From Candidatus Nitrotoga sp. SPKER (lineage in GTDB: Bacteria; Pseudomonadota; Gammaproteobacteria; Burkholderiales; Gallionellaceae), in assembly GCA_003402285.1 (NCBI GenBank), contig QFXG01000017.1, positions 62,001-126,000 of the forward strand: a DNA stretch of 64,000 nt, written 5' to 3'. The notes under the pieces were generated by a model. It made no database searches. It had not been told where the DNA came from and saw only the letters and a program-made list of their open reading frames with translations. Both the position numbers and the translations under genes were made by a program. Of this stretch, positions 1-64,000 are shown piece after piece; the first letter of the stretch is position 1; the number at the start of each line of letters is the position of its first letter.

Positions 1-188
1 CCTGCCTCAAACGATAGGCGCGTACGCGTGGAACTTTTCTCAAAAATCATCACTAAAGTGCGATCCACTAGCGGATGATAGAGTTGGTAGGTTTTGAAAC
101 GCTGCTTGATGATGCGCGCGCGGGTGAACACGTGTTCTAACTCTGCACGGGTAAGATCTTTGAATTGTAAAAAATGTTTAATGCTCAC
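1..188 (-). CDS. argF: Ornithine carbamoyltransferase, N-terminal part (runs off window)
   Basis: The first 62 or so codons of ArgF are read from a GTG start at 188 toward base 1; the rest lies outside the window. The carbamoyl-phosphate-binding signature FEKSSTRTRLSFEAG is fully visible at the truncated end. The enzyme makes citrulline from ornithine and carbamoyl phosphate in arginine synthesis. The start lies 1 bp beyond the argD stop, so the two are almost certainly one minus-strand operon with coupled translation. The call is firm even though the gene is partial; the GTG start is my choice because the family N-terminus begins just there. Confidence 0.93.
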   Translation of the reverse strand, partial: MSIKHFLQFKDLTRAELEHVFTRARIIKQRFKTYQLYHPLVDRTLVMIFEKSSTRTRLSFEA

Positions 189-189
189 G

Positions 190-1368
190 TTATGTGCCTT
201 GAGCCAAGAAATCAGTAATTAGCGGGCATAGCTTGTCCAGCAATTGCAGCGCTTCTGCGGAAGTGAAAACCATTGCGGGTAGCAACCGGATAACGTTGTC
301 AGCGGTGACGTTGATTAACAATCCTTGCGCTAAGGCTTGTTTCACCAGTTCCCCGCAGGGTCTGTTTAATTCAATGCCGATAATCAGCCCCTGCCCCCGA
401 ATTTCGACCACGCCAGCCACTGTGGCCAAGCGTGTGCGTAAGTTTTGCTGTAGAAATTCGCCTACCGTGGCGGCACTTGCTACCAGCTGTTCTTCTTCCA
501 TTATCGCCATTGTGGTTAACACAGCTACACATGCCAAGGGGTTGCCGCCGAAAGTAGAGCCATGATTACCTGGCTTAAAAGTACCCACAGCCTTGCCAGT
601 CGCTAGGCAGGCGCCGACAGGAATGCCGGAACCAACACCTTTGGCTAGTGTCATGACGTCCGGCAGAATGCTCGTATGTTGGTGGGCGAACCATTTGCCC
701 GTACGGCCAATACCGCATTGGACTTCATCTAGCATCAACAGCCAGTTGTGTTGGTCACAGATTTTGCGTAGTTGTTCAAGATAATGGATATCCAAGGTGC
801 GGATTCCGCCTTCACCTTGAATGGGTTCGATCAGTACCGCTACAACATTGTGGTTGTGTTCGGCGACCTGATGTATGGCATCCAGATCATCATACGGAAC
901 GCGTACAAAACCTTTTACGAGTGGCTCGAATCCTGCCTGTACTTTGCGGTTCCCGGTGGCGGATAGTGTGGCTAATGTACGCCCATGAAACGCTTTTTCC
1001 ATGACGATAATTGCCGGATTATCAATACCTTGTTGATGGCCATACAGACGTGCTAATTTGATCGCAGCTTCATTGGCCTCGCAGCCAGAATTGCACAAGA
1101 ACACCTCGTGCATGTTGGCTAGTGTACATAACTTGTCGGCTACAGCTTCTTGCTCGTTTATTTGATACAAGTTGGAAACGTGCATCAGTTTGCTGATCTG
1201 CTCAGTAAGCGCCGCAGTTAGGCGTGGATGGGCATGTCCCAGCGTGTTAACAGCGATACCGGATAGCGCATCAAGGTAGCGTTTGCCATGACTGTCCCAC
1301 AGCCAAACGCCTTCTCCATGTGTGAAGGATACGGGCAGGCGAGCGTAGGTGTTCATCAAGTGTGACAT
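190..1368 (-). CDS. argD: Acetylornithine aminotransferase
   Basis: PLP-dependent class III aminotransferase converting N-acetylglutamate semialdehyde to N-acetylornithine (and probably also serving as succinyl-diaminopimelate aminotransferase) in arginine and lysine synthesis. About 392 residues, normal for ArgD. Visible motifs are CNSGCEANEAAIKLAR (about 92-107), LDEVQCGIGRTG with the PLP-ring aspartate (about D214), and TLAKGVGSGIP with the Schiff-base lysine K243. The frame extends 8 codons upstream to 1392, but MSHLMNTYARLPV is the usual family N-terminus, so 1368 is preferred; neither start has a strong ribosome binding site. It is followed immediately by argF. Confidence 0.95.
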   Translation of the reverse strand: MSHLMNTYARLPVSFTHGEGVWLWDSHGKRYLDALSGIAVNTLGHAHPRLTAALTEQISKLMHVSNLYQINEQEAVADKLCTLANMHEVFLCNSGCEANEAAIKLARLYGHQQGIDNPAIIVMEKAFHGRTLATLSATGNRKVQAGFEPLVKGFVRVPYDDLDAIHQVAEHNHNVVAVLIEPIQGEGGIRTLDIHYLEQLRKICDQHNWLLMLDEVQCGIGRTGKWFAHQHTSILPDVMTLAKGVGSGIPVGACLATGKAVGTFKPGNHGSTFGGNPLACVAVLTTMAIMEEEQLVASAATVGEFLQQNLRTRLATVAGVVEIRGQGLIIGIELNRPCGELVKQALAQGLLINVTADNVIRLLPAMVFTSAEALQLLDKLCPLITDFLAQGT

Positions 1369-1702
1369 AGATAGAATGACAGACGGCGGCATGGCCGCCG
1401 TATTTAAGTTCAGGAAAAGGTCTATATTGAGCTAAATTGCCTCGATTGTGCAAGAGGAAAATTTATAGTGTACGTTAGATTAGTTTAAGGGCATTAGTAT
1501 TTAATTGCATTAATACATACCAAGCATATTAAATAATATCATTTCAGGGCTTATTGTCGAAGGTGTCTCATGCTTCGAGTTACTTTGAAACTATTATGTA
1601 CCAAAAAGCAAAGGATGATTATGTGGTTCATAATTTGGGCGAACCAAAAAATAAAGCCGACAGTACATACTGTCGGCTTTATTTGGGAGTGTGTAATTAT
1701 GC
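1369..1702. other. Intergenic region between argD and rpsT
   Basis: Both flanking genes are on the minus strand. The stretch holds the rpsT terminator near 1650-1683 and otherwise AT-rich sequence that would carry the argDF promoter. I see no convincing gene. Short frames here run through the terminator hairpin. Confidence 0.6.
1645..1683 (-). terminator. Rho-independent terminator of rpsT
   Basis: A 13-bp perfect stem (1653-1665 with 1668-1680, sequence AAAGCCGACAGTA) closes a 2-base loop. Read on the minus strand it is followed by ATTTTTT, the U tract of a classical intrinsic terminator. It lies about 20-50 bases after the rpsT stop codon. Confidence 0.88.
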
Positions 1703-1966
1703 TTACGCCATTGCCTTAATGGCAGCAGATAGACGGCTCTTGTGACGCGCAGCCTTGTTTTTATGAATAATTTTTTTGTCGGCGATCGAATCGACAATAC
1801 TGGTGGATTCGATGAAAACGGCTCGTGCCACAGCTTTGTCACCAACTTCAATAGCTTTCGCTACTTTTTTTATTGCAGTACGCAGTTCAGAGCGCAGGCT
1901 TGCATTATGTTCACGTTGTTTGTTTGCTTGTCGCGCGCGTTTCCTAGCTTGTGCAGTGTTTGCCAT
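1703..1966 (-). CDS. rpsT: 30S ribosomal protein S20
   Basis: Small basic protein of 87 residues that binds 16S rRNA in the small subunit. It begins [18 protein letters not shown], the typical S20 N-terminus, and ends with a Lys/Arg/Ala-rich helical segment. The open frame extends 31 codons upstream through the promoter; the ATG at 1966 is chosen because an AAGGA ribosome binding site precedes it and the family starts there. Monocistronic, with its own sigma-70 promoter (2006-2034) and terminator. Confidence 0.97.
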
Positions 1967-2005
1967 GGCGATTCCTTGAGAATTTCTCTTGCAATAAAAA
2001 GGGGA

Positions 2006-2034
2006 ATTATACGAAGACTTGTCAATTTTGGCAA
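2006..2034 (-). promoter_or_regulatory. Sigma-70 promoter of rpsT
   Basis: On the minus strand a -35 TTGCCA (2029-2034) and a perfect -10 TATAAT (2006-2011) are separated by 17 bases. The ATG of rpsT follows about 40 bases downstream. A second TTGACA inside the spacer is too close to the -10 to serve. Confidence 0.8.
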
Positions 2035-2149
2035 TTGTTTGTTTTTGTTGTGTCGGCACTAATTAGTAATGTTTACTTTCTCCCAACTGGAAATGTCTCT
2101 TAAGTGAGTAACCTAGGTGTCTGTAAAAAAACAAGAGGGGGCCACTTAA

Positions 2150-2239
2150 ATGGGCATGATGATGAGCCAGAAAGAAGCAATACGGACGCAAGTGATGGAG
2201 CTACTAACGGCAGGTAAAATTGACCAGAATCCAGCGTGA
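2150..2239 (+). pseudogene. Vestigial transposase N-terminus (ISNCY/IS1202-like)
   Basis: A 29-codon frame beginning ATG at 2150 encodes MSQKEAIRTQVMELLTAGKI followed by DQ, resembling the N-terminal helix-turn-helix start of ISNCY-type transposases (which normally continue into a KEAAxRLGxSxRQxKR-type helix). After DQ the similarity stops abruptly and the frame ends at TGA 2237. No other part of the element is present. It sits between the rpsT promoter and hisC, exactly where hisG-hisD would be expected. Family recognition is from memory of the N-terminal pattern and is moderate only. Confidence 0.5.
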
Positions 2240-2279
2240 TTTAGGATAAAATATCGTTGTCTAAAGCGTCGATAAATCT

Positions 2280-3374
2280 ATGTCTTCTTCCAATTTTGGT
2301 GTAGCACCTGAAAGCTTGTTCCGTCAAGAAGTACTTGATCTGAAAGCTTATCCTGTGCCCGACAGCACTGGCATGGTCAAGCTGGATGCGATGGAAAACC
2401 CTTATTCATTGCCACAGTCATTGCGTGACGAAATTGCCCGTTTGGTGGCGGATGCTGCCATCAACCGATATCCTGATGCCAATGCTCGGCGACTAAAGGC
2501 CAGCATCCGCGCTGTGATTGGTTTGCCGCAGAGTTTGGATATATTGCTTGGAAATGGGTCGGATGAGATTATCCAGCTATTAGCGCTTGTGGTTGCTAAG
2601 CCGAATGCTATATTACTGAGCGTCGAGCCATCATTTGTGATGTATAAAATGATTGCGGCTTTCACTGGAATGCAATATGTAGGCGTGCCGTTGACAGAAG
2701 ATTTTGCGCTGGATTTGCCCGCCATGCTGACTGCCATGCAACAATATCAGCCCGCGCTAGTGTTTTTGCCTTATCCAAATAATCCCACTGGAAACCTGTT
2801 TGATGCGGAGGCTATCGTTCAGCTTATTGAAGCTGCCCCTGGTTTGGTGGTGGTGGATGAAGCCTATTATGCTTTTGCCAATACGAGTTTTATGCCCATG
2901 TTGATGCATTATCCAAATCTGCTGGTGATGCGAACATTCTCCAAGCTTGGCATGGCTGGTTTGCGTTTGGGTTTTATGGTGGGTAGCAAGGTGTGGCTAG
3001 CGCAGTTAGAAAAGCTCCGTTTGCCGTATAATATAAATGTGCTAACGCAGCAGGTGGCGGAAAAATTGTTGCAGCATCATGATGTGCTGTTACGGCAGGC
3101 TGACCAGATCAAACAGGATCGTGCTTGGTTATATGAGCGGCTGGTGGGGGTAGCGGATGTACGACCTTATGCGAGTGATGCTAATTTCATTTTATTTCGA
3201 GTGATGCATGCGGATAAGGTTTTTCAGGAGCTGAAAAAACGGGGGGTGTTAATCAAAAATTTGAGTAAATCCCACCCGTTATTGGTTGATTGTTTACGTG
3301 TTACGGTGGGCACCCCGGAGGAAAACGAACAGTTTATACGAGCATTGCAGGAAAGTATTCATCAATTTGTTTAG
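2280..3374 (+). CDS. hisC: Histidinol-phosphate aminotransferase
   Basis: PLP-dependent class I/II aminotransferase of 364 residues, acting on imidazole-acetol phosphate in histidine synthesis. Visible are [10 protein letters not shown] (about 89-98), the PYPNNPTGN loop (about 164-172), VVDEAYYAF with the PLP-contacting Asp193 and Tyr196, and [14 protein letters not shown] with the Schiff-base lysine K222. It is the first his gene in this window; hisG and hisD are not upstream. Its 3' end lies 20 bp before hisB, so the two are co-transcribed. No strong ribosome binding site is seen at 2280. Confidence 0.95.
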
Positions 3375-3394
3375 GTTGTTCATTAGGGAAAATT

Positions 3395-3982
3395 ATGCGT
3401 AGTGCGCAAGTTACTCGTAACACCCTGGAAACTCAGATCACTGTCAAGCTGGATTTAGATGGTAGCGGTAAGGTTAAATTCGATACCGGTTTGCCTTTTC
3501 TTGAGCACATGCTTGATCAAGTTGCACGTCATGGCATGGTTGATTTGGACATCGTTGCCAAGGGTGATCTTCATATTGATGCGCATCATACTGTCGAGGA
3601 TATCGGCATTACTCTTGGTCAAGCCTTCAGCCAAGCCGTAGAAGACAAAAAGGGATTGCGTCGTTACGGACATGCTTATGTCCCACTAGATGAAGCGCTG
3701 TCGCGCGTAGTGCTGGATATTTCCGGTCGCCCCGGTTTGGTGTTCAATGTGAATTTTGTGCGTTCCAACATAGGTGAGTTTGATGTGGACTTGGTTCATG
3801 AGTTTTTCCAAGGCTTTGTCAATCATGCGCTGGTGACCTTGCACATCGACAATCTGGTTGGTAAAAATGCTCACCATCAAGCGGAAACTGTGTTCAAGGC
3901 ATTCGGCCGTGCTTTGCGCATGGCGCTGGAGGTCGATTCGCGTATGGTAGGCATGATGCCTTCCACAAAAGGTACATTGTAA
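3395..3982 (+). CDS. hisB: Imidazoleglycerol-phosphate dehydratase
   Basis: Monofunctional HisB of 195 residues that dehydrates imidazole glycerol phosphate. The Mn-binding motif DAHHTVED is at about 62-69, [13 protein letters not shown] near 35-47, and a second HHxxE motif ([17 protein letters not shown]) lies in the C-terminal half. The frame is open upstream to 3290 inside hisC, but the family N-terminus (RxxxVxRxTxET) puts the start at ATG 3395, after AGGGAA. No phosphatase domain is fused, as usual in betaproteobacteria. Confidence 0.96.
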
Positions 3983-4091
3983 AAATTCTCAAGACGCTGC
4001 AATAAACAAAGTAATAAATGAGATAATGTGCTCAATAAAATTGAGCGTTGCACGTTGTGGATTTAGATTTATTAAGAATCACGTATAGCAT

Positions 4092-4727
4092 ATGGCAGAT
4101 ATTGCAATAATTGATTATGGCATGGGCAATCTACGCTCTGTGCATCAAGCATTCCGAACCATTGCGCCAACTGCCTCCATCGTGGTGACCGATGACCCGC
4201 AAGAAATCATGCAGGCGGCGCGTGTGGTTTTTCCTGGCCAAGGTGCAATGCCGGACTGTATCCGTGAATTGGAGACGCGCGGATTGCGAACGGCAGTGCT
4301 GTATGCGGCGCGGACTAAGCCTTTTATCGGTATCTGTATCGGCCTGCAAATGCTGTTTGAACACAGTGAGGAAGGTGATATTTCTGGATTATCCATTCTG
4401 CCGGGCAGGGTAGTGCGCTTCACCAGTAATTTGTGCGATGCGCAGAATAATAAATTGAAGGTGCCGCATATGGGTTGGAATCAAGTGCAGCATGGCAACC
4501 ACCCGCTATGGGAAGGCATAGATCAGAACGCGCGCTTTTATTTTGTACACAGTTATTATGTATGTCCCCAGGATGCACAGTTTGTACAGGCCACTAGCTG
4601 CTATCCCCAACCGTTTGTTTGTGCCGTGGCGCGCGATAATTTATTTGCCGTGCAGTTTCATCCAGAGAAGAGCCAAGGTGCCGGACTGATGTTGCTGAAA
4701 AACTTTGTGAATTGGGTGCCGGTTTAA
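4092..4727 (+). CDS. hisH: Imidazole glycerol phosphate synthase, glutaminase subunit
   Basis: Class I glutamine amidotransferase (211 residues) that supplies ammonia to HisF. The nucleophile Cys82 sits in GICIGLQMLFE, and the His/Glu of the triad in VQFHPEKSQGAG (H190, E192). The N-terminus IAIIDYGMGNLRSV is typical. A 109-bp gap separates it from hisB; no promoter stands out there. It is followed by hisA and hisF, its partner. Confidence 0.96.
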   Translation: MADIAIIDYGMGNLRSVHQAFRTIAPTASIVVTDDPQEIMQAARVVFPGQGAMPDCIRELETRGLRTAVLYAARTKPFIGICIGLQMLFEHSEEGDISGLSILPGRVVRFTSNLCDAQNNKLKVPHMGWNQVQHGNHPLWEGIDQNARFYFVHSYYVCPQDAQFVQATSCYPQPFVCAVARDNLFAVQFHPEKSQGAGLMLLKNFVNWVPV

Positions 4728-4763
4728 TTTTTTATTTTTGTTTATCTTGTTAATAGTGCTGCC

Positions 4764-5522
4764 ATGTTAATTATTCCTGCGATTGATTTAAAAGATGGAC
4801 ATTGCGTACGCCTGCGTCAAGGGGTGATGGAAGACGCCACGGTGTTTTCCGAAGATCCTGCCGCCATGGCGCTACATTGGTTAAACCAAGGCGCGCGCCG
4901 CCTGCATCTGGTTGATCTGAACGGCGCTTTTGCCGGCAAACCTAAGAACGAGGCGGCTGTCCGTAGCATCGTGGAAACGGTTGGATTGGATGTACCAATT
5001 CAGTTGGGAGGAGGGATTCGCGATCTGGAAACCATAGAACGCTACCTTGATATTGGAGTTACTTATGTGATTATAGGTACTGCAGCGGTGAAGACTCCGG
5101 GCTTTTTGCATGAAGCCTGTGACGCTTTCCCAGGCCACATCATCGTAGGACTCGATGCCAATGCTGGCAAAGTGGCGGTGGACGGCTGGTCTAAGGTGAC
5201 TGGGCATGATGTGCTGGATCTGGCTAAGCGCTTTGAAGGTTATGGCATTGAAGCGATTATTTACACTGACATCGGACGTGATGGCATGTTATCTGGCGTA
5301 AATATTCCCGCGACTGTGGAACTGGCGCGTGAACTTACTGTCCCGGTTATTGCCAGCGGGGGTATTACTAACCTCGACGATGTGTATGCGCTGTGCGCTG
5401 TACAGGACAATGGTATTGCTGGGGCGATAACTGGCCGGGCTATCTATGAAGAAACTTTGAACTTTGCCGCAGCACAAAAACTGGCGGATACATTAACTAC
5501 TAATAAAAACGTGAAGAACTAA
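4764..5522 (+). CDS. hisA: Phosphoribosylformimino-5-aminoimidazole carboxamide ribotide isomerase
   Basis: TIM-barrel isomerase (252 residues) acting before HisHF. The catalytic aspartates are recognisable as D8 in [10 protein letters not shown] and D131 in VGLDANAGK; phosphate-binding glycine motifs LGGGIRD (about 81-87) and [10 protein letters not shown] are present. It has the half-barrel duplication shared with HisF. 36 bp follow the hisH stop. Confidence 0.96.
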
Positions 5523-5561
5523 GTTTAGTGGTTTCTATTTTTATCCATTCACTTAAATAAT

Positions 5562-6320
5562 ATGCTGGCCAAACGTATCATTCCTTGTCTAGACGTAACC
5601 GCTGGTCGCGTGGTCAAGGGCGTCCACTTTGTTGAGTTGCGTGATGCAGGCGATCCGATAGAAATCGCGCGCCGATACGAAGAGCAAGGTGCAGATGAAT
5701 TAACTTTTCTCGACATCACCGCCAGTTCTGATGACCGTGGTATTCTGTTTCGTATTATTGAGCAGGTGGCTGAACAGGTTTTTATTCCACTTACTGTGGG
5801 TGGTGGTGTACGCCAAGTGGAAGATGTGCGTAACCTGCTCAATGCCGGTGCCGATAAGGTAAGTATGAATACGTCTGCCGTGCTCAACCCGCAATTGGTG
5901 GCAGATGCGGCAGGGCGCTATGGCTCACAATGTATCGTGGTGGCAATAGATGCCAAACAGATACAGCCTGGTCGTTGGGAGGTATTCACTCATGGTGGGC
6001 GGCGGGCTACCGGCCTTGGTGTGGTGGAATGGGCTAAGAAGATGCAGGTGCTGGGCGCGGGAGAAATTCTGCTTACCAGTATGGATCGTGATGGCAGTAA
6101 AATTGGTTATGATTTACAACTTGTTCGCTCGGTGACAGATGCGTTGGAAATCCCCCTTATTGCCAGCGGCGGTGCGGGCACTCTTCAGCATTTGGTGGAC
6201 GGTGTGAAGCTGGGTGGTGCGGATGCGGTGTTGGCGGCCAGTATTTTTCACTTTGGTGAATACACGATACAACAGGCTAAGCAATATATGGCACAACAAG
6301 GTATTGAGGTGCGGTTATGA
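5562..6320 (+). CDS. hisF: Imidazole glycerol phosphate synthase, cyclase subunit
   Basis: TIM-barrel cyclase (252 residues) that forms imidazole glycerol phosphate and AICAR with HisH. Catalytic D11 ([16 protein letters not shown]) and D130 (VVAIDAK) are both present, as are the phosphate motifs TVGGGVR (about 78-84) and [10 protein letters not shown]. The stop codon overlaps the hisI start by 4 bp (ATGA), implying translational coupling. Confidence 0.97.
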
Positions 6321-6712
6321 ATGACGCCTGGTTGGATAAAATAAGCTGGGCGGTAGATGGGTTAGTGCCAGTTATTGCACAGGATTCAATTACAGGTTCT
6401 GTACTGATGATGGCATGGATGAACCGCGAGGCTTTTAAGTGTACCGTCCAGTCGGGCGAGGCGACATATTGGTCGCGCTCGCGTAAAAAGCTGTGGCACA
6501 AGGGTGAAGAGTCCGGCAATATTCAGCGGGTGCAGGAAATCCGCCTTGACTGCGATGGCGATGTGGTTTTATTGAAAGTGGAACAGGCTGGCGGAATTGC
6601 TTGTCATACGGGGCGAGCTAGCTGTTTCTTTAGCCGTCTTGAAAAAGACAGATGGGTGGAAATCGATCCGGTACTTAAAGCGCCCGACGAAATTTATCGG
6701 AAAAAACTATAA
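6317..6712 (+). CDS. hisI: Phosphoribosyl-AMP cyclohydrolase
   Basis: Zinc enzyme of 131 residues opening the purine ring of PR-AMP in the third histidine step. Metal ligands are visible: D78, C79, D80, D82 in LDCDGD, C96-H97 in ACHTGR, and C103 in SCFF. It is monofunctional, with hisE encoded separately 3 bp downstream, as is common in betaproteobacteria. It overlaps hisF by 4 bp. Confidence 0.95.
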
Positions 6713-6715
6713 GTA

Positions 6716-7048
6716 ATGAATAACGACATTCTGCAACAATTGATGGAAACAATAGAGGCTCGCAAAGGTGCAGCAGTTGAAAGTTCATATGTAGCCCAAT
6801 TGTTTAGCAAAGGCGAAGATGCCATTCTGAAAAAAGTCGGCGAAGAAACCATGGAAGTACTGCTGGCCGCTAAAAGCGGCGATAAGCAACATTTGGTATA
6901 CGAAACCGCTGATCTGTGGTTTCATTGTATGGTATTGCTGGCGCAACATGGCTTGAGCGCAAGCGATGTACTGAAGGAGCTGGCGCAACGAGCAGGTATT
7001 TCCGGGCTTGATGAGAAGGCCAGTCGTAAGGGTAACGACGTCTCCTAA
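6716..7048 (+). CDS. hisE: Phosphoribosyl-ATP pyrophosphatase
   Basis: All-alpha NTP pyrophosphohydrolase of the MazG-like superfamily, 110 residues, hydrolysing PR-ATP to PR-AMP. The metal-binding acidic helices appear in [12 protein letters not shown] and YETADLWFH. It closes the his genes of this operon; hinT follows after 106 bp. Confidence 0.94.
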
Positions 7049-7154
7049 ATTTTACTTTACTTATTGCCAGGGAGGAATTTACTGGTATGGCAAGGGTCTG
7101 TTGGTTTTCTACATTCGGTTATTAGGATGTTGAGGCGAAGTCTAGGAGGCAAGA

Positions 7155-7499
7155 ATGGATAACTGTATTTTTTGTAAAATAGTTCGCGGTGATATCCCTT
7201 GCCGAAAGGTGTATGATGACGACGATTTACTTGCCTTTCACGACATCAACCCGGTTGCACAGGTGCATATCATACTGATTCCCAAGTTGCACTTGGTATC
7301 ATTGATGGAAGTTGATGACAGTCATGTAGCGCTACTGGGAAAAATGTTATTGTTAACATCTAAATTGGCAAAAGAGCAGGGATTGAACAACGGCTTTCGT
7401 ACGGTCATAAACACTGGGAAGGGTGGAGGACAGGAAGTATTTCACCTGCATATTCATATTATTGGCGGTAATATTCCACCAATGGTGCGGCGCGATTAG
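7155..7499 (+). CDS. hinT: Histidine triad (HIT) nucleotide-binding protein
   Basis: Purine nucleoside phosphoramidase-type HIT protein of 114 residues. The N-terminal [17 protein letters not shown] and the C-terminal histidine triad HLHIHIIGG (about 99-107) are diagnostic. A strong AGGAGG precedes ATG 7155. The hisE-hinT-tatA order is conserved in many betaproteobacteria; the functional tie is unknown. Confidence 0.94.
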
Positions 7500-7528
7500 C
7501 GCCACTTAAATCTTTAGGAGAAATAAAA

Positions 7529-7762
7529 ATGGGTTCATTCAGTATCTGGCACTGGTTAATTGTATTGTTAGTGGTCATCCTTATATTTGGCACCAAGAAA
7601 TTGCGTAATATGGGTAGCGATTTAGGGGGCGCGATGAAGGGCTTTAAGGAAGGTATGCGATCAGAGCCAGAAGTGTCTAAAGAGGATATTCACAAGCAAG
7701 TGGAACAGGGTGGTCAGACTATCGAAGGCGAAGTTAAAGACAAAAGCCATACCAACGCATAG
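7529..7762 (+). CDS. tatA: Sec-independent translocase protein TatA
   Basis: Pore-forming component of the twin-arginine translocase, which exports folded proteins. The 77-residue product has one N-terminal membrane helix (about 5-21), the FGTKKL hinge, an amphipathic helix ([14 protein letters not shown]) and an acidic tail. A ribosome binding site (AGGAG) is 9 bases ahead of the ATG. It is first in the tatABC set. Confidence 0.95.
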
Positions 7763-7777
7763 ATTGATTTAGCAGCC

Positions 7778-8521
7778 ATGTTTGACGTCAATTTCTCGGA
7801 AATGATGGTGATTGCGGTAGTCGCTTTTATTGTCATTGGTCCTGAACGTCTGCCTAAGGTAGCGCGTACCCTTGGTCATTTGTTGGGTCGTGGGCAACGC
7901 TACATCAGCGGTGTTAAGGCTGACATTGCGCGGGATATAGGAATTGAGGAATTGCGTCAATTGCAAGAAAAGGTGCAAAAGGAATACAAGAGTGCCGAAG
8001 AAGCAGTGAATCAGGTTACTCAAACTCTTAACCTGCATGCGCAAGAAGTCACGCAGTCACTCAATCAGCAAGTGGAGCAGGCTAGGGAGGGCATTAATCA
8101 ACAATCGCAATTGAATTCTGAGGCGCAATCATCGACCGTGCAACAGAGTATTCAAGCTAACGAAAGAAGTAAGAACGCCCCCCTATTGAGTAAACAGGGT
8201 GACAGCAATATCGAAGGTTCGGTGCGTGCAAGCGGTGAAAGCTCGGCAGAGGAGCTTGAATTTAAAAAGCTTTCATCAGCGTATCAAGAGGCGACACGTA
8301 ATTTATATGCTCAACAAGAAGCGGCACGTAATTTGCATATTCAGGAGGAGAAATTACGCCAGTTGAAGCAGAAGGCAGATCTGCAAGCTACTAGTATTAA
8401 CGATCAGACGGTATCGCAGCAACCTCATAGCGCCGTATCTCAATCAAAACAAGCCAACGTGCAGCAGGCACAGCCCACGTTACAGATTATTCCTGAGCAA
8501 AAAAGATTTCCTATTGATTAA
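7778..8521 (+). CDS. tatB: Sec-independent translocase protein TatB
   Basis: Receptor partner of TatC. The N-terminus MFDVNFSEMMVIAVVAFIVI carries the conserved Glu8 and one membrane helix, followed by the GPERLP hinge and a long amphipathic region. At 247 residues it is longer than E. coli TatB (171): the C-terminal half is a Gln/Ala/Ser-rich tail with a short near-repeat (ATRNLYAQQEAARNLHIQEE, about 172-191). Its TAA overlaps the tatC ATG by one base. Confidence 0.93.
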   Translation: MFDVNFSEMMVIAVVAFIVIGPERLPKVARTLGHLLGRGQRYISGVKADIARDIGIEELRQLQEKVQKEYKSAEEAVNQVTQTLNLHAQEVTQSLNQQVEQAREGINQQSQLNSEAQSSTVQQSIQANERSKNAPLLSKQGDSNIEGSVRASGESSAEELEFKKLSSAYQEATRNLYAQQEAARNLHIQEEKLRQLKQKADLQATSINDQTVSQQPHSAVSQSKQANVQQAQPTLQIIPEQKRFPID

Positions 8522-9261
8522 TGAGTACTAGCGAAAGCTTCATTTCCCATCTGCTTGAATTACGCACTCGCCTTCTATATGCCTTTGGAGGGCTGTTGTT
8601 GGTATTTATATGCCTTGTTCCGTGGGCAAGTGAGCTGTATGCGTTACTCGCGGAACCGATGCTCGCTAAGCTACCAAAAGGCGGGCAGATGATCGCTATT
8701 GATGTTATTACTCCATTTTTTGTGCCGCTGAAAGTGGCGATGATGGCTGCATTCCTCATCGCATTACCTTATATATTGTTTCAAGCTTGGCTTTTCGTCG
8801 CGCCTGGAATGCATGCACATGAAAAGCGTTTGATGTTGCCACTCGTTACGGCCAGTGTGGTGTTGTTTTTTTTCGGCATGGCATTTGCATATTTTATCGT
8901 GTTTCCCGTGGTATTTGGTTTTTTTAGTGGCGCAGCACCACAGGGCGTCGCAGTGATGACCGACATTGACAAATACTTGAGTTTTGTAATGGGCATGTTC
9001 CTTGCTTTTGGAACTACCTTTGAAGTGCCGGTGGCAGTGGTGGTGTTGGTTAAAATGGATGTGGTAAATATCGCTAAGCTTAAGGAAATCCGGCCGTATG
9101 TCATTGTCGGAGCATTTATTCTTGGTGCGCTTCTTACCCCCCCGGACGTGGTGTCGCAGTTTATGCTCGCCATACCACTGTGGCTATTGTACGAAGTGGG
9201 CATCGTGGTCGCGGGGTGGATGACAAAAGATTCGACAGAGATTGAAACAAAAAGCGGATAA
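8521..9261 (+). CDS. tatC: Sec-independent translocase protein TatC
   Basis: Polytopic membrane receptor for twin-arginine signal peptides, 246 residues with six predicted membrane helices. The N-terminal SFISHLLELRTRLLYA matches the conserved cytoplasmic segment, and ITPFFVPLKVAMMAAF and LLTPPDVVSQFMLAIPLWLLYE are TatC hallmarks. It ends the operon and converges with the protease gene. Confidence 0.96.
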   Translation: MSTSESFISHLLELRTRLLYAFGGLLLVFICLVPWASELYALLAEPMLAKLPKGGQMIAIDVITPFFVPLKVAMMAAFLIALPYILFQAWLFVAPGMHAHEKRLMLPLVTASVVLFFFGMAFAYFIVFPVVFGFFSGAAPQGVAVMTDIDKYLSFVMGMFLAFGTTFEVPVAVVVLVKMDVVNIAKLKEIRPYVIVGAFILGALLTPPDVVSQFMLAIPLWLLYEVGIVVAGWMTKDSTEIETKSG

Positions 9262-9283
9262 CCAGCCCTTTTAATCTGAAGCT

Positions 9284-10441
9284 TTATTCTAGTTTTTTCG
9301 GCCTAGGCCGCTTACCAACCTTAACGTTCATTACTATTTCATGCTGATTGCGCAACAGCTTGAATACGACAACTTTTTCTGGAGGTAAGCTCGAGATGGT
9401 TTCCAGCATAGAGCTTGAATCTGTTAATAGTTGTTTATTATCTATCATGGTAAGAATGTCGCCAGCACGCACCCCGGCCTGATCCGCTGGGCTGCCACGC
9501 ACCACTTCTGAAATTAGCACGCCTTGTACATTGTCGAGGTTAAACGACTCTATTAGCTCTGGTGTGAGTTCTTGTACAGCTACGCCGACCCAGCCGCGTG
9601 TCACCGAGCCACTTTGGATAATCTGTTCCATAATCTTTTTTGCCGTGCTGACCGGGATAGCGAAACCGATACCGAGTGAGCCACCATTGGGTGAGTAAAT
9701 CGCGCTGTTGATACCAATCAGGTTGCCGTTTACATCTACCAGCGCGCCACCGGAATTGCCTGGATTGATTGCTGCGTCGGTCTGAATGAAGTTTTCGAAA
9801 GTGTTTAGTCCAAGGTGATTGCGTTTCACCGCGCTGACGATGCCCATTGTCACTGTTTGACCTACGCCGAACGGGTTGCCTACAGCTAACACGATATCAC
9901 CTACTTGCGCTTGGTCTGGGCGGCTGAAGGTAATGGCCGGGATGGTGCCAGGCAGGTCGATTTTGATGACGGCAAGATCGGATTCTGGATCGGAACCAAT
10001 AATGCGTCCTTTGGCTTTACGTCCATCGGCCAGGGCCACTTCGATCTGGTCGGCAGCTTCAACCACATGATGATTTGTGAGGATGTAACCATCATGGCTG
10101 ATTATAACGCCAGAGCCTAAGTTAGAACCGCGTTGTGGGGAGTTATCGAACTCTTCGCCAAAAAAGAAATGGAAGCGTGGATCATCCATGAGCGGATGCC
10201 TAGGCTTCTTGATTTCGGTGCTGGTAAAAATATTAACTACGGTGGGCATCACTTTGTGTGCCGCAGCGCTAAAGCCTGCTGTAGAAATTTGGCTGGTGCT
10301 GGTGCTTACGTTTTCATGCAGTGTGACGATGCCGTTATGTGTAGCAGAGGATAGTAGACCGGGTTTTAGAGTATTAATAATAAATAGTATAGCTAGCCCA
10401 ACAGTAGTCGCTTGTGCGAATAGAAGCCAAAATTTACGCAT
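9284..10441 (-). CDS. Periplasmic trypsin-like serine protease with one PDZ domain (DegS/DegQ type)
   Basis: HtrA-family protease of 385 residues anchored by a single N-terminal membrane helix (about 5-23), facing the periplasm. The catalytic triad is visible: His125 in TNHHVV, Asp155 in ESDLAVIKI and Ser230 in NPGNSGGAL. One PDZ domain follows (about 280-375), so the layout is DegS-like rather than the two-PDZ DegP. DegS-type proteases cleave anti-sigma factor RseA, but no rseA or rpoE is nearby. Convergent with tatC, divergent from the Nif3-like gene. Confidence 0.88.
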   Translation of the reverse strand: MRKFWLLFAQATTVGLAILFIINTLKPGLLSSATHNGIVTLHENVSTSTSQISTAGFSAAAHKVMPTVVNIFTSTEIKKPRHPLMDDPRFHFFFGEEFDNSPQRGSNLGSGVIISHDGYILTNHHVVEAADQIEVALADGRKAKGRIIGSDPESDLAVIKIDLPGTIPAITFSRPDQAQVGDIVLAVGNPFGVGQTVTMGIVSAVKRNHLGLNTFENFIQTDAAINPGNSGGALVDVNGNLIGINSAIYSPNGGSLGIGFAIPVSTAKKIMEQIIQSGSVTRGWVGVAVQELTPELIESFNLDNVQGVLISEVVRGSPADQAGVRAGDILTMIDNKQLLTDSSSMLETISSLPPEKVVVFKLLRNQHEIVMNVKVGKRPRPKKLE

Positions 10442-10551
10442 GATATGACTGTTTTATGTTGTTCATAGATCTATTATCTAATTCGAATGTTTCATAAATT
10501 AGTGTGACTGATTTAAAGTAGAATTGAAATAATTAATTTAAAAATAACATT

Positions 10552-11298
10552 ATGTTACTAAATGAGTTGCGCGATTATATCGCAAGCCTGCTGGAGCCCG
10601 ACCGTTTTCGTGACTATTGCCCAAATGGTGTGCAAGTGGAAGGTAGAGCAGAAGTACGCCGCATCGCCAGTGGTGTAACGGCCTCCCAACGTTTACTGAA
10701 AGCAGCCACTGCATGGAATGCAGACGTCATCCTGGTTCATCATGGTTATTTCTGGCGTCATGAAGATGCTGCTATAACTGGAATTAAGAAACAGCGTATT
10801 ACACATTTGCTTCAGCATGATGTGAGTTTGCTGGCTTATCATTTGCCGCTGGATGCGCATGCTGAATTTGGCAACAATGCGCAACTCGGTCAACGTTTGG
10901 GTTTTATGGAGCATGGGCGTTTCGGTGAGCAAGACATTGCTTGTTATGGGGAGTTGGTGCAAGAACAAACATTGACACAGCTGACCTGGAAAATTGCGCA
11001 CAGTTTACAGCGCACGCCGCTAGTGATCGGTGAAGGTGACCCTATTATCCGCCGGATCGCTTGGTGTACCGGTGCGGCGCAGGGCTATTTCGAAGCGGCG
11101 ATCGCGTTGGGTGTGGACGCCTTTCTTACCGGTGAAATTTCCGAGCAAAATGTGCATGTAGCGCAAGAAACGGGAGTGATCTTTATTGCGGCTGGCCACC
11201 ACGCCACTGAGCGTTATGGTGTCCAGGCTCTGGGAGCACATCTCGCCGAGCATTTTGGTATAGAACACCACTTTTTCGAGCTAGAAAATCCGATTTAA
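10552..11298 (+). CDS. Nif3-like dinuclear metal centre protein
   Basis: Member of the NIF3/YbgI family (248 residues, the short bacterial form without the inserted domain). The dinuclear metal site shows in LVHHGYFW (H63, H64), the YHLPLDAH segment and GHHATERYGV in the C-terminal half. The family is linked to GTP cyclohydrolase I type 2-like annotations without settled function. Divergent from the protease gene, with which it is often paired in betaproteobacteria. Confidence 0.9.
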   Translation: MLLNELRDYIASLLEPDRFRDYCPNGVQVEGRAEVRRIASGVTASQRLLKAATAWNADVILVHHGYFWRHEDAAITGIKKQRITHLLQHDVSLLAYHLPLDAHAEFGNNAQLGQRLGFMEHGRFGEQDIACYGELVQEQTLTQLTWKIAHSLQRTPLVIGEGDPIIRRIAWCTGAAQGYFEAAIALGVDAFLTGEISEQNVHVAQETGVIFIAAGHHATERYGVQALGAHLAEHFGIEHHFFELENPI

Positions 11299-11307
11299 GG
11301 ACAAATT

Positions 11308-11940
11308 TTAACGCTCAAGGTTTACACGCAATCTATCGAGTGATACCACTGAAATTGCAGCGCTTCTTGAAGATTCAAATAAAGCGGTGTTGGCGAAGTG
11401 CAAAGCATCGTGATGCGTCACCAACAGGTTTTGTATTAGATCCAAAACTTCATTTAGTAGTGAATCCGCAGAGGTGGAAAAACGCAGAAGGAAATCCATG
11501 CTGCGCGGGTAGTAAGGCGTCCATTGCCAAGCCAGAAAGCTTTCATTGCTTTTAAAGCCTGCCTCTTGAAAAGTATTGTGCAGCGTTTTAATGGCGCTCA
11601 ATTGTTTTTGTTCGAGTGTAGGCGTCGCACTCCACATCAATCCATAGTAAATACGTAAGGTGTCGCCCAGATATTGTTGTTCCAGCATCGGACGTAGGTA
11701 GAGCTTTTGTTCTGTCTCAGGTTGCAGATACAGTCCTACTAAACATTCAGTTGCATTGCGATCTTCGGTAGTTGATACACGCCATTCCGATGTATTGGCT
11801 ACGATACGTTCGCGTAATGCCAGCCAAAAATCATTGTTCAATTTCTGGCGTGTTCCATCCACTTGAGTTGCCACACTAAGTGCTAAAGACAAATTCTCTT
11901 TTTGGGCGAAAAAATTCAGCACAGCTTGTTCTTCGTTCAT
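11308..11940 (-). CDS. Hypothetical protein, 210 residues
   Basis: An intact frame that fills the space between convergent Nif3 and divergent spoT. It is mostly helical in look, soluble, with several Trp/Tyr (LAWQWTPYYPRSMDFLLRF at about 137-155). No signal peptide, no membrane helix and no motif I recognise. The Nif3 stop and this stop are only 9 bp apart. Codon use resembles the neighbours, so it is likely a native gene. Confidence 0.7.
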   Translation of the reverse strand: MNEEQAVLNFFAQKENLSLALSVATQVDGTRQKLNNDFWLALRERIVANTSEWRVSTTEDRNATECLVGLYLQPETEQKLYLRPMLEQQYLGDTLRIYYGLMWSATPTLEQKQLSAIKTLHNTFQEAGFKSNESFLAWQWTPYYPRSMDFLLRFSTSADSLLNEVLDLIQNLLVTHHDALHFANTALFESSRSAAISVVSLDRLRVNLER

Positions 11941-12111
11941 CTACCCATCCTTAAAATTAGAAATCAAATTATATTGATTAATCATTATCCTAAATAATTA
12001 TAATCAGTCTTGTTATTTTTTATGTAAAGTTCTAGTTACTAATCTTGAAATAGATAGTTGGAATGACTACTGTAGCAGATGCTCACAAACTTAAATTCTA
12101 AAGGTTCATAT

Positions 12112-14232
12112 ATGTCCGACGCCGAAATGCTCTTGCAGGAGGTTTCCACTTACCTGAAGTCCAAGGATGTCGAACATATCCGGCAGGCGCTTAAATTTAG
12201 TGGTCAAGCGCACGAAGGTCAATTACGTAAATCCGGTGAACCCTATATTTCGCATCCCATTGCTGTTGCTCGAATTCTTACACCGTTGCACCTCGATGCA
12301 CAAGCCATCATGGCGGCATTGCTACATGACGTGGTGGAAGACACCCATATTAGCAATGAAGAACTAGCCAATATATTCGGCAAATCGGTGGCTGAATTGG
12401 TTGATGGCTTGAGTAAGCTGGATAAGATTGAATTTCAGACCAAGGAGGATGCCCAGGCGGAAAATTTCCGTAAAATGCTGCTGGCGATGGCACGTGATGT
12501 ACGCGTAATCCTGATTAAACTGGCTGATCGCCTGCACAACATGCGCACGTTAAAATCGATGTCGCGTGAAAAGTGCGAACGCATTGCGCGTGAGACCATG
12601 GAAATTTATGCACCCATTGCCAATCGCCTGGGTCTCAATGCCATCTATCAGGAATTGGAAGACTTAGGTTTCAAGCACCTGTACCCCAAGCGCTATGAAG
12701 TTCTGTCTAAGGCTCTTAAAGTTGCACGCGGTAATCGTCGTGAGGTGGTAGGTAAAATCCAAGAGGCCATTCGCCAGCGTTTGGAAGAGCATCATCTCAC
12801 TGCCCAAATACAAGGGCGTGAAAAACATCTATATGGCATCTACCAGAAAATGCAGGCAAAATCGTTAGCCTTCGCCCAGGTGCAGGACATTTATGGTTTC
12901 CGCGTAATGGTGGATGATGTCCCCTCTTGCTATTTAGCGCTGGGATTGCTACATGCACTCTATAAACCGATTCCCGGCAAGTTTAAAGATTACATCGCTA
13001 TCCCCAAGGCGAACGCTTATCAGTCGTTGCATACCACCCTGTTTGGGCCATACGGGACTCCTATCGAAGTGCAGATTCGCACTCAAGAAATGCACAAAAT
13101 CGCTGAGGCGGGTGTCGCCTCGCATTGGTTATATAAGACCGCGCAGACATCATTCAATGATCTGCACAAGAAGACCCACCAGTGGTTGCAAAGTTTATTG
13201 GAAAGTTTAAGCCAGAGCGGCGATTCGATGGAGTTCCTTGAACATCTGAAGGTCGATCTATTCCCAGATGAAGTTTACGTGTTTACTCCTAAAGGAAAAA
13301 TTCTTGCCCTGCCACGTGGCGCAACGGCTGTAGATTTTGCTTATAGTGTGCACACCGACATTGGCAATCGCTGTGTGGCTGTTAAAGTAAATTTTGAGCT
13401 AGCACCATTACGTGTCGAGATGAAAAATGGCGACCGTGTGGAAATCATCACCGCGACGCATGCTCACCCTAATCCCGCATGGCTCGGCTATGTAGTTACC
13501 AGCAAGGCCCGTAGCCAGATTCGGCATGCACTTAAAACGATGCACTTTGATGAATCCTCTGCACTGGGAGAGCGTCTTCTAAACCAGGCTTTATCCTCAC
13601 TGGGTCTTAAAAAACAGGACATTGAAAACAGCCATTGGGAAAAGCTGCTGAAGGATACCGGGGTAAAATCGCGCGAAGAAATTTTCGCTGATATTGCTCT
13701 AGGACGCCGCCTCAACATGGTGATTGCACGCCAACTTGCACGTATCGGAGAGGCCGGTACACAAGAGCATCCCGCACCCAGCGGCGTTATCACTATCCTT
13801 GGCACGGAAGGTATGGCAGTACAATTTGCTAAATGCTGTCGTCCTATTCCAGGGGATTCTATTATAGGCATTATCAAAAAAGGTCAAGGGTTGGTTGTTC
13901 ATACACACGACTGCCCAGTGTTATGTAAGGGGCGCGGTGGCATGGACAAATGGCTGGATGTGGTGTGGGACAAACATATCAACAGACCTTTTGAGGTGAG
14001 CATTAAATTAATCGTAGCCAATCAACGCGGGGTGCTGGCAAAGGTAGCAGCAGCGATTGCCGATGCCGAATCTAACATTGAAAACGTTCATTTCACTAAC
14101 GAAGGGAATTACACGACATTGTATTTTACCTTGCAGGTGGGCAACCGCATACACTTGGCCAATGTAATGCGTGGTCTGCGCGGAGTATCCGAGGTAATAC
14201 GCATTACCAGAATTAAGAGCATACCTGTCTAA
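12112..14232 (+). CDS. spoT: Bifunctional (p)ppGpp synthetase/hydrolase
   Basis: Long RSH protein (706 residues) controlling the stringent response. Domains in order: HD hydrolase (about 25-180, HD pair in ALLHDVVEDTH, H72/D73), RelA/SpoT synthetase (about 235-350, with YGIYQKMQ and DIYGFRVMV), TGS (about 385-450, VYVFTPKGKILALPRG), the conserved-cysteine region FAKCCRPIPGD, and a C-terminal ACT domain (about 630-706). An intact HD motif argues for a hydrolase-competent SpoT/Rel rather than RelA. ATG 12112 is preferred over 12079 on the family N-terminus. No spoU or rpoZ neighbours are present. Confidence 0.95.
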   Translation: MSDAEMLLQEVSTYLKSKDVEHIRQALKFSGQAHEGQLRKSGEPYISHPIAVARILTPLHLDAQAIMAALLHDVVEDTHISNEELANIFGKSVAELVDGLSKLDKIEFQTKEDAQAENFRKMLLAMARDVRVILIKLADRLHNMRTLKSMSREKCERIARETMEIYAPIANRLGLNAIYQELEDLGFKHLYPKRYEVLSKALKVARGNRREVVGKIQEAIRQRLEEHHLTAQIQGREKHLYGIYQKMQAKSLAFAQVQDIYGFRVMVDDVPSCYLALGLLHALYKPIPGKFKDYIAIPKANAYQSLHTTLFGPYGTPIEVQIRTQEMHKIAEAGVASHWLYKTAQTSFNDLHKKTHQWLQSLLESLSQSGDSMEFLEHLKVDLFPDEVYVFTPKGKILALPRGATAVDFAYSVHTDIGNRCVAVKVNFELAPLRVEMKNGDRVEIITATHAHPNPAWLGYVVTSKARSQIRHALKTMHFDESSALGERLLNQALSSLGLKKQDIENSHWEKLLKDTGVKSREEIFADIALGRRLNMVIARQLARIGEAGTQEHPAPSGVITILGTEGMAVQFAKCCRPIPGDSIIGIIKKGQGLVVHTHDCPVLCKGRGGMDKWLDVVWDKHINRPFEVSIKLIVANQRGVLAKVAAAIADAESNIENVHFTNEGNYTTLYFTLQVGNRIHLANVMRGLRGVSEVIRITRIKSIPV

Positions 14233-14470
14233 GGGTCCTTCCATTCACCATGACGATCTCCTCATTGGTGGTCATGTATCGATTTCTTTCATAAACAGTT
14301 GCCGTTACGTTTCAAAGTTAAATTTTGAGGCGTCATACAGCTTGGCGTGGGGCTACGGATCCGGATCTATACGGGACGGGACAACTCAGCACATGTATAA
14401 TCTCATCTATGCAGAGATCGAATAGATGGTAGGCGACTGATATTCGATGATATTTTTAAGTCAATGCTAA

Positions 14471-14827
14471 ATGAAAAAATCTGAAATTCAATTCATCATT
14501 ACTCTTGACGACAAAAAAATACCCGAAAAAATAGAGTGGGATGCATCTGCTATCCAAGAACAAACTACAGCTGCCAATGCAATAATGATTGCCCTATGGG
14601 ATGCTAAGGAGAAAAATACGCTACGCATTGATTTATGGACCAAAAGTATGATGAAAGAGGATATGAAAAAATTTTATCATCAAAGTCTTTTATTCATGGC
14701 AGATAATTTTGAACGTGCCACCGGGGATGCGGAAACTTCGCAAGCGATGCAAAATTTTGCCCAGATGCTGGGGGAAAAAATGAATCTGGTAATGAAAAAT
14801 AAATTTACTGCTTTAAAAAGTGATTAA
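14471..14827 (+). CDS. GldC-like protein, copy 1
   Basis: 118-residue protein starting MKKSEIQFIITLDDKKIPEK, with IEWDAS, LRIDLWTKSMMKEDM and the F-E-R-A-T-G-D segment. This matches the GldC family, first named from Bacteroidetes gliding motility but scattered in other bacteria with unknown role. Soluble, without signal peptide. It is clearly paralogous to the next gene, 163 bp away. In this setting a gliding role is unlikely; treat the name as family only. Confidence 0.75.
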   Translation: MKKSEIQFIITLDDKKIPEKIEWDASAIQEQTTAANAIMIALWDAKEKNTLRIDLWTKSMMKEDMKKFYHQSLLFMADNFERATGDAETSQAMQNFAQMLGEKMNLVMKNKFTALKSD

Positions 14828-14990
14828 ACCAATCAAGGTTAGCATCGCGCTCTGACACATCGATAATTACGCATAATTATTTCAATGGAATGGGAAATGC
14901 CGCACAAGATTGTCCCATGCAATTGTGTTACCGGGTAGCCAAATGGTCTAAAACTTTTCAATCAACATTTCTTTAAGGGATTAATTAAAA

Positions 14991-15332
14991 ATGACGAAAT
15001 CTGAAATTAAATTTACAGTCACTCTCGACGACAACATGGTGGCAGAAAAAATAGACTGGACTGCTTCTGGTGCACAGGAGCACAACACGAGCAAAGGGGT
15101 AATGATTTCAGTTTGGGATACTAAGGAAGACAATACAATGCGGATTGACTTTTGGACCAAAGATATGATGGTTGATGAAATGTGTCAGTTTTATCACCAG
15201 ACTTTTTTATCCATGGCTGATACTTTCGAACGTGCTACCGGAGAAACGGAAGTAGCAAAGTCAATGCGTAATTTTGCCCAGCAGTTTGGTGAAAAAGTGA
15301 ATCTGTTTACGAGCAAAAAATTTGACGCATAA
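14991..15332 (+). CDS. GldC-like protein, copy 2
   Basis: 113 residues, similar along its whole length to copy 1: MTKSEIKFTVTLDDNMVAEK, IDWTAS, MRIDFWTKDMMVDEMCQFYH and FERATGETE. The pair looks like an old tandem duplication because the sequences have diverged widely while the core W-T-K-x-M-M and F-E-R-A-T-G motifs persist. AGGGA precedes the start with a spacing of about 12 bases. Confidence 0.75.
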   Translation: MTKSEIKFTVTLDDNMVAEKIDWTASGAQEHNTSKGVMISVWDTKEDNTMRIDFWTKDMMVDEMCQFYHQTFLSMADTFERATGETEVAKSMRNFAQQFGEKVNLFTSKKFDA

Positions 15333-15408
15333 TGTCCATATAAGCAAGGGTGTTTAGTGGTAAGTTTTTCACCGTTAAATTGAATTATTACAATTAAAGA
15401 AGAGAATT

Positions 15409-15630
15409 ATGAAAACTATCGGTGAACTAAGACAGGCTCTTGAAGGTGTACCAGATGAGCGTCTGCTGAAGGCGCAAGTAATAGCCAAAGACGGGGGGGC
15501 GTGGATATTGAATGTCGAATTTTGTGCTTCGGTGCCGGTTGGCTCCAGTATGCCCGGAGGCTCTATGGCGGTGTTAAAACTAACTCATCCTGAATTGGAA
15601 ACTATGCCAGAGTGGCCCGCACCTACGTGA
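15409..15630 (+). CDS. Small hypothetical protein, 73 residues
   Basis: Intact frame with an AGAAGAG-type ribosome binding site just before ATG 15409. The product [20 protein letters not shown] has a helical start followed by a Gly/Ser/Pro-rich stretch. No recognised domain. It ends 10 bp before uppP, so it may be co-transcribed with it. Confidence 0.6.
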
Positions 15631-15640
15631 TTTAATTATT

Positions 15641-16459
15641 ATGGATATCACGCCGCTTATTCTAGCCTGCATTCTCGGTATTATTGAAGGCTTGACTGAA
15701 TTCCTGCCCATTTCTAGTACTGGTCACCTGATTATTGCGGGTGACTTGCTCAACTTTAATGATGAGAGGGGCAAAGTATTCATGATCGTAATTCAGCTGG
15801 GTGCGATTTTGGCAGTGGTATGGGAATTCCGAGCCAAGCTATTGGCAGTGACGCGAGGTTTAGTGGTGCGCGAACTGGTTGCCTGGCGTTTTGCTAGTAA
15901 CTTGTTGGTGGCATTTCTGCCAGCAGTCGTGCTTGGGCTAATATTCCACCACTGGATTAAAACCTATCTGTTTAATTCTTATACGGTAGCGATAGCGCTA
16001 ATCGGGGGAGGATTGGTGATTCTGTGGGTGGAAAAACGAGTGTTTCACCCGCGCATTAAAAGTATTGAAGATATGCGCTGGCCGGATGCAATCAAAGTGG
16101 GATTTGCTCAGTCGGTGGCCATGTTTCCTGGCGTTTCCCGCTCCGGCGCAACTATTATGGGTGGGATGATTTTTGGACTGGATCGTCGAGTTGCAACCGA
16201 GTTTTCATTTTTTCTTGCGATTCCTACCATGTTTGGGGCAACCGTTCTCGACCTTTACAAGAACTGGCATCTGCTATCAGCTACAGATCTACCAGTATTC
16301 GTAGTAGGCTTCATTGCCGCGTTCGTTAGCGCCTATCTGGCAGTAGCGGCTTTACTTAAATTTATTTCCAATCATACTTTTGTGGGGTTTGCCTGGTACC
16401 GTATTGCATTTGGTCTGCTAGTCTTGGTTACTGCCTATAGCGGTGTTATAAAATGGTAG
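15641..16459 (+). CDS. uppP: Undecaprenyl-diphosphatase
   Basis: BacA-type integral membrane phosphatase (272 residues) recycling undecaprenyl pyrophosphate, the carrier for peptidoglycan and O-antigen. Both active-site motifs are present: [14 protein letters not shown] (about 17-30) and [14 protein letters not shown] (about 162-175). About seven membrane helices. It lies a few kilobases from the polysaccharide locus, whose WbpL-type transferase and flippase would use the recycled lipid. Confidence 0.95.
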
Positions 16460-16494
16460 ATTTTGTAAGTTATTAGCTATCGGGAGTCTGCTAG

Positions 16495-16947
16495 TTAGCT
16501 CTGTCCCCACGGTAATTTACGTGCGCGCCAGCCACTCAGCACATTACGGTGATTGTTGGCATCTTTATCGCCTTCAAAGCCTTCCAGCACGTTATAAGAT
16601 TTGACATAACCAGCTTCGGTTGCAGCTATAGCAGCATTATGAGATCGGCCACCGCTGCGACATATAAATAATACCAATGTTTCTTTGTTCACTTGCTGCT
16701 CAAGTTCTGCTATAAAATGTGGATTGAGTTTCATGCCGGGATAGGTAGCCCATTCAATTTCCATTGCATCTGGGATATGTCCCACCCAGTCCAACTCAGC
16801 TCGTGTGCGTACGTCGACCAGCTTGGTGCCGGGGGCGGTTTGTTGGATTTCGTAAGCTTCAATCGGCAGTAGGGCGCCCTCATAGGGTAAATTCATTTCT
16901 TGGGCGCGTTTTTGTGCGGCGTTCAAAATTTCTGTAATTTTTCCCAT
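16495..16947 (-). CDS. Rhodanese-like domain protein
   Basis: Single rhodanese domain of 150 residues with the active-site loop CRSGGRS (Cys96) following LVLFI, plus the KLVDVRTRAELDWVGHIPDA start motif (about 42-61). Such proteins carry sulfane sulfur as a persulfide; the substrate cannot be told from sequence. Cytoplasmic, no signal peptide. Convergent with uppP. Confidence 0.88.
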   Translation of the reverse strand: MGKITEILNAAQKRAQEMNLPYEGALLPIEAYEIQQTAPGTKLVDVRTRAELDWVGHIPDAMEIEWATYPGMKLNPHFIAELEQQVNKETLVLFICRSGGRSHNAAIAATEAGYVKSYNVLEGFEGDKDANNHRNVLSGWRARKLPWGQS

Positions 16948-17269
16948 GGCATTTTTCCGCTATTGATCAATATATATCCCGTACGCATTGCTCGCAGAGT
17001 AGGAACAAAAATGGGTGTGATGAACCAGTAATAACCAGTAGTGTGGCAATTGGGATGAGTTGAGTTTATCGGTATGCGAAAAACATCATTCAAAATAAAC
17101 GTTGCTCTATTGGAGATAATGGCTGGCATAGAGAATTTGGGTATCATTATTCAGCAGCAGTAAAAGATTTTTACTTAGCTTAGAAAGCTAAACATTATTT
17201 CACTACTTGCCGATCGGCCATCCTCAGTCCATTCAACTTAATTGTCGTCTGGACTGAGGAAAGGGCACC
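16948..17269. other. Intergenic region, rhodanese to MBL-fold gene
   Basis: No convincing gene. It contains the hairpin at 17221-17260 and a 39-codon open stretch on the plus strand (17064-17183) with no start codon, which I do not call. Confidence 0.5.
17221..17260. repeat. Inverted repeat after the MBL-fold gene
   Basis: An 11-bp perfect stem, TCCTCAGTCCA (17221-17231) with its complement at 17250-17260, around an 18-base loop. It lies 10 bases past the stop of the minus-strand MBL-fold gene. There is no U tract, so it is at best an atypical terminator or mRNA-stabilising hairpin. Confidence 0.5.
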
Positions 17270-18520
17270 TTATACTTTCATATTCCATTTATAGCCGAAT
17301 TCGTCATTGCCTGTCTCAACCGGCACTATTTTGTGAGGTGTGTGCGGTGAAGCAGGTGCAGGCTCATCAAGAGAAGGTCCTTCCTTGGTCAAAGTGAATA
17401 CGACTGGCTCAGGTTTATCATCCTGGAGTGGTGAGTAGAGTAAAGGAGCATTTGCGCGAGTATCAGGGTTCAAAAACCGACTCTCATCCACATCTTTTAA
17501 GATTGCAAGATATTTTTGCTTAGCTTCCCAACTAGGCAGCACGTCAGCATTGTGTTTGACCTCCTTGCTGCTTGATACAACGAAACCATCACCTACCACT
17601 TGACCTAGCGCGTTAAGTGCATTTGTAGAATACTCATATTTGCCTTCTTGATTTTTTCGTGCCATAACATCAATAGAGCAGTGATGTGGTGCAAGCAAGA
17701 TATGCCAATTAAGTTTATCGGTATTATTTTGGTAATTCTGCCAAATATGATCCCAAACTTCGACTGTCGCATCTCCACCTAACATAATCCGATTCGCGCC
17801 ACCGAAAACTTTAACTGTCCAGCGTATGACTAAGCTACTGTTGTTAATGCTAGTTTGATCGTTACTTTCTATAACTTTGGCTATTCCACCTTCTTTTTGG
17901 ATAGGAGAAATAATATGCGCTTCAATATTTCGCGAAAAAGTTTTAATTAATCCGGATGATGATGTTGCTCCCAATATGGTAACTCTATTACCATTCAATT
18001 CTGATTCTTTGCTACCTTGAAGATCGAGTCTGCGTTTAATTTCCTGAAATACTGGTTTAGATTCGTCAGTTTCATATTGTGGGTCCGTAAAACAAGGGTT
18101 GATCCACATCTCCTCGATAAGAATCAATTTATCATCTTCTCTTGGTCGATCCTCAAATTCAGCAGGATCACCGCGATAAAAAAGCTTGTCAAAACCGGTC
18201 AGGTTATTTTGATTTGGGTGAGTCAAAACTAAAAGCGATAATCGATACTCTCGATTACTCCGATAACTGGATTGATAACAAGCATATTGAAGATCAAGCG
18301 CAAAGTCGTAGTAGATCCACTCGAATGGTTTTGATGCCTCTTCTAGCCCAAGAGTGGCAGCGTTTCCTATATTACCGTTGACATCAATGGATGATCTAAA
18401 GCGATCCGTATGTCGTTCGCAACGGTAATTGATATCAGTGAGTATCGTTTTATCATTGGCTTCAATTAAGGTGGTATCGCCATTGCCGACCGGGAAGAAA
18501 GTAACACGATTTATAGACAT
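17270..18520 (-). CDS. Metallo-beta-lactamase-fold protein with degenerate metal motif
   Basis: 416 residues. The N-terminus MSINRVTFFPVGNGDTTLIE resembles the ComEC/Rec2-type MBL hydrolases. The expected HxxxDH motif reads LTHPNQNNLTGF (H101, then Asn105 and Asn106 in place of Asp and His), while LGGDAT (D250) and LLAPHHCS (H279/H280) are kept. It may bind one metal or be catalytically altered. Soluble, no signal peptide, Pro-rich C-terminus. A single gene with its own AAGGAAGG-like leader. Relatives often occur in accessory islands, but no partner is adjacent, so I give no function. Confidence 0.65.
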   Translation of the reverse strand: MSINRVTFFPVGNGDTTLIEANDKTILTDINYRCERHTDRFRSSIDVNGNIGNAATLGLEEASKPFEWIYYDFALDLQYACYQSSYRSNREYRLSLLVLTHPNQNNLTGFDKLFYRGDPAEFEDRPREDDKLILIEEMWINPCFTDPQYETDESKPVFQEIKRRLDLQGSKESELNGNRVTILGATSSSGLIKTFSRNIEAHIISPIQKEGGIAKVIESNDQTSINNSSLVIRWTVKVFGGANRIMLGGDATVEVWDHIWQNYQNNTDKLNWHILLAPHHCSIDVMARKNQEGKYEYSTNALNALGQVVGDGFVVSSSKEVKHNADVLPSWEAKQKYLAILKDVDESRFLNPDTRANAPLLYSPLQDDKPEPVVFTLTKEGPSLDEPAPASPHTPHKIVPVETGNDEFGYKWNMKV

Positions 18521-18739
18521 TATTTGCCTTCCTTTTTTGGATTGTTTACTATAACAATCGACTATTATACTTGATTAACTTAAAAACATGAAAATTTAAA
18601 GCAAATCAAAAAACCTGACTGCCTAGCTCAATTCATTGTATTTTTGGATGTTATTGGCTGGATTTAAAAAAGCTTTCGCTTGTCTGGATAGCGGTCAATT
18701 CATTGTCACTGAGGCTACTTGTGCCTATTGCAAAAAACT

Positions 18740-19288
18740 TTAGGGGAACAATTCTGCTGTGACAAAAAGCGAGCCCTCTTGGTCTTTCTTGGACAAAATG
18801 GGAGTGTTCTGGTTAAGATGCCAATCAATGGCTAAGGCGGGATCGTTCCATAAGATAGAACGCTCATATTCAGGTGCCCAATAATTGGTTGTTTTATACA
18901 GAAACTCTGCATATTCGCTAAGTACGACGAAGCCATGAGCAAATCCTTCCGGCACCCAAAACATCCGTTTATTTTCGGCAGAAAGCACAACTCCTACCCA
19001 TAAGCCAAAGGTAGGTGATGATTTACGAATATCCACTGCTACATCGAATACTTCCCCTGCCACTACACGAACTAACTTGCCTTGTGGTTGTTTGATTTGA
19101 TAATGTAGCCCGCGTAGTACATGCTTAGCCGAGCGGGAGTGGTTATCCTGGACGAAGTTGACGGATTGTCCTGTGATATTTGCAAAGGTTTTTTGATTGA
19201 AGCTTTCGAAAAAAAATCCGCGTTCATCACCAAATACTTTGGGTTCGATAATTAAAAGATCGGTTATCGCTGTTTGGACAATTTGCAT
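18740..19288 (-). CDS. rmlC: dTDP-4-dehydrorhamnose 3,5-epimerase
   Basis: Cupin-fold epimerase of 182 residues, third step of dTDP-L-rhamnose synthesis. The catalytic His62 lies in VLRGLHYQ, GDERGFFFESFN forms the N-terminal substrate motif, and FWVPEGFAHGF and NDPALAIDW are conserved C-terminal segments. It is last of rmlB-rmlA-rmlC; rmlD is separated at 51.4 kb. Confidence 0.96.
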   Translation of the reverse strand: MQIVQTAITDLLIIEPKVFGDERGFFFESFNQKTFANITGQSVNFVQDNHSRSAKHVLRGLHYQIKQPQGKLVRVVAGEVFDVAVDIRKSSPTFGLWVGVVLSAENKRMFWVPEGFAHGFVVLSEYAEFLYKTTNYWAPEYERSILWNDPALAIDWHLNQNTPILSKKDQEGSLFVTAELFP

Positions 19289-19290
19289 AG

Positions 19291-20166
19291 TTAGTAAACT
19301 TTCTCTTTTAGAATGCCAAGCAGATATTGGCCATAGCCATTCTTACGCAGTGGCTCGGCCAGCTGTTCCATTTGTTCTATCGTGATGTAACCTCGGCGAT
19401 ACGCAACTTCTTCCGGGCAGGCAATCTTCAAACCTTGACGCTTTTCGAGTGTTTGAATAAACAGTGAAGCTTCCAGTAACGAATCATGCGTACCCGTATC
19501 CAGCCATGCATAGCCGCGCCCCATTACCTGCACATCCAGTTTGCCGTTATCAAGATAAATTTGATTGACAGTGGTAATTTCTAATTCACCACGTGCAGAA
19601 GGCTTAACGGATTTGGCAATCTCAACAACGTTGGTGTCGTAAAAATAGAGACCCGTCACGGCATAATTTGACTTGGGCTTTACAGGTTTTTCTTCCAGAC
19701 TGATTGCACGTCCAGTAGCATCGAATTCTACTACTCCGTACCGTTCTGGGTCATTGACGTGGTAAGCAAATACAGTGCCGCCCTCTAGTTTGGTTCTGGC
19801 GGCTGAAAGATTTTTTTCAAAGTCGTGACCGTAAAAAATGTTATCTCCCAGCACCAATGAACAGGAGTCATGACCGATAAAAGACTCGCCAATGATAAAT
19901 GCTTGCGCGAGTCCATCTGGCGAAGGCTGTATGGCAAAGGAAAAATTCATTCCCCACTGTGAGCCATCTCCTAGTAACTGTTCGAAACGCGGTATATCCT
20001 GCGGAGTGGAAATGATCAGAATATCCTGAATGCCGGCCAGCATAAGTGTGGTCAGCGGATAGTAAATCATTGGTTTATCATAAACAGGCAATAATTGCTT
20101 GGAGATGGATCGGGTAGCCGGATAAAGTCGAGTGCCGGAGCCACCTGCGAGTATGATGCCTTTCAT
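19291..20166 (-). CDS. rmlA: Glucose-1-phosphate thymidylyltransferase
   Basis: Nucleotidyltransferase of 291 residues making dTDP-glucose. The N-terminal [16 protein letters not shown] signature, [11 protein letters not shown] and ERYGVVEFD are diagnostic of RmlA. Its start overlaps the rmlB stop by 4 bp and its stop lies 2 bp before rmlC, a tight operon. dTDP-glucose feeds RmlB. Confidence 0.97.
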
Positions 20167-21230
20167 GATGTTTCCCTATCGCCGTAATTTTGTTGAATCC
20201 AATTCTGGTATTCTCCACTAATGACAGCATTAACCCAATCTGGGTTTGTCAGATACCATTTCACTGTTTTTCGCAATCCGGTTTCAAACGTTTCCAGCGG
20301 TTTCCAGCCCAGTTCCTGGGCGATCTTTCCGGCATTAATCGCGTAGCGATGGTCATGTCCAGGCCTGTCCTGTACATAGGTGATAAGGGATGCATGTGGC
20401 GCAACTTGAGGGCGGAGTTCATCAAGAATAGCGCAAATTTCATATACTACTTCCAGATTGGTTTTTTCATTCCAGCCACCGATATTGTAAGTTTCTCCTA
20501 CCCGACCTCGTTCAAGTACCACGCGCAATGCACGCGCATGGTCGTCCACATATAACCAGTCGCGGATATTGTCGCCCTTGCCATAAATGGGGAGCGGTTT
20601 ACCATTGCACGCATTCAGGATGATCAACGGAATGAGTTTTTCCGGGAAATGATAAGGGCCGTAGTTATTGGAGCAGTTGGTGGTGACCACGGGTAAGCCG
20701 TAAGTATGATACCAAGCACGCACCAGATGGTCTGAAGACGCTTTGCTTGCCGAGTATGGTGAGTTTGGCTGGTAAGCGGTATTTTCGGTAAAAAAACCGG
20801 TTTCGCCGAGGCTGCCATATACCTCATCTGTGGATATATGGTGAAAGCGAAAAGTATTTTTGCGTTCTGCAGAAAGCCCGCTCCAGTATTCCCGTGCTGC
20901 GTTCAGGAGCGTGTACGTGCCAATAATATTGGTTTCAATAAAAGCTGCCGGGCCGGTGATAGATCGATCAACATGGGATTCCGCAGCTAAATGCATCACT
21001 GCATCCGGCTGATGTTGATGGAATAGTTTTGCGACTGTAGCCGCATCACAAATATCCACGTGTTCGAAGCGGTAGCGGGGATGGTCTGCAACCGATATTA
21101 AGGACTGTAAATTGCCAGCATAGGTCAGTTTATCGACGTTGATGACGGTCGCGTCAGTTTCCGTGATCAGTTGGCGAATAACTGCGGAGCCAATAAATCC
21201 GGCACCGCCGGTAATAAGGATTTTATTCAT
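20163..21230 (-). CDS. rmlB: dTDP-glucose 4,6-dehydratase
   Basis: Extended SDR enzyme of 355 residues. NAD-binding GGAGFIGS (about 8-15), catalytic TDE (T134-D135-E136 in HISTDEVYG) and YSASK (Y159, K163) are all in place, as is [14 protein letters not shown]. It produces dTDP-4-keto-6-deoxyglucose for rhamnose. First gene of the minus-strand rml set; waaA lies 29 bp upstream. Confidence 0.97.
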
Positions 21231-21259
21231 GGTTTGGAGGGTTGATATAGTATTTTATG

Positions 21260-22540
21260 TTACGTTTTTACTGAAAAGTGCTCATCCAGAAAATAGGTCA
21301 TATGACGTAGTGCTTGCTCTGATGCGCCACGATGGGTACGGACAAAATGCAGTCCGGCTTGGCTCATTTTTATTAACCGATCGGGATGGGTAAGTACGTT
21401 TTGTAAATGATGCGCTAAGTCAGCTGAATTCTGTATTCGCACGGCTGCTCCGCATTCGACAGCAAGCTGGCTGGCTTGTGCGAAATTGTATGTATGTGGG
21501 CCTATAAAAACAGGCTTGCCTACGGCGCAAGCCTCAATGAGGTTTTGTCCGCCAAATGGCAATAAACTGCCGCCAATAAAGGCAAGGTCGCAGGCAGCAT
21601 AATAGGCAAACATTTCTCCCATACTATCACCCAATACCACTTGGGTATCTGGTGTAATCGGAACGTTTTCACTTCTACGCTGAAAGCGAATGTTTTGCTG
21701 AATGAGCATGTCAGCGACGTCACCGAAGCGTTGTGGGTGGCGTGGCACAATGATGGTGAGTAGATGGGGAATGTCTACTTGCTTAAGCATAGATAACAGT
21801 AAGATTTCTTCCCCGGCGCGGGTGCTGGCTAGCAGAAAAATTTTCCTGTCTTTGCCAAACTGGGTGCGTAATTGTGCGCCTAGTTCTAGCATCGCCGATG
21901 GGGGTTGAATGTCAAATTTCAGATTGCCCATGACAGATACATTGTTTACACCTAATCCAGTTATGCGTGTAGCATCGATTTCGCTTTGCGCAGAAATAGC
22001 GCTTAGTTCGTTCAAGCCCAGTCGCGTCAAATTCGGGTAGTGTGCATAACGTGCAGCAGATTTCTCAGATAATCGTGCATTGAGCAGCAGTAAGGGAATT
22101 TGCATCGTGTGGCAGCTATGAATCAGATTAAACCAGATTTCAGTTTCCATCAAGACGCCGATGCGTGGGCGAAAGTGTTGTAAGAAACGTTTGACAGCAA
22201 ATGGGTAGTCGTAAGGTAAATAAACCCGCAGGATATCGTCGCCGTAAAGCTGTTCACTAGCTGCGCGGCCAGTTGGGGTGGTGTGTGTAAGCAGCAGTTG
22301 ATGATGCGGGTAATTTTCCCGCAAACGTTGTACCAAGCTGACCGCTGCGCGTGTTTCTCCAACTGATACGGTATGCAGCCAGATTATCGGTTTATCACTT
22401 TGAGCAGAGTAGCGTCCGAAACGTTCGTCAATATGCTTCAGGTACTCATGTTGTTTGCGCGCGCGCCAGAGCAGATGGAAAAATACATATGGCAACAAAA
22501 GCCATAGCAAAAGAGTATAAATCTGACGAGGGTTAAACAT
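21260..22540 (-). CDS. waaA: 3-deoxy-D-manno-octulosonic acid (Kdo) transferase
   Basis: GT30 enzyme of about 426 residues that adds Kdo to lipid A precursor at the inner membrane. It has the N-terminal membrane anchor (IYTLLLWLLLPYVFFHLLW), then IWLHTVSVGETRAA, the acceptor motif LMETEIWFNL and the donor-site segment GGSLLPFGGQNLIEACAVGKP. The frame opens at GTG 22561 but ATG 22540 better fits the family. It shows that the cell makes lipopolysaccharide. Confidence 0.94.
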   Translation of the reverse strand: MFNPRQIYTLLLWLLLPYVFFHLLWRARKQHEYLKHIDERFGRYSAQSDKPIIWLHTVSVGETRAAVSLVQRLRENYPHHQLLLTHTTPTGRAASEQLYGDDILRVYLPYDYPFAVKRFLQHFRPRIGVLMETEIWFNLIHSCHTMQIPLLLLNARLSEKSAARYAHYPNLTRLGLNELSAISAQSEIDATRITGLGVNNVSVMGNLKFDIQPPSAMLELGAQLRTQFGKDRKIFLLASTRAGEEILLLSMLKQVDIPHLLTIIVPRHPQRFGDVADMLIQQNIRFQRRSENVPITPDTQVVLGDSMGEMFAYYAACDLAFIGGSLLPFGGQNLIEACAVGKPVFIGPHTYNFAQASQLAVECGAAVRIQNSADLAHHLQNVLTHPDRLIKMSQAGLHFVRTHRGASEQALRHMTYFLDEHFSVKT

Positions 22541-22789
22541 AGATAAGCGAATGTCTACCACCAGAGTTGATTTGGCAAGCCTGCAAGAAGTGCGGGTGAA
22601 TCATCCAGATTAAGGAGTGAGTGTAAATGACATTCATTAATTTACATGCTGAACTTTTCATTATGTTGCGCGATGATCACGCGCAAATTTTTTGCTATGC
22701 AATATAAGCGAGAACGCATATCAAAAATGAAATATTCTGATGAACAATTTCATTGGTTACGTTGAATTGGTCAATAAAACCGGAAGGGA

Positions 22790-24205
22790 TTAGCTACGTT
22801 TATAATCATCGTCATACCGTACGATATCATCTTCGCCGAGATACGAGCCAGACTGGACTTCAATTAGATAAAGCGATCCTGTACCGATATTTTCCAGACG
22901 GTGTTTCATGCCAATAGGAATATAAGTTGATTGGTTTTCTTGGAGCAGCAGAATATCCTCGCCCCGAGTTACTTTGGCATAACCGGAAACTACAATCCAA
23001 TGTTCGGCGCGATGATGGTGCTTTTGCAAAGATAATTTTGCACTAGGTTTCACCATAATGCGCTTGGCCTGGAATCGTTCGCCAATATCAATGCCTTCAT
23101 AATAGCCCCAGGGGCGATAGACACGACGGTGAATCAGATGTTCGGTGCGTTCGGCCTGCTTAAGATATTCCACGGTATGCTTTACATTCTGGGCAAAGTC
23201 CTTATGCATCACCAACACTGCATCAGCCGTTTCCACAATGACTAAATCTTGCACCCCGATAGTTGCCACCATACGACTTTCAGCACGAACATAAGTTTGT
23301 GTGGTTTCTGCGGTATAAACATCGCCACGCAAAGCATTTCCTTGCTCATCTTGTGGGCTGACGTCATAGAGTGATGACCATGAACCGATGTCATTCCAGC
23401 CAATATCCACTGTCACCATAGCCGCCGCCTGAGTGTGTTCCATCACTGCATAATCGATTGAATCCGATGGGCAAGCGGCAAAAGCCTTTTCATCCAGACG
23501 ACAAAAATCCAGATCATGTGTGCTATTTTGCCATGCTAGTTGTGCCGCTTGATAAATTTCCGGGCGGTAGCGTTGCAACTCATCCAGGTAGGCAGATGCC
23601 TTGAATACGAACATGCCACTGTTCCAAAAAAATCTTCCTGAAGCCACGAACTGTTTAGCCGTATCTAAATCTGGTTTTTCTACAAAACGTGCCACCTCAA
23701 AGCTGTGTTCGTTGGATCCTAATGTTGCGCCGCGTTCAATGTAACCAAATCCTGTAGCAGGTTCATGAGGTGTAATACCGAACGTCACTAACTTATCTTG
23801 TTGTGCCAACGCGAATGCTGCTTGAATCGCCTTATGAAAGCCTGAAATATCCTGAATTAGATGATCTGCAGGTAATACCAACAAGACTGCCTGAGCATCT
23901 CTAGCTTGTGCGGCGAATGCGGCAATAGCCACTGCAGGTGCAGTATTGCGACCTAAGGGCTCGAGTACTTGCAATAGAGGATCAATGTTAACAGCACGTA
24001 ACTGTTCGGCGACGAGGAAGCGATGTTCGTTGTTACAGATCACTAATGGGGCGGCTATGTCGGGATAGCCTTTAAGGCGCAGCAATGTTTCCTGAAATAA
24101 TGTGTGTTCGGAAATTAGCGGCAAAAACTGTTTGGGTAATGCTACGCGAGATAAGGGCCACAAACGAGTGCCAGAACCGCCAGACAAAATAACAGGATAG
24201 AGCAT
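22790..24205 (-). CDS. manC: Mannose-1-phosphate guanylyltransferase / mannose-6-phosphate isomerase
   Basis: Bifunctional type II PMI-GMP of 471 residues. The N-terminal pyrophosphorylase domain has LSGGSGTRLWPLSR (about 7-20) and FVEKPD; the C-terminal cupin domain carries the isomerase zinc-site segment LQKHHHRAEHW and the YIPIGMKHRLEN motif. It supplies GDP-mannose for the GMD-like enzyme downstream. The start at 24205 replaces the longer frame on the MLYPVILSGG N-terminus. Divergent from the UDP-glucose dehydrogenase gene. Confidence 0.95.
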   Translation of the reverse strand: MLYPVILSGGSGTRLWPLSRVALPKQFLPLISEHTLFQETLLRLKGYPDIAAPLVICNNEHRFLVAEQLRAVNIDPLLQVLEPLGRNTAPAVAIAAFAAQARDAQAVLLVLPADHLIQDISGFHKAIQAAFALAQQDKLVTFGITPHEPATGFGYIERGATLGSNEHSFEVARFVEKPDLDTAKQFVASGRFFWNSGMFVFKASAYLDELQRYRPEIYQAAQLAWQNSTHDLDFCRLDEKAFAACPSDSIDYAVMEHTQAAAMVTVDIGWNDIGSWSSLYDVSPQDEQGNALRGDVYTAETTQTYVRAESRMVATIGVQDLVIVETADAVLVMHKDFAQNVKHTVEYLKQAERTEHLIHRRVYRPWGYYEGIDIGERFQAKRIMVKPSAKLSLQKHHHRAEHWIVVSGYAKVTRGEDILLLQENQSTYIPIGMKHRLENIGTGSLYLIEVQSGSYLGEDDIVRYDDDYKRS

Positions 24206-24551
24206 AGCCACTTTCAAAAGGTTGATGATAAACATTTCTTGAGATGCATGGCTTGAATTATAATCCGCAATCCAATATTTAGGCGTGGAAGTCTTGTGCA
24301 CTGCAATCTTTTTGGAAGTTGCTTAATGAACGAAGCAACTCTGATTGCTGGCATCATTGGGCAAATGTGCCTGTTTGTCTGTTGAACAAGGGGCGTTTTT
24401 TACATGGCATCAAGTGCAACGTCTCTTAAATTTCCGAAGATGATGAACATGTGCGCACTGATCAAATACTGGGATTAATGCACAGGTTATATAACCGCAT
24501 TGCCAGTGAAACCATTTGTTTCAGATGGACCAATTTTATTGGAGAGAACGC
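24206..24551. other. Divergent intergenic region, manC and ugd
   Basis: 346 bases between divergent manC and ugd, so it should hold both promoters. I see no hexamer pair strong enough to call and no gene. Confidence 0.5.
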
Positions 24552-25874
24552 TTGAAAGTCACAATGGTAGGGACCGGTTATGTAGGTCTAGTTAGTGGTG
24601 CATGCCTTGCAGAGGTTGGTAATCATGTTCTTTGCCTCGATCTCGACCCAGCAAAAATACGTATTTTAGAAAACGGGGATATCCCCATTCACGAATCTGG
24701 CTTGATCGACATTGTGCGCCGCAATGTCGCTGCTGGCCGTCTCGGCTTTACCACAGATATAGACCGTGCCGTAGCTCATGCCCGTATTCAGTTCATCGCC
24801 GTCGGTACACCCCCTGATGAAGATGGCTCCGCTGACTTGCAATATGTTCTGGCAGCAGTCCGAAATATCGGCAGTCGTATGGCTGAAGATAAAATTATTG
24901 TTAATAAAAGCACCGTTCCTGTGGGTACTGCCAATCAAGTCAGCGCAGTTATCGCAGCAGAGTTGCAAAAACGCGACATCAAACTCAAGCATAGCGTCGT
25001 TTCCAACCCCGAATTCCTTAAAGAGGGCGTGGCAGTTGAAGACTTCATGCGTCCGGATCGCATCATCATCGGTGGCGATGATGCACACGCTATCCAACAA
25101 ATGCGTGAGTTATATGCCCCATTCAATCGTAACCACGACCGTATTATTGTCATGGATGTCAAAAGTGCCGAACTGACTAAGTACGCCGCCAATGCCATGC
25201 TGGCCACTCGTATCAGCTTCATGAATGAATTGGCCAATGTTGCAGAAAAACTTGGTGCCGACATTGAAATGGTAAGACTAGGCATTGGTTCCGACACCCG
25301 TATCGGCTACCATTTTCTTTATTCGGGCTGTGGCTACGGCGGATCCTGTTTTCCTAAAGATGTAAAAGCACTCATCAAAACTGCCAGTGACGCCGCCGGA
25401 ATTACCCTCAAAGTACTTAATGCCGTGGAAGCAGCTAATGATGCACAAAAAGAAGTTCTTACGAAAAAAATAAAAGCCCGATTCGGTAGTACTCTCATTG
25501 GAAAAAACTTTGCCATTTGGGGGCTTGCTTTCAAGCCCAATACCGATGATATGCGCGATGCGCCGAGTCGTAAGTTGATTTCGGATTTATTAGAGGCAGG
25601 CGCCACTGTTACTGCGTATGACCCGGTTGCTATGCCGGAAGCACAACGAGTTTTTGGCAATGACCCCAGGATTTCTTATGCAGACAATCCGTTCATAGCT
25701 TGTCAAGATGCGGATGCATTGGTGATCGTCACTGAGTGGAAAGAGTTCCGCAATCCGGACTTCGCAATAGTTAAAACCAAGCTTAAAAACCCATTAATCT
25801 TCGATGGCCGTAGCTTGTACGAGTCGGCTGCAGTAAATGCATACGGACTGGAATATTTTTCTATTGGCCGTTAA
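24552..25874 (+). CDS. ugd: UDP-glucose 6-dehydrogenase
   Basis: NAD-dependent four-electron dehydrogenase (440 residues) making UDP-glucuronate. It has the Rossmann start [37 protein letters not shown] and the catalytic cysteine motif [10 protein letters not shown] (Cys266). I place the start at TTG 24552 because GGAGAG lies 6 bases upstream and the family begins KVTMVG; the frame itself is open to 24516. First of the long plus-strand polysaccharide run. Confidence 0.93.
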
Positions 25875-26085
25875 CGGGAATTGGTTTTAAATATGAAATT
25901 CTATATATAGAAAATAAATATAAAAACTGTGCTCGTAAATCTCGCCACGTGCCTCTAGTCTTGAATCCTGAATTTTTTGCCCCTTGCCTCTTGAATCCAA
26001 GATTTGCATTGTGGTTTGTCGCGGCTGGGTCGATAGTACGATTCAATGTGCATTCCAACGACACGACTCGCGTGAGTTTCCTAGC

Positions 26086-27603
26086 ATGAGGCTGAGTGGA
26101 AATCTATTTGCAGGATTAGCAAATTCGATCTGGTCGGCACTGATCGGCTTGGCAGTTGTTCCCTTCTATCTTAAATATCTCGGAATAGAAGCGTATGGTT
26201 TGATCGGTTTCTTTGTGACGACGCAGACATTGCTTTCCCTTCTTGATATGGGATTAGCGCCAACGATTAACCGCGAGGTCGCACGATATTCGGCATCGGG
26301 AAATTTAAAGGAAGCAGGGAAGTTACTCCATACTCTCGCCATCGTTTATTGGGGAATGGCTGGAGTAATTTCTTTGTTGATGGTGTTGTTGGCCCCATTG
26401 ATTACGGAACACTGGCTACAATCCAAATATCTTTCACATCAAACCATTGAGCATGCTGTAATTTTGATGGGGCTGGTGGTTGCTTGCCGCTGGCCAATTG
26501 GATTATATCAAGGCGCCTTGATAGGCGCGCAGCGCTTGATGATATCGAGTGGGATCAATATTGTGATGGTGACGCTAGGAAGTTTGGGCGCCGTGATGGT
26601 GCTTGCCTTTATAGCGCCGACAATTGAGACTTTCTTTATTTGGCAGGCTGGGGTTGGACTTGTTCATGCGGCAATCATGCGGTGGGCAGCATGGCGGGTA
26701 ATAGGGCGATTAAAGGATATACGATTCGATGTTGATAAGCTGAAACAGATATGGCGTTTTTCCGCGGGCATGAGCGGGGTTGCAGTTTCGGGAGTTATCC
26801 TGATGCAATTGGATAAGGTGCTGTTAAGTAGAATACTTAGTTTGGAAGATTTTGGACGTTATGCATTAGCTGGGGTTGTTGTAAACGGTTTATATGTATT
26901 ACTTACGCCTACTTTTAATGTGATTTATCCGCGTTTATCCGCACTTGTTGCTACTGGAGATACTGACAAGTTGATTGAATTGTATCGGTCAGGAACTCGT
27001 TTGCTTTCAGCAGTCCTTTTCCCAATAGCAACGGCTATCGCTATTTTTGCTGAAGAAATACTTTCTTTGTGGACGGGAAACTTGTCGGTTGCGTCGAATA
27101 TGGCTCCAATAGTCGCTCTACTTTTGATTGGTACCGCGTTAAATGGGGTTATGCATTTTCCTTATGCTTTGCAATTAGCTTTTGGCATGACACGCTTGCC
27201 ATTGATGATCAATGTCATATTGGTCATCATTATGATACCAATGACCATTTTGCTCGCTATGCAGTTCGGGGTTCTTGGTGGCGCGACAGCGTGGGCACTA
27301 TCAAGAGGTATATACCTATTAATCGGTACATGGCTTACGCACAGGACATTATTACAAGGGCTTGGGTTGAAGTGGTTGTTATGGGACGTGGGAATGCCAC
27401 TTTGTTTGTCACTGTTGGTGGTAGGAATTGCGGGAGGCAAAGTTCGCGAGTGGGGGTATTCTAATTACGTGGAATTATTTATCGGGAGTGGATTGGTATT
27501 GTTTGCTTTTTTGTTAGTTATTTTATTTTCACCGCGTTTAAGGTTCGCTGTGCAAAACAACTTTTTTTCTGATGAGTTTCCGCATGACCCAGCTAAAAGT
27601 TAA
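26086..27603 (+). CDS. Oligosaccharide flippase (Wzx-type, MOP superfamily)
   Basis: 505-residue integral membrane protein with about 12-14 hydrophobic helices. The N-terminus SGNLFAGLANSIWSALIGLA and PFYLKYLGIEAYGLIGFFV is typical of RfbX/Wzx transporters that flip undecaprenyl-linked repeat units. The frame opens upstream at 25984 but that portion is not family-like, so ATG 26086 is used. The Wzx/Wzy route would need a polymerase, which is not found in this locus. Confidence 0.88.
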   Translation: MRLSGNLFAGLANSIWSALIGLAVVPFYLKYLGIEAYGLIGFFVTTQTLLSLLDMGLAPTINREVARYSASGNLKEAGKLLHTLAIVYWGMAGVISLLMVLLAPLITEHWLQSKYLSHQTIEHAVILMGLVVACRWPIGLYQGALIGAQRLMISSGINIVMVTLGSLGAVMVLAFIAPTIETFFIWQAGVGLVHAAIMRWAAWRVIGRLKDIRFDVDKLKQIWRFSAGMSGVAVSGVILMQLDKVLLSRILSLEDFGRYALAGVVVNGLYVLLTPTFNVIYPRLSALVATGDTDKLIELYRSGTRLLSAVLFPIATAIAIFAEEILSLWTGNLSVASNMAPIVALLLIGTALNGVMHFPYALQLAFGMTRLPLMINVILVIIMIPMTILLAMQFGVLGGATAWALSRGIYLLIGTWLTHRTLLQGLGLKWLLWDVGMPLCLSLLVVGIAGGKVREWGYSNYVELFIGSGLVLFAFLLVILFSPRLRFAVQNNFFSDEFPHDPAKS

Positions 27604-27627
27604 TAAAGCACTTAGAGGGAGATTGTG

Positions 27628-28341
27628 ATGATTATGGAAGTTTTGCAAAATAAATTGCAAATAAGCAAAGCGCGTCAAGTATTAGTAAGCAAAGGGGTAT
27701 CTCTTGTTGAATCACCCTTGCGATCTTTAATGAGAAAGCTTGGGCTGGTGCGCGGGGTGGCGATGGGAGATTGGGTGAAGAGTTGGGATGTACTCAACAC
27801 TCTAAATTTTCTTGAGAGTAATGTAAAAAAAAATGAGCCGATACTTGATATTGGGTGTTATGCATCAGAGGTCATTGTTGCACTACACAAATTAGGTTAT
27901 TCAAATTTAACAGGTGCCGATCTAAATCCCAATTTGCAGAAAATGCCGTATAAAAATGATATCCATTATGAGATTACCGATTTTATGCACACAAAATTTG
28001 AAGATGGCTCATTCCGGGCGATTACATCGATTTCGGTAATTGAACATGGTTTTGATGGGCCATCGTTGTTGCAAGAGATGGCCCGTCTTTTGAGACCCGG
28101 AGGCTACTTCATAGCATCGTTCGATTACTGGTCAGAGAAAATTGATACAGCAGGCGTCAAGTTTTTTGGAATGGATTGGAAGATTTTTTCAAGGAATGAA
28201 GTGATTGATTTTGTAAACAAGGCTGCAAATTATGGTTTGTTTCCAAACGGCGAGATGAATTATGTCGGCTATGATAAACCAATCGATTGTGCAGACAAGC
28301 AATATACCTTTGGCTGGATAGTACTGAAAAAACTTGTCTAA
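27628..28341 (+). CDS. Class I SAM-dependent methyltransferase
   Basis: 237 residues with a Rossmann SAM-binding core: PILDIGCYASEVIVALHKLG (motif I, unusual in having CYASE rather than CGxGE), GADLNP (motif II), and ITSISVIEHG (motif IV/post). It starts at one of two close ATGs; 27628 has GAGGGA at suitable distance. The setting among glycosyltransferases suggests methylation of a sugar or its lipid carrier. The acceptor is not known. Confidence 0.8.
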   Translation: MIMEVLQNKLQISKARQVLVSKGVSLVESPLRSLMRKLGLVRGVAMGDWVKSWDVLNTLNFLESNVKKNEPILDIGCYASEVIVALHKLGYSNLTGADLNPNLQKMPYKNDIHYEITDFMHTKFEDGSFRAITSISVIEHGFDGPSLLQEMARLLRPGGYFIASFDYWSEKIDTAGVKFFGMDWKIFSRNEVIDFVNKAANYGLFPNGEMNYVGYDKPIDCADKQYTFGWIVLKKLV

Positions 28342-28343
28342 AT

Positions 28344-29420
28344 ATGCGGATTTTAATAATAACGGGATCATACCCGCCAATGAAATGCGGAGTTGGGACA
28401 TATACGCAAAAATTGGCAATGACTTTAGCGGAATCTAGAAATGTTAAAGTAACTGTGTTAACAGATGAACGTGCTAGCGAAGCCATGGAACGAAATGGAG
28501 TTGAAGTTTTATCTGTGATACGGGGTTGGCGAGTGACTGAATTAATTTACATTGCAAAGTATGTTATGCAATCTAATCCAGACATTGTTCACATTCAATA
28601 TCCAGCCCAAGGGTACTCAGGCAGAATGCCAATACTTATACCGTTGTTAATGTGCCTTTTATGTAAACATTGTGTGCAAACGTGGCATGAACCCGTTTTC
28701 AATGGTAGGGCAAGTTTGTTATTAACAGTTGGATTGAAAGTGCTGATTACAGTCAGAGAAGAGATAATCACCAGTATACCTAAGTTTATTCAAAGAGCGC
28801 TCAGAGGTACAAGGTTAGCATGGATCCCCGCTGCGTCGATGTTGCCAACAGTTATATTATCCAATGAGGAGCGATCAAAAATCCGGCATCACTATATTCC
28901 TGATAACGAGGTATTGCTGTCGTACTACGGATTTGTGGCACCTCTCAAAGGAATTGAAATGTTATTTGAAATTGTTGCGAAAACAAAAGCGCATCTATTA
29001 ATGGCATGCGATTTTCAGCCAGACGATGATTATCACAAATCATTACTGGATAAAATTAAAACAATGGGCATTGAGTCGTATATAACCATAATGGGATTTT
29101 TGCCAGAAGTTCAGTTGGCCTCTATATTGGCTGCCTCGGATGCGGTTGTATTTCCTTTCAGAGATGGAGCAGGGCCATGGAATACAAGCATTGATGGAGC
29201 GATTGCACAAGGAACTTTTGTTTTGACCACGTCCTTAATGGCTAGCGGATATAGCAAAGAAAGAAATGTCTATTTTGCAAAACCCGGCAATGTGGAAGAA
29301 ATGATTCTTTCAATTCAAACATACGCTGGATGCCGTATTCCATCCAAGCCACCGATATCGGAATGGCGAAATATTGCAGACCAACATCTAAGCATTTATA
29401 AACAGCTGATTACGGCATGA
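28344..29420 (+). CDS. Glycosyltransferase family 4 (GT-B)
   Basis: 358 residues. The N-terminus RILIITGSYPPMKCGVGTYT is the GT4 acceptor loop, and the C-terminal half holds the donor site: YYGFVAPLKGIEMLFEIVAK and the AVVFPFRDG...SIDGAIAQG region (with an Asp where GT4 enzymes usually have the first Glu of the EX7E motif). It starts 2 bp after the methyltransferase stop and its stop overlaps the next gene by 4 bp, so all three are co-translated. The sugar transferred cannot be told. Confidence 0.85.
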   Translation: MRILIITGSYPPMKCGVGTYTQKLAMTLAESRNVKVTVLTDERASEAMERNGVEVLSVIRGWRVTELIYIAKYVMQSNPDIVHIQYPAQGYSGRMPILIPLLMCLLCKHCVQTWHEPVFNGRASLLLTVGLKVLITVREEIITSIPKFIQRALRGTRLAWIPAASMLPTVILSNEERSKIRHHYIPDNEVLLSYYGFVAPLKGIEMLFEIVAKTKAHLLMACDFQPDDDYHKSLLDKIKTMGIESYITIMGFLPEVQLASILAASDAVVFPFRDGAGPWNTSIDGAIAQGTFVLTTSLMASGYSKERNVYFAKPGNVEEMILSIQTYAGCRIPSKPPISEWRNIADQHLSIYKQLITA

Positions 29421-30427
29421 TACAGTTGTCAATTTGTATTCCAACTTACAATTTTGGAAAATTTATTGGACAAACATTGGATAGCCTCCTGCCGCAAGTT
29501 TCCGAAAATGTTGAGGTGATCGTTCTTGATGGTGGCTCAATAGATAATACTGCTGAAATAGTATCAATCAGGCAACGTGAAAATCCAATGTTGACCTATC
29601 ATTACCAGAGTTTTCGTGGCGGAATTGATAGAGATATTGAGAAAGTAGTTAGTTTGGCAAAAGGGCAATATTGCTGGTTGTTTTCAGCAGATGACATCAT
29701 GTTACCGGGTGCAGTAAATAAGATACTTGAAGCTATTAAATCAAATGATGATGTTTATATCTGCGAGCATGTTTTGTGCAATTTACAGATGGATCCTATT
29801 AGAAAACATCCACCATTCAACAAAATATCGGGTTCCAGGCTATTCAATCTTGGAGATGCTTCACAGAGAAAAGAATATTTCCGTTTGGCCAGAAGCAGTG
29901 AGGCATTTTTTAGCTTTTTGTCAGGCCCGATTTTTAAGAAAACAATTTGGGATCGTGCAAACATACCGGAATCATTTCGTAACACATGCTGGATAGTTGC
30001 CGGGCATCTGTTGAGCATGGTTTCCAAAGGGCTTACCGTAAATTATTTGGGTGAGACATTGCTTCATAAACGAGGTGAAAATGATTCATTTGCTGACCGT
30101 GGCATGGTTAATCGCTATCGGATAGCTATCGAGGCATTTCATCATGTAGGTAATAGTGTGTTTGGGAAGTTTTCCGAAGAAGCGTTTCACATTAGGCGAG
30201 TACTACAACTAGATATCCCTGTTCGCTACCTGATATTGGCAAAGTTGAGGGCTGCTGAGAATCAGGATAAAGAAGATATCAAGGTACTGAATCGTCTCGT
30301 GATAATGCATTATGCCGATCCAAGTTTAAGTAATTGGATGAAGTATGCACTATATAAAGCTGCACTTCCTTTTACTATCAAGATGTATTTTGATTTTAAA
30401 AATTTGTGGCGGAAAATGAAGGTCTGA
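29417..30427 (+). CDS. Glycosyltransferase family 2
   Basis: 336 residues with the GT-A fold: LSICIPTYNFGKFIGQTLDS, VIVLDGGSIDNTAE and the metal-binding SADD (in WLFSADDIM). Cytoplasmic. It is clearly paralogous to the gene at 30737 (same start LSICIxTYxxGxFIGxTLDS and RGGIDRDIEK/SGVDGDYDK box). Resembles abequosyl/deoxyhexosyl transferases such as WbaV in general look; the sugar is an open question. Confidence 0.85.
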   Translation: MIQLSICIPTYNFGKFIGQTLDSLLPQVSENVEVIVLDGGSIDNTAEIVSIRQRENPMLTYHYQSFRGGIDRDIEKVVSLAKGQYCWLFSADDIMLPGAVNKILEAIKSNDDVYICEHVLCNLQMDPIRKHPPFNKISGSRLFNLGDASQRKEYFRLARSSEAFFSFLSGPIFKKTIWDRANIPESFRNTCWIVAGHLLSMVSKGLTVNYLGETLLHKRGENDSFADRGMVNRYRIAIEAFHHVGNSVFGKFSEEAFHIRRVLQLDIPVRYLILAKLRAAENQDKEDIKVLNRLVIMHYADPSLSNWMKYALYKAALPFTIKMYFDFKNLWRKMKV

Positions 30428-30736
30428 ATTCCAATCATTTGCATGGAAATTGAAAAAGGAGCATGGTTCTCTCAGTATGCATGGGTAATCTTTTGAGGGT
30501 TGGAGATGACTTATTGCTTTTGAGAGATATTTCTTCATTAACAATTGTGCAGCAATATTCATGTGCTCTATTCTGGATTGCTGAAGTGACTATGTCGTGG
30601 AGAATTTTTGTAGTAACTACTCGTGCGAGAGTGCGGCGAGCATATCATGCTGAATTAACTGAGATAAACAATGACAAATGGTGGACAAACACCCCGTGTT
30701 ATGGGGAAGCCGTTTGTCTGAATAGCTAAAAGAATA
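30428..30736. other. Intergenic stretch between two paralogous GT2 genes
   Basis: 309 bases with no convincing gene. An 88-codon frame (30463-30729) lacks recognisable features and family-like composition, and may be debris from a past rearrangement. Confidence 0.4.
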
Positions 30737-31792
30737 ATGAACGGTAACCTTAACCATTTTAATGACAACATGGAGTTTCCGAAATTATCCATTTGCATTG
30801 CAACCTATAAAAGAGGGCAATTTATTGGTGAGACTCTGGATTCCATCCTCGATCAGCTAGTGTCTGGTGTTGAGCTTGTCATTGTGGATGGTGCATCACC
30901 AGATAATACGACTGAAGTGATGGCACAGTATTTGTTGCGCTATCCTGAAATTCGTTATTTCCGTGAACAAGAAAATTCGGGTGTAGACGGTGATTATGAT
31001 AAGGCTGTTGGCTATGCAAGAGGGGAATATTGTTGGCTGATGACCGATGATGATCTATTGTGTCCCAAGGCTATTTCTCGTGTTATTGAGTCTATTAATG
31101 GTGCATTTGATCTCGTTGTTGTAAATTCGGAAATAAGAAATATCGATTTTTCAATGGTGCTTAAAACTCATTTTCTTGAGTTTACGAATGACCGGGAATA
31201 TGCAACGAATGATGGAGAAACTTTTTTTTCCGACGTAGCGAATTATCTTTCGTTTATCGGGGGCGTGATCATTAAACGTAATTTATGGATGGAGAGAGAC
31301 CGCTCGTCGTATTACGGAACATTGTTCATTCATGTTGGCGTCATTTTTCAGCATCCGCCGATAAACAGAGTCAAGGTTATTGCTGATCCATTAATAATCA
31401 TACGTTATGGTAACGCCATGTGGACATCCCGTCGTTTTGAAATTTGGATGTTCAAATGGCCACAGTTGATTTGGTCGTTTCCCGATTTCTCAGATCAATC
31501 GAAGTCTGTTGCATGTTGTAAAGAACCCTGGAGGCGAATTAAAAAACTTATTTTATATAGAGCTATGGGGGCATATTCCCTGTTGGAATACAGTTATTTT
31601 ATTGCAGGTAAAACAAAAGGCTGGTCTCGTGGGGTGTATATGGCAATTGCAATGTTTCCTGCCACCATTGCAAATATCTTTGCCAGTCTTTATTGTGTTT
31701 GTATGAATAGAAGTGCTCGCTCAGGATTTTATGATCTTTCACGTAGCCAGCATGCTACATGGGTCAATCGCTTCCTGGCTCGATTTCTCTGA
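30737..31792 (+). CDS. Glycosyltransferase family 2 (paralogue of the preceding GT2)
   Basis: 351 residues. PKLSICIATYKRGQFIGETL, ELVIVDGASPDNTTE and the DXD-like WLMTDDDLL define the GT-A catalytic core; a hydrophobic C-terminal segment (GVYMAIAMFPATIANIFASL) may contact the membrane. The next gene's start (31801) follows after 8 bp. Duplicated-and-diverged relation to the gene at 29417 suggests two related linkages in the glycan. Confidence 0.85.
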   Translation: MNGNLNHFNDNMEFPKLSICIATYKRGQFIGETLDSILDQLVSGVELVIVDGASPDNTTEVMAQYLLRYPEIRYFREQENSGVDGDYDKAVGYARGEYCWLMTDDDLLCPKAISRVIESINGAFDLVVVNSEIRNIDFSMVLKTHFLEFTNDREYATNDGETFFSDVANYLSFIGGVIIKRNLWMERDRSSYYGTLFIHVGVIFQHPPINRVKVIADPLIIIRYGNAMWTSRRFEIWMFKWPQLIWSFPDFSDQSKSVACCKEPWRRIKKLILYRAMGAYSLLEYSYFIAGKTKGWSRGVYMAIAMFPATIANIFASLYCVCMNRSARSGFYDLSRSQHATWVNRFLARFL

Positions 31793-31800
31793 CATATACT

Positions 31801-32787
31801 ATGAAAACAGCGAAAACAGCTTTAATAATTGGTATAACAGGCCAAGACGGTTCATATTTGGCGGAATTGTTGCTTACCAAAGGGTATCGTGTTGTTGGTG
31901 CAGTTAGAAATATACAAAATGCCAAAGAGTCACTCACCACGGTATTGATGCAAAGTGTTAAGTTAGTCACATGGAACATGTTGGATCAATGTCGAATGAC
32001 AGAAGTATTGGCTGAATATCGCCCAGCTGAGATTTATAACCTTGCTGCCTACTCATCGGGAGCAGGAATGTTCAATGATGCTGTTGATATTGGAGAGGTG
32101 AATGGACTTGCGGTTGCTCGTATTCTGGATGCCATTCGTGCAGTGGATACCAATATCCGTTTCTGCCAGGCATCGAGCAGTGAAATGTTTGGCAATGCAC
32201 TCGAAAGTCCTCAGTCAGAAGTAACACCGTTTCGACCTCGTACCCCATATGGTGCGGCAAAACTTTATGCACATTCAATGATCCAGATTTATCGCCAGTA
32301 TTATGGATTGTATGGATGCTCAGCAATCCTTTTCAATCATGAGAGCCCCCGTCGTGGATTAGGTTTTGTAACCAGAAAAATAACACATGCAGTGGCGAAG
32401 ATTAAATTGGGATTGGTGCATGAGCTTTATTTAGGAAATCTTGATGCGCGCCGTGATTGGGGCTTTGCGGGAGATTATGTGTGCGCAATGTGGCTGATGT
32501 TACAACACCCGCATGCAGATGATTATGTTGTTGCCACGGGTGAAACGCACTCGGTACGAGAGCTGTGTGAAATTGCCTTTGGACATTTCAATTTGGATTA
32601 TCGTGATTATGTCCGTGAGGATTCCGCTTCATATCGTCCTATTGAATCAGTGCAGTTAGTGGGAAACTCCAAGAAGGTGAGAAACCAACTTGGTTGGATA
32701 CCTGGGATAGGATTTTACGAGATGATACGTATGATGGTGGATATCGATTTGCGTAAGCTCATTGAACAGAATAGCGCAAAAGGATAG
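31801..32787 (+). CDS. GDP-mannose 4,6-dehydratase-like SDR
   Basis: 328 residues. The GMD hallmarks are present: ITGQDGSYLAELLL, CQASSSEMFGNA, PYGAAKLYAHSM, LFNHESPRRGLGFVTRKI and LGNLDARRDWGFAGDYV. The usual NLAAQSHV segment reads NLAAYSSGAGM, so this is a divergent member and its exact substrate is less sure. A GMD product (GDP-4-keto-6-deoxymannose) would draw on ManC-made GDP-mannose. No fcl/rmd reductase of standard type follows. ATG 31801 is chosen; upstream codons overlap the GT2 gene. Confidence 0.8.
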   Translation: MKTAKTALIIGITGQDGSYLAELLLTKGYRVVGAVRNIQNAKESLTTVLMQSVKLVTWNMLDQCRMTEVLAEYRPAEIYNLAAYSSGAGMFNDAVDIGEVNGLAVARILDAIRAVDTNIRFCQASSSEMFGNALESPQSEVTPFRPRTPYGAAKLYAHSMIQIYRQYYGLYGCSAILFNHESPRRGLGFVTRKITHAVAKIKLGLVHELYLGNLDARRDWGFAGDYVCAMWLMLQHPHADDYVVATGETHSVRELCEIAFGHFNLDYRDYVREDSASYRPIESVQLVGNSKKVRNQLGWIPGIGFYEMIRMMVDIDLRKLIEQNSAKG

Positions 32788-32797
32788 GAATGGAATA

Positions 32798-34036
32798 ATG
32801 TTCAAAAAAATTGAAAAGTGCAGAATTTGTGGCAATAAGCATCTGGAATGTGTGCTCGACTTGGGCGTGCAGATGCTGACCGGGATATTTCCGCGCGAGA
32901 GAAGCTCAACAATCACGAAAGGTCCACTGCGTCTGGTGAAATGCATGGGGGGAAATGATGTCTGCGGATTATTGCAGCTTGAACATTCTTACAGTTCTGA
33001 TGAAATGTATGGCGAGAACTATGGGTATCGTTCCGGCCTAAATGCCAGCATGGTGGCTCATCTCAACAACAAGGTGAAAAAAATTCTTGAACAGGTTGAG
33101 TTGCATAAAGGCGACCTTGTTATTGATATTGGTAGTAATGACAGCACTACCTTGCAGGCATATCCATCTTCCGGGCCGGATCTGGTAGGCATTGATCCGA
33201 CGGGTATTAAATTCCACAGCTATTACCCATCGCACATTCAACTAATCCCCAATTTCTTTTCTTCAGCTTTAGTTAAAGAACATTTCCCAAAGCGAAAAGC
33301 CAAAGTAGTCACTTCATTCTCAATGTTCTACGATCTAGAAGATCCTACAGATTTTATGCAACAGGTGTACGACATACTTGCAGATGACGGAGTTTGGGTA
33401 TTTGAACAAAGCTATATGCCGACTATGCTCGAGATGAATGCATATGACACAGTTTGTCATGAGCATGTTGAGTTTTATGCCCTGCGCCAGATTAAATGGA
33501 TGGCTGACAGAGTGGGCTTCAAGATTGTTGATGTGGAGTTTAATGAAGTTAATGGGGGGAGTTTCTCAATCACGGTATCAAAATCGCGTGGTGATTTAAC
33601 CCCCGCACCTTTGGTGCAGAAGATACTCGATTACGAACAGGCAAATGGGCTAGATACGCTTGCCCCTTATCAAAAATTTGCGGAACGTGTAGCTAAAACG
33701 AAATATGATTTATTGGCTTTTATCAAAACAGCTCATACAGAAAATAAAACTATTGCTGCACTTGGCGCATCTACGAAGGGGAATGTACTGTTGCAATATT
33801 GCGGAGTGACAGAAAAAGATATTTCGTTTGTTGGCGAGATTAACTTAGAAAAATATGGATGTTACACCCCAGGCACATGGATCCCCATCATTCCTGAGGC
33901 AGAGTTACTGTCACAAAAATTGGATTATTTGATTGTATTGCCATGGCATTTTAGAAAATTCTTCGAAGAAAATGATAAATATAGAGGGGTAAATTTGGTG
34001 TTTCCGCTACCAAACATTGAAGTTGTTAAACGATAG
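32798..34036 (+). CDS. NDP-sugar C-methyltransferase-like protein
   Basis: 412 residues with the three-part layout of TylCIII/NovU-type enzymes: an N-terminal Cys-rich zinc-binding domain (CRICG and VKCMGGNDVCGLLQLEH), a central SAM-binding core (VIDIGSNDSTTLQAY, about 107-121) and the SFSMFYDLEDP and EQSYMPTMLEMNAYDTVCHE segments, then a C-terminal domain with ALGASTKGNVLLQY. Such enzymes methylate a ring carbon next to a 4-keto group. Its place right after the GMD-like dehydratase suggests a branched deoxyhexose. Confidence 0.82.
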   Translation: MFKKIEKCRICGNKHLECVLDLGVQMLTGIFPRERSSTITKGPLRLVKCMGGNDVCGLLQLEHSYSSDEMYGENYGYRSGLNASMVAHLNNKVKKILEQVELHKGDLVIDIGSNDSTTLQAYPSSGPDLVGIDPTGIKFHSYYPSHIQLIPNFFSSALVKEHFPKRKAKVVTSFSMFYDLEDPTDFMQQVYDILADDGVWVFEQSYMPTMLEMNAYDTVCHEHVEFYALRQIKWMADRVGFKIVDVEFNEVNGGSFSITVSKSRGDLTPAPLVQKILDYEQANGLDTLAPYQKFAERVAKTKYDLLAFIKTAHTENKTIAALGASTKGNVLLQYCGVTEKDISFVGEINLEKYGCYTPGTWIPIIPEAELLSQKLDYLIVLPWHFRKFFEENDKYRGVNLVFPLPNIEVVKR

Positions 34037-34232
34037 GTATATCTGTGACATTTTTAGGTCGAATTTAATAATTCAATTGAACTCAAATAATCTTTAATTT
34101 CGTCATTCATACCGTAGGCAAAATAAATAATTGGATGCTGGCTTAAGTTAAATATGATGGATTTCAGAGATTCCATACAGAAAATAAAAGATGTAGTAGA
34201 TATCGTTGCACATCTATATGGAAGAGTCATGA

Positions 34233-35201
34233 ATGAAGCAGATAGATTTGTTAAGGGTGGAGACGCTAGTGGTATCCAAGCCAAATAAAGTCACAGTACT
34301 GCTGTCCACATACAATGGAAGCAAGTTTCTTCAGCAACAGCTAAATTCGTTGTATGAGCAAAGCTATCCAAATATTAGGATTTTGGTAAGAGACGATGGA
34401 TCATCAGACTCAACAAGAAGCATTTTAGAAAATGAGCAATTAAGTGGGCGGATAGATATCTTAAGAGGGTATGAAAACCTAGGCCCTGCTCTAAGTTTTT
34501 TTCAGTTACTGCATAATGCTGCATTAACTGAAACAGAATATATTGCTTTTTGTGATCAAGATGATGTTTGGCATCCGCATAAAATTGAACATGCAGTTTC
34601 AGCCTTGCTAGCAGTCGTGGGTAACCGTCCAGCATTATTTTGCTCTAGATTAGAAATTGTTGATGAGCAGTTAAACCATATTGGATTTACAAACACACCC
34701 AAAAAAATTGGCTTTGGTAATGCGCTTGTTGAAAATATTGCTACCGGCTGTACGATGGTACTTAATCGAAAAGCAGTGGAACTTATTTGTAAACATCTTC
34801 CAAGTAAAGTGTTGATGCATGATTGGTGGTGTTACTTAGTTCTGTCTTGTTTTGGCGAAATTGTTTTTGATGGTAATGCCAATATTAAATATCGGCAGCA
34901 TGGAAATAATACCATTGGCGCAACCGTGAATATGTTTGATGAATTAAAAAGAAAAATGTATCGATTTATTTACAGCGGAAGAGGATTGCTTTGGTTGCAA
35001 GCCTGGTTGCAAGCTTCCATTTTTTTAGATATGTTCGAAAAGGGCATTCCGTTATCTCAAAGACTCGTTCTCAATAAATTCATCGCAGCAAAATCATCAT
35101 TATGGTGTCGTGTTCAGTTAGTGTTATCCAAAGAAATATGGCGGCAAAAAAGGTTTGATAATGTGGTCTTACGCTTGATTATATTTATTAATCGAATCTG
35201 A
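34233..35201 (+). CDS. Glycosyltransferase family 2 (rhamnosyltransferase-like)
   Basis: 322 residues. VTVLLSTYNGSKFLQQQLNS, ILVRDDGSSDSTRSIL and the DQDD motif (AFCDQDDVWHPHK) match the GT2 subgroup that includes many rhamnosyltransferases, and dTDP-rhamnose genes are present nearby. Two starts are plausible: ATG 34233 after GGAAGAG, and GTG 34269 after GGTGGAG, the latter closer to the family N-terminus. Confidence 0.82.
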   Translation: MKQIDLLRVETLVVSKPNKVTVLLSTYNGSKFLQQQLNSLYEQSYPNIRILVRDDGSSDSTRSILENEQLSGRIDILRGYENLGPALSFFQLLHNAALTETEYIAFCDQDDVWHPHKIEHAVSALLAVVGNRPALFCSRLEIVDEQLNHIGFTNTPKKIGFGNALVENIATGCTMVLNRKAVELICKHLPSKVLMHDWWCYLVLSCFGEIVFDGNANIKYRQHGNNTIGATVNMFDELKRKMYRFIYSGRGLLWLQAWLQASIFLDMFEKGIPLSQRLVLNKFIAAKSSLWCRVQLVLSKEIWRQKRFDNVVLRLIIFINRI

Positions 35202-35361
35202 ACCAAGTGAGCATGGGCATTCTAATCCGCCAAAATGTGATAATTTTTATTTTTTCCAAAGGGTATTTGTGATTATCACTATCAACCGGCGGAATAGAGT
35301 TTATGGATAAAAATCTGATTGCGCGGCAAGTTAGTCATGTATCTCAGGTTCATTATTTTTG

Positions 35362-36171
35362 ATGGGCACAATAGTCGTAGAACAATCGCCTGAAATTTCC
35401 ATTTCTGTTGTCAGCCATGCCCAAATTCATTTGATCGAAAATTTGCTACATGATATCAATCAGCATTGCCGGGCTTTATTGATCGAATTGATTCTCACAC
35501 TTAATCTGGATGAGGTGCTACCGTTTACGGTAGATAGTTTTTTATTTCCAATAAAGATTATTCGCAACCCTATTCCTAGGGGATTCGCTACCAATCACAA
35601 TCAAGCATTTAAATACGCGATGGGACAATTTTTTTGTGTAATGAATCCAGACGTTCGGCTACACGATAATCCATTTCAGGCTTTGCTTGCGTGCCTGCGA
35701 AATTCTGTAGTTGGCGTGGCTGCCCCGCTCGTATTAAGTACGAGCGGCGAGATAGAGGATAGTGCCCGTCGTTTTCCGACGCCGCTCAAGATTTTTTGTA
35801 AAGCATTTGGCAGATGTAAAGGTAGTGATTATCTTGTAGAAGATAATCCCATCTTTCCTGATTGGGTAGGCGGGATGTTCATGTTATTTCCGCGCGAGGT
35901 ATTTAAAAAGCTGGGTGGATTTGATCAGCGATATTTTCTTTATTATGAAGATGTAGATTTATGCGCCAGACTGAGATTAAAGGGCTATGAAGTAGCCATA
36001 TGCCCTGATGCCAAGGTGATTCATCTTGCGCGCAGGAGTAGTCATCAAAATTTACAATATTTGAAATGGCATCTTATAAGCATGATGCGATTTTTTTGTT
36101 CCTTCCTGTTTTTAAAAATACTCTGGTTGCAATTAACAAAAAAATCCCATGAGCAAATGTACGAAAAATAA
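35362..36171 (+). CDS. Glycosyltransferase family 2 (WbbL/rhamnosyltransferase type)
   Basis: 269 residues. The core PRGFATNHNQAF, FFCVMNPDVRL (the DXD-like N-P-D), PDWVGGMFMLFPREVFKKLGG and GFDQRYFLYYEDVDLCARLR are hallmarks of the WbbL-like GT2 subgroup, many of which add L-rhamnose. There is no good ribosome binding site before ATG 35362. Its 3' end is 44 bp before the SDR gene. Confidence 0.85.
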   Translation: MGTIVVEQSPEISISVVSHAQIHLIENLLHDINQHCRALLIELILTLNLDEVLPFTVDSFLFPIKIIRNPIPRGFATNHNQAFKYAMGQFFCVMNPDVRLHDNPFQALLACLRNSVVGVAAPLVLSTSGEIEDSARRFPTPLKIFCKAFGRCKGSDYLVEDNPIFPDWVGGMFMLFPREVFKKLGGFDQRYFLYYEDVDLCARLRLKGYEVAICPDAKVIHLARRSSHQNLQYLKWHLISMMRFFCSFLFLKILWLQLTKKSHEQMYEK

Positions 36172-36215
36172 TAAAAGATTACCAACTTAATCATGTTTAA
36201 TCGTGGGTCACTATC

Positions 36216-37172
36216 ATGAAATTTATGATTTCCGGGGCTAGCGGCTTTGTTGGTAAAGCACTTTGTACTGAATTGATTCGGCGAGGGCAGTCTGTAAGGG
36301 CGGCGGTGCGTTCAGAAAATTTATTGATTGAAAATACGAAAGCCATAAGTGTTGGCGCAATTGATAGTGAGACGAATTGGGCTGATGCGCTACGCGATGT
36401 GGATGTAGTCATCCATCTTGCCGCACGAGTGCATGTAATGCGCGAGCACGCTACGGATCCATTGGCCGAGTTTTTAAAAGTCAACCTGCACGGCACTTCA
36501 AATCTCGCTCGGCAGGCTGCTTGTTCTGGGGTGAAGCGGCTCGTTTACGTTAGTTCGATCAAGGTGAATGGCGAGCAAACTAGCGTAACGCAGTCATTTA
36601 CAGAGCTGGATAAACCCAATCCACAGGATTTTTACAGCATCTCGAAATGGCAAGCCGAACAAGCATTGTGGCGTATTGCTCAAGAAACCGGTTTGGAAAT
36701 TGTTGTTGTGCGTCCGCCATTGGTTTATGGCCCGGGTGTCAAAGGCAATTTTGCACAAATGCTAGCGATAATCACCAAGCGCTTTCCTTTACCATTGGCT
36801 TCTGTATATAACCTTCGCAGTCTGATTTACGTGGGAAATCTGGTGGATGCTTTGATAGTCTGTGCGACCCATCCTGTCGCCGCAGGCCATACTTATCTGG
36901 TATGTGATGGTGAGGGTGTCTCCACTCCGCATTTGTTGCGCCAATTAGGAGATGCGATGAGATACCCAGCACACTTATTGCCGTTTCCGCTTAGCTGGTT
37001 ACGTATATTGGGAAAATTATCCGGCAAATCTGATCAAGTCGAACGGTTACTCAGCTCGTTGCAGATCGATAGTGGTAAAATTCGCCGTGATTTAAATTGG
37101 GTACCTCCTTATACTTTGCAACTGGGGCTGCAAGCGACTGCAGAATCGTACAGGCGCTTGGAACTTAGGTAA
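36216..37172 (+). CDS. NAD-dependent epimerase/dehydratase (WbpV/GalE-like SDR)
   Basis: 318-residue extended SDR. FMISGASGFVGKALC is the NAD-binding loop, VIHLAARVHV follows, and FYSISKWQAEQAL holds the catalytic YxxxK. This subgroup commonly sits directly before WbpL-type transferase genes and may epimerise the UDP-HexNAc used for initiation. Substrate not proven. Confidence 0.85.
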   Translation: MKFMISGASGFVGKALCTELIRRGQSVRAAVRSENLLIENTKAISVGAIDSETNWADALRDVDVVIHLAARVHVMREHATDPLAEFLKVNLHGTSNLARQAACSGVKRLVYVSSIKVNGEQTSVTQSFTELDKPNPQDFYSISKWQAEQALWRIAQETGLEIVVVRPPLVYGPGVKGNFAQMLAIITKRFPLPLASVYNLRSLIYVGNLVDALIVCATHPVAAGHTYLVCDGEGVSTPHLLRQLGDAMRYPAHLLPFPLSWLRILGKLSGKSDQVERLLSSLQIDSGKIRRDLNWVPPYTLQLGLQATAESYRRLELR

Positions 37173-37215
37173 GAAGAGTTAGTTAGTAAGTATGCTATTT
37201 TTCTGCGATTCATTG

Positions 37216-37263
37216 CTTTTAATAAAATATACAAAATTACTTTTAATAAAATATACAAAATTA
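37216..37263 (+). repeat. 24-bp perfect tandem duplication
   Basis: The unit CTTTTAATAAAATATACAAA plus ATTA occurs twice head to tail (37216-37239, 37240-37263), in the 188-bp gap upstream of the WbpL-like gene. The unit is AT-rich; copy number could vary by slippage. Confidence 0.85.
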
Positions 37264-37361
37264 GTCAAAGATTTATTAAGCAATTTTCCATTCAGTAAAT
37301 GCCCTGCATTAAGAAATGTATTGCGCGGAAATTATCAATGTTGTTATAGAGTAAAAATCCC

Positions 37362-38294
37362 ATGTCGCATTATGCCCCCCTGATTGCCGCTCTAATCACC
37401 ATGCTGGTGATTACTATCATCGTATACAGTAAAGCTGGTAAAAAAATTCAAGATATCCCCAATGAACGTTCATTGCATGAAGAACCGATTCCGCGTGTTG
37501 GCGGGGTGGGGTTGATGGCGGGTCTCCTGTCTGCCTGGGCATTGATGGTGATGTCATTAGCTTGGTGGGTGGTATTACCCATGATTTTATTGTTCGGTGT
37601 TTCTTTGTTAGATGACGTGCGCGGTTTGCCAGTACGACAACGTTTGTTGGCGCACTTCGCGGCTGCGGTAATTCTGGTGCTCGGCTCTGGCTTACTGGCT
37701 CATGGTATAGCGCAGGCTTTACTCGTATTGCTGTGCGTAGTTTGGATGACCAATCTATTTAATTTTATGGATGGATCAGATGGCTTGGCTGGAGGTATGA
37801 CATTTTTTGGCTTCACCATGTACGGGGTAGCAGCACTGATGCATGGCGCAGATACTCAGGCTATGCTAAATTTTTCAATTGGTGCCGCGGGATTGGGATT
37901 GCTGTATTACAATTTTTATCCGGCTCAAGTATTTATGGGTGATGCAGGATCCATTCCGCTTGGTTTTTTATCTGCTGCGATGGGGTTGTGGGGCTGGCAA
38001 CAGGGACTATGGCCGGGATGGTTTCCGTTGCTGGTATTCTCTCCTTTTATTGTAGATGCGAGTGTCACCTTGCTGAAACGTATGCTGCGTCGTGAAAAAA
38101 TCTCTCAAGCACATCGCGAACATTATTACCAACGTTTAGTGCAGATTGGTTGGGGACATCGAAATGTCGCATTATTTGAATATATTTTGATGTTTGGGGT
38201 TGGTGCCTCTGCCATTTGGTATTTGCGTCAGTCCACCGAATGGCCATGGCTTCTGTTCCTAGTATGGGGGGGGGGTATGCCGGGCTTATGTTAA
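37362..38294 (+). CDS. Initiating glycosyltransferase, WbpL/WecA family (GT4 membrane type), 3' end frame-shifted at a G10 tract
   Basis: Polyprenyl-phosphate HexNAc-1-phosphate transferase with about 10 membrane helices, expected to start the O-unit on undecaprenyl phosphate. Motifs: ERSLHEEPIPRVGG, LLDDVRGLPVRQR, TNLFNFMDGSDGLAGG and YPAQVFMGDAGSIPLGF. As read, the protein ends after 310 residues with the non-family tail GMPGLC. The other frame past the G run encodes YAGLMLILDNRWKEFQRSQR and ends at TAG 38339-38341, as expected for the family. Eight or eleven G instead of ten would restore it. Confidence 0.88.
   Translation: MSHYAPLIAALITMLVITIIVYSKAGKKIQDIPNERSLHEEPIPRVGGVGLMAGLLSAWALMVMSLAWWVVLPMILLFGVSLLDDVRGLPVRQRLLAHFAAAVILVLGSGLLAHGIAQALLVLLCVVWMTNLFNFMDGSDGLAGGMTFFGFTMYGVAALMHGADTQAMLNFSIGAAGLGLLYYNFYPAQVFMGDAGSIPLGFLSAAMGLWGWQQGLWPGWFPLLVFSPFIVDASVTLLKRMLRREKISQAHREHYYQRLVQIGWGHRNVALFEYILMFGVGASAIWYLRQSTEWPWLLFLVWGGGMPGLC
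38266..38275 (+). repeat. Homopolymeric G10 tract in coding region
   Basis: Ten consecutive G inside the WbpL-like gene, exactly at the point where the family-like reading frame is lost. Such tracts are classical slipped-strand sites, but are also a common place for assembly or read-length errors. Confidence 0.9.
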
Positions 38295-38333
38295 TTTTGG
38301 ATAATCGCTGGAAAGAATTTCAGCGAAGCCAGC

Positions 38334-40181
38334 GTGGCTAGATTAGATGTGCGTACCCTGTTGGCGATGCTGCATGACTTTACGGCAGCAGTATTTGCCT
38401 GGAGTTTGGCTTATCTGTTGCGCTTCAATTTCGAGCCACCACCCCATTTCATTGATGAAATGCTACATACCCTGATCTGGGTAGTACCCTTGCAAAGTAT
38501 TATTTTCTGGCGTTTTGGTTTATATCGGGGACTATGGCGTTATGCCAGTGTAACTGACTTACGCCGAATTTTTTTGGCGGTACTGACGGCTGCCGCGTTC
38601 ATTCCTTTGGTGTTGTGGATGTTTCGTATCGATGCCGTAATACCTCGTTCGGTACTGGTGATTAACCCTGCGCTATTGTTACTTATGATGGGTGGGAGTC
38701 GTTTCATCTATCGTCTCTGGAAAGAACATGGCTTGTATCACAATCTAAAATTAAATGTAGAGCCCGTGCTGGTGTTAGGAGCGAGCGATGCAGCCGTAGG
38801 TTTGTCGAAGGAACTGGCACGCAGCCGCGATTGGCGGCTGGTGGGGTTTCTGGATGATAATGTGGATAAACATGGGCGTATTCTCAATGGGATCAAGGTG
38901 CTGGGCGCGCTGGATAGCCTGGCGCAATGGACAGAACGCATGGATGTAAAACAAGCCATTATTGCCATGCCATCGGCTCCACACCCGGTGCGCAAGCGTG
39001 CGATTGAGATTTGTAATCAGGCTAAAGTCAAAGTGCTGACGGTACCATCCTTTGATGATCTGTTAAGTGGGCGTGTTGCCATTTCGCAATTGCGAGCCGT
39101 GGAGCTGGATGATCTGCTGGGACGTGATCCAGTGCAATTGGATGCGGCCGGGCTGCATGAATTATTCACTAACAAAACTGTGCTGGTAACTGGTGCCGGT
39201 GGATCCATCGGCTCTGAGTTATGTCGCCAGATCATACACTTCAAACCGCGTACTGTAGTCATGTTCGAGTTGAGTGAATTTGCACTGTATAACATGGAAC
39301 AGGAGCTGGCTGCGAAATTCGATGGCCTCGATGTAGTTTGCCTGATCGGAGATGTGCGTGATGCTGCCCGTCTTGATCAAGTTTTTTCTGAGTATAAGCC
39401 TGCGGTAGTTTTTCATGCTGCCGCATACAAGCATGTCCCGCTAATGGAACAACATAACGCCTGGCAGGCGATACGCAATAATGTGTTGGGAACATGGTCG
39501 GTCGCCACCGCTGCGCAGCGCCATGATGTAGCCAAATTTGTATTGATCTCTACCGATAAAGCGGTTAATCCAACCAATGTGATGGGAGCGAGTAAACGTC
39601 TGGCAGAAATGGTATGTCAGGGATTACAGCAGTCTGGCGGAACGCGTTTTATTATGGTGCGTTTCGGCAATGTTTTGGGCAGCACCGGTAGCGTCATTCC
39701 AAAATTCCGTGAACAGATTGCGAAGGGTGGGCCACTTACCGTTACACATCCAGACATTACACGCTATTTCATGTCAATTCCCGAAGCTGCGCAATTAGTA
39801 TTGCAGGCCAGTTTAATGGGCAAAGGTGGAGAAATATTTGTATTGGATATGGGTGATCCAGTAAAAATTGTTGATTTAGCGAATGACCTTATTCGTCTTT
39901 CCGGCTTAAGTAAAGATGATATTCGGATTGAATTCACAGGCCTGCGCTTAGGTGAAAAACTGTATGAAGAACTGTTAGCTGACAACGAGCACACTTTGCC
40001 CACTCCTCATGTAAAACTGCGCATCGCACAAGCGCGTGAAGTGGACGCTGCATGGCTGGGAAATTTATTAATTTGGTTTAGTACGCATGCTACGCAGGGC
40101 GACGCAGAAGTTAAACGTGCCTTGACACAATGGATACCGGAATACTGTCCAGATTCTAATGGCGTTGCAAAGTTAAAATGA
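38334..40181 (+). CDS. Polysaccharide biosynthesis dehydratase, WbpM/CapD family
   Basis: 615 residues: an N-terminal membrane domain with about four helices, a Rossmann-like domain (VEPVLVLGASDAAVGLSKEL, about 142-161) and a catalytic SDR domain (KTVLVTGAGGSIGSELCRQI, STDKAVNPTNVMGASKR, where Met replaces the usual Tyr of YxxxK as in WbpM). It should make UDP-4-keto-6-deoxy-HexNAc for QuiNAc/FucNAc-type sugars, the substrate of WbpL. GTG 38334 overlaps the restored WbpL stop by 8 bp. Confidence 0.92.
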   Translation: MARLDVRTLLAMLHDFTAAVFAWSLAYLLRFNFEPPPHFIDEMLHTLIWVVPLQSIIFWRFGLYRGLWRYASVTDLRRIFLAVLTAAAFIPLVLWMFRIDAVIPRSVLVINPALLLLMMGGSRFIYRLWKEHGLYHNLKLNVEPVLVLGASDAAVGLSKELARSRDWRLVGFLDDNVDKHGRILNGIKVLGALDSLAQWTERMDVKQAIIAMPSAPHPVRKRAIEICNQAKVKVLTVPSFDDLLSGRVAISQLRAVELDDLLGRDPVQLDAAGLHELFTNKTVLVTGAGGSIGSELCRQIIHFKPRTVVMFELSEFALYNMEQELAAKFDGLDVVCLIGDVRDAARLDQVFSEYKPAVVFHAAAYKHVPLMEQHNAWQAIRNNVLGTWSVATAAQRHDVAKFVLISTDKAVNPTNVMGASKRLAEMVCQGLQQSGGTRFIMVRFGNVLGSTGSVIPKFREQIAKGGPLTVTHPDITRYFMSIPEAAQLVLQASLMGKGGEIFVLDMGDPVKIVDLANDLIRLSGLSKDDIRIEFTGLRLGEKLYEELLADNEHTLPTPHVKLRIAQAREVDAAWLGNLLIWFSTHATQGDAEVKRALTQWIPEYCPDSNGVAKLK

Positions 40182-40254
40182 CACTAAATGCATCTTAACT
40201 TTCTGGCTAATATTCTTAATGCACAGAACATTTAAAACTGACTGATTGCGAATA

Positions 40255-41076
40255 ATGGCAACCTATGCGATAGGCGACATACAGGGATGTTACACCGAAC
40301 TTTTGCGGCTGCTGGAGCAAATATGTTTCGACCCCGCAATAGATAAGTTATGGCTGGTGGGTGACTTGGTTAATCGTGGGCCGAATTCGGTGAACGTACT
40401 GCGTTTGATAAAATCATTAGGCGATGCTGCTATCACCGTGCTGGGCAACCATGATTTACACTTGCTTGCGGTGGCTGAGGGCGCTGCTAAATTACACCGT
40501 TGTGACACGTTGCATGACATTCTTGATGCACCCGATCGAAACGAACTGCTGAGCTGGCTACGCGCGCAGCGTCTACTATATGTGGAGGACAATTTCGTGC
40601 TGGTACATGCCGGGTTGCTGCCGAGTTGGACGGTGGCTCAGGCCCAGCAGCTGGCGCATGAAGTAGAAGCTGTATTAGCGGGTAAACACTACCACGATTT
40701 TCTCGTACAGATGTACGGCAATCATCCTGATCATTGGGAAGATAACCTGAGCGGTTACAAGCGCCTGCGCGTCATCACTAATGCTTGCACACGTATGCGT
40801 GTTTGTACCCTAAGAGGTGAAATGGAATTTAAATTTAAGGGTGAGGTGCATAATGTGCCTGAAGGATATATGCCATGGTTTGATATGCCCGGGCGTGCCA
40901 GCGCCAATGCCACAGTCGTTTTTGGACATTGGTCGGCCTTGGGGTTGAAAGTTACCCGTCAAATTATTGCACTTGACACCGGATGTTTGTGGGGGGGCAC
41001 GCTCTCCGCCATTCGTCTCGAAGATCGTGAATTGTTCCAAGTACCATGTGTCTCTATATCGATGGCAAAGCTGTGA
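40255..41076 (+). CDS. apaH: Symmetrical bis(5'-nucleosyl)-tetraphosphatase
   Basis: Calcineurin-fold phosphoesterase (273 residues) hydrolysing Ap4A to ADP. Metal motifs: [10 protein letters not shown] (about 4-13), [11 protein letters not shown] (about 36-46), [10 protein letters not shown] (about 63-72) and [12 protein letters not shown] 40255 is preferred over TTG 40246. Probably a separate transcription unit after the polysaccharide locus. Confidence 0.94.
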
Positions 41077-41663
41077 CAGTCATGTTATGAATATTGCTTA
41101 AAATTGCGGCCCTGGAGAGCTTAAGCGAGAGTTTTAAAATTTGTCGAGTCATCTACAACGGCTTAATTTGCAGTGGCTAATTTTACTAGGGCTCACCGGT
41201 TCTTTCTAAAGAATTTACAGATGTCTTTTTTTGAAAAAAAAGAGCTATCAATGAAATTAATTAATATATAAATCAAATTGATAACAAATTTTTATAGTGT
41301 CTGCTATGATGGCTACTATTAAAATAACAGACAGGGGGAGCGGGGTTTCACTCCGTCCTATGAATAGTAGTAGTGATTGTTCACTTGCATATATATTTTC
41401 CACTGAAATCAGAAAACGAATAATAAATGGGGAAAAGTCCTCATCAGACAACTTATTTTGTTATCTGCTCTGCTATCGTTTCTTCGTACGAATCACCATG
41501 GCTTTTTGGCTGCGTGGAAAAGAATATAGCGGAGATTTTTTTTTACTATCTTTGGTTCTCCTTAAGACAGTGACAAGTTTAATAACTTGGGCCTTGTTTC
41601 TTCGTCTATCTTACACTTGGCAGTGGCCCAGCGAAGGCAGCTGTCTCGTTATTTGCCACTACC
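41077..41663. other. Long intergenic region upstream of the CNNM/CorC-type gene
   Basis: 587 bases, AT-rich, with a 126-codon frame (41297-41677) that overlaps the next gene and shows no family features. The stretch includes an A/T-run dyad at about 41224-41245 and a G-rich segment near 41332-41345. I see no confident gene, riboswitch or promoter. Confidence 0.5.
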
Positions 41664-43019
41664 ATGCTGTCGAATAATCTCATGGATATACTGTTGCTGA
41701 TAACGCTGATTTTGCTAAATGGCATCTTCGCCATGTCGGAGATAGCCCTTGTGACTGCACGACATGTCCGCCTAGCGCGCCTAGCGGCAGACGGTGACAT
41801 CTCGGCAGAAGTGGCGATGAGTTTGGGCGAGAATCCAACACGTTTTCTGTCTGCCATCCAGATTGGAATCACGTCAATCGGTATTCTGAACGGTATCGTT
41901 GGCGAGGCGGTATTTGCGGCTCCCTTTGCAGCATGGCTACAAACGCTCGGTGTTGATCAACGCCCAAGCGAGTTAGGCGCAACCGCCTTGGTAGTTGTGG
42001 TGATTACCTATCTATCTATTGTTATCGGTGAACTTGTACCCAAACGCATTGCTCAATTTAACCCGGAAGGAATTGCACGCCTAGTGGCAAGACCCATACA
42101 CATCTTGGCATTAATTACGCATCCGTTCGTACGATTGCTGTCGATATCTACAGATGCTCTCCTGAGAATGATGGGGAAGAGCCAACCAGCGGAGCCTAGC
42201 GTAACTGAAGAAGAAATTCATGCAATGCTGGAGGAAGGGTCCGAAGCCGGGATCATTGAGCAGCACGAACATGATATGGTTCGCAATGTCTTCCGCTTGG
42301 ATGAACGACAAGTGGGTTCTCTTATGATCCCCCGAGCAGATATTGTATATCTGGATATTAGTCAGCCATTAGAGACTAATCTCTTACGCATGGCAGAATC
42401 AGATCATTCGCGCTTCCCAGTTTGCCGGGGTGGCTTGGGTGACCTACTTGGAGTGGCTACCATTAAGCAATTGTTCAATCAGACCTTTAATGGTGGACGC
42501 CCTGATTTGACTACACAATTGCATCAATGCGTTTTTGTGACCGAATCGTTGACTGGACTGGAACTCTTGGCGCAATTTCAAGGATCAGACACGCACATGG
42601 TTTTCGTCATAGATGAGTATGGCGAGGTTCAGGGTTTAGTCACCCTTCAGGATGTACTGGAGGCGGTTACCGGCGAGTTTAGACCGCCGGATATTGAAGA
42701 TCGCTGGGCGGTACAGCGGGAAGATGGTTCGTGGTTACTGGACGGAATGATTCCAGTACCCGAATTGAAGGATCAATTAGAGCTGAAGTCTGTCCCTGAA
42801 GAAGATAAGGGTCGGTATCATACACTTAGCGGAATGGTGATGTGGTTGCTTGGCCGGCTACCTCAGGTGGCTGATGTCGTGATGTGGGAACAATGGCGGC
42901 TGGAAGTTGTTGATCTGGATGGTAAACGGATTGATAAGGTACTTGCAAGCCGTTTGTCAGAACCCATTCAGGTTTTAGGCATTAGCGAAGCCACTTCTCA
43001 GACAGAACGATTAGATTAA
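41664..43019 (+). CDS. Hemolysin-like membrane protein with DUF21, CBS pair and CorC_HlyC domains
   Basis: 451 residues. DUF21/CNNM membrane domain (1 to about 190, LNGIFAMSEIALVTARHVRL and VIGELVPKRIAQFNPEG), two CBS domains (about 205-335, VGSLMIPRADIVYLD and VIDEYGEVQGLVTLQDVLEA), and a C-terminal CorC_HlyC transporter-associated domain (about 350-430). The family takes part in Mg/Co or other divalent cation efflux; the name hemolysin is historical. ATG 41682 is an alternative start. Confidence 0.88.
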   Translation: MLSNNLMDILLLITLILLNGIFAMSEIALVTARHVRLARLAADGDISAEVAMSLGENPTRFLSAIQIGITSIGILNGIVGEAVFAAPFAAWLQTLGVDQRPSELGATALVVVVITYLSIVIGELVPKRIAQFNPEGIARLVARPIHILALITHPFVRLLSISTDALLRMMGKSQPAEPSVTEEEIHAMLEEGSEAGIIEQHEHDMVRNVFRLDERQVGSLMIPRADIVYLDISQPLETNLLRMAESDHSRFPVCRGGLGDLLGVATIKQLFNQTFNGGRPDLTTQLHQCVFVTESLTGLELLAQFQGSDTHMVFVIDEYGEVQGLVTLQDVLEAVTGEFRPPDIEDRWAVQREDGSWLLDGMIPVPELKDQLELKSVPEEDKGRYHTLSGMVMWLLGRLPQVADVVMWEQWRLEVVDLDGKRIDKVLASRLSEPIQVLGISEATSQTERLD

Positions 43020-43120
43020 AGAGCTTGCTTTAATGATTAGGCTCTATAGTGTTAACGCTTGTCAGTGTTAACAAATTTCAATTCTAATAATAACGTAAAA
43101 TCATATAATTAGGTATATAT

Positions 43121-43690
43121 ATGTTGCTAATAATAGACAACTACGATTCCTTTACCTATAACTTGGTGCAATATTTTGCCGAGTTAGGCGCAGATGTGGT
43201 TGTGCATCGCAATGACGAAATTTCACTGGAGCAGATTGAGATACTGCAACCGCAATGTATCGTAATTTCACCGGGGCCGTGCACCCCCAATGAAGCTGGA
43301 ATTTCGGTCGCTACTATTCAGCGCTTTGCCGGACGTATCCCCCTGCTTGGTGTATGCCTAGGCCATCAAAGCATTGGCCAATCATTCGGCGGAAAGATTA
43401 TTCACGCTAAACAGCTAATGCATGGTAAAACTTCTGCCATTTTTCACAACAACAGTAGTGTTTTCCGCGGCCTGCCTAACCCGTTTACTGCTACACGTTA
43501 CCATTCTTTGGTGATTGAGCGCGCCACGCTGCCCGACTGTCTGGAAATTACCGCATGGACTGAAGACGGTGAAATCATGGGAGTGCGTCACAAATCGATG
43601 GCAGTGGAGGGGGTGCAATTTCATCCCGAATCCATTCTTACTGAATATGGTCACGAGCTACTTGCTAATTTTTTGCGTGGTGAACGCTAA
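43121..43690 (+). CDS. trpG: Anthranilate/aminodeoxychorismate synthase component II
   Basis: Class I glutamine amidotransferase of 189 residues. [17 protein letters not shown], the nucleophile Cys79 in [11 protein letters not shown], and [15 protein letters not shown] with the His/Glu pair are all present. It may serve both tryptophan and folate synthesis. The stop shares one base with the trpD start. trpE is not upstream in this window. Confidence 0.94.
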
Positions 43691-44703
43691 TGAATTACGT
43701 CAACCTCCTTAACCGCCTGTTTAATCGTGAAGACCTGCCGCATGACGACATGTATGAGTTGATGCGGAACATTATGAGCGGGCAGCTGACTTCCGCTCAA
43801 ATGGCAGCGGTTTTGGTCGCGTTACGCATGAAGCGAGAAACTGTCAGTGAGATTGCGGCGGCAGCGCAGGTAATGCGCGATCTATCGACCAAAGTGACGG
43901 TGCAGGATGATAGACATTTAGTTGATACCTGTGGTACTGGCGGTGATGGTGCGCAGACCTTTAACATTTCTACTGCCAGCGCGTTAGTAGCGGCGGCAGC
44001 GGGAGCGCGCGTAGCCAAACATGGTGGACGTTCAGTTTCCAGCACCTGTGGCAGTGCCGATATCCTGGAAAAGCTTGGCGTTAATGTCAATCTTACGCCG
44101 CAGCAAGTGGCGTATTGTGTGCAGGAACTTGGTGTAGGTTTCATGTTTGCGCCTAATCATCACAGTGCGATGAAATACGCCGCTCCAGTGCGGCGTGAGC
44201 TTGGCGTGCGCACGCTGTTTAACCTACTTGGCCCGCTTACTAATCCGGCGGATGCAAAGAACCAGGTAATGGGCGTATTCCAGCAAGATTTGACGGCGAA
44301 ATTAGCGCGTGTACTGCAGCAGCTCGGTAGTCGGCACGTTTTGGTGGTGCATGGTGCAGATGGTATGGATGAAATTTCTATCAGTGGATCAACTTATATT
44401 GCGGAACTGAAGGAGGGTACGGTATTCGAATATCTGGTGCAGCCGCAAGATTTTGGTTTACACGCAGCACCGCTGGATAGCATACGTGTTGCCAATGCCG
44501 ACGAGGCGCGCACAATGTTATTGTCGGTGCTGGATAATCAGTCCGTTCCTGCACGTGACATAGTACAGCTTAACGCTGGTGCGGCCATTTATGTGGCGGG
44601 GTTAACTGCCACGCTACAAGAAGGTGTAAAAAAGGCCAAAGAAGTTATCGCCAGCGGTGCGGCGAAAAATAAGCTGGAAGCACTTGTCAATATTCATATC
44701 TGA
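43690..44703 (+). CDS. trpD: Anthranilate phosphoribosyltransferase
   Basis: 337 residues. The glycine-rich PRPP site DTCGTGGDGAQTFNIST (about 78-94), KHGGRSVSSTCGSADILEKL and the RRELGVRTLFNLLGPLTNPA segment are typical of TrpD. Translationally coupled to trpG (overlap of one base). trpC, which usually follows, is absent here. Confidence 0.96.
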   Translation: MNYVNLLNRLFNREDLPHDDMYELMRNIMSGQLTSAQMAAVLVALRMKRETVSEIAAAAQVMRDLSTKVTVQDDRHLVDTCGTGGDGAQTFNISTASALVAAAAGARVAKHGGRSVSSTCGSADILEKLGVNVNLTPQQVAYCVQELGVGFMFAPNHHSAMKYAAPVRRELGVRTLFNLLGPLTNPADAKNQVMGVFQQDLTAKLARVLQQLGSRHVLVVHGADGMDEISISGSTYIAELKEGTVFEYLVQPQDFGLHAAPLDSIRVANADEARTMLLSVLDNQSVPARDIVQLNAGAAIYVAGLTATLQEGVKKAKEVIASGAAKNKLEALVNIHI

Positions 44704-44903
44704 GGCTGTGGAGAAGCGATTTATCGAGGAAGGGTAACAGTTTTCATCGAATGTTTTTATCCCGGTTAATCTATAGTTTGCACGTTTTCGGGATATTTTT
44801 TAGTAGAAATATTTCGAATGGTTTATGACAAAAAATTGCGCATAATGCGGGAGGCTGTCTACTATTACCAAGCTAATGTAGCCGCTTAAATTGAAGGATG
44901 GCA

Positions 44904-46160
44904 ATGAAGTGTGTTAATGATTTTCGTTTGAAATTTGGCAAACAAGAGCTAGTGCCTATTATGATTGGCGGGATGGGAGTTGATATTTCCACGGCCGAAC
45001 TGGCACTGGAAGCTGCGCGTCTTGGCGGTATTGGGCATCTTTCTGATGCCATGCTGCCGACTGTAACAGATCGGCTTTTAAATACGAATTTCGTTAAATC
45101 AAAGCTCCAGCAGTATAAATATAACGTTGCCAATACTGATAAGTCCACGGTGCAATTTGATCTTGGACAGATTGCAGAGTCGACGCGCTTGCACCTGAGC
45201 CGAGCGATGGAAGCCAAGCGCGGTTCCGGCATGATTTTCGTCAATTGCATGGAAAAACTTACTATGAATGCCCCGCGCGAAACGTTGCGAGTACGGTTGC
45301 ATGGAGCGCTCTCTGCCGGGATAGATGGAATTACCTTGAGTGCCGGGTTGCATCTGGGTTCATTCGCTTTGATGGAAGATCATCCACGCTTTCGCGATGC
45401 CAAGCTCGGTATCATTGTCTCCTCGCTACGTGCACTGCAAATTTTCTTGCGCAAAAACGCCAAACTTAACCGCCTACCGGATTATATTGTGATAGAAGGA
45501 CCGCTGGCCGGTGGCCACTTGGGCTTCGGTTTGGACTGGATGAAATACGATCTGCGAGAGATCTGCAAAGAAATTTATCAGTACCTGCAGGCCGAAAAAT
45601 TGGATATTCCTATCATACCGGCCGGTGGAATTTTTACCGGCAGCGATGCAGTGTCGTATCTTGAGACGGGTGCGGCGGCGGTGCAAGTGGCAACGCGCTT
45701 TACGGCAACGCGTGAGTGCGGTTTGCCGGAAAAGATTGTGCAAGAATACTTTAAGGCCAGTGAGGAAGATATTGAGGTCAACATGATCTCGCCAACCGGC
45801 TATCCCATGCGCATGTTGAAGAAGAGCCCGGCCATCGGCGCTGGTATACGCCCTAACTGCGAAGCTTACGGCTATTTGCTGGATGGCAATGGTAATTGTG
45901 CTTACATCACGGCTTACAATGCCGAGGTGGCGGCTCACCCAAATGCTAAGAAAATCTCCGTTATGGACAAAACTTGTTTGTGCACCGCTATGCGAAATTT
46001 TGATTGCTGGACTTGCGGACACAACACTTACCGCCTCAAGGACACTACGCGCCGCCTACCGGATGGGACTTATCAGATACTAATGGCCGAGCATGTGTTC
46101 AAGGATTATTTGTTCAGCACCGACAACAAGATTGCGTTGCCGGATTTGCCTACTATCTAA
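44904..46160 (+). CDS. Nitronate monooxygenase-like FMN protein with C-terminal four-Cys motif
   Basis: 418-residue TIM-barrel flavoprotein of the 2-nitropropane dioxygenase family: VPIMIGGMGVDIS, IEGPLAGGHLGF, PAGGIFTGSDA and GAAAVQVATRF mark the FMN and phosphate sites. Beyond the barrel there is an extension with Cys358, Cys360, Cys368 and Cys371 (C-x-C-x7-C-x2-C), which could bind Zn or an Fe-S cluster. ATG 44904 is chosen because AAGG lies 6 bases upstream; ATG 44898 is too close. It converges with nsrR. Substrate not known. Confidence 0.82.
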   Translation: MKCVNDFRLKFGKQELVPIMIGGMGVDISTAELALEAARLGGIGHLSDAMLPTVTDRLLNTNFVKSKLQQYKYNVANTDKSTVQFDLGQIAESTRLHLSRAMEAKRGSGMIFVNCMEKLTMNAPRETLRVRLHGALSAGIDGITLSAGLHLGSFALMEDHPRFRDAKLGIIVSSLRALQIFLRKNAKLNRLPDYIVIEGPLAGGHLGFGLDWMKYDLREICKEIYQYLQAEKLDIPIIPAGGIFTGSDAVSYLETGAAAVQVATRFTATRECGLPEKIVQEYFKASEEDIEVNMISPTGYPMRMLKKSPAIGAGIRPNCEAYGYLLDGNGNCAYITAYNAEVAAHPNAKKISVMDKTCLCTAMRNFDCWTCGHNTYRLKDTTRRLPDGTYQILMAEHVFKDYLFSTDNKIALPDLPTI

Positions 46161-46254
46161 CTTTAGTATGTGAATTTATATAAAGCGATAGGCTAGCTTG
46201 AAACATAGAGCGATTAAAGCGCCAACAAATAATTTTAGTTTTAATGTGTGCTTT

Positions 46255-46686
46255 TTATGAGTTCAGGTTTTTTATCATGAATGATTGATTAGTCAACAAA
46301 TCTGCCAGAGTGTAGCGATCTAAAGTATCAAAGAAATTTTTACGCGCTTCTAGAAGCACTGACTTGAGAGTGCATGCGGGCAACAAGGGACAGCTTTGGT
46401 TTTTTGCATTGAAACACTCAACCAGATTGATGTTTTCTTCCATATCGCGCACTACATCCCCAAGGTTGATCAACTGCGGCAAGCGCGCCAAGCGCATACC
46501 ACCACCTTTGCCCCGCGTGGTTTGAATATAACCGCGGTTGGCTAGTTGATGTACGACTTTCGTTAAATGGCTTCGCGAAATACCATATTTTGCAGCAACC
46601 TCGCTGATCGTAGCCAGCATGTTTTTCTGCGCGCCCAAGTAAATTAAAGTGCGTAATGAATAATCGGTAAAGTGGGTAAATTGCAT
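46255..46686 (-). CDS. nsrR: Nitric-oxide-sensing Rrf2 regulator NsrR
   Basis: 143-residue Rrf2-family repressor with an N-terminal winged helix (MQFTHFTDYSLRTLIYLG, ISEVAAKYGISRSHLTKVVH) and the wing RGKGGGMRLAR. Three cysteines C91, C99 and C105 in the EC-x7-C-x5-C pattern ligate the Fe-S cluster that NO destroys. Sequence pattern matches NsrR rather than IscR. Its targets are not visible here; the convergent nitronate monooxygenase-like gene is a neighbour only. Confidence 0.92.
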   Translation of the reverse strand: MQFTHFTDYSLRTLIYLGAQKNMLATISEVAAKYGISRSHLTKVVHQLANRGYIQTTRGKGGGMRLARLPQLINLGDVVRDMEENINLVECFNAKNQSCPLLPACTLKSVLLEARKNFFDTLDRYTLADLLTNQSFMIKNLNS

Positions 46687-47218
46687 TTGTGATTATATTT
46701 AAGCAGTACATTAATTGATTCAGTGTAACATTTTAATCAGAATTCTGTGCAATGCCTAGCTATAGCGTTGTCTAATGAAGTTTGATTTTAAGGGGCTAAT
46801 GAATTAACAGAGTTTGAATATGAACTGATGAACGTGATTGATTATCATGCGAGGCATAGCAATCAATATGACGACGAACAACTGCATACTCTGGTCGATC
46901 TACAGATTTTTTGAACTGGCAAATGTAATTGAGGCCGAGGCTTGACCTTAAATTTTTCTTAATTGAGGAGACTATATGATGCAAAGCATACCTGTCCCAA
47001 TTATTGCATCCGTCTTGGTACTTGAGCCGACTTCGTCTTGACTGAGCAATCCTCTTTAGTCTAGAATATTTTTCGTTTTTCCATGAGTCCGGTACGGAAA
47101 GCTTGCCGTGAACGGGCGAATGCTGTCGGCTCTTGGGTCAATCAACAGCTCGTGTGCATGACTCCTTGCTGAATAACTACAATATTGTGCAGGCCATGGC
47201 CACAAGGAGAAACAATCA
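46687..47218. other. Gene-poor region upstream of the AAA ATPase
   Basis: 532 bases without a gene I can name. It holds the nsrR promoter region and a coding-like open stretch on the plus strand (46792-46914) with a late ATG at 46828, read ELTEFEYELMNVIDYHARHS and onward, which could be a fragment of a lost gene. A good AAGGAG precedes the ATPase start at 47219. Confidence 0.45.
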
Positions 47219-48451
47219 ATGGATAACTTCCAGATATATGAATTTACGCCGTTGTGGCTGACAATAGACCGCATTGGTCCATTTCAGACCCAACCGGAAG
47301 AAATAAACTTCACCGATAATAATGGCGAGTCTTGCAATTTCTTTATGCTCCATTCCAAAAATGGTCGAGGTAAAACGACGATTTTAGAATTGATCCAAGC
47401 TTTAATGGAAATGATAGGCTTTACCAAGCCTCAGGATTTAGCCACAGCTCATAGTCGCCGTAGCGACTCACCGTTTAATCTGGAAAGTCTGAACCGTGGC
47501 TCAGGGCGGGCGCAATTAGATTTTCGTATTCACTACAGTGAAGATGGACATGAACGAGTTGCAGTGCTATCACTGTTTGCTGGCCAGTTGGAGGTGACAA
47601 ATAGCTTGCGTCAGTGGGATGAAGAAGCGCTGAGCAAAATGGGTGCACAACAGTGGCACCGTTTTGGTTTTTGTCGCGATGAAACAGACATTTGGTCGAC
47701 AAGCGGTTTGCATGACAAATGGATTGCAAACTTTATTTCAGGTATAGATGAAGCCACGGGTGAAAAAATTGGTGGCTTTGAAGAAAGCATACTGGACTGG
47801 CCTACAGTCATTTATTTTTCAGCCTATCGTAATATTGTGCGAGTTAATCCAGATCAACATCGCGCTATTGTTCCCCCTTTGGACTGGAATTACGCCCCGT
47901 CTTACTCCTTTGGTGCAGAAAGCGGTGATTGGCGTGACTCGCTCGACAACTTGCTGGTTTGGCTGAAATGGCTTGATGACGGACGGTTTGATCGCGCGGT
48001 AAAATTAGTGAATGAGCGAGTTTTTACTGATACGTGTACCGCAATTAAGGATGTTCGCAAAGATCCGCATGAGGTTGAAGTTGTGAGCAATGAAAAGTTG
48101 CATCGACTCGACACACTCAGTAACGGGGAAAAAAGTCTGGTGCAATTGTTTGTACGCCTTGGCGCATATATGACACGCAACACAATTCTGTTGATTGACG
48201 AACCTGAAGCGCATTTACACGAAGATTGGCAGCAACGACTTCTGTCACGGCTGAAAAAAATGGCACAGGAACAGTTTCCTGGATTGACAATTATTTTAGC
48301 TACCCATTCATCAAAAATGATGACTACTCTTGCCTTAGAGAAGGAAGAAGATAATCTGCGCAAAGGCTGTAATTTGTCTGATAGCGTAGAGGTAAAAGCA
48401 AATTTCCCTCGACCCAAGGAGAGAGTTTTCAGTAGACCTGAAGAACGTTAA
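47219..48451 (+). CDS. AAA family ATPase (SMC/RecF/OLD-like), stand-alone
   Basis: 410 residues of the ABC-type AAA class. Walker A is HSKNGRGKTTILELI (K52, T53), with the first Gly of the usual pattern replaced by Ser; a signature motif LSNGEKSLVQL is at about 300-310; Walker B is ILLIDEPEAHLH (D327, E328); the switch histidine is in ATHSS (H363). There is no room for a long coiled coil, and no TOPRIM nuclease domain. Relatives often take part in phage defence together with a nuclease, but no partner gene is adjacent. The protein may act alone or be left over from a system. Confidence 0.75.
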   Translation: MDNFQIYEFTPLWLTIDRIGPFQTQPEEINFTDNNGESCNFFMLHSKNGRGKTTILELIQALMEMIGFTKPQDLATAHSRRSDSPFNLESLNRGSGRAQLDFRIHYSEDGHERVAVLSLFAGQLEVTNSLRQWDEEALSKMGAQQWHRFGFCRDETDIWSTSGLHDKWIANFISGIDEATGEKIGGFEESILDWPTVIYFSAYRNIVRVNPDQHRAIVPPLDWNYAPSYSFGAESGDWRDSLDNLLVWLKWLDDGRFDRAVKLVNERVFTDTCTAIKDVRKDPHEVEVVSNEKLHRLDTLSNGEKSLVQLFVRLGAYMTRNTILLIDEPEAHLHEDWQQRLLSRLKKMAQEQFPGLTIILATHSSKMMTTLALEKEEDNLRKGCNLSDSVEVKANFPRPKERVFSRPEER

Positions 48452-48512
48452 TTGGATTTCAAGCCAGTTTAGTGGTGGTTATGAAGAAGTAAAGCCTTTT
48501 CGCAAAATTAGT

Positions 48513-48544
48513 TAATCGAGAACCTTGTTTGGGCTTCTCGATTA
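48513..48544. terminator. Hairpin between AAA ATPase and rho
   Basis: A 10-bp perfect stem TAATCGAGAA (48513-48522) with 48535-48544 around a 12-base loop, in the gap between the convergent ATPase and rho genes. A short T-rich stretch follows on the minus strand only after several bases, so a bidirectional terminator role is likely but not clear-cut. Confidence 0.45.
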
Positions 48545-48595
48545 TGCGGGGTCGCAAGAGAGCAATATTAATTTTTGGATTAAGTTCTTGAAATT

Positions 48596-49852
48596 TTAGC
48601 GGCGCATTGAATCAAAAAAATCAGCGTTGTTCTTAGTCGCTTTAATTTTATCCAGTAGAAATTCCATTGATTCCAATTCATCCATTGGATAGAGTAATTT
48701 ACGCAGTACCCAAATTTTGGGCAAAAGATCCGATTTAATCAGCAATTCTTCCCTGCGTGTACCGGAACGATTGATGTTGATGGCCGGATAGATACGTTTC
48801 TCTGCCATGCGTCGGTCAAGATGAATTTCCATATTGCCGGTGCCCTTGAATTCTTCGTAAATCACATCGTCCATGCGAGAACCGGTATCTACTAGCGCCG
48901 TGGCGATAATAGTAAGAGAGCCGCCTTCTTCAACGTTGCGAGCCGCGCCGAAAAAACGTTTGGGACGCTGTAGTGCATTCGCATCAACCCCACCAGTAAG
49001 CACTTTTCCGGAAGATGGCACAACTGTGTTGTATGCACGCGCTAGCCGAGTGATGGAATCCAGAAGAATGACCACATCTTTCTTATGCTCAACCAGGCGC
49101 TTGGCTTTTTCCAGCACCATTTCGGCGACCTGAACGTGGCGTGTAGCAGGCTCGTCAAAAGTAGAGGCGACCACTTCACCGCGCACGCTGCGACTCATTT
49201 CGGTGACTTCTTCGGGACGTTCGTCGATCAGCAGAACAATCAGATGTGCGTCAGGGTTGTTTGCTGCGATGGAATGGGCGATATGTTGCAACATCACGGT
49301 CTTGCCAGATTTTGGCGAGGCTACCAGTAATCCACGTTGACCTTTACCAATGGGAGCGACGATATCAATAATGCGACCCGTAACGTTTTCCTCGGCGCGG
49401 ATATCTCGCTCCAATGTCATTTGCTTAGTTGGGAATAGGGGTGTCAAGTTTTCAAACAGTATCTTATTTTTTGTATTTTCCGGAGCCTCGGAATTAACCC
49501 TGTCTACCTTTACTAAAGCAACGTAACGTTCCCCTTCTTTGGGGGTGCGGATCTCTCCCTCAATCGAATCTCCGGTATGCAGATTAAAACGACGTATCTG
49601 ACTTGGACTAACGTAAATATCATCAGGTCCCGCCAAATAAGAAATGTCCGGCGAGCGGAGAAAGCCAAATCCGTCGGGTAATACCTCTAGCGTACCTTCG
49701 CCGAAAATGCTCTCGCCCTTTTTTGCTTGATTTTTAAGTAAAGCGAAAATCAGGTCTTGCTTGCGCATGCGGTTGGCATTGTCAATTTGGTTTGTTGTTG
49801 CCATGCCCACCAGTTCGGTGATGTGTTTGGTTTTTAGGTCAGATAAATGCAT
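48596..49852 (-). CDS. rho: Transcription termination factor Rho
   Basis: Hexameric RNA helicase, 418 residues. An N-terminal RNA-binding domain ([29 protein letters not shown] and [18 protein letters not shown]) is followed by the ATPase with P-loop [11 protein letters not shown], the [13 protein letters not shown] segment and the Q-loop [13 protein letters not shown]. Highly conserved throughout. trxA lies upstream on the same strand, as in many proteobacteria. Confidence 0.98.
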
Positions 49853-50008
49853 ATAGGATGGGGGTGATATTACGAAGTTTAGGGAGCCTGCTTAGGGAGG
49901 TGTTACGGTTTGCGCGGGGATGCCGCGTACATGAACTATTTTGAGTGTCAGGATTTTTGAGTATGGTGCAGAAGGATCTAACGAAATTACGAAATAAGTC
50001 TAAATCAT

Positions 50009-50335
50009 TTAGATATGGCTGTCAATAAATGCGGTGAGCTGCGATTTAGATAGCGCGCCGACTTTGGTCGCTTCAATATTTCCGTTTTTAAACAGCATGA
50101 GTGTGGGAATGCCGCGGACGCCGTATTTCTGCGGAGTTTGCTGGTTCTCATCTACATTCATTTTGGCAATGGTGATGCGTCCGGCATATTCCTTCGCAAT
50201 CTCTTCCAGAATTGGAGCGATACTGCGGCATGGCCCGCACCATTCTGCCCAATAGTCTACCAGCACTGGTAACGGCGCTTGCAACACATCGGCAGCAAAG
50301 GTTGGATCAGTAACATAATGGATGTGCTCACTCAT
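50009..50335 (-). CDS. trxA: Thioredoxin 1
   Basis: 108 residues, single thioredoxin domain with the redox motif WCGPC (about 32-36) and the cis-proline segment [10 protein letters not shown]. Cytoplasmic disulfide reductase. Its place upstream of rho on the same strand is a conserved pair. Confidence 0.97.
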
Positions 50336-50802
50336 GATCGATATCGCTTTATAATTATTAAGTTAGGGGTGAAATTTATTTAATGTGAAGCTGAGTGAAG
50401 GTGCGCTACAGGACTTAAGAATGTATCGTAACTAAAAAAAGGCAAGATGTGAAGTGCTTGCGTATTATTTTGTGCATAATTTATTACATGTCTGTCCATT
50501 AGCACTACAAGGATACTACCTACAGGATGCTTGATATCGTTTATCCATTGTGGGAGTGCCTGTTGAGTGAAAGATAAACTCATTGTAGATATTGCTTAAA
50601 GATATTTTAGAAAATTGCCAGAACCGCTGTTTAAATCGGGGACACTAATTGTCGTGCTAAATTCTATGGCAGTCGTGGCTTTCAGTGATTCATTCCTTCA
50701 TTTAACCGGACACTATCAATTAAAATTAAATATAATGAAATGTTGTTTTTAATTTTTAGATAGCCAGAGTTGGATGCATGAATTTATTTGAGGAGCATGA
50801 TT
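50336..50802. other. Intergenic region between trxA and the DUF1566 gene
   Basis: 467 bases holding the trxA promoter and leader. A 67-codon minus-strand frame (50380-50583) has no ribosome binding site or recognised domain, so I leave it uncalled. No other feature is evident. Confidence 0.45.
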
Positions 50803-51294
50803 ATGGAACCCGTTACCCCCCTGCCGCTAGCAGATGTAGTGGCTGAGTTAAACGACCCGGGGGCGCAAGCCCAGACCCGATATGTAATCTCGACGGACGG
50901 TAATGAAGTCACTGATAGCGTTACTGGTCTGATCTGGCGGCGCTGTGCAGAAGGCATGAAGATGACAGCCAATGGCTGTCATGGGAACGCAACTGCTTAT
51001 AGCTCGGATCAGGCTCAGAGCTGGGCTAAAAACGAAGCCTTAACCAGTGGCAAACCCTGGCGCCTCCCCAATTTAAAGGAGCTATCGAGCATTGTCGATT
51101 CCAGCCGCTGTAACCCCGCGATTGATACAGATGCATTTCCGGGAACACCAGGATCTCCTTTCTGGTCGGCTCCGCCCGTGGCTGGTGAGCCTTCTTATGC
51201 TTGGGGAGTTAATTTCGATTATGGTTACGTGGATTACGGCTCGGAGCATAACAGTGCGGGTTATCGGGTGCGTTTAGTGCGCTCCGGTGAATAA
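50803..51294 (+). CDS. DUF1566 (Lcl-type) domain protein
   Basis: 163 residues from ATG 50803, chosen because AGGAG lies 7 bases upstream. The domain marks are VTDSVTGLIWRRCAEGM (about 35-51), WRLPNLKELSSIVD and PFWSAPP, then a C-terminal YRVRLVRSG. Many such proteins are exported, but no signal peptide is seen here: the N-terminus MEPVTPLPLADVVAEL is acidic and a stop codon (50779) bars a longer frame. Function unknown. Confidence 0.75.
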   Translation: MEPVTPLPLADVVAELNDPGAQAQTRYVISTDGNEVTDSVTGLIWRRCAEGMKMTANGCHGNATAYSSDQAQSWAKNEALTSGKPWRLPNLKELSSIVDSSRCNPAIDTDAFPGTPGSPFWSAPPVAGEPSYAWGVNFDYGYVDYGSEHNSAGYRVRLVRSGE

Positions 51295-51438
51295 TTTAGC
51301 ACTTGGCGATTTGGGCATTCAAGGTCAGTCAACACTACCACCGAATACCCATGTGCTGCACTTCGTTTTCAAAGCTGCATACCAGCAATGTTTGTGACCT
51401 TGGAATTGGTTTCGTTAAATTCTATTTGATCATGATGT

Positions 51439-52350
51439 TTAAACCGTAATAATTTTCTCTAATACATGCACCATGTCTTGGTGCCAATCTGGGAGAGTTA
51501 AATTAAACGTTTTTCGCAGTTTTCCACTATCAAGCCTGGAATTGGACGGACGTGGTGCAGGCAATGGATAATTGATGCTCGGAATTGCTTCAATTGCACT
51601 CGATTTTAACCGTAACTCGATTCCTGCTTTTTCAGCATAAACAATGACGTATTTGGCATACTCGTACCAAGTTGTTTCACCGGCAGCAACCAAATGATAG
51701 ATGCCATAGGGAAAACTTTCTCGATTTACTTCGTTCCAGTACTGAGCAATAACCTGGGCGGTAACATCCGCAATTAAATGCGCTGACGTTGGCGCACCAT
51801 GCTGATCAGCTATTACATTTAGTGATTCACGCTCTTTCGCAAGCCGAAGAATCGTCTTGGCGAAATTTCCACCGTGTGCGCCGAATACCCAACTGGTACG
51901 GAAAATCAAATTGCGGCAACTCGTTGCGGCAATTCCATTCTCGCCCGCAAGTTTGCTGGTACCATAAACCGATTGAGGATTTGGGATGTCGTCTTCACCA
52001 TACCACCCGGGTTGCGTACCATCGAACACATAGTCGGTCGAATAATGCACGAGCAGTGCGCCTATAGAAGCCGCCTCTTCTGCAAGCACACTGGGTAGGG
52101 TGGCATTAATCAGGTAAGCAATCTGTGGTTCGCTTTCGGCTTTATCTACTGCGGTGTAAGCCGAAGCATTCACAATAATATCGGGTCGCAACTGATGTAC
52201 GATTTCTCTTACTTGCGATAACTCAGTTAAATCGCAATCTTGTCGGCTGAAGGCATGTAGCAAGCCAAACGGTGACAATGCTCTTTGCAATTCGAAGCCA
52301 ACTTGGCCATTCTTGCCAAATAGCAAAATAACAGGTTTCTGCAATATCAT
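51439..52350 (-). CDS. rmlD: dTDP-4-dehydrorhamnose reductase
   Basis: 303-residue SDR performing the last step of dTDP-L-rhamnose synthesis with NAD(P)H. VILLFGKNGQVGFELQRALS is the nucleotide-binding start; VNASAYTAVDKAE, STDYVFDGTQ and YGTSKLAGE (catalytic YxxxK) are typical. It is the missing member of the rml set at 18.7-21.2 kb, about 30 kb away. Confidence 0.95.
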   Translation of the reverse strand: MILQKPVILLFGKNGQVGFELQRALSPFGLLHAFSRQDCDLTELSQVREIVHQLRPDIIVNASAYTAVDKAESEPQIAYLINATLPSVLAEEAASIGALLVHYSTDYVFDGTQPGWYGEDDIPNPQSVYGTSKLAGENGIAATSCRNLIFRTSWVFGAHGGNFAKTILRLAKERESLNVIADQHGAPTSAHLIADVTAQVIAQYWNEVNRESFPYGIYHLVAAGETTWYEYAKYVIVYAEKAGIELRLKSSAIEAIPSINYPLPAPRPSNSRLDSGKLRKTFNLTLPDWHQDMVHVLEKIITV

Positions 52351-52391
52351 TAATTAGTCCTAGCTATTGAGTGATTAAGTTAGCGAAACAA

Positions 52392-52598
52392 TCAATCATA
52401 GATTTTCTCTAATTCGAGTGCTTCTCGAATAGAATTAATGTGATCGGTAAGTATTTGTTCCGGGCAAATGGAAAAATCGACACAAAAATTATCAGCATCT
52501 GCAATGCTAATCCCTTTCAATACAGAAGGGTGGGATGCATTTCCTATTTGTTTTTGTACAAATAATTTAGCTGCAAACTTAAGAAAAATTGATGAGCG
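52392..52598 (-). pseudogene. Fragment of an unknown gene (3' end only)
   Basis: A coding-like open stretch of 68 codons ends at TGA 52392-52394 and is bounded upstream by a stop at 52599-52601, with no ATG. It reads KFAAKLFVQKQIGNASHPSV and later FCVDFSICPEQILTDHINSI. Composition looks like a real protein, not a shadow. I do not recognise the family. It lies between rmlD and the thioredoxin-fold gene and is best explained as the remnant of a gene cut at its 5' side. Confidence 0.4.
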
Positions 52599-52642
52599 TC
52601 AGTTCAAGAAATGAAGGGTAATTCAGCTGAATGGATTCAGGT

Positions 52643-53200
52643 TTATGTTTCGTTTTTCCATTTAATGGAACAACCCATGCTGGCGATCTGCTCTAGCGGT
52701 CCCTTGCCAGTTTGCGCCACTTGCACCATGGCGTTAAACAAATCACGTGGTACATCCGGCATGGCCTCTTTGCGTGATGCATCCAGTCGACCACGGTATT
52801 GCAGTTCCAATTGAGCATTAAATCCGAAGAAATCTGGCGTGCAAACCGCTCTGTAATCCTTGGCAGTTTGCTGTGTCTCATCCCATACATAAGGGAATGG
52901 ATAAGCGTATTGCTGGGCTATTTTTTGCATATTCTCAAATGAGTCTTCGGCATATTCTGCAGAGTCATTCGACATGACAGCGATGCTGTTAATGCCATAT
53001 TGCAGCAGTTCGCGTGTATCCCGCACAATGCGATCACGGATGGATTTCACATAGGGACAATGGTTGCAAATGAACATTACCAATAATCCATTCTTGCCAC
53101 ATGTGTTTTTGGAGGTATAACGTTTCCCATCTATACCCCGCAAGTTAAATTCCTGAGCCTTCCAGCCAAAATCGCAAACTGGCGGTTGTAAACTTACCAT
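52643..53200 (-). CDS. Thioredoxin-fold protein (AhpC/TSA-like redoxin)
   Basis: 185 residues with the redox-like site FICNHCPYVKSI (CxxC, about 44-55), DFGWKAQEFNLRGIDGKRYT at the start and DSFENMQKIAQQYAYPFPYV followed by TPDFFGFN. This matches the thioredoxin-family proteins often labelled redoxin; cytoplasmic. Substrate is unknown; resistance to oxidants is a fair guess. An AGGAGAGA-like site precedes ATG 53200. Confidence 0.85.
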   Translation of the reverse strand: MVSLQPPVCDFGWKAQEFNLRGIDGKRYTSKNTCGKNGLLVMFICNHCPYVKSIRDRIVRDTRELLQYGINSIAVMSNDSAEYAEDSFENMQKIAQQYAYPFPYVWDETQQTAKDYRAVCTPDFFGFNAQLELQYRGRLDASRKEAMPDVPRDLFNAMVQVAQTGKGPLEQIASMGCSIKWKNET

Positions 53201-53515
53201 TCAATCTCTCCTTAATAATAATTTTCAGGGGCGTTTAAAATCTTAAGTGATAAACGCAATATGACGTTGTATAAAGTTTAAAGCGACTGGTATCAATAGC
53301 TCTGCGGATGACAGTAATCCTGTGCAATACTTTCTGAAGAAATGATTGCACCTGGATTTTGCGCGTATCTGATGTTTGATAACGTGCAAAATCAATAAAT
53401 TTATTGGGCAAGTATTTTAATACAGATTTTTAATAAATGCCGGTAGCACCAAAGACTAAGGAAAGTCATTTAATATTGAATAGTGACTATGCTGTGGGTG
53501 CTATCCATTTTTCTC
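53201..53515. other. Intergenic region, redoxin to secreted protein gene
   Basis: 315 bases between two minus-strand genes. AT-rich, no gene and no clear terminator or promoter recognised. Confidence 0.5.
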
Positions 53516-54532
53516 TCAGCGCTTAAGCGGTAGTTTGTCTATCTCCGGCTTGATTTTGTGTGAATCCGGAGCACGTAAGTATCGCAAACCGGTTGTGATC
53601 GCCTCGAGTTCAGAGCGTGCCCCGCTTCGTTGCATCGCCTCGTTGAGTACTGAGCCGAGATTGACTAGAGCGTTGGGCAGACGCGTGACGCGCCAGGTAA
53701 AGGTGTAATCGGCAAAACCGGCGCAGATCTGGCCGGGGCAGGGATCCAGTGTAATGGATTCGATCTGTTCATCACCGACGTTAGGCAGCGCGGCTTCGAG
53801 TTCCTGCGTGGAATAGTTAATCTGGGCGCGGCCAATAAAGTCGTTAAATCCACTCCCATCCGGGCAGCTCGCGGAGTAGGGGCCGGCATGACGGCCTGGT
53901 TCTGGCGTTTCTTGTCCGCCGACGCAAAATCCAGCCGGGAATCCGATGGAGTCTTGCTCCCATAGTTCGACCTGAAAACTCAATGGTGCTGGCTCGCCGG
54001 CCTTTTCGCACACGGATGACTCATCGAGCACAACGATACCGGGGCGGACCGCGACGATGCAACTCTTGGCGGGATCAAAGTTGTGGGTGTCGCCCGAATC
54101 GATGTTACCGACCTCCCTGGAGACAGTCCAACCTTTGGTATCGGTAGTCTCGACCACCACTTCGTCGCTACCCAACCAGTCGATGCCGGTTTCGTCCCGT
54201 GCTTTGAAGCGTATTGCCTCGATCTTGTAGCGCCGTTCGACCCATCTAATCGTGTCCCAGTTTATACTGCTCGATGCCTCTGTGACGACGATTGGGTGAT
54301 CCGTGTCTTCGGGCTGCGGCGATGTCGGGTGTGTCTGCGCAAAAGTATTGGCAGTACACCAAAACCCTGCCGCCAACCCAAAGCAAATCACCATGGAACG
54401 CTTGTAAGAAGTTATTGGAGATGCCTTTCTCGGTGAGACAGATCTCAGTAAGGCCGCAATTAACTGCGTAGATACAGTTCTGTGCGTTGCATGTTGTGCA
54501 AGAGGAAAGTGTTGAATATCTTTCTGTAACAT
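53516..54532 (-). CDS. Predicted exported protein of unknown function
   Basis: 338 residues from ATG 54532 (GGAGAT 4 bases upstream; the frame is open to 54589). A hydrophobic segment MVICFGLAAGFWCTANTFAQ (about 47-66) looks like a signal peptide ending near AQTH, with an unusually long N-region, so Met47 could be the true start. The mature part has several Cys (e.g. AKSCIVAVRPG, LDPCPGQICAGF) suited to disulfides in the periplasm. The gene is visibly GC-richer than its neighbours, hinting at acquisition. No domain recognised. Confidence 0.65.
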   Translation of the reverse strand: MLQKDIQHFPLAQHATHRTVSTQLIAALLRSVSPRKASPITSYKRSMVICFGLAAGFWCTANTFAQTHPTSPQPEDTDHPIVVTEASSSINWDTIRWVERRYKIEAIRFKARDETGIDWLGSDEVVVETTDTKGWTVSREVGNIDSGDTHNFDPAKSCIVAVRPGIVVLDESSVCEKAGEPAPLSFQVELWEQDSIGFPAGFCVGGQETPEPGRHAGPYSASCPDGSGFNDFIGRAQINYSTQELEAALPNVGDEQIESITLDPCPGQICAGFADYTFTWRVTRLPNALVNLGSVLNEAMQRSGARSELEAITTGLRYLRAPDSHKIKPEIDKLPLKR

Positions 54533-54609
54533 GTCATCTCCTTTTGTATTTGCTGCCCTGATGAGTCTGAAAATAAATTGAGTCTTCAAAGTTTAGCTTA
54601 CGTCCATCT

Positions 54610-55155
54610 TTACTCGAACTCGGCTGTGGGCAAACCGTCGATGCTGCGAGCGTTCTTCTCGCGCCGATAGGCAGAGAGATTCTCGATGCCTTTTGTCTCG
54701 ACCCAACGGTCGATAACATCGCGATCTTCGACAAACGGCATGATCGGCACGCCATACCCACAAGAATCGCTGATACGACTGACGTGAATCAGGATAATTG
54801 CTCGAGTACTCGGCTTTAAGTGCATCTTAGGAGCAAGCTCCTTCCACAGCGTCGTACCTGGCAAGACAGTCTCCCCCGTGCCGTGGAAGCGGACGATCTT
54901 TGGTGGCCCTTCAAATGCGCAGAACATCAGCACGATTCGCCCGTTATCTCTGATATGAGCGATGGTCTCGGCTCCGCTTCCTGTTAGATCGGCATAGGCG
55001 ACCGTTTGAGGAGTGAGAATTCTGAGAGAGTCCAGACCTTTTGGGGAACAGTTTATGTGACCAGCAGCTGAGGGTGCCGTTGCAACAAAGAACACGTGCT
55101 GTTTCTGAACCCACGATGTAAGTTCGGAGGTGATTTCGTTGTAGATTTTTCCCAT
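54610..55155 (-). CDS. Pyridoxamine 5'-phosphate oxidase-fold protein
   Basis: 181 residues. MGKIYNEITSELTSWVQKQH and VFFVATAPSAAGHINCSPKG, then VAYADLTGSGAETIAHI and GRIVLMFCAFEGPPKIVRF are the pattern of the split-barrel flavin-binding PNPOx-like family. Probably binds FMN or F420; not the vitamin B6 enzyme itself. Substrate unknown. Confidence 0.82.
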   Translation of the reverse strand: MGKIYNEITSELTSWVQKQHVFFVATAPSAAGHINCSPKGLDSLRILTPQTVAYADLTGSGAETIAHIRDNGRIVLMFCAFEGPPKIVRFHGTGETVLPGTTLWKELAPKMHLKPSTRAIILIHVSRISDSCGYGVPIMPFVEDRDVIDRWVETKGIENLSAYRREKNARSIDGLPTAEFE

Positions 55156-55254
55156 AAGATCCTTGTTGGCGTTTAAAGTTTAAATTAAAGGAGCGCACCG
55201 TTAGGTGCTCCACTTATTATCATAGGTTAGAGTTTGTGATTAGGCTTTATTTTA

Positions 55255-55608
55255 TCAATGAATTTTCAGTACGCGTACGTGAGCGTGGGTTCGTAAATAT
55301 CCGAATGTGAGTAAAGCTAATCCTGCCATTAGTGGGCCTGATCCGAAAATACCCACAACGCCCCACAGATTGCCAGCATCGGCTGGCAGGCACGCGGCCG
55401 CAATCTCGAGCATGGTTCCAATTACGAATGCGATCAAGCCGGGCACTACCGCGTTCAGCACATACTCAGGTATAGAAAGCGGAGTTTTGGGCTCACTGGT
55501 GCACGAATAAAGAACGTAGAAGATGGGTAAGGCTATGATCGAGATAATTAGGATGATCGAACTCACGTAAATCAGGTTGTACAGTAAGGGGGCGTTATTG
55601 TCCAACAC
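55255..55608 (-). CDS. Small membrane protein of unknown function
   Basis: 117 residues with three hydrophobic segments (about 10-35, 50-70 and 80-102) and a basic C-terminus LRTHAHVRVLKIH. No family recognised. It stands alone, about 100 bp downstream of the PNPOx-like start on the same strand. Intact frame but modest evidence. Confidence 0.5.
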   Translation of the reverse strand: MLDNNAPLLYNLIYVSSIILIISIIALPIFYVLYSCTSEPKTPLSIPEYVLNAVVPGLIAFVIGTMLEIAAACLPADAGNLWGVVGIFGSGPLMAGLALLTFGYLRTHAHVRVLKIH

Positions 55609-55669
55609 AGCGTGAAATCAAAGGGGTATGTCTTTGGGTGGTCGGTGTTGAATGGGTTGTTGGACATGG

Positions 55670-55960
55670 TTACATGATCTCATAGTGATGTACCCAGCAT
55701 GCAGCCATATGCTGTTCCATGACAGGTGGAATGACAGCACGAGTATAGTTGTCGCCGACAAATTTACGGAGTGCCGCCTCGTCTTGCCAGGTGGAGATCA
55801 TGATGAATTCGAGTGGACTGGAAATAACAGGACGACCAATGGATACAGATATAAGTCCCTGTTGAGATTTAACCAGGGGTAAGGAGACCTCATGGAATTT
55901 TTTCTCAAACTCGGTTTCATGGCCTGCATGAACCTGCGCGCGAAAAATACGTACGATCAT
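55670..55960 (-). CDS. Antibiotic biosynthesis monooxygenase (ABM) domain protein
   Basis: 96-residue dimeric alpha-beta barrel protein: MIVRIFRAQVHAGHETEFEK, a central QQGLISVSIGRP, and FIMISTWQDEAALRKFVGDN. The family includes quinol and heme-degrading monooxygenases and many without known reaction. The N-terminal start is well placed for the fold. Function is not assigned. Confidence 0.75.
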   Translation of the reverse strand: MIVRIFRAQVHAGHETEFEKKFHEVSLPLVKSQQGLISVSIGRPVISSPLEFIMISTWQDEAALRKFVGDNYTRAVIPPVMEQHMAACWVHHYEIM

Positions 55961-56208
55961 TTTATGTACTTTGATTAGGTCGAGGACAATGTAGAAAAAA
56001 GATCTTCACGATCGCATCGTGCCGTGAACCGCAACAAATATCAAGATCAAACAAACTGTGAAATTTCGGAGACGGGTTGGGCGCTACAAATACATTGACA
56101 CCAGCATCCAGTTTTTTGTCGTTGACCTGCAAACGCAATTTTTACCCGGCACTTTCGAATATGCCATGAACCACTTAGTCGATCGTTGTGTAATTAGTTG
56201 TGACACTG

Positions 56209-56745
56209 CTAAAAACTTGAACCTGGGAGTTTTAAAAATTCAATTTCTTCAGGGCTGGATTCACGGCCTAAAATAGCATTTCTATGGGGATATCTGCCGA
56301 AACGATCAATGATTACTTTATGCTTAAGCTCATATTCGTAGTTATGTAGAGCTGCAAATTCACGATATAAGATTTCGGCAACTTCGTGAATGACCTTCGA
56401 CTCACTGTGCATATAGGGGAGTAATAGAAATCCACATTCTGTTTGGCTTAATACATTTGGTACGTTCGCTTCAACAGCCTCTTGAGCTAAAACCAATGCC
56501 ACTGGATCATTGGAAAAAGCGCTTGGTGTATTTCGAAAAATATTTCTTGAAAACTGATCTAATAAAATGATCTCTGCAAGCCGCCCTTTTGGCTCTTTTC
56601 TCCAAGCGTATAGTTCGCCTTGAGCCGCTTGGTTAACAAGATTGGTAAATCTATCTTTAATTACATGATCAAAGCTTGCGTTTGCAACCCACCACATTGT
56701 TGGATCAATTTCTTCGAACCAAAATTTTAATACTTCATTAAACAT
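56209..56745 (-). CDS. DUF924 family protein
   Basis: 178 residues. The start VLKFWFEEIDPTMWW, the core GRLAEIILLDQFSRNIFRNT and the C-terminal DRFGRYPHRNAILGR are the signature of DUF924, a helical TPR-like family widespread in proteobacteria, with unknown role. Intact. Confidence 0.9.
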   Translation of the reverse strand: MFNEVLKFWFEEIDPTMWWVANASFDHVIKDRFTNLVNQAAQGELYAWRKEPKGRLAEIILLDQFSRNIFRNTPSAFSNDPVALVLAQEAVEANVPNVLSQTECGFLLLPYMHSESKVIHEVAEILYREFAALHNYEYELKHKVIIDRFGRYPHRNAILGRESSPEEIEFLKLPGSSF

Positions 56746-56992
56746 AAAGTTGACCTGATATTTTTCGATTAATGTAGAGGTGACCGGCGCGGTTTCATCG
56801 CGTAGCGCTTAATGACCGAAGTTGAGCGCGATGCTAGCGATTTTTCTAATGATTTGAATAGCTATACGAATTCCTGACGCAGTTTTCCGAGTTTTTCGAT
56901 AGTCGGGCCATACGAAGCATTTGTTCATTCAGCCGAGCCTACCTTTGATGTAGATATTATCAAATATGCCCAAAGTATGCCCAATCCTTAAG

Positions 56993-57802
56993 TCAAAATT
57001 GAGCAAACGAGACTAGCATTTTGATACTTAAAATCAGCGAGATAGCAGCGAATATCTTTTTCAAATAAGCTTCAGGCAAACTATGGGAGTAGCGAGCGCC
57101 GTAGGGCGCTGTAATAAAGCTGGCAATCGATATTACCAAAAATGCTGGCACATAAATGTATCCAAGCGTATAGGGGTCGTTCAGTGTTTTAGTCCAGCCG
57201 CTCATCATGTAGCCTATCGTACCCGTTACAGCGATGGGAAATCCAATGGCTGCTGACGTGCCGATGGCTTTTTTCATGTCTATATTCTTATAGCCCAAGT
57301 AGGCAACAGTGAGAAAGCCGCCACCCACTGCTGCAAGTGCTGATACCGACCCGATTCCAATTCCGGCAACAATTAATCCGCGAAAGCTTGTCGGTTTTTG
57401 GCTCGGTTTTGGTTGCCAATTCAAATACATTTGCCCTGCGATCAGTGCCATGAATAGCGTAAAAAATAAAGCAATGTAAGATGGGTTAATGGTGGAAGCG
57501 ACCTGTGCAGTTAGAAAGGCACCCACCATAATTCCAGGTGCCATTCCGCGTACGACGGGCCACATTACGGTGCTTCGAGCAGCATGTGCGCGGATGCTTG
57601 CTGATGAAGAAATAATCATACAGGCCAATGACGTTCCTAATGCCAGATGAACAACGCTATCTTCGCTCATGCCCTGGTAAATAAAAATGGATGCCAGCAA
57701 AGGAACCAGTATTCCACCCCCACCCAGCCCTAGAAAACCTGCCATAAAACCCACAAAGGCACCCAACACAATGTACAACGTTATCCATTCAATATTCGGC
57801 AT
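56993..57802 (-). CDS. Sulfite exporter TauE/SafE family transporter
   Basis: 269-residue inner-membrane protein with about eight helices. The repeated glycine-rich motifs FMAGFLGLGGGGILVPLL (about 19-36) and GSVSALAAVGGGFLTVAYL (about 155-173) are typical. The family exports sulfite, sulfoacetate or other organosulfur anions; the substrate here is not known. Control by the divergent MerR-like regulator is suggested by the promoter at 57983-58013. Confidence 0.88.
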   Translation of the reverse strand: MPNIEWITLYIVLGAFVGFMAGFLGLGGGGILVPLLASIFIYQGMSEDSVVHLALGTSLACMIISSSASIRAHAARSTVMWPVVRGMAPGIMVGAFLTAQVASTINPSYIALFFTLFMALIAGQMYLNWQPKPSQKPTSFRGLIVAGIGIGSVSALAAVGGGFLTVAYLGYKNIDMKKAIGTSAAIGFPIAVTGTIGYMMSGWTKTLNDPYTLGYIYVPAFLVISIASFITAPYGARYSHSLPEAYLKKIFAAISLILSIKMLVSFAQF

Positions 57803-57982
57803 GCATATCTCCCTATTTATTAATTTTTTGAAGTAACCAAGCGATTTCCACTGACGTAACTGTGCCTTTCAATTCACCCGCGATATTTTTGATGTCAACA
57901 GACTTCAATAATAAGTCGCACCATAATGTTGCTTTGATTCGTGTTAACGGCTGAATTGTTGTGTCGAGTTGGGTAGTGAGCT

Positions 57983-58013
57983 AGAATACAAGCTCAAGTT
58001 GACTTTAAGTCAA
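57983..58013 (-). promoter_or_regulatory. MerR-type promoter with 19-bp spacer and operator dyad, facing the TauE gene
   Basis: On the minus strand, -35 TTGACT (58008-58013) and -10 TATTCT (57983-57988) are separated by 19 bases, the over-long spacing typical of MerR-controlled promoters. The spacer carries a dyad: TTGACTTTAAGTCAA (plus strand, 57999-58013) is a perfect palindrome around one base, and GCTCAAGTTGACTTTAAG agrees with the SoxR box CCTCAAGTTAACTTGAGG at 14 of 18 positions. The regulator is encoded next to it at 58038. Confidence 0.65.
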
Positions 58014-58037
58014 GCATTGATTTCGTCAGGTGGAATA

Positions 58038-58478
58038 ATGGATATAGCTGAGGTCGCAAAGGCATCTGGATTACCTGCTTCGACGTTACGATTTTATGAA
58101 GAAAAAGGACTGATCCAGTCTACCGGTCGAAATGGTTTACGTCGTTTATTCCGCGCCAATGTGATAGAACGGCTGGCTTTAATATCTTTGGGGCGTAGCG
58201 CTGGTTTCTCGCTGGATGAGATTGGTGAAATGTTTACTGCTGAAGGACTTGATATTAATAGAGCATTGCTTTTAGCCAAGGCAGATGAGTTGGACAGAAC
58301 AATTGAAGAGCTAACCTCTATGCGTGATGGACTCCGTCACGCAGCGGTTTGCAAGGCGCCCAGTCATTTTGAATGTCCAAAATTTCTTCGACTTCTTCGT
58401 GTCGCTGGTAAAAATCGGATTAGGCAACCCAATAAACTAAAGGAAAACAAACTTAAGCTAGGTGTGCAGAAAAAGTAA
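58038..58478 (+). CDS. MerR family transcriptional regulator
   Basis: 146 residues. The N-terminal winged helix MDIAEVAKASGLPASTLRFY then EEKGLIQSTGR is classic MerR; a dimerisation helix follows and the C-terminus has two cysteines (AVCKAPSHFECPKF). It lacks the four-cysteine SoxR cluster, so it is not SoxR despite the SoxR-like operator. ATG 58038 follows AGGTGG by 5-6 bases; the longer frame from TTG 57969 would run through the operator. Divergent from the TauE gene, its likely target. Confidence 0.85.
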   Translation: MDIAEVAKASGLPASTLRFYEEKGLIQSTGRNGLRRLFRANVIERLALISLGRSAGFSLDEIGEMFTAEGLDINRALLLAKADELDRTIEELTSMRDGLRHAAVCKAPSHFECPKFLRLLRVAGKNRIRQPNKLKENKLKLGVQKK

Positions 58479-58491
58479 GGTAAGCGAATTG

Positions 58492-58524
58492 AGCGGACGT
58501 GGTCGCTTCGGCAGCACGTCCGCT
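58492..58524. repeat. Hairpin between convergent merR and catalase genes
   Basis: A 10-bp perfect stem AGCGGACGTG (58492-58501) with 58515-58524 and a 13-base loop. It lies just past the merR-like stop and near the catalase stop. No U tract on either side, so a terminator role is only possible. Confidence 0.45.
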
Positions 58525-58540
58525 AGCACACCAACACGCT

Positions 58541-59998
58541 TTACCTAGGCACGTCACTTAATGAAATGCCCAATGCTTGGGCTATACCCGCACCATAGGC
58601 AGGGTCGGCCTTGAGGCAGTTACCGATATGGCGAATTTGGATATCGCGCGGTGCACCCCCAATGGAACGCGCGGTGTTTTCAAACAACACCTGTTGCTGT
58701 GGTGGTGTCATCAATCTAAACAGCGCACCGGGCTGCGAGTAGTAATCCGTATCTTCACGATGGTTCCAGTGATCTGCGGCACCATTCAGGGCAAGTGGTG
58801 GCTCACTAAAGTCTGGCTGCTCCTGCCATTCGCCAGAACTATTCGGCTCATAGCCCAACGTGCTGCCGTGATTGCCATCAACGCGCATGGCTCCGTCACG
58901 GTGGTAACTGTGTACGGGGCAACGCGGCGCATTAACCGGAATAAGATGGTGATTGACGCCCAGACGATAACGCTGCGCATCACCGTAGGAAAACAGACGG
59001 CCTTGTAACATCTTGTCTGGTGAGAATCCAATACCAGGCACGATGTTGGCTGGATTAAACGCCGATTGTTCGACTTCAGCAAAGAAATTTTCTGGATTAC
59101 GGTTCAGTTCCATTATGCCAACTTCAATTAGCGGGTAGTCTTTGTGCGGCCATATTTTGGTGAGATCAAATGGGTGATAGGGAACGGTGGCTGCATCCTT
59201 TTCCGGCATGATCTGAACGTACATGGTCCACTTTGGAAAATCGTTTTTCTCAAGGCTTTCATAGAGGTCACGTTGATGGCTTTCCCGATCTTTGCCAACG
59301 AGCGCCTCAGCTTCGGCGTCGTTCAAATTTTTGATTCCCTGCTGGCATTTCAGATGAAACTTCACCCAATGACGCTCGTTCTGTGCATTGATAAAGCTGA
59401 AGGTGTGGCTACCAAAGCCGTGCATATGGCGATAGGTAGCGGGGATTCCTCGATCACTCATGACAATGGTAATTTGGTGTAGTGCTTCCGGTAATGAAGT
59501 CCAGAAGTCCCAGTTATTTTTTGCGCTGCGCAGATTAGAGCGCGGGTCGCGCTTTACAGCATGGTTCAGATCTGGGAATTTCAGCGGATCCCGTAAGAAA
59601 AACACAGGCGTGTTGTTGCCGACCAAGTCCCAGTTTCCTTCTTCCGTGTAGAACTTCACAGCAAAGCCGCGAATATCGCGTTCGGCATCAGCCGCGCCAC
59701 GCTCACCTGCTACCGTGGTGAAACGGGCGAACAACTCAGTTTTTTTACCAACCGTAGAGAATATTTTTGCACGGGTATATTTGGTAATATCGTGCGTAAC
59801 CGTAAACGTGCCATACGCCCCCGAACCCTTGGCATGCATACGTCGCTCTGGAATGACCTCGCGATCAAAGTGTGCCAGCTTTTCAAGAAACCAAACATCC
59901 TGCAACAACTGCGGGCCGCGCGGGCCTGCCGTCATTACGTTCTGGTTGTGGGCGACCGGGCAACCGGCGTTGGTGGTGAGTTTCTTTTTGTCACTCAT
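58541..59998 (-). CDS. katA: Catalase (monofunctional heme, small-subunit clade)
   Basis: 485 residues. The catalytic His55 is in [13 protein letters not shown], the distal Asn in [16 protein letters not shown], and the proximal heme-ligand Tyr in [34 protein letters not shown] is also diagnostic. Length fits the small-subunit, NADPH-binding clade. Cytoplasmic protection from hydrogen peroxide. ATG 59998 follows AGGAGATATT. Single gene with a MerR-type regulator and redox genes nearby. The symbol katA is by family. Confidence 0.95.
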
Positions 59999-60075
59999 GA
60001 ATATCTCCTATTGGTTGATTTTGGCTAATGTAAAACTAGGAGGCGCGCCATAAGCGTGTCTCATTTGAACGCAGG

Positions 60076-60291
60076 TTAGACCTTCGTTGGCTCTGGAATT
60101 TCAAGGTCGCGGCAGACGCCCTCCAGCGCATCAGCACGGTTTAACTCGATTGCTTCTGTTAAGGTTTCCCGGAGTGATTCTAATAATTTCTCACGTGAAG
60201 ATTCTTGGCAATTTACCCCCGGTACTTTTTCAATCCAGCCGATCTACCAATTGGCATCTTGTTTAATTACCGCAGTGTAGGTTGAGTTCAT
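60076..60291 (-). pseudogene. HicB-like antitoxin gene with in-frame amber codon
   Basis: From ATG 60291 (after GGAGATAAAGCT) the frame reads MNSTYTAVIKQDANW, then TAG at 60244-60246, then IGWIEKVPGVNCQESSREKL and onward to TAA 60076-60078. This is the HicB/partial RNase H-fold antitoxin family, where a second Trp (TGG) normally stands at the stop. All other codons are intact, so the change looks recent. No hicA toxin gene is adjacent. Confidence 0.8.
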
Positions 60292-60484
60292 AGCTTTATC
60301 TCCTTACTGGAATCATAGCAAAAGGATGCGAGAAGTTCTAACGAACGGAGTTAGGCATGGTCTTATCTCTGATTTACCGTCAACTTTGTGTGGACGCATA
60401 TGCCGGCTCACGTCAGAATTAGCCAGCTGGTGCTGTTTCATTGTGCCAGGCCGGGTTAAATTAAAAGTTAGTGGGCGTTTAATT

Positions 60485-60988
60485 TCACTCTGATCCCTTT
60501 GGTCCTTCGTGGTTTTCGAATAGTCCTCCGACCTTGGGAATCAAGTACAGGATTATCAAGGCTAGCACGGTACTCAACACAGCCGTCGCTTCCCGCCCCA
60601 TGCCGGCGGCCACACCGATTGCCGCCGTTAGCCATATGCTCGCCGCCGTGGTCAACCCTTTGACTTCCGTTTCTTGGTTTCCCATAATTATGGCCCCGGC
60701 TCCAAGGAACCCCACCCCAGCCACCAAGCCCTGCAACACACGAGTTAAATCTGTGGCCGATGTCCCGGCTTGTTGAGGAATAAGGACAAAAAGCGCTGCT
60801 CCCAGGGCAACCAGCATGTGCGTCCGCAACCCTGCCGCCTTGCCCTTCTGCTCCCGCTCATACCCCAGCAGACCACCAAGAGTTGCAGCAATCAAGAGGC
60901 GTAAAGTGATGAGGGTGACCTGAGCCGCATCGGGGATATCAGAGAATTCTGATAGCACGGTATTCCATATTTCTTGCCACACGCCCAT
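60485..60988 (-). CDS. MgtC/SapB family membrane protein
   Basis: 167 residues with an N-terminal domain of about four to five membrane helices. [37 protein letters not shown] and [13 protein letters not shown] are MgtC signatures. The C-terminal ACT-like part of longer MgtC proteins is absent, as in many SapB-type members. Role may be in magnesium limitation or acid stress; unproven here. GGAG precedes the start. Confidence 0.9.
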
Positions 60989-61061
60989 AGTTTCTCCTTA
61001 TTTTTGAACTCTATTCCCTTGCCTGTTTGATTGTGGGGCTGGGTGAGCTACAGCGCACGCG

Positions 61062-61712
61062 TCACGACTGCTGCTTGGAAAGTGCAGCACCGAGCTCAAG
61101 ATCAATTGCCTTTGCTGCTTTGTATGCTGGACGCTCTACCAATTTTTGGATGTATTCCTCGAATTCCGGCCTCTTGGGAAGCGTACCGAACTGCGTACCC
61201 CAGAGAATGTGAGATCCCACATAGACATCGGCCGCCGAAAATGCGTTTCCGGCAAGGTAGGGCGCCGAATTGACCGCCTTGGCCAGAACATCAACAGTAC
61301 GTTCATAGTTGCCGTAACCAATCATTCGCTCCTGCTTTTCACTAACTGCGACGTTCAGGCTGTGATCTGTAATTGCAGCTTCAAGTGGACCTGCTGCAAA
61401 GAAAAGCCATCGGTAATAGCTGGCCCGATTGGCGTTTGATGGCGCCAGGTTGGCGGAAGGATAAGCGTCCGCCAGGTAGGCACAGATGGCGGCGCATTCC
61501 GTGACGACGCTTCCACGATGGGTAATCGCCGGTACCTTCCCTATTGGATTGATGGAAAGGTATTCATCTGACTTCATGGATGTTCCGTAGTCTAGTATTA
61601 CCTGCCTGTAATTCGCACCAGTCTCTTCGAGCATCCATCGCGCTATCTGACCGCGTGACCAAGGATGGGTATACAGAACAAGATCGCAATCTGGCGAGAC
61701 GGTTAGGGTCAT
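61062..61712 (-). CDS. Glutathione S-transferase family protein
   Basis: 216 residues. N-terminal thioredoxin-like domain (LVLYTHPWSRGQIARWML, then NPIGKVPAIT and the GSH-binding VTECAAICAYLADAYP) and a helical C-terminal domain (FSAADVYVGSHI, the N-capping box). ATG 61712 has GGAG at suitable distance; the frame is open to 61808 into brnA but the family starts here. Substrate unknown. Confidence 0.9.
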   Translation of the reverse strand: MTLTVSPDCDLVLYTHPWSRGQIARWMLEETGANYRQVILDYGTSMKSDEYLSINPIGKVPAITHRGSVVTECAAICAYLADAYPSANLAPSNANRASYYRWLFFAAGPLEAAITDHSLNVAVSEKQERMIGYGNYERTVDVLAKAVNSAPYLAGNAFSAADVYVGSHILWGTQFGTLPKRPEFEEYIQKLVERPAYKAAKAIDLELGAALSKQQS

Positions 61713-61780
61713 AGGTTCTCCGAGAATGGTAGTAAAGGGGTAAGGCGAATTTTGTAGCTTAACGTGAACGAAGCAATGAC

Positions 61781-62056
61781 TTACGTTGGAGAATGACTTT
61801 TGAGCCACTCACGCAAGGCTGCGTCTACTCGGGTTTGCCAGCCCGAGCCACTTTCGCGAAATTGCTCTACCACTTCTCGCGACAATCGAATCGTGATGCG
61901 TTCTTTAATCGGTGCTTTCTGAGGGCCACGTACACCTAGTTTCTTTCTAAGGGACAATGGTAATACTTCAGCGGCCGGTCTAAATTTCGCCATGTCTTCG
62001 GCGGTTAGTTCGCGGACTTCGCCCTCTGCTTCAATCAAGGGTTTGCGGCTTGCCAT
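61781..62056 (-). CDS. brnA: BrnA antitoxin
   Basis: 91 residues, overlapping the 3' end of brnT by 26 bp. The C-terminal ribbon-helix-helix is visible: KERITIRLSREVVEQFRESG and GWQTRVDAALREWL. BrnA neutralises BrnT and, with it, represses the operon. The toxin-first gene order is typical of this type II system. The start is ATG 62056. Confidence 0.9.
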   Translation of the reverse strand: MASRKPLIEAEGEVRELTAEDMAKFRPAAEVLPLSLRKKLGVRGPQKAPIKERITIRLSREVVEQFRESGSGWQTRVDAALREWLKSHSPT

Positions 62057-62309
62057 GTCTATTTGCCTCTCTCGTATTTGCCTTACGGAAACTGATTACC
62101 CGAATGCCTGTCTCGGTCTCACTAAAACACAGAACATGCAGCCGGCGATCCAAGTAGCACAACGCGATGTAACGAGTTTCGCCATATGCTTTTCGGGTAT
62201 CTGGAAACACCAGCGCAGTATTGAAATCGACTTCTGCCGCTCGTTCGAACGAGAGTTGGCGCTCTTTGATGTTTCGCTCATTCTTGATCGGGTCAAAGTC
62301 CACTTTCAT
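62031..62309 (-). CDS. brnT: BrnT toxin (ribonuclease)
   Basis: About 92 residues from ATG 62309: MKVDFDPIKNERNIKERQLS, FERAAEVDF, GETRYIALCYLDRRLHVLCF and VISFRKANTREANRHG are the RelE-fold BrnT pattern. BrnT is an mRNA endoribonuclease held by BrnA. No Shine-Dalgarno sequence precedes the ATG, and the promoter puts transcription start only a couple of bases upstream, so the message may be leaderless. TTG 62330 (7 codons upstream) would lie in the promoter. Confidence 0.9.
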   Translation of the reverse strand: MKVDFDPIKNERNIKERQLSFERAAEVDFNTALVFPDTRKAYGETRYIALCYLDRRLHVLCFSETETGIRVISFRKANTREANRHGKPQTLD

Positions 62310-62317
62310 AAGCAATG

Positions 62318-62367
62318 AGTGTATGTACAAATAGGTGACGCGTCAATGTTTTTTGTATGTACAAATA
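62318..62367 (-). promoter_or_regulatory. brnTA promoter with two operator repeats
   Basis: Minus-strand -35 TTGACG (62341-62346) and -10 TACACT (62318-62323) with a 17-base spacer. The 14-mer TGTATGTACAAATA occurs twice in direct orientation (62320-62333 and 62354-62367), 34 bp apart; each has a TGTA-TG-TACA dyad. One copy covers the -10, the other lies upstream of the -35, a fitting layout for BrnA-mediated autorepression. Confidence 0.7.
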
Positions 62368-62710
62368 CACAATAAGCTGCCGCGTGATATTTTGGGGTCA
62401 GGTCATTGGGAAAGCTTTGGCAAAGCGGAAAGCGCGGGATAAGTTCTAAAATTGCAACATTTGTTTGGTCTTCTTCAAACTTCCGCACCGTCCTTAAGAT
62501 TTAATTATCACTTCTTCGGCTTTGGCATTACCTTGTCAGGAACTTGTGTCCGACACCGCACAGATCTTCAAATTCAAAATGCATATTATTAAGCGACTGA
62601 TACTTTGTGATTAAAGTGTGCAAACCCCTCCTTTAAGGTTTTTGTTACATGAAATTTCAAAAATTTCAAAGTGAGCCGAATTTAAATTTATTATCTATAA
62701 GGTGCGACAA
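62368..62710. other. Intergenic region between brnTA and the secreted-protein gene
   Basis: 343 bases between divergent units. AT-rich, with the leader of the downstream gene (AAGGTG at 62698-62703). No gene is recognised. Confidence 0.5.
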
Positions 62711-63661
62711 ATGCTAAACATAAAAAATCTAATCGCCGTCACAATATTGTTTTTGAGCACTTCTGCTTTTGCATTTATGCCCGCCGCGGGCATGTGGGGC
62801 GTTGATAGTGAAAATAATGGATTGCCAGGCCGAGGTTTTCAGATTGAAGCTGAGAATGGGATCATTGTTTTTACATATTTTGGTTACCGGGCAGACGGTA
62901 GTAGTATGTTTTATTATGCTTCTGGACCCTTGGTTAATAATACGTTCACGGCTCAATTACTCGATGTGCAAGGTGGTACTCCGATGGGCGGAGATCATAA
63001 AAACGCCGTGGTAGCTGGCTCGCCAGGCAATGTAACCATTAACTTTACCAGCGGTAAACACGGATTTATTGAGTTCCCTGGTGAGCCGCAACGAGCAATT
63101 TCAACACGTCCTTTTGGGTATGCTGATGGTCCTGACGGTTTGTTGGGCACTTGGCTTTTAACCTCAATAAATGGACAGCTCCCTACTACAGAACTCCGTA
63201 ATCTAAACGTAGATGTTGGGACTTCATCAGCAAATGGCAATGGTATTGTTTCCAATGCCCTGAGAAGTTTTGCCTGTGAATTTCAAACTTCGGGAAGTTT
63301 ATCTGGATCTGTTGTTTGCTTTAATTACCCACAAGTTTCCGGCGCAAGAACATACTTGTTTAAATTTTCTGGAGACAAAGCAAACGGAATATCATTCACT
63401 CAGGTTGGCTCTGACTCTTACTCTGCTGACCAAAGCGCTTATGGGACACGCATTGCTTTAAAAACCGGCGAACAAACTGGATTAAACGATGGAACAGGTC
63501 CTTCTTTAACTCAACATTCTCTACCTTCTGAATCAGTATCATCTAATCCATCATTACTAACGAATGTTAATAAATCCGCTTCACTAGAAGATAACGCTAA
63601 ATGGGATGCTTTACAAAGATGGGTATCACAGGTTATTGAAATTTTAAATAAGTCTCGGTGA
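62711..63661 (+). CDS. Predicted secreted protein of unknown function
   Basis: 316 residues from ATG 62711 (AAGGTG 7 bases upstream; GTG 62702 is possible but less well placed). Signal peptide NIKNLIAVTILFLSTSAFA with cleavage after AFA. The mature part is rich in Gly/Ser/Asn with beta-like segments (GMWGVDSENNGLPGRGFQIE, GIIVFTYFGYRADGSSMFYY), ending in a Ser-rich stretch and a short helix. No domain I can name with certainty; likely periplasmic or exported. Confidence 0.75.
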   Translation: MLNIKNLIAVTILFLSTSAFAFMPAAGMWGVDSENNGLPGRGFQIEAENGIIVFTYFGYRADGSSMFYYASGPLVNNTFTAQLLDVQGGTPMGGDHKNAVVAGSPGNVTINFTSGKHGFIEFPGEPQRAISTRPFGYADGPDGLLGTWLLTSINGQLPTTELRNLNVDVGTSSANGNGIVSNALRSFACEFQTSGSLSGSVVCFNYPQVSGARTYLFKFSGDKANGISFTQVGSDSYSADQSAYGTRIALKTGEQTGLNDGTGPSLTQHSLPSESVSSNPSLLTNVNKSASLEDNAKWDALQRWVSQVIEILNKSR

Positions 63662-63685
63662 ATTGAGCAGAAAAAATAGTTGCGT

Positions 63686-63728
63686 AAAAAGCAGCCCAGA
63701 TGACAAACACATCTGTCTGGGCGCTTTT
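63686..63728 (-). terminator. Terminator of msrA, possibly bidirectional
   Basis: A stem formed by GCCCAGA (from 63694) and TCTGGGC (to 63722), extended by AAAAGC/GCTTTT arms and an inner CAGATG/CATCTG pairing. On the minus strand it is followed by TGCTTTTT just past the msrA stop. It also lies 25 bases after the plus-strand gene that ends at 63661, so it may serve both. Confidence 0.75.
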
Positions 63729-64000
63729 AGAGTGGCAATATCCAGTTCGGGCGCGGGTAATGGCAGGTATAGCCGGTGGGAAAACGCTCCAGATAATCCT
63801 GATGCTCGGGTTCGGCTTCCCAAAAATCACCGGCAGGTGCCAGCTCAGTAACCACTTTACCGGGCCACAAGCCTGAGGCGTTCACGTCGGCAATCGTATC
63901 GAGCGCGGTCTGCTTCTGCGTGACGTTAACGTAATAAATCGCCGAGCGATAGGACGAACCTTGGTCATTGCCCTGCCGATTGTCCGTCGTCGGATCATGT
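63727..64000 (-). CDS. msrA: Peptide methionine sulfoxide reductase A, C-terminal part (runs off window)
   Basis: About 90 C-terminal codons are present; the 5' part with the catalytic GCFWG lies outside. [20 protein letters not shown] (at the cut end) and AIYY are the conserved MsrA core, and [20 protein letters not shown] is the typical substrate-loop region. It repairs oxidised methionine, in keeping with the stress-gene cluster. Stop TAA at 63727-63729. Confidence 0.93.

Follow-up and report, generated by a model that had tools for sequence, protein, structure and literature searches.

The transferase gene and its interrupted frame

The organism is a freshwater nitrite-oxidising bacterium, Candidatus Nitrotoga, and the affected gene encodes a surface-sugar starter enzyme. 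The window, i.e. the whole stretch of 64,000 nucleotides that was analysed, comprises positions 62001-126000 of contig C17 in a genome (G000) of 2,982,257 bp, assembled in 32 contigs with a completeness score of 100%. The following features were identified:

25984..27603 (+), Wzx-like flippase gene (PF01943, Pfam match) of the same surface polysaccharide cluster
36216..37172 (+), NAD-dependent epimerase/reductase gene (PF01370, Pfam match), upstream of the transferase gene
37362..38294 (+), polyprenyl-phosphate sugar-1-phosphate transferase gene (PF00953, WecA/WbpL-like, Pfam match), 310 amino acids; intact homologues of the same genus have 325-327
38266..38275 (+), G10 tract, read from the sequence; the closest relatives have G9-T-G at the same place
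38276..38341 (+), family-like tail YAGLMLILDNRWKEFQRSQRG in another frame than that of 37362, with stop codon TAG 38339-38341, in agreement with the homologues
38334..40181 (+), nucleotide-sugar dehydratase gene (PF02719), which we take to be WbpM/FlaA1-like; there is an 8-nt overlap between its GTG start and the family stop codon

The product of 37362..38294 belongs to the family PF00953 (Glycos_transf_4), for which it scored 101.7 bits at a gathering score of 27. With the WecA equivalog TIGR02380 only 60.4 bits were reached, far under the curated cut-off of 326.05. The genes follow a WbpL-type order of PF01370 reductase, PF00953 transferase and PF02719 WbpM-like dehydratase, with the PF01943 Wzx cluster upstream. 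This order of reductase, transferase and WbpM-like dehydratase is presumably that of Pseudomonas and, judged by gene order, the PF01370 gene should be WbpV-like. WbpL moves FucNAc/QuiNAc-1-P onto undecaprenyl phosphate. A redundant PF00953 enzyme was considered and discarded, since the sole other PF00953 protein detected by a profile search of the genome is MraY. Two PF02397 initiating enzymes are encoded elsewhere in the genome, and the one that was scanned scores above the WcaJ cut-off. The gap between the epimerase and the transferase genes contains a 24-nt tandem duplication (37212-37263, 2.2 copies, 96% match) that is present in none of the eight relatives compared. It is a second strain-specific change just 5' of the transferase gene and possibly affects a promoter.

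The frame opened by ATG 37362 runs through the G10 tract, a slippage-prone repeat at codons 302-305 of an approximately 326-codon gene, and ends at TAA 38292-38294 after LVWGGGMPGLC. The sequence-only reading had stated that the ten G throw the transferase out of its family-like frame, that the alternative frame downstream supplies the family tail and a stop at 38339-38341, and that this stop overlaps the next start (GTG 38334) by 8 bp. These statements were borne out. The first agrees with the sequence, the early TAA and the homologues, whose comparison confirmed the family frame, while the second follows from direct reading of 38276-38341. The exact overlap was seen here and in 13 of 17 Nitrotoga loci (L003-L015). 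Three further loci have the start before the stop at a different distance, and the last one (G002) is unreadable. Among 94 rows with a readable end, which include several genomes twice and for which the start was taken as the first ATG, GTG or TTG encountered, 39 showed the exact 8-nt overlap, 36 another start before the stop and 11 a start after the stop, and in eight no start was found.

To describe what the break removes, the window protein was aligned with 34 homologues chosen from 68 loci. The catalytic core is intact in the transferase as written, including the HREHYYQRL stretch and the invariant core columns. Of the last helix, which has 32 residues, 21 are replaced or removed by the break. 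The tail is lost as well, together with the near-invariant residues Y306 (33/34), D314 (34/34) and W317 (33/34), and the stop codon in use no longer overlaps the start of the WbpM-like gene. The structure modelled for an intact relative (mean pLDDT 91.8) matched the structures of MraY and DPAGT1 (best E 1.3e-08, TM about 0.7). Its last helix extends from residue 294 to 325 with a mean pLDDT of 93-95 over residues 291-310. In the model of the window protein the helix covers residues 294-309 and mean pLDDT values of 73 and 71 were obtained over the same residue blocks (291-310), though family residues are kept up to 304. Thus, the full last transmembrane helix of the homologues is absent from the product as written, a property that says nothing on the descent of the gene. 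Since the working stop of the window lies 39 nt ahead of GTG 38334, translational coupling to the WbpM-like gene has likely been lost.

The tract site in related genomes

The transferase gene was found in 17 of 18 genomes of the same genus that were searched, second, distant homologues in G014 and G018 being left out of this count. Sixteen of the 17 homologues have the full frame of 325-327 amino acids; the remaining one, in G002 (L029 and L064, one genome), is interrupted near codon 219 at unknown bases (NN) of the assembly. None of the 16 comparable homologues within the genus is out of frame at the tract. A distant MAG homologue (L098, 40% identity) stops at 233 amino acids.

Twelve relatives share at least 90% protein identity with the window. 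At the tract site, three of them have TGG-GGG-GGG-GTG and one has TGG-GGG-GGG-ATT, while in eight the site is broken up by A, T or C. Hence, at least eight G occur in only four of the 12 closest relatives and the tract is not maintained across strains. The sister genome G007 and two others encode Trp-Gly-Gly-Val as TGG-GGG-GGG-GTG (G9-T-G), the place where the window G10 leaves the family frame. Compared to its nearest relative (T-G9-T-G-TATG), the window (T-G10-TATG) has net one base fewer, so that the simplest single event is the conversion of an interrupted into an uninterrupted run. It is also possible that a longer pure run arose and then lost one G, a path that needs one more event.

In a gene tree of 14 sequences (codons 1-300), the window falls beside G007 (G9, support 99), to which it is 94.1% identical at the nucleotide level over these codons, followed by G006 (G8, support 100). 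Weakly supported positions elsewhere in the tree were obtained for the two other G9 genomes. As G007 has an in-frame G9-T-G and the next genome out has G8, the run is older than the break. Counted from the TATG behind the tract up to and including the stop codon, the window differs from G007 at three of 66 nucleotides, two third-codon positions and TAG for TAA, which are all silent in the family frame. The absence of decay downstream implies that either the break is young or reversible or the cells do not carry it.

The comparison of homologues suggested by the sequence-only reading has given a divided answer. The intact frames were there, in 16 of 17 homologues; a pure run of eight or eleven G with the flank of the window, by which the frame was supposed to be restored, was found in none of the 17 homologues of the genus. 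The accompanying rule, that intact relatives would make the break an assembly error, proved too strong because such relatives fit a recent frameshift in one strain as well.

The same comparison bears on the proposed phase switch. According to this explanation, the G run slips and thereby switches the enzyme tail, and with it the coupling to the WbpM-like gene, so that one surface polysaccharide is turned on and off. The gene indeed sits in a surface polysaccharide cluster, and G10 is long enough by the cut-off of seven or more G given for Campylobacter poly-G tracts (PMC6321876). A precedent for poly-G near gene ends is provided by Helicobacter canadensis, for which PMC2823697 describes tracts of G10-G14 whose length varies among reads; an rfbB-labelled gene carries one of them. 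However, the phase-switch reading is weakly supported and a working switch of this kind is unlikely. At the tract, 16 of the 17 homologues of the genus are in frame and the other one is broken elsewhere; the frames are kept intact by G9-T-G or G8-ATT, i.e. by interrupted runs that a maintained switch would disfavour. Moreover, the tract lies late in the gene. Therefore, a switch evolved as such, for which out-of-frame relatives, tract conservation and other tract-bearing genes were inspected, was rejected.

In principle, a stretch of G codons is prone to slippage. It is thus conceivable that ribosomal or transcriptional slippage yields some full-length enzyme from the frame as written, which would agree with the preservation of the tail in the other frame. 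This kind of recoding is very improbable and was set aside. RNA folding around the tract was unremarkable (z -1.17, 23 of 200 shuffles equally or more stable), the relatives manage without recoding, and the kept tail is already explained by a recent mutation.

G runs and disrupted genes elsewhere

To assess how unusual the tract is, G runs were counted in the window, the genome and the genus. In the 64-kb window, one G10 on either strand was seen versus 0.07 expected, and at least one occurred in five of 100 dinucleotide shuffles. The genome contains 14 distinct tracts of at least nine G, two of them G10. As 17 of 19 Nitrotoga genomes (this one included) possess at least one G10, such a run is not extraordinary in itself. 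In 28 genes of the window, GGG accounts for 109 of 664 glycine codons (16%), so that a stretch encoding W-G-G-V will turn into a G9 run by chance now and then. Nothing that we saw points to selection for a tract at 38266-38275.

Besides the tract in the transferase gene, the 14 runs comprise five outside and eight inside long ORFs. The latter are hosted by genes for FtsH, a SucC-like ligase, LpxD, an HD-domain protein, an outer membrane efflux protein (OEP), a TonB receptor, a glycine-zipper protein and one protein without a Pfam match. Pfam matches of the FtsH, SucC-like, HD-domain and TonB proteins extend across the tract or lie on both sides of it. No second broken frame was seen in the five of these eight tracts that were checked, four by Pfam and one by the same end as in G006. 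The latter case is the OEP-family gene, whose run close to the end (a few codons before it) is C9 here (L112 1501-1509) and C11 in G006 (L135 1501-1511), with the final residues kept in frame. Accordingly, unequal tract lengths are by themselves no proof of switching.

Envelope genes are the kind of gene where switches occur. Several tract hosts (LpxD, the efflux protein, the TonB receptor) are of this kind, which speaks for switching, as do polysaccharide-type genes hosting two of the 27 distinct tracts to which the 30 loci of the G10 search in the genus amount. Ten tract-spanning ORFs were scanned in the genus. They encode a SucC-like protein, an aminotransferase, a GDP-mannose dehydratase fragment, a FliI/type III-like ATPase, beta-helix, JmjC, PilP and Sel1 proteins, an FkbM methyltransferase and ribosomal protein L3. 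The two polysaccharide-type hosts, the dehydratase fragment and the methyltransferase, both belong to G014, a metagenome-derived relative with 5% estimated contamination. Against the switch, both genes stay in frame across their tracts, the dehydratase profile match spanning the tract and the methyltransferase ORF reading through it, and other hosts in genome and genus are FtsH, SucC-like, HD-domain, ribosomal L3, aminotransferase and similar genes. The dehydratase fragment (L129 1453-1911, G014:C37) ends 16 codons after its G10, and a glycosyltransferase-like ORF follows directly. In G004, 29 consecutive C at the end of a contig (L142, G004:C52:9885-9913) are probably an assembly artefact.

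Disrupted genes were also surveyed. By comparison of the window with stretches of the complete relatives G006 and G007, the transferase gene was the only one seen to lose its C-terminus through a frame change; other flagged rows were assigned by judgement to window edges, sequence upstream of a start, or non-coding or antisense ORFs. In 324 kb of the contig, matches were obtained for 201 ORFs of G007 (at least 150 amino acids and 75% identity), some of which may have been counted twice in overlapping stretches. Twelve were flagged as disrupted; four of these lie only at stretch ends, five were judged non-coding and three were left, namely the transferase gene and two others. The two others are located near 212.3-212.7 kb and 284.2-286.5 kb of contig C17 in G000 (L170, L173, L174). 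The MsrA-like gene among them has decayed over several frames and the subtilase-like one contains an in-frame stop; G007 has an open frame for each. Three disrupted genes among 201 ORFs indicate that the consensus is mostly clean and that real gene decay occurs. Since homopolymer-linked breaks are uncommon in the assembly, this speaks a little for a real event. The test is weak as there are only two G/C runs of at least eight in the 324 kb, the G10, which is the longest G run there, and one G9. One MutS-family match in the genome argues against general hypermutation.

These data also bear on the other explanation offered by the sequence-only reading, a sequencing or assembly error. This is a real possibility, by which the gene would in truth be in frame and one base would have been dropped from the consensus at the G run. 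Such an error would account for the intact frame in all 16 comparable homologues of the genus, for the perfectly kept residues of the tail after the tract and the 8-nt overlap, and for the position of the break on the longest G run of 324 kb. Strain CP45 was sequenced from a culture enriched to 16-24% (PMC8415719). If the strain of the window is part of the same series, its consensus may also be that of a mixture. On the other hand, no frame break was seen at other tracts of at least nine G, although eight of 14 lie in long ORFs (five of them checked), and no homopolymer run accounts for the disruption of the two other genes of the contig. A plain miscall of the T in G9-T-G would have left the length unchanged; the window has one base fewer.

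Origin of the break and comparison with known systems

Most likely, the locus has undergone a recent mutation, or an assembly error has occurred at a fragile spot, rather than that an on/off switch has evolved. The reading that is tentatively preferred, with a probability of roughly 0.45, is that the sequenced strain has really, and recently, undergone a one-base frameshift at a G run prone to slippage, a run that owes its origin to codon drift and not to selection as a switch. Codon choice alone would have built G9-T-G at Trp-Gly-Gly-Val, and a one-base event in the sequenced strain would then have made G10 and thrown out the family frame. The last transmembrane helix would no longer be able to span the membrane, the enzyme would probably be impaired or lost, and translation of the WbpM-like gene may drop without coupling. 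The expected outcome would be the loss or reduction of one O-antigen-like polysaccharide, the two PF02397 initiating enzymes remaining untouched. Loss of surface polysaccharide is often tolerated in laboratory cultures. What counts against a real mutation is that a draft consensus of 32 contigs can err at exactly such a run, and the otherwise perfectly kept tail is explained equally well by a technical error or a minority variant as by a recent mutation.

It may also be speculated, with little probability, that a nascent switch of an autotrophic nitrite oxidiser has been caught as an accidental, interrupted G9 became an uninterrupted G10 in one strain. Slippage would then alter the end of the transferase and uncouple the WbpM-like gene overlapping it by 8 nt, so that one tract would act on two consecutive polysaccharide steps.

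If the preferred frameshift is real, the strain probably makes less of one surface polysaccharide or none, which is relevant to biofilm and phage sensitivity in a nitrite oxidiser. In the case of an error, the database entry of the gene is wrong at its end. Either way, the codons TGG-GGG-GGG-GTG for Trp-Gly-Gly-Val suffice to yield a run that resembles a contingency locus. Searches of a literature library returned nothing combining Nitrotoga with phase variation or with O-antigen, and nothing on WbpL, WecA and the C-terminus together.

With the PF00953 transferases (WecA, WbpL, MraY, DPAGT1), the gene shares a Pfam score above the cut-off and, through the model of the intact relative, the match to MraY and DPAGT1. 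What separates the window product from them is the lack of most of the last helix and tail, present in all 34 aligned homologues, and the WecA score far under the cut-off. Poly-G contingency loci of Neisseria are homopolymer G runs in surface-glycan genes. The present locus is similar to them in this respect and differs in that the tract is not kept in relatives, lies late in the gene and is not accompanied by any relative out of frame at it. The same likeness and the same differences apply to the poly-G contingency loci of Campylobacter (PMC6321876). Closest in position are the C-terminal poly-G tracts of Helicobacter canadensis, with at least ten G near the 3' end of the frame, a sugar gene included. 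However, the published account (PMC2823697) comprises eight genes and length variation at the level of reads, compared to one gene and one consensus here. Since C-terminal poly-G variation has already been published (PMC2823697), even a true switch in the Nitrotoga gene would be of a known type.
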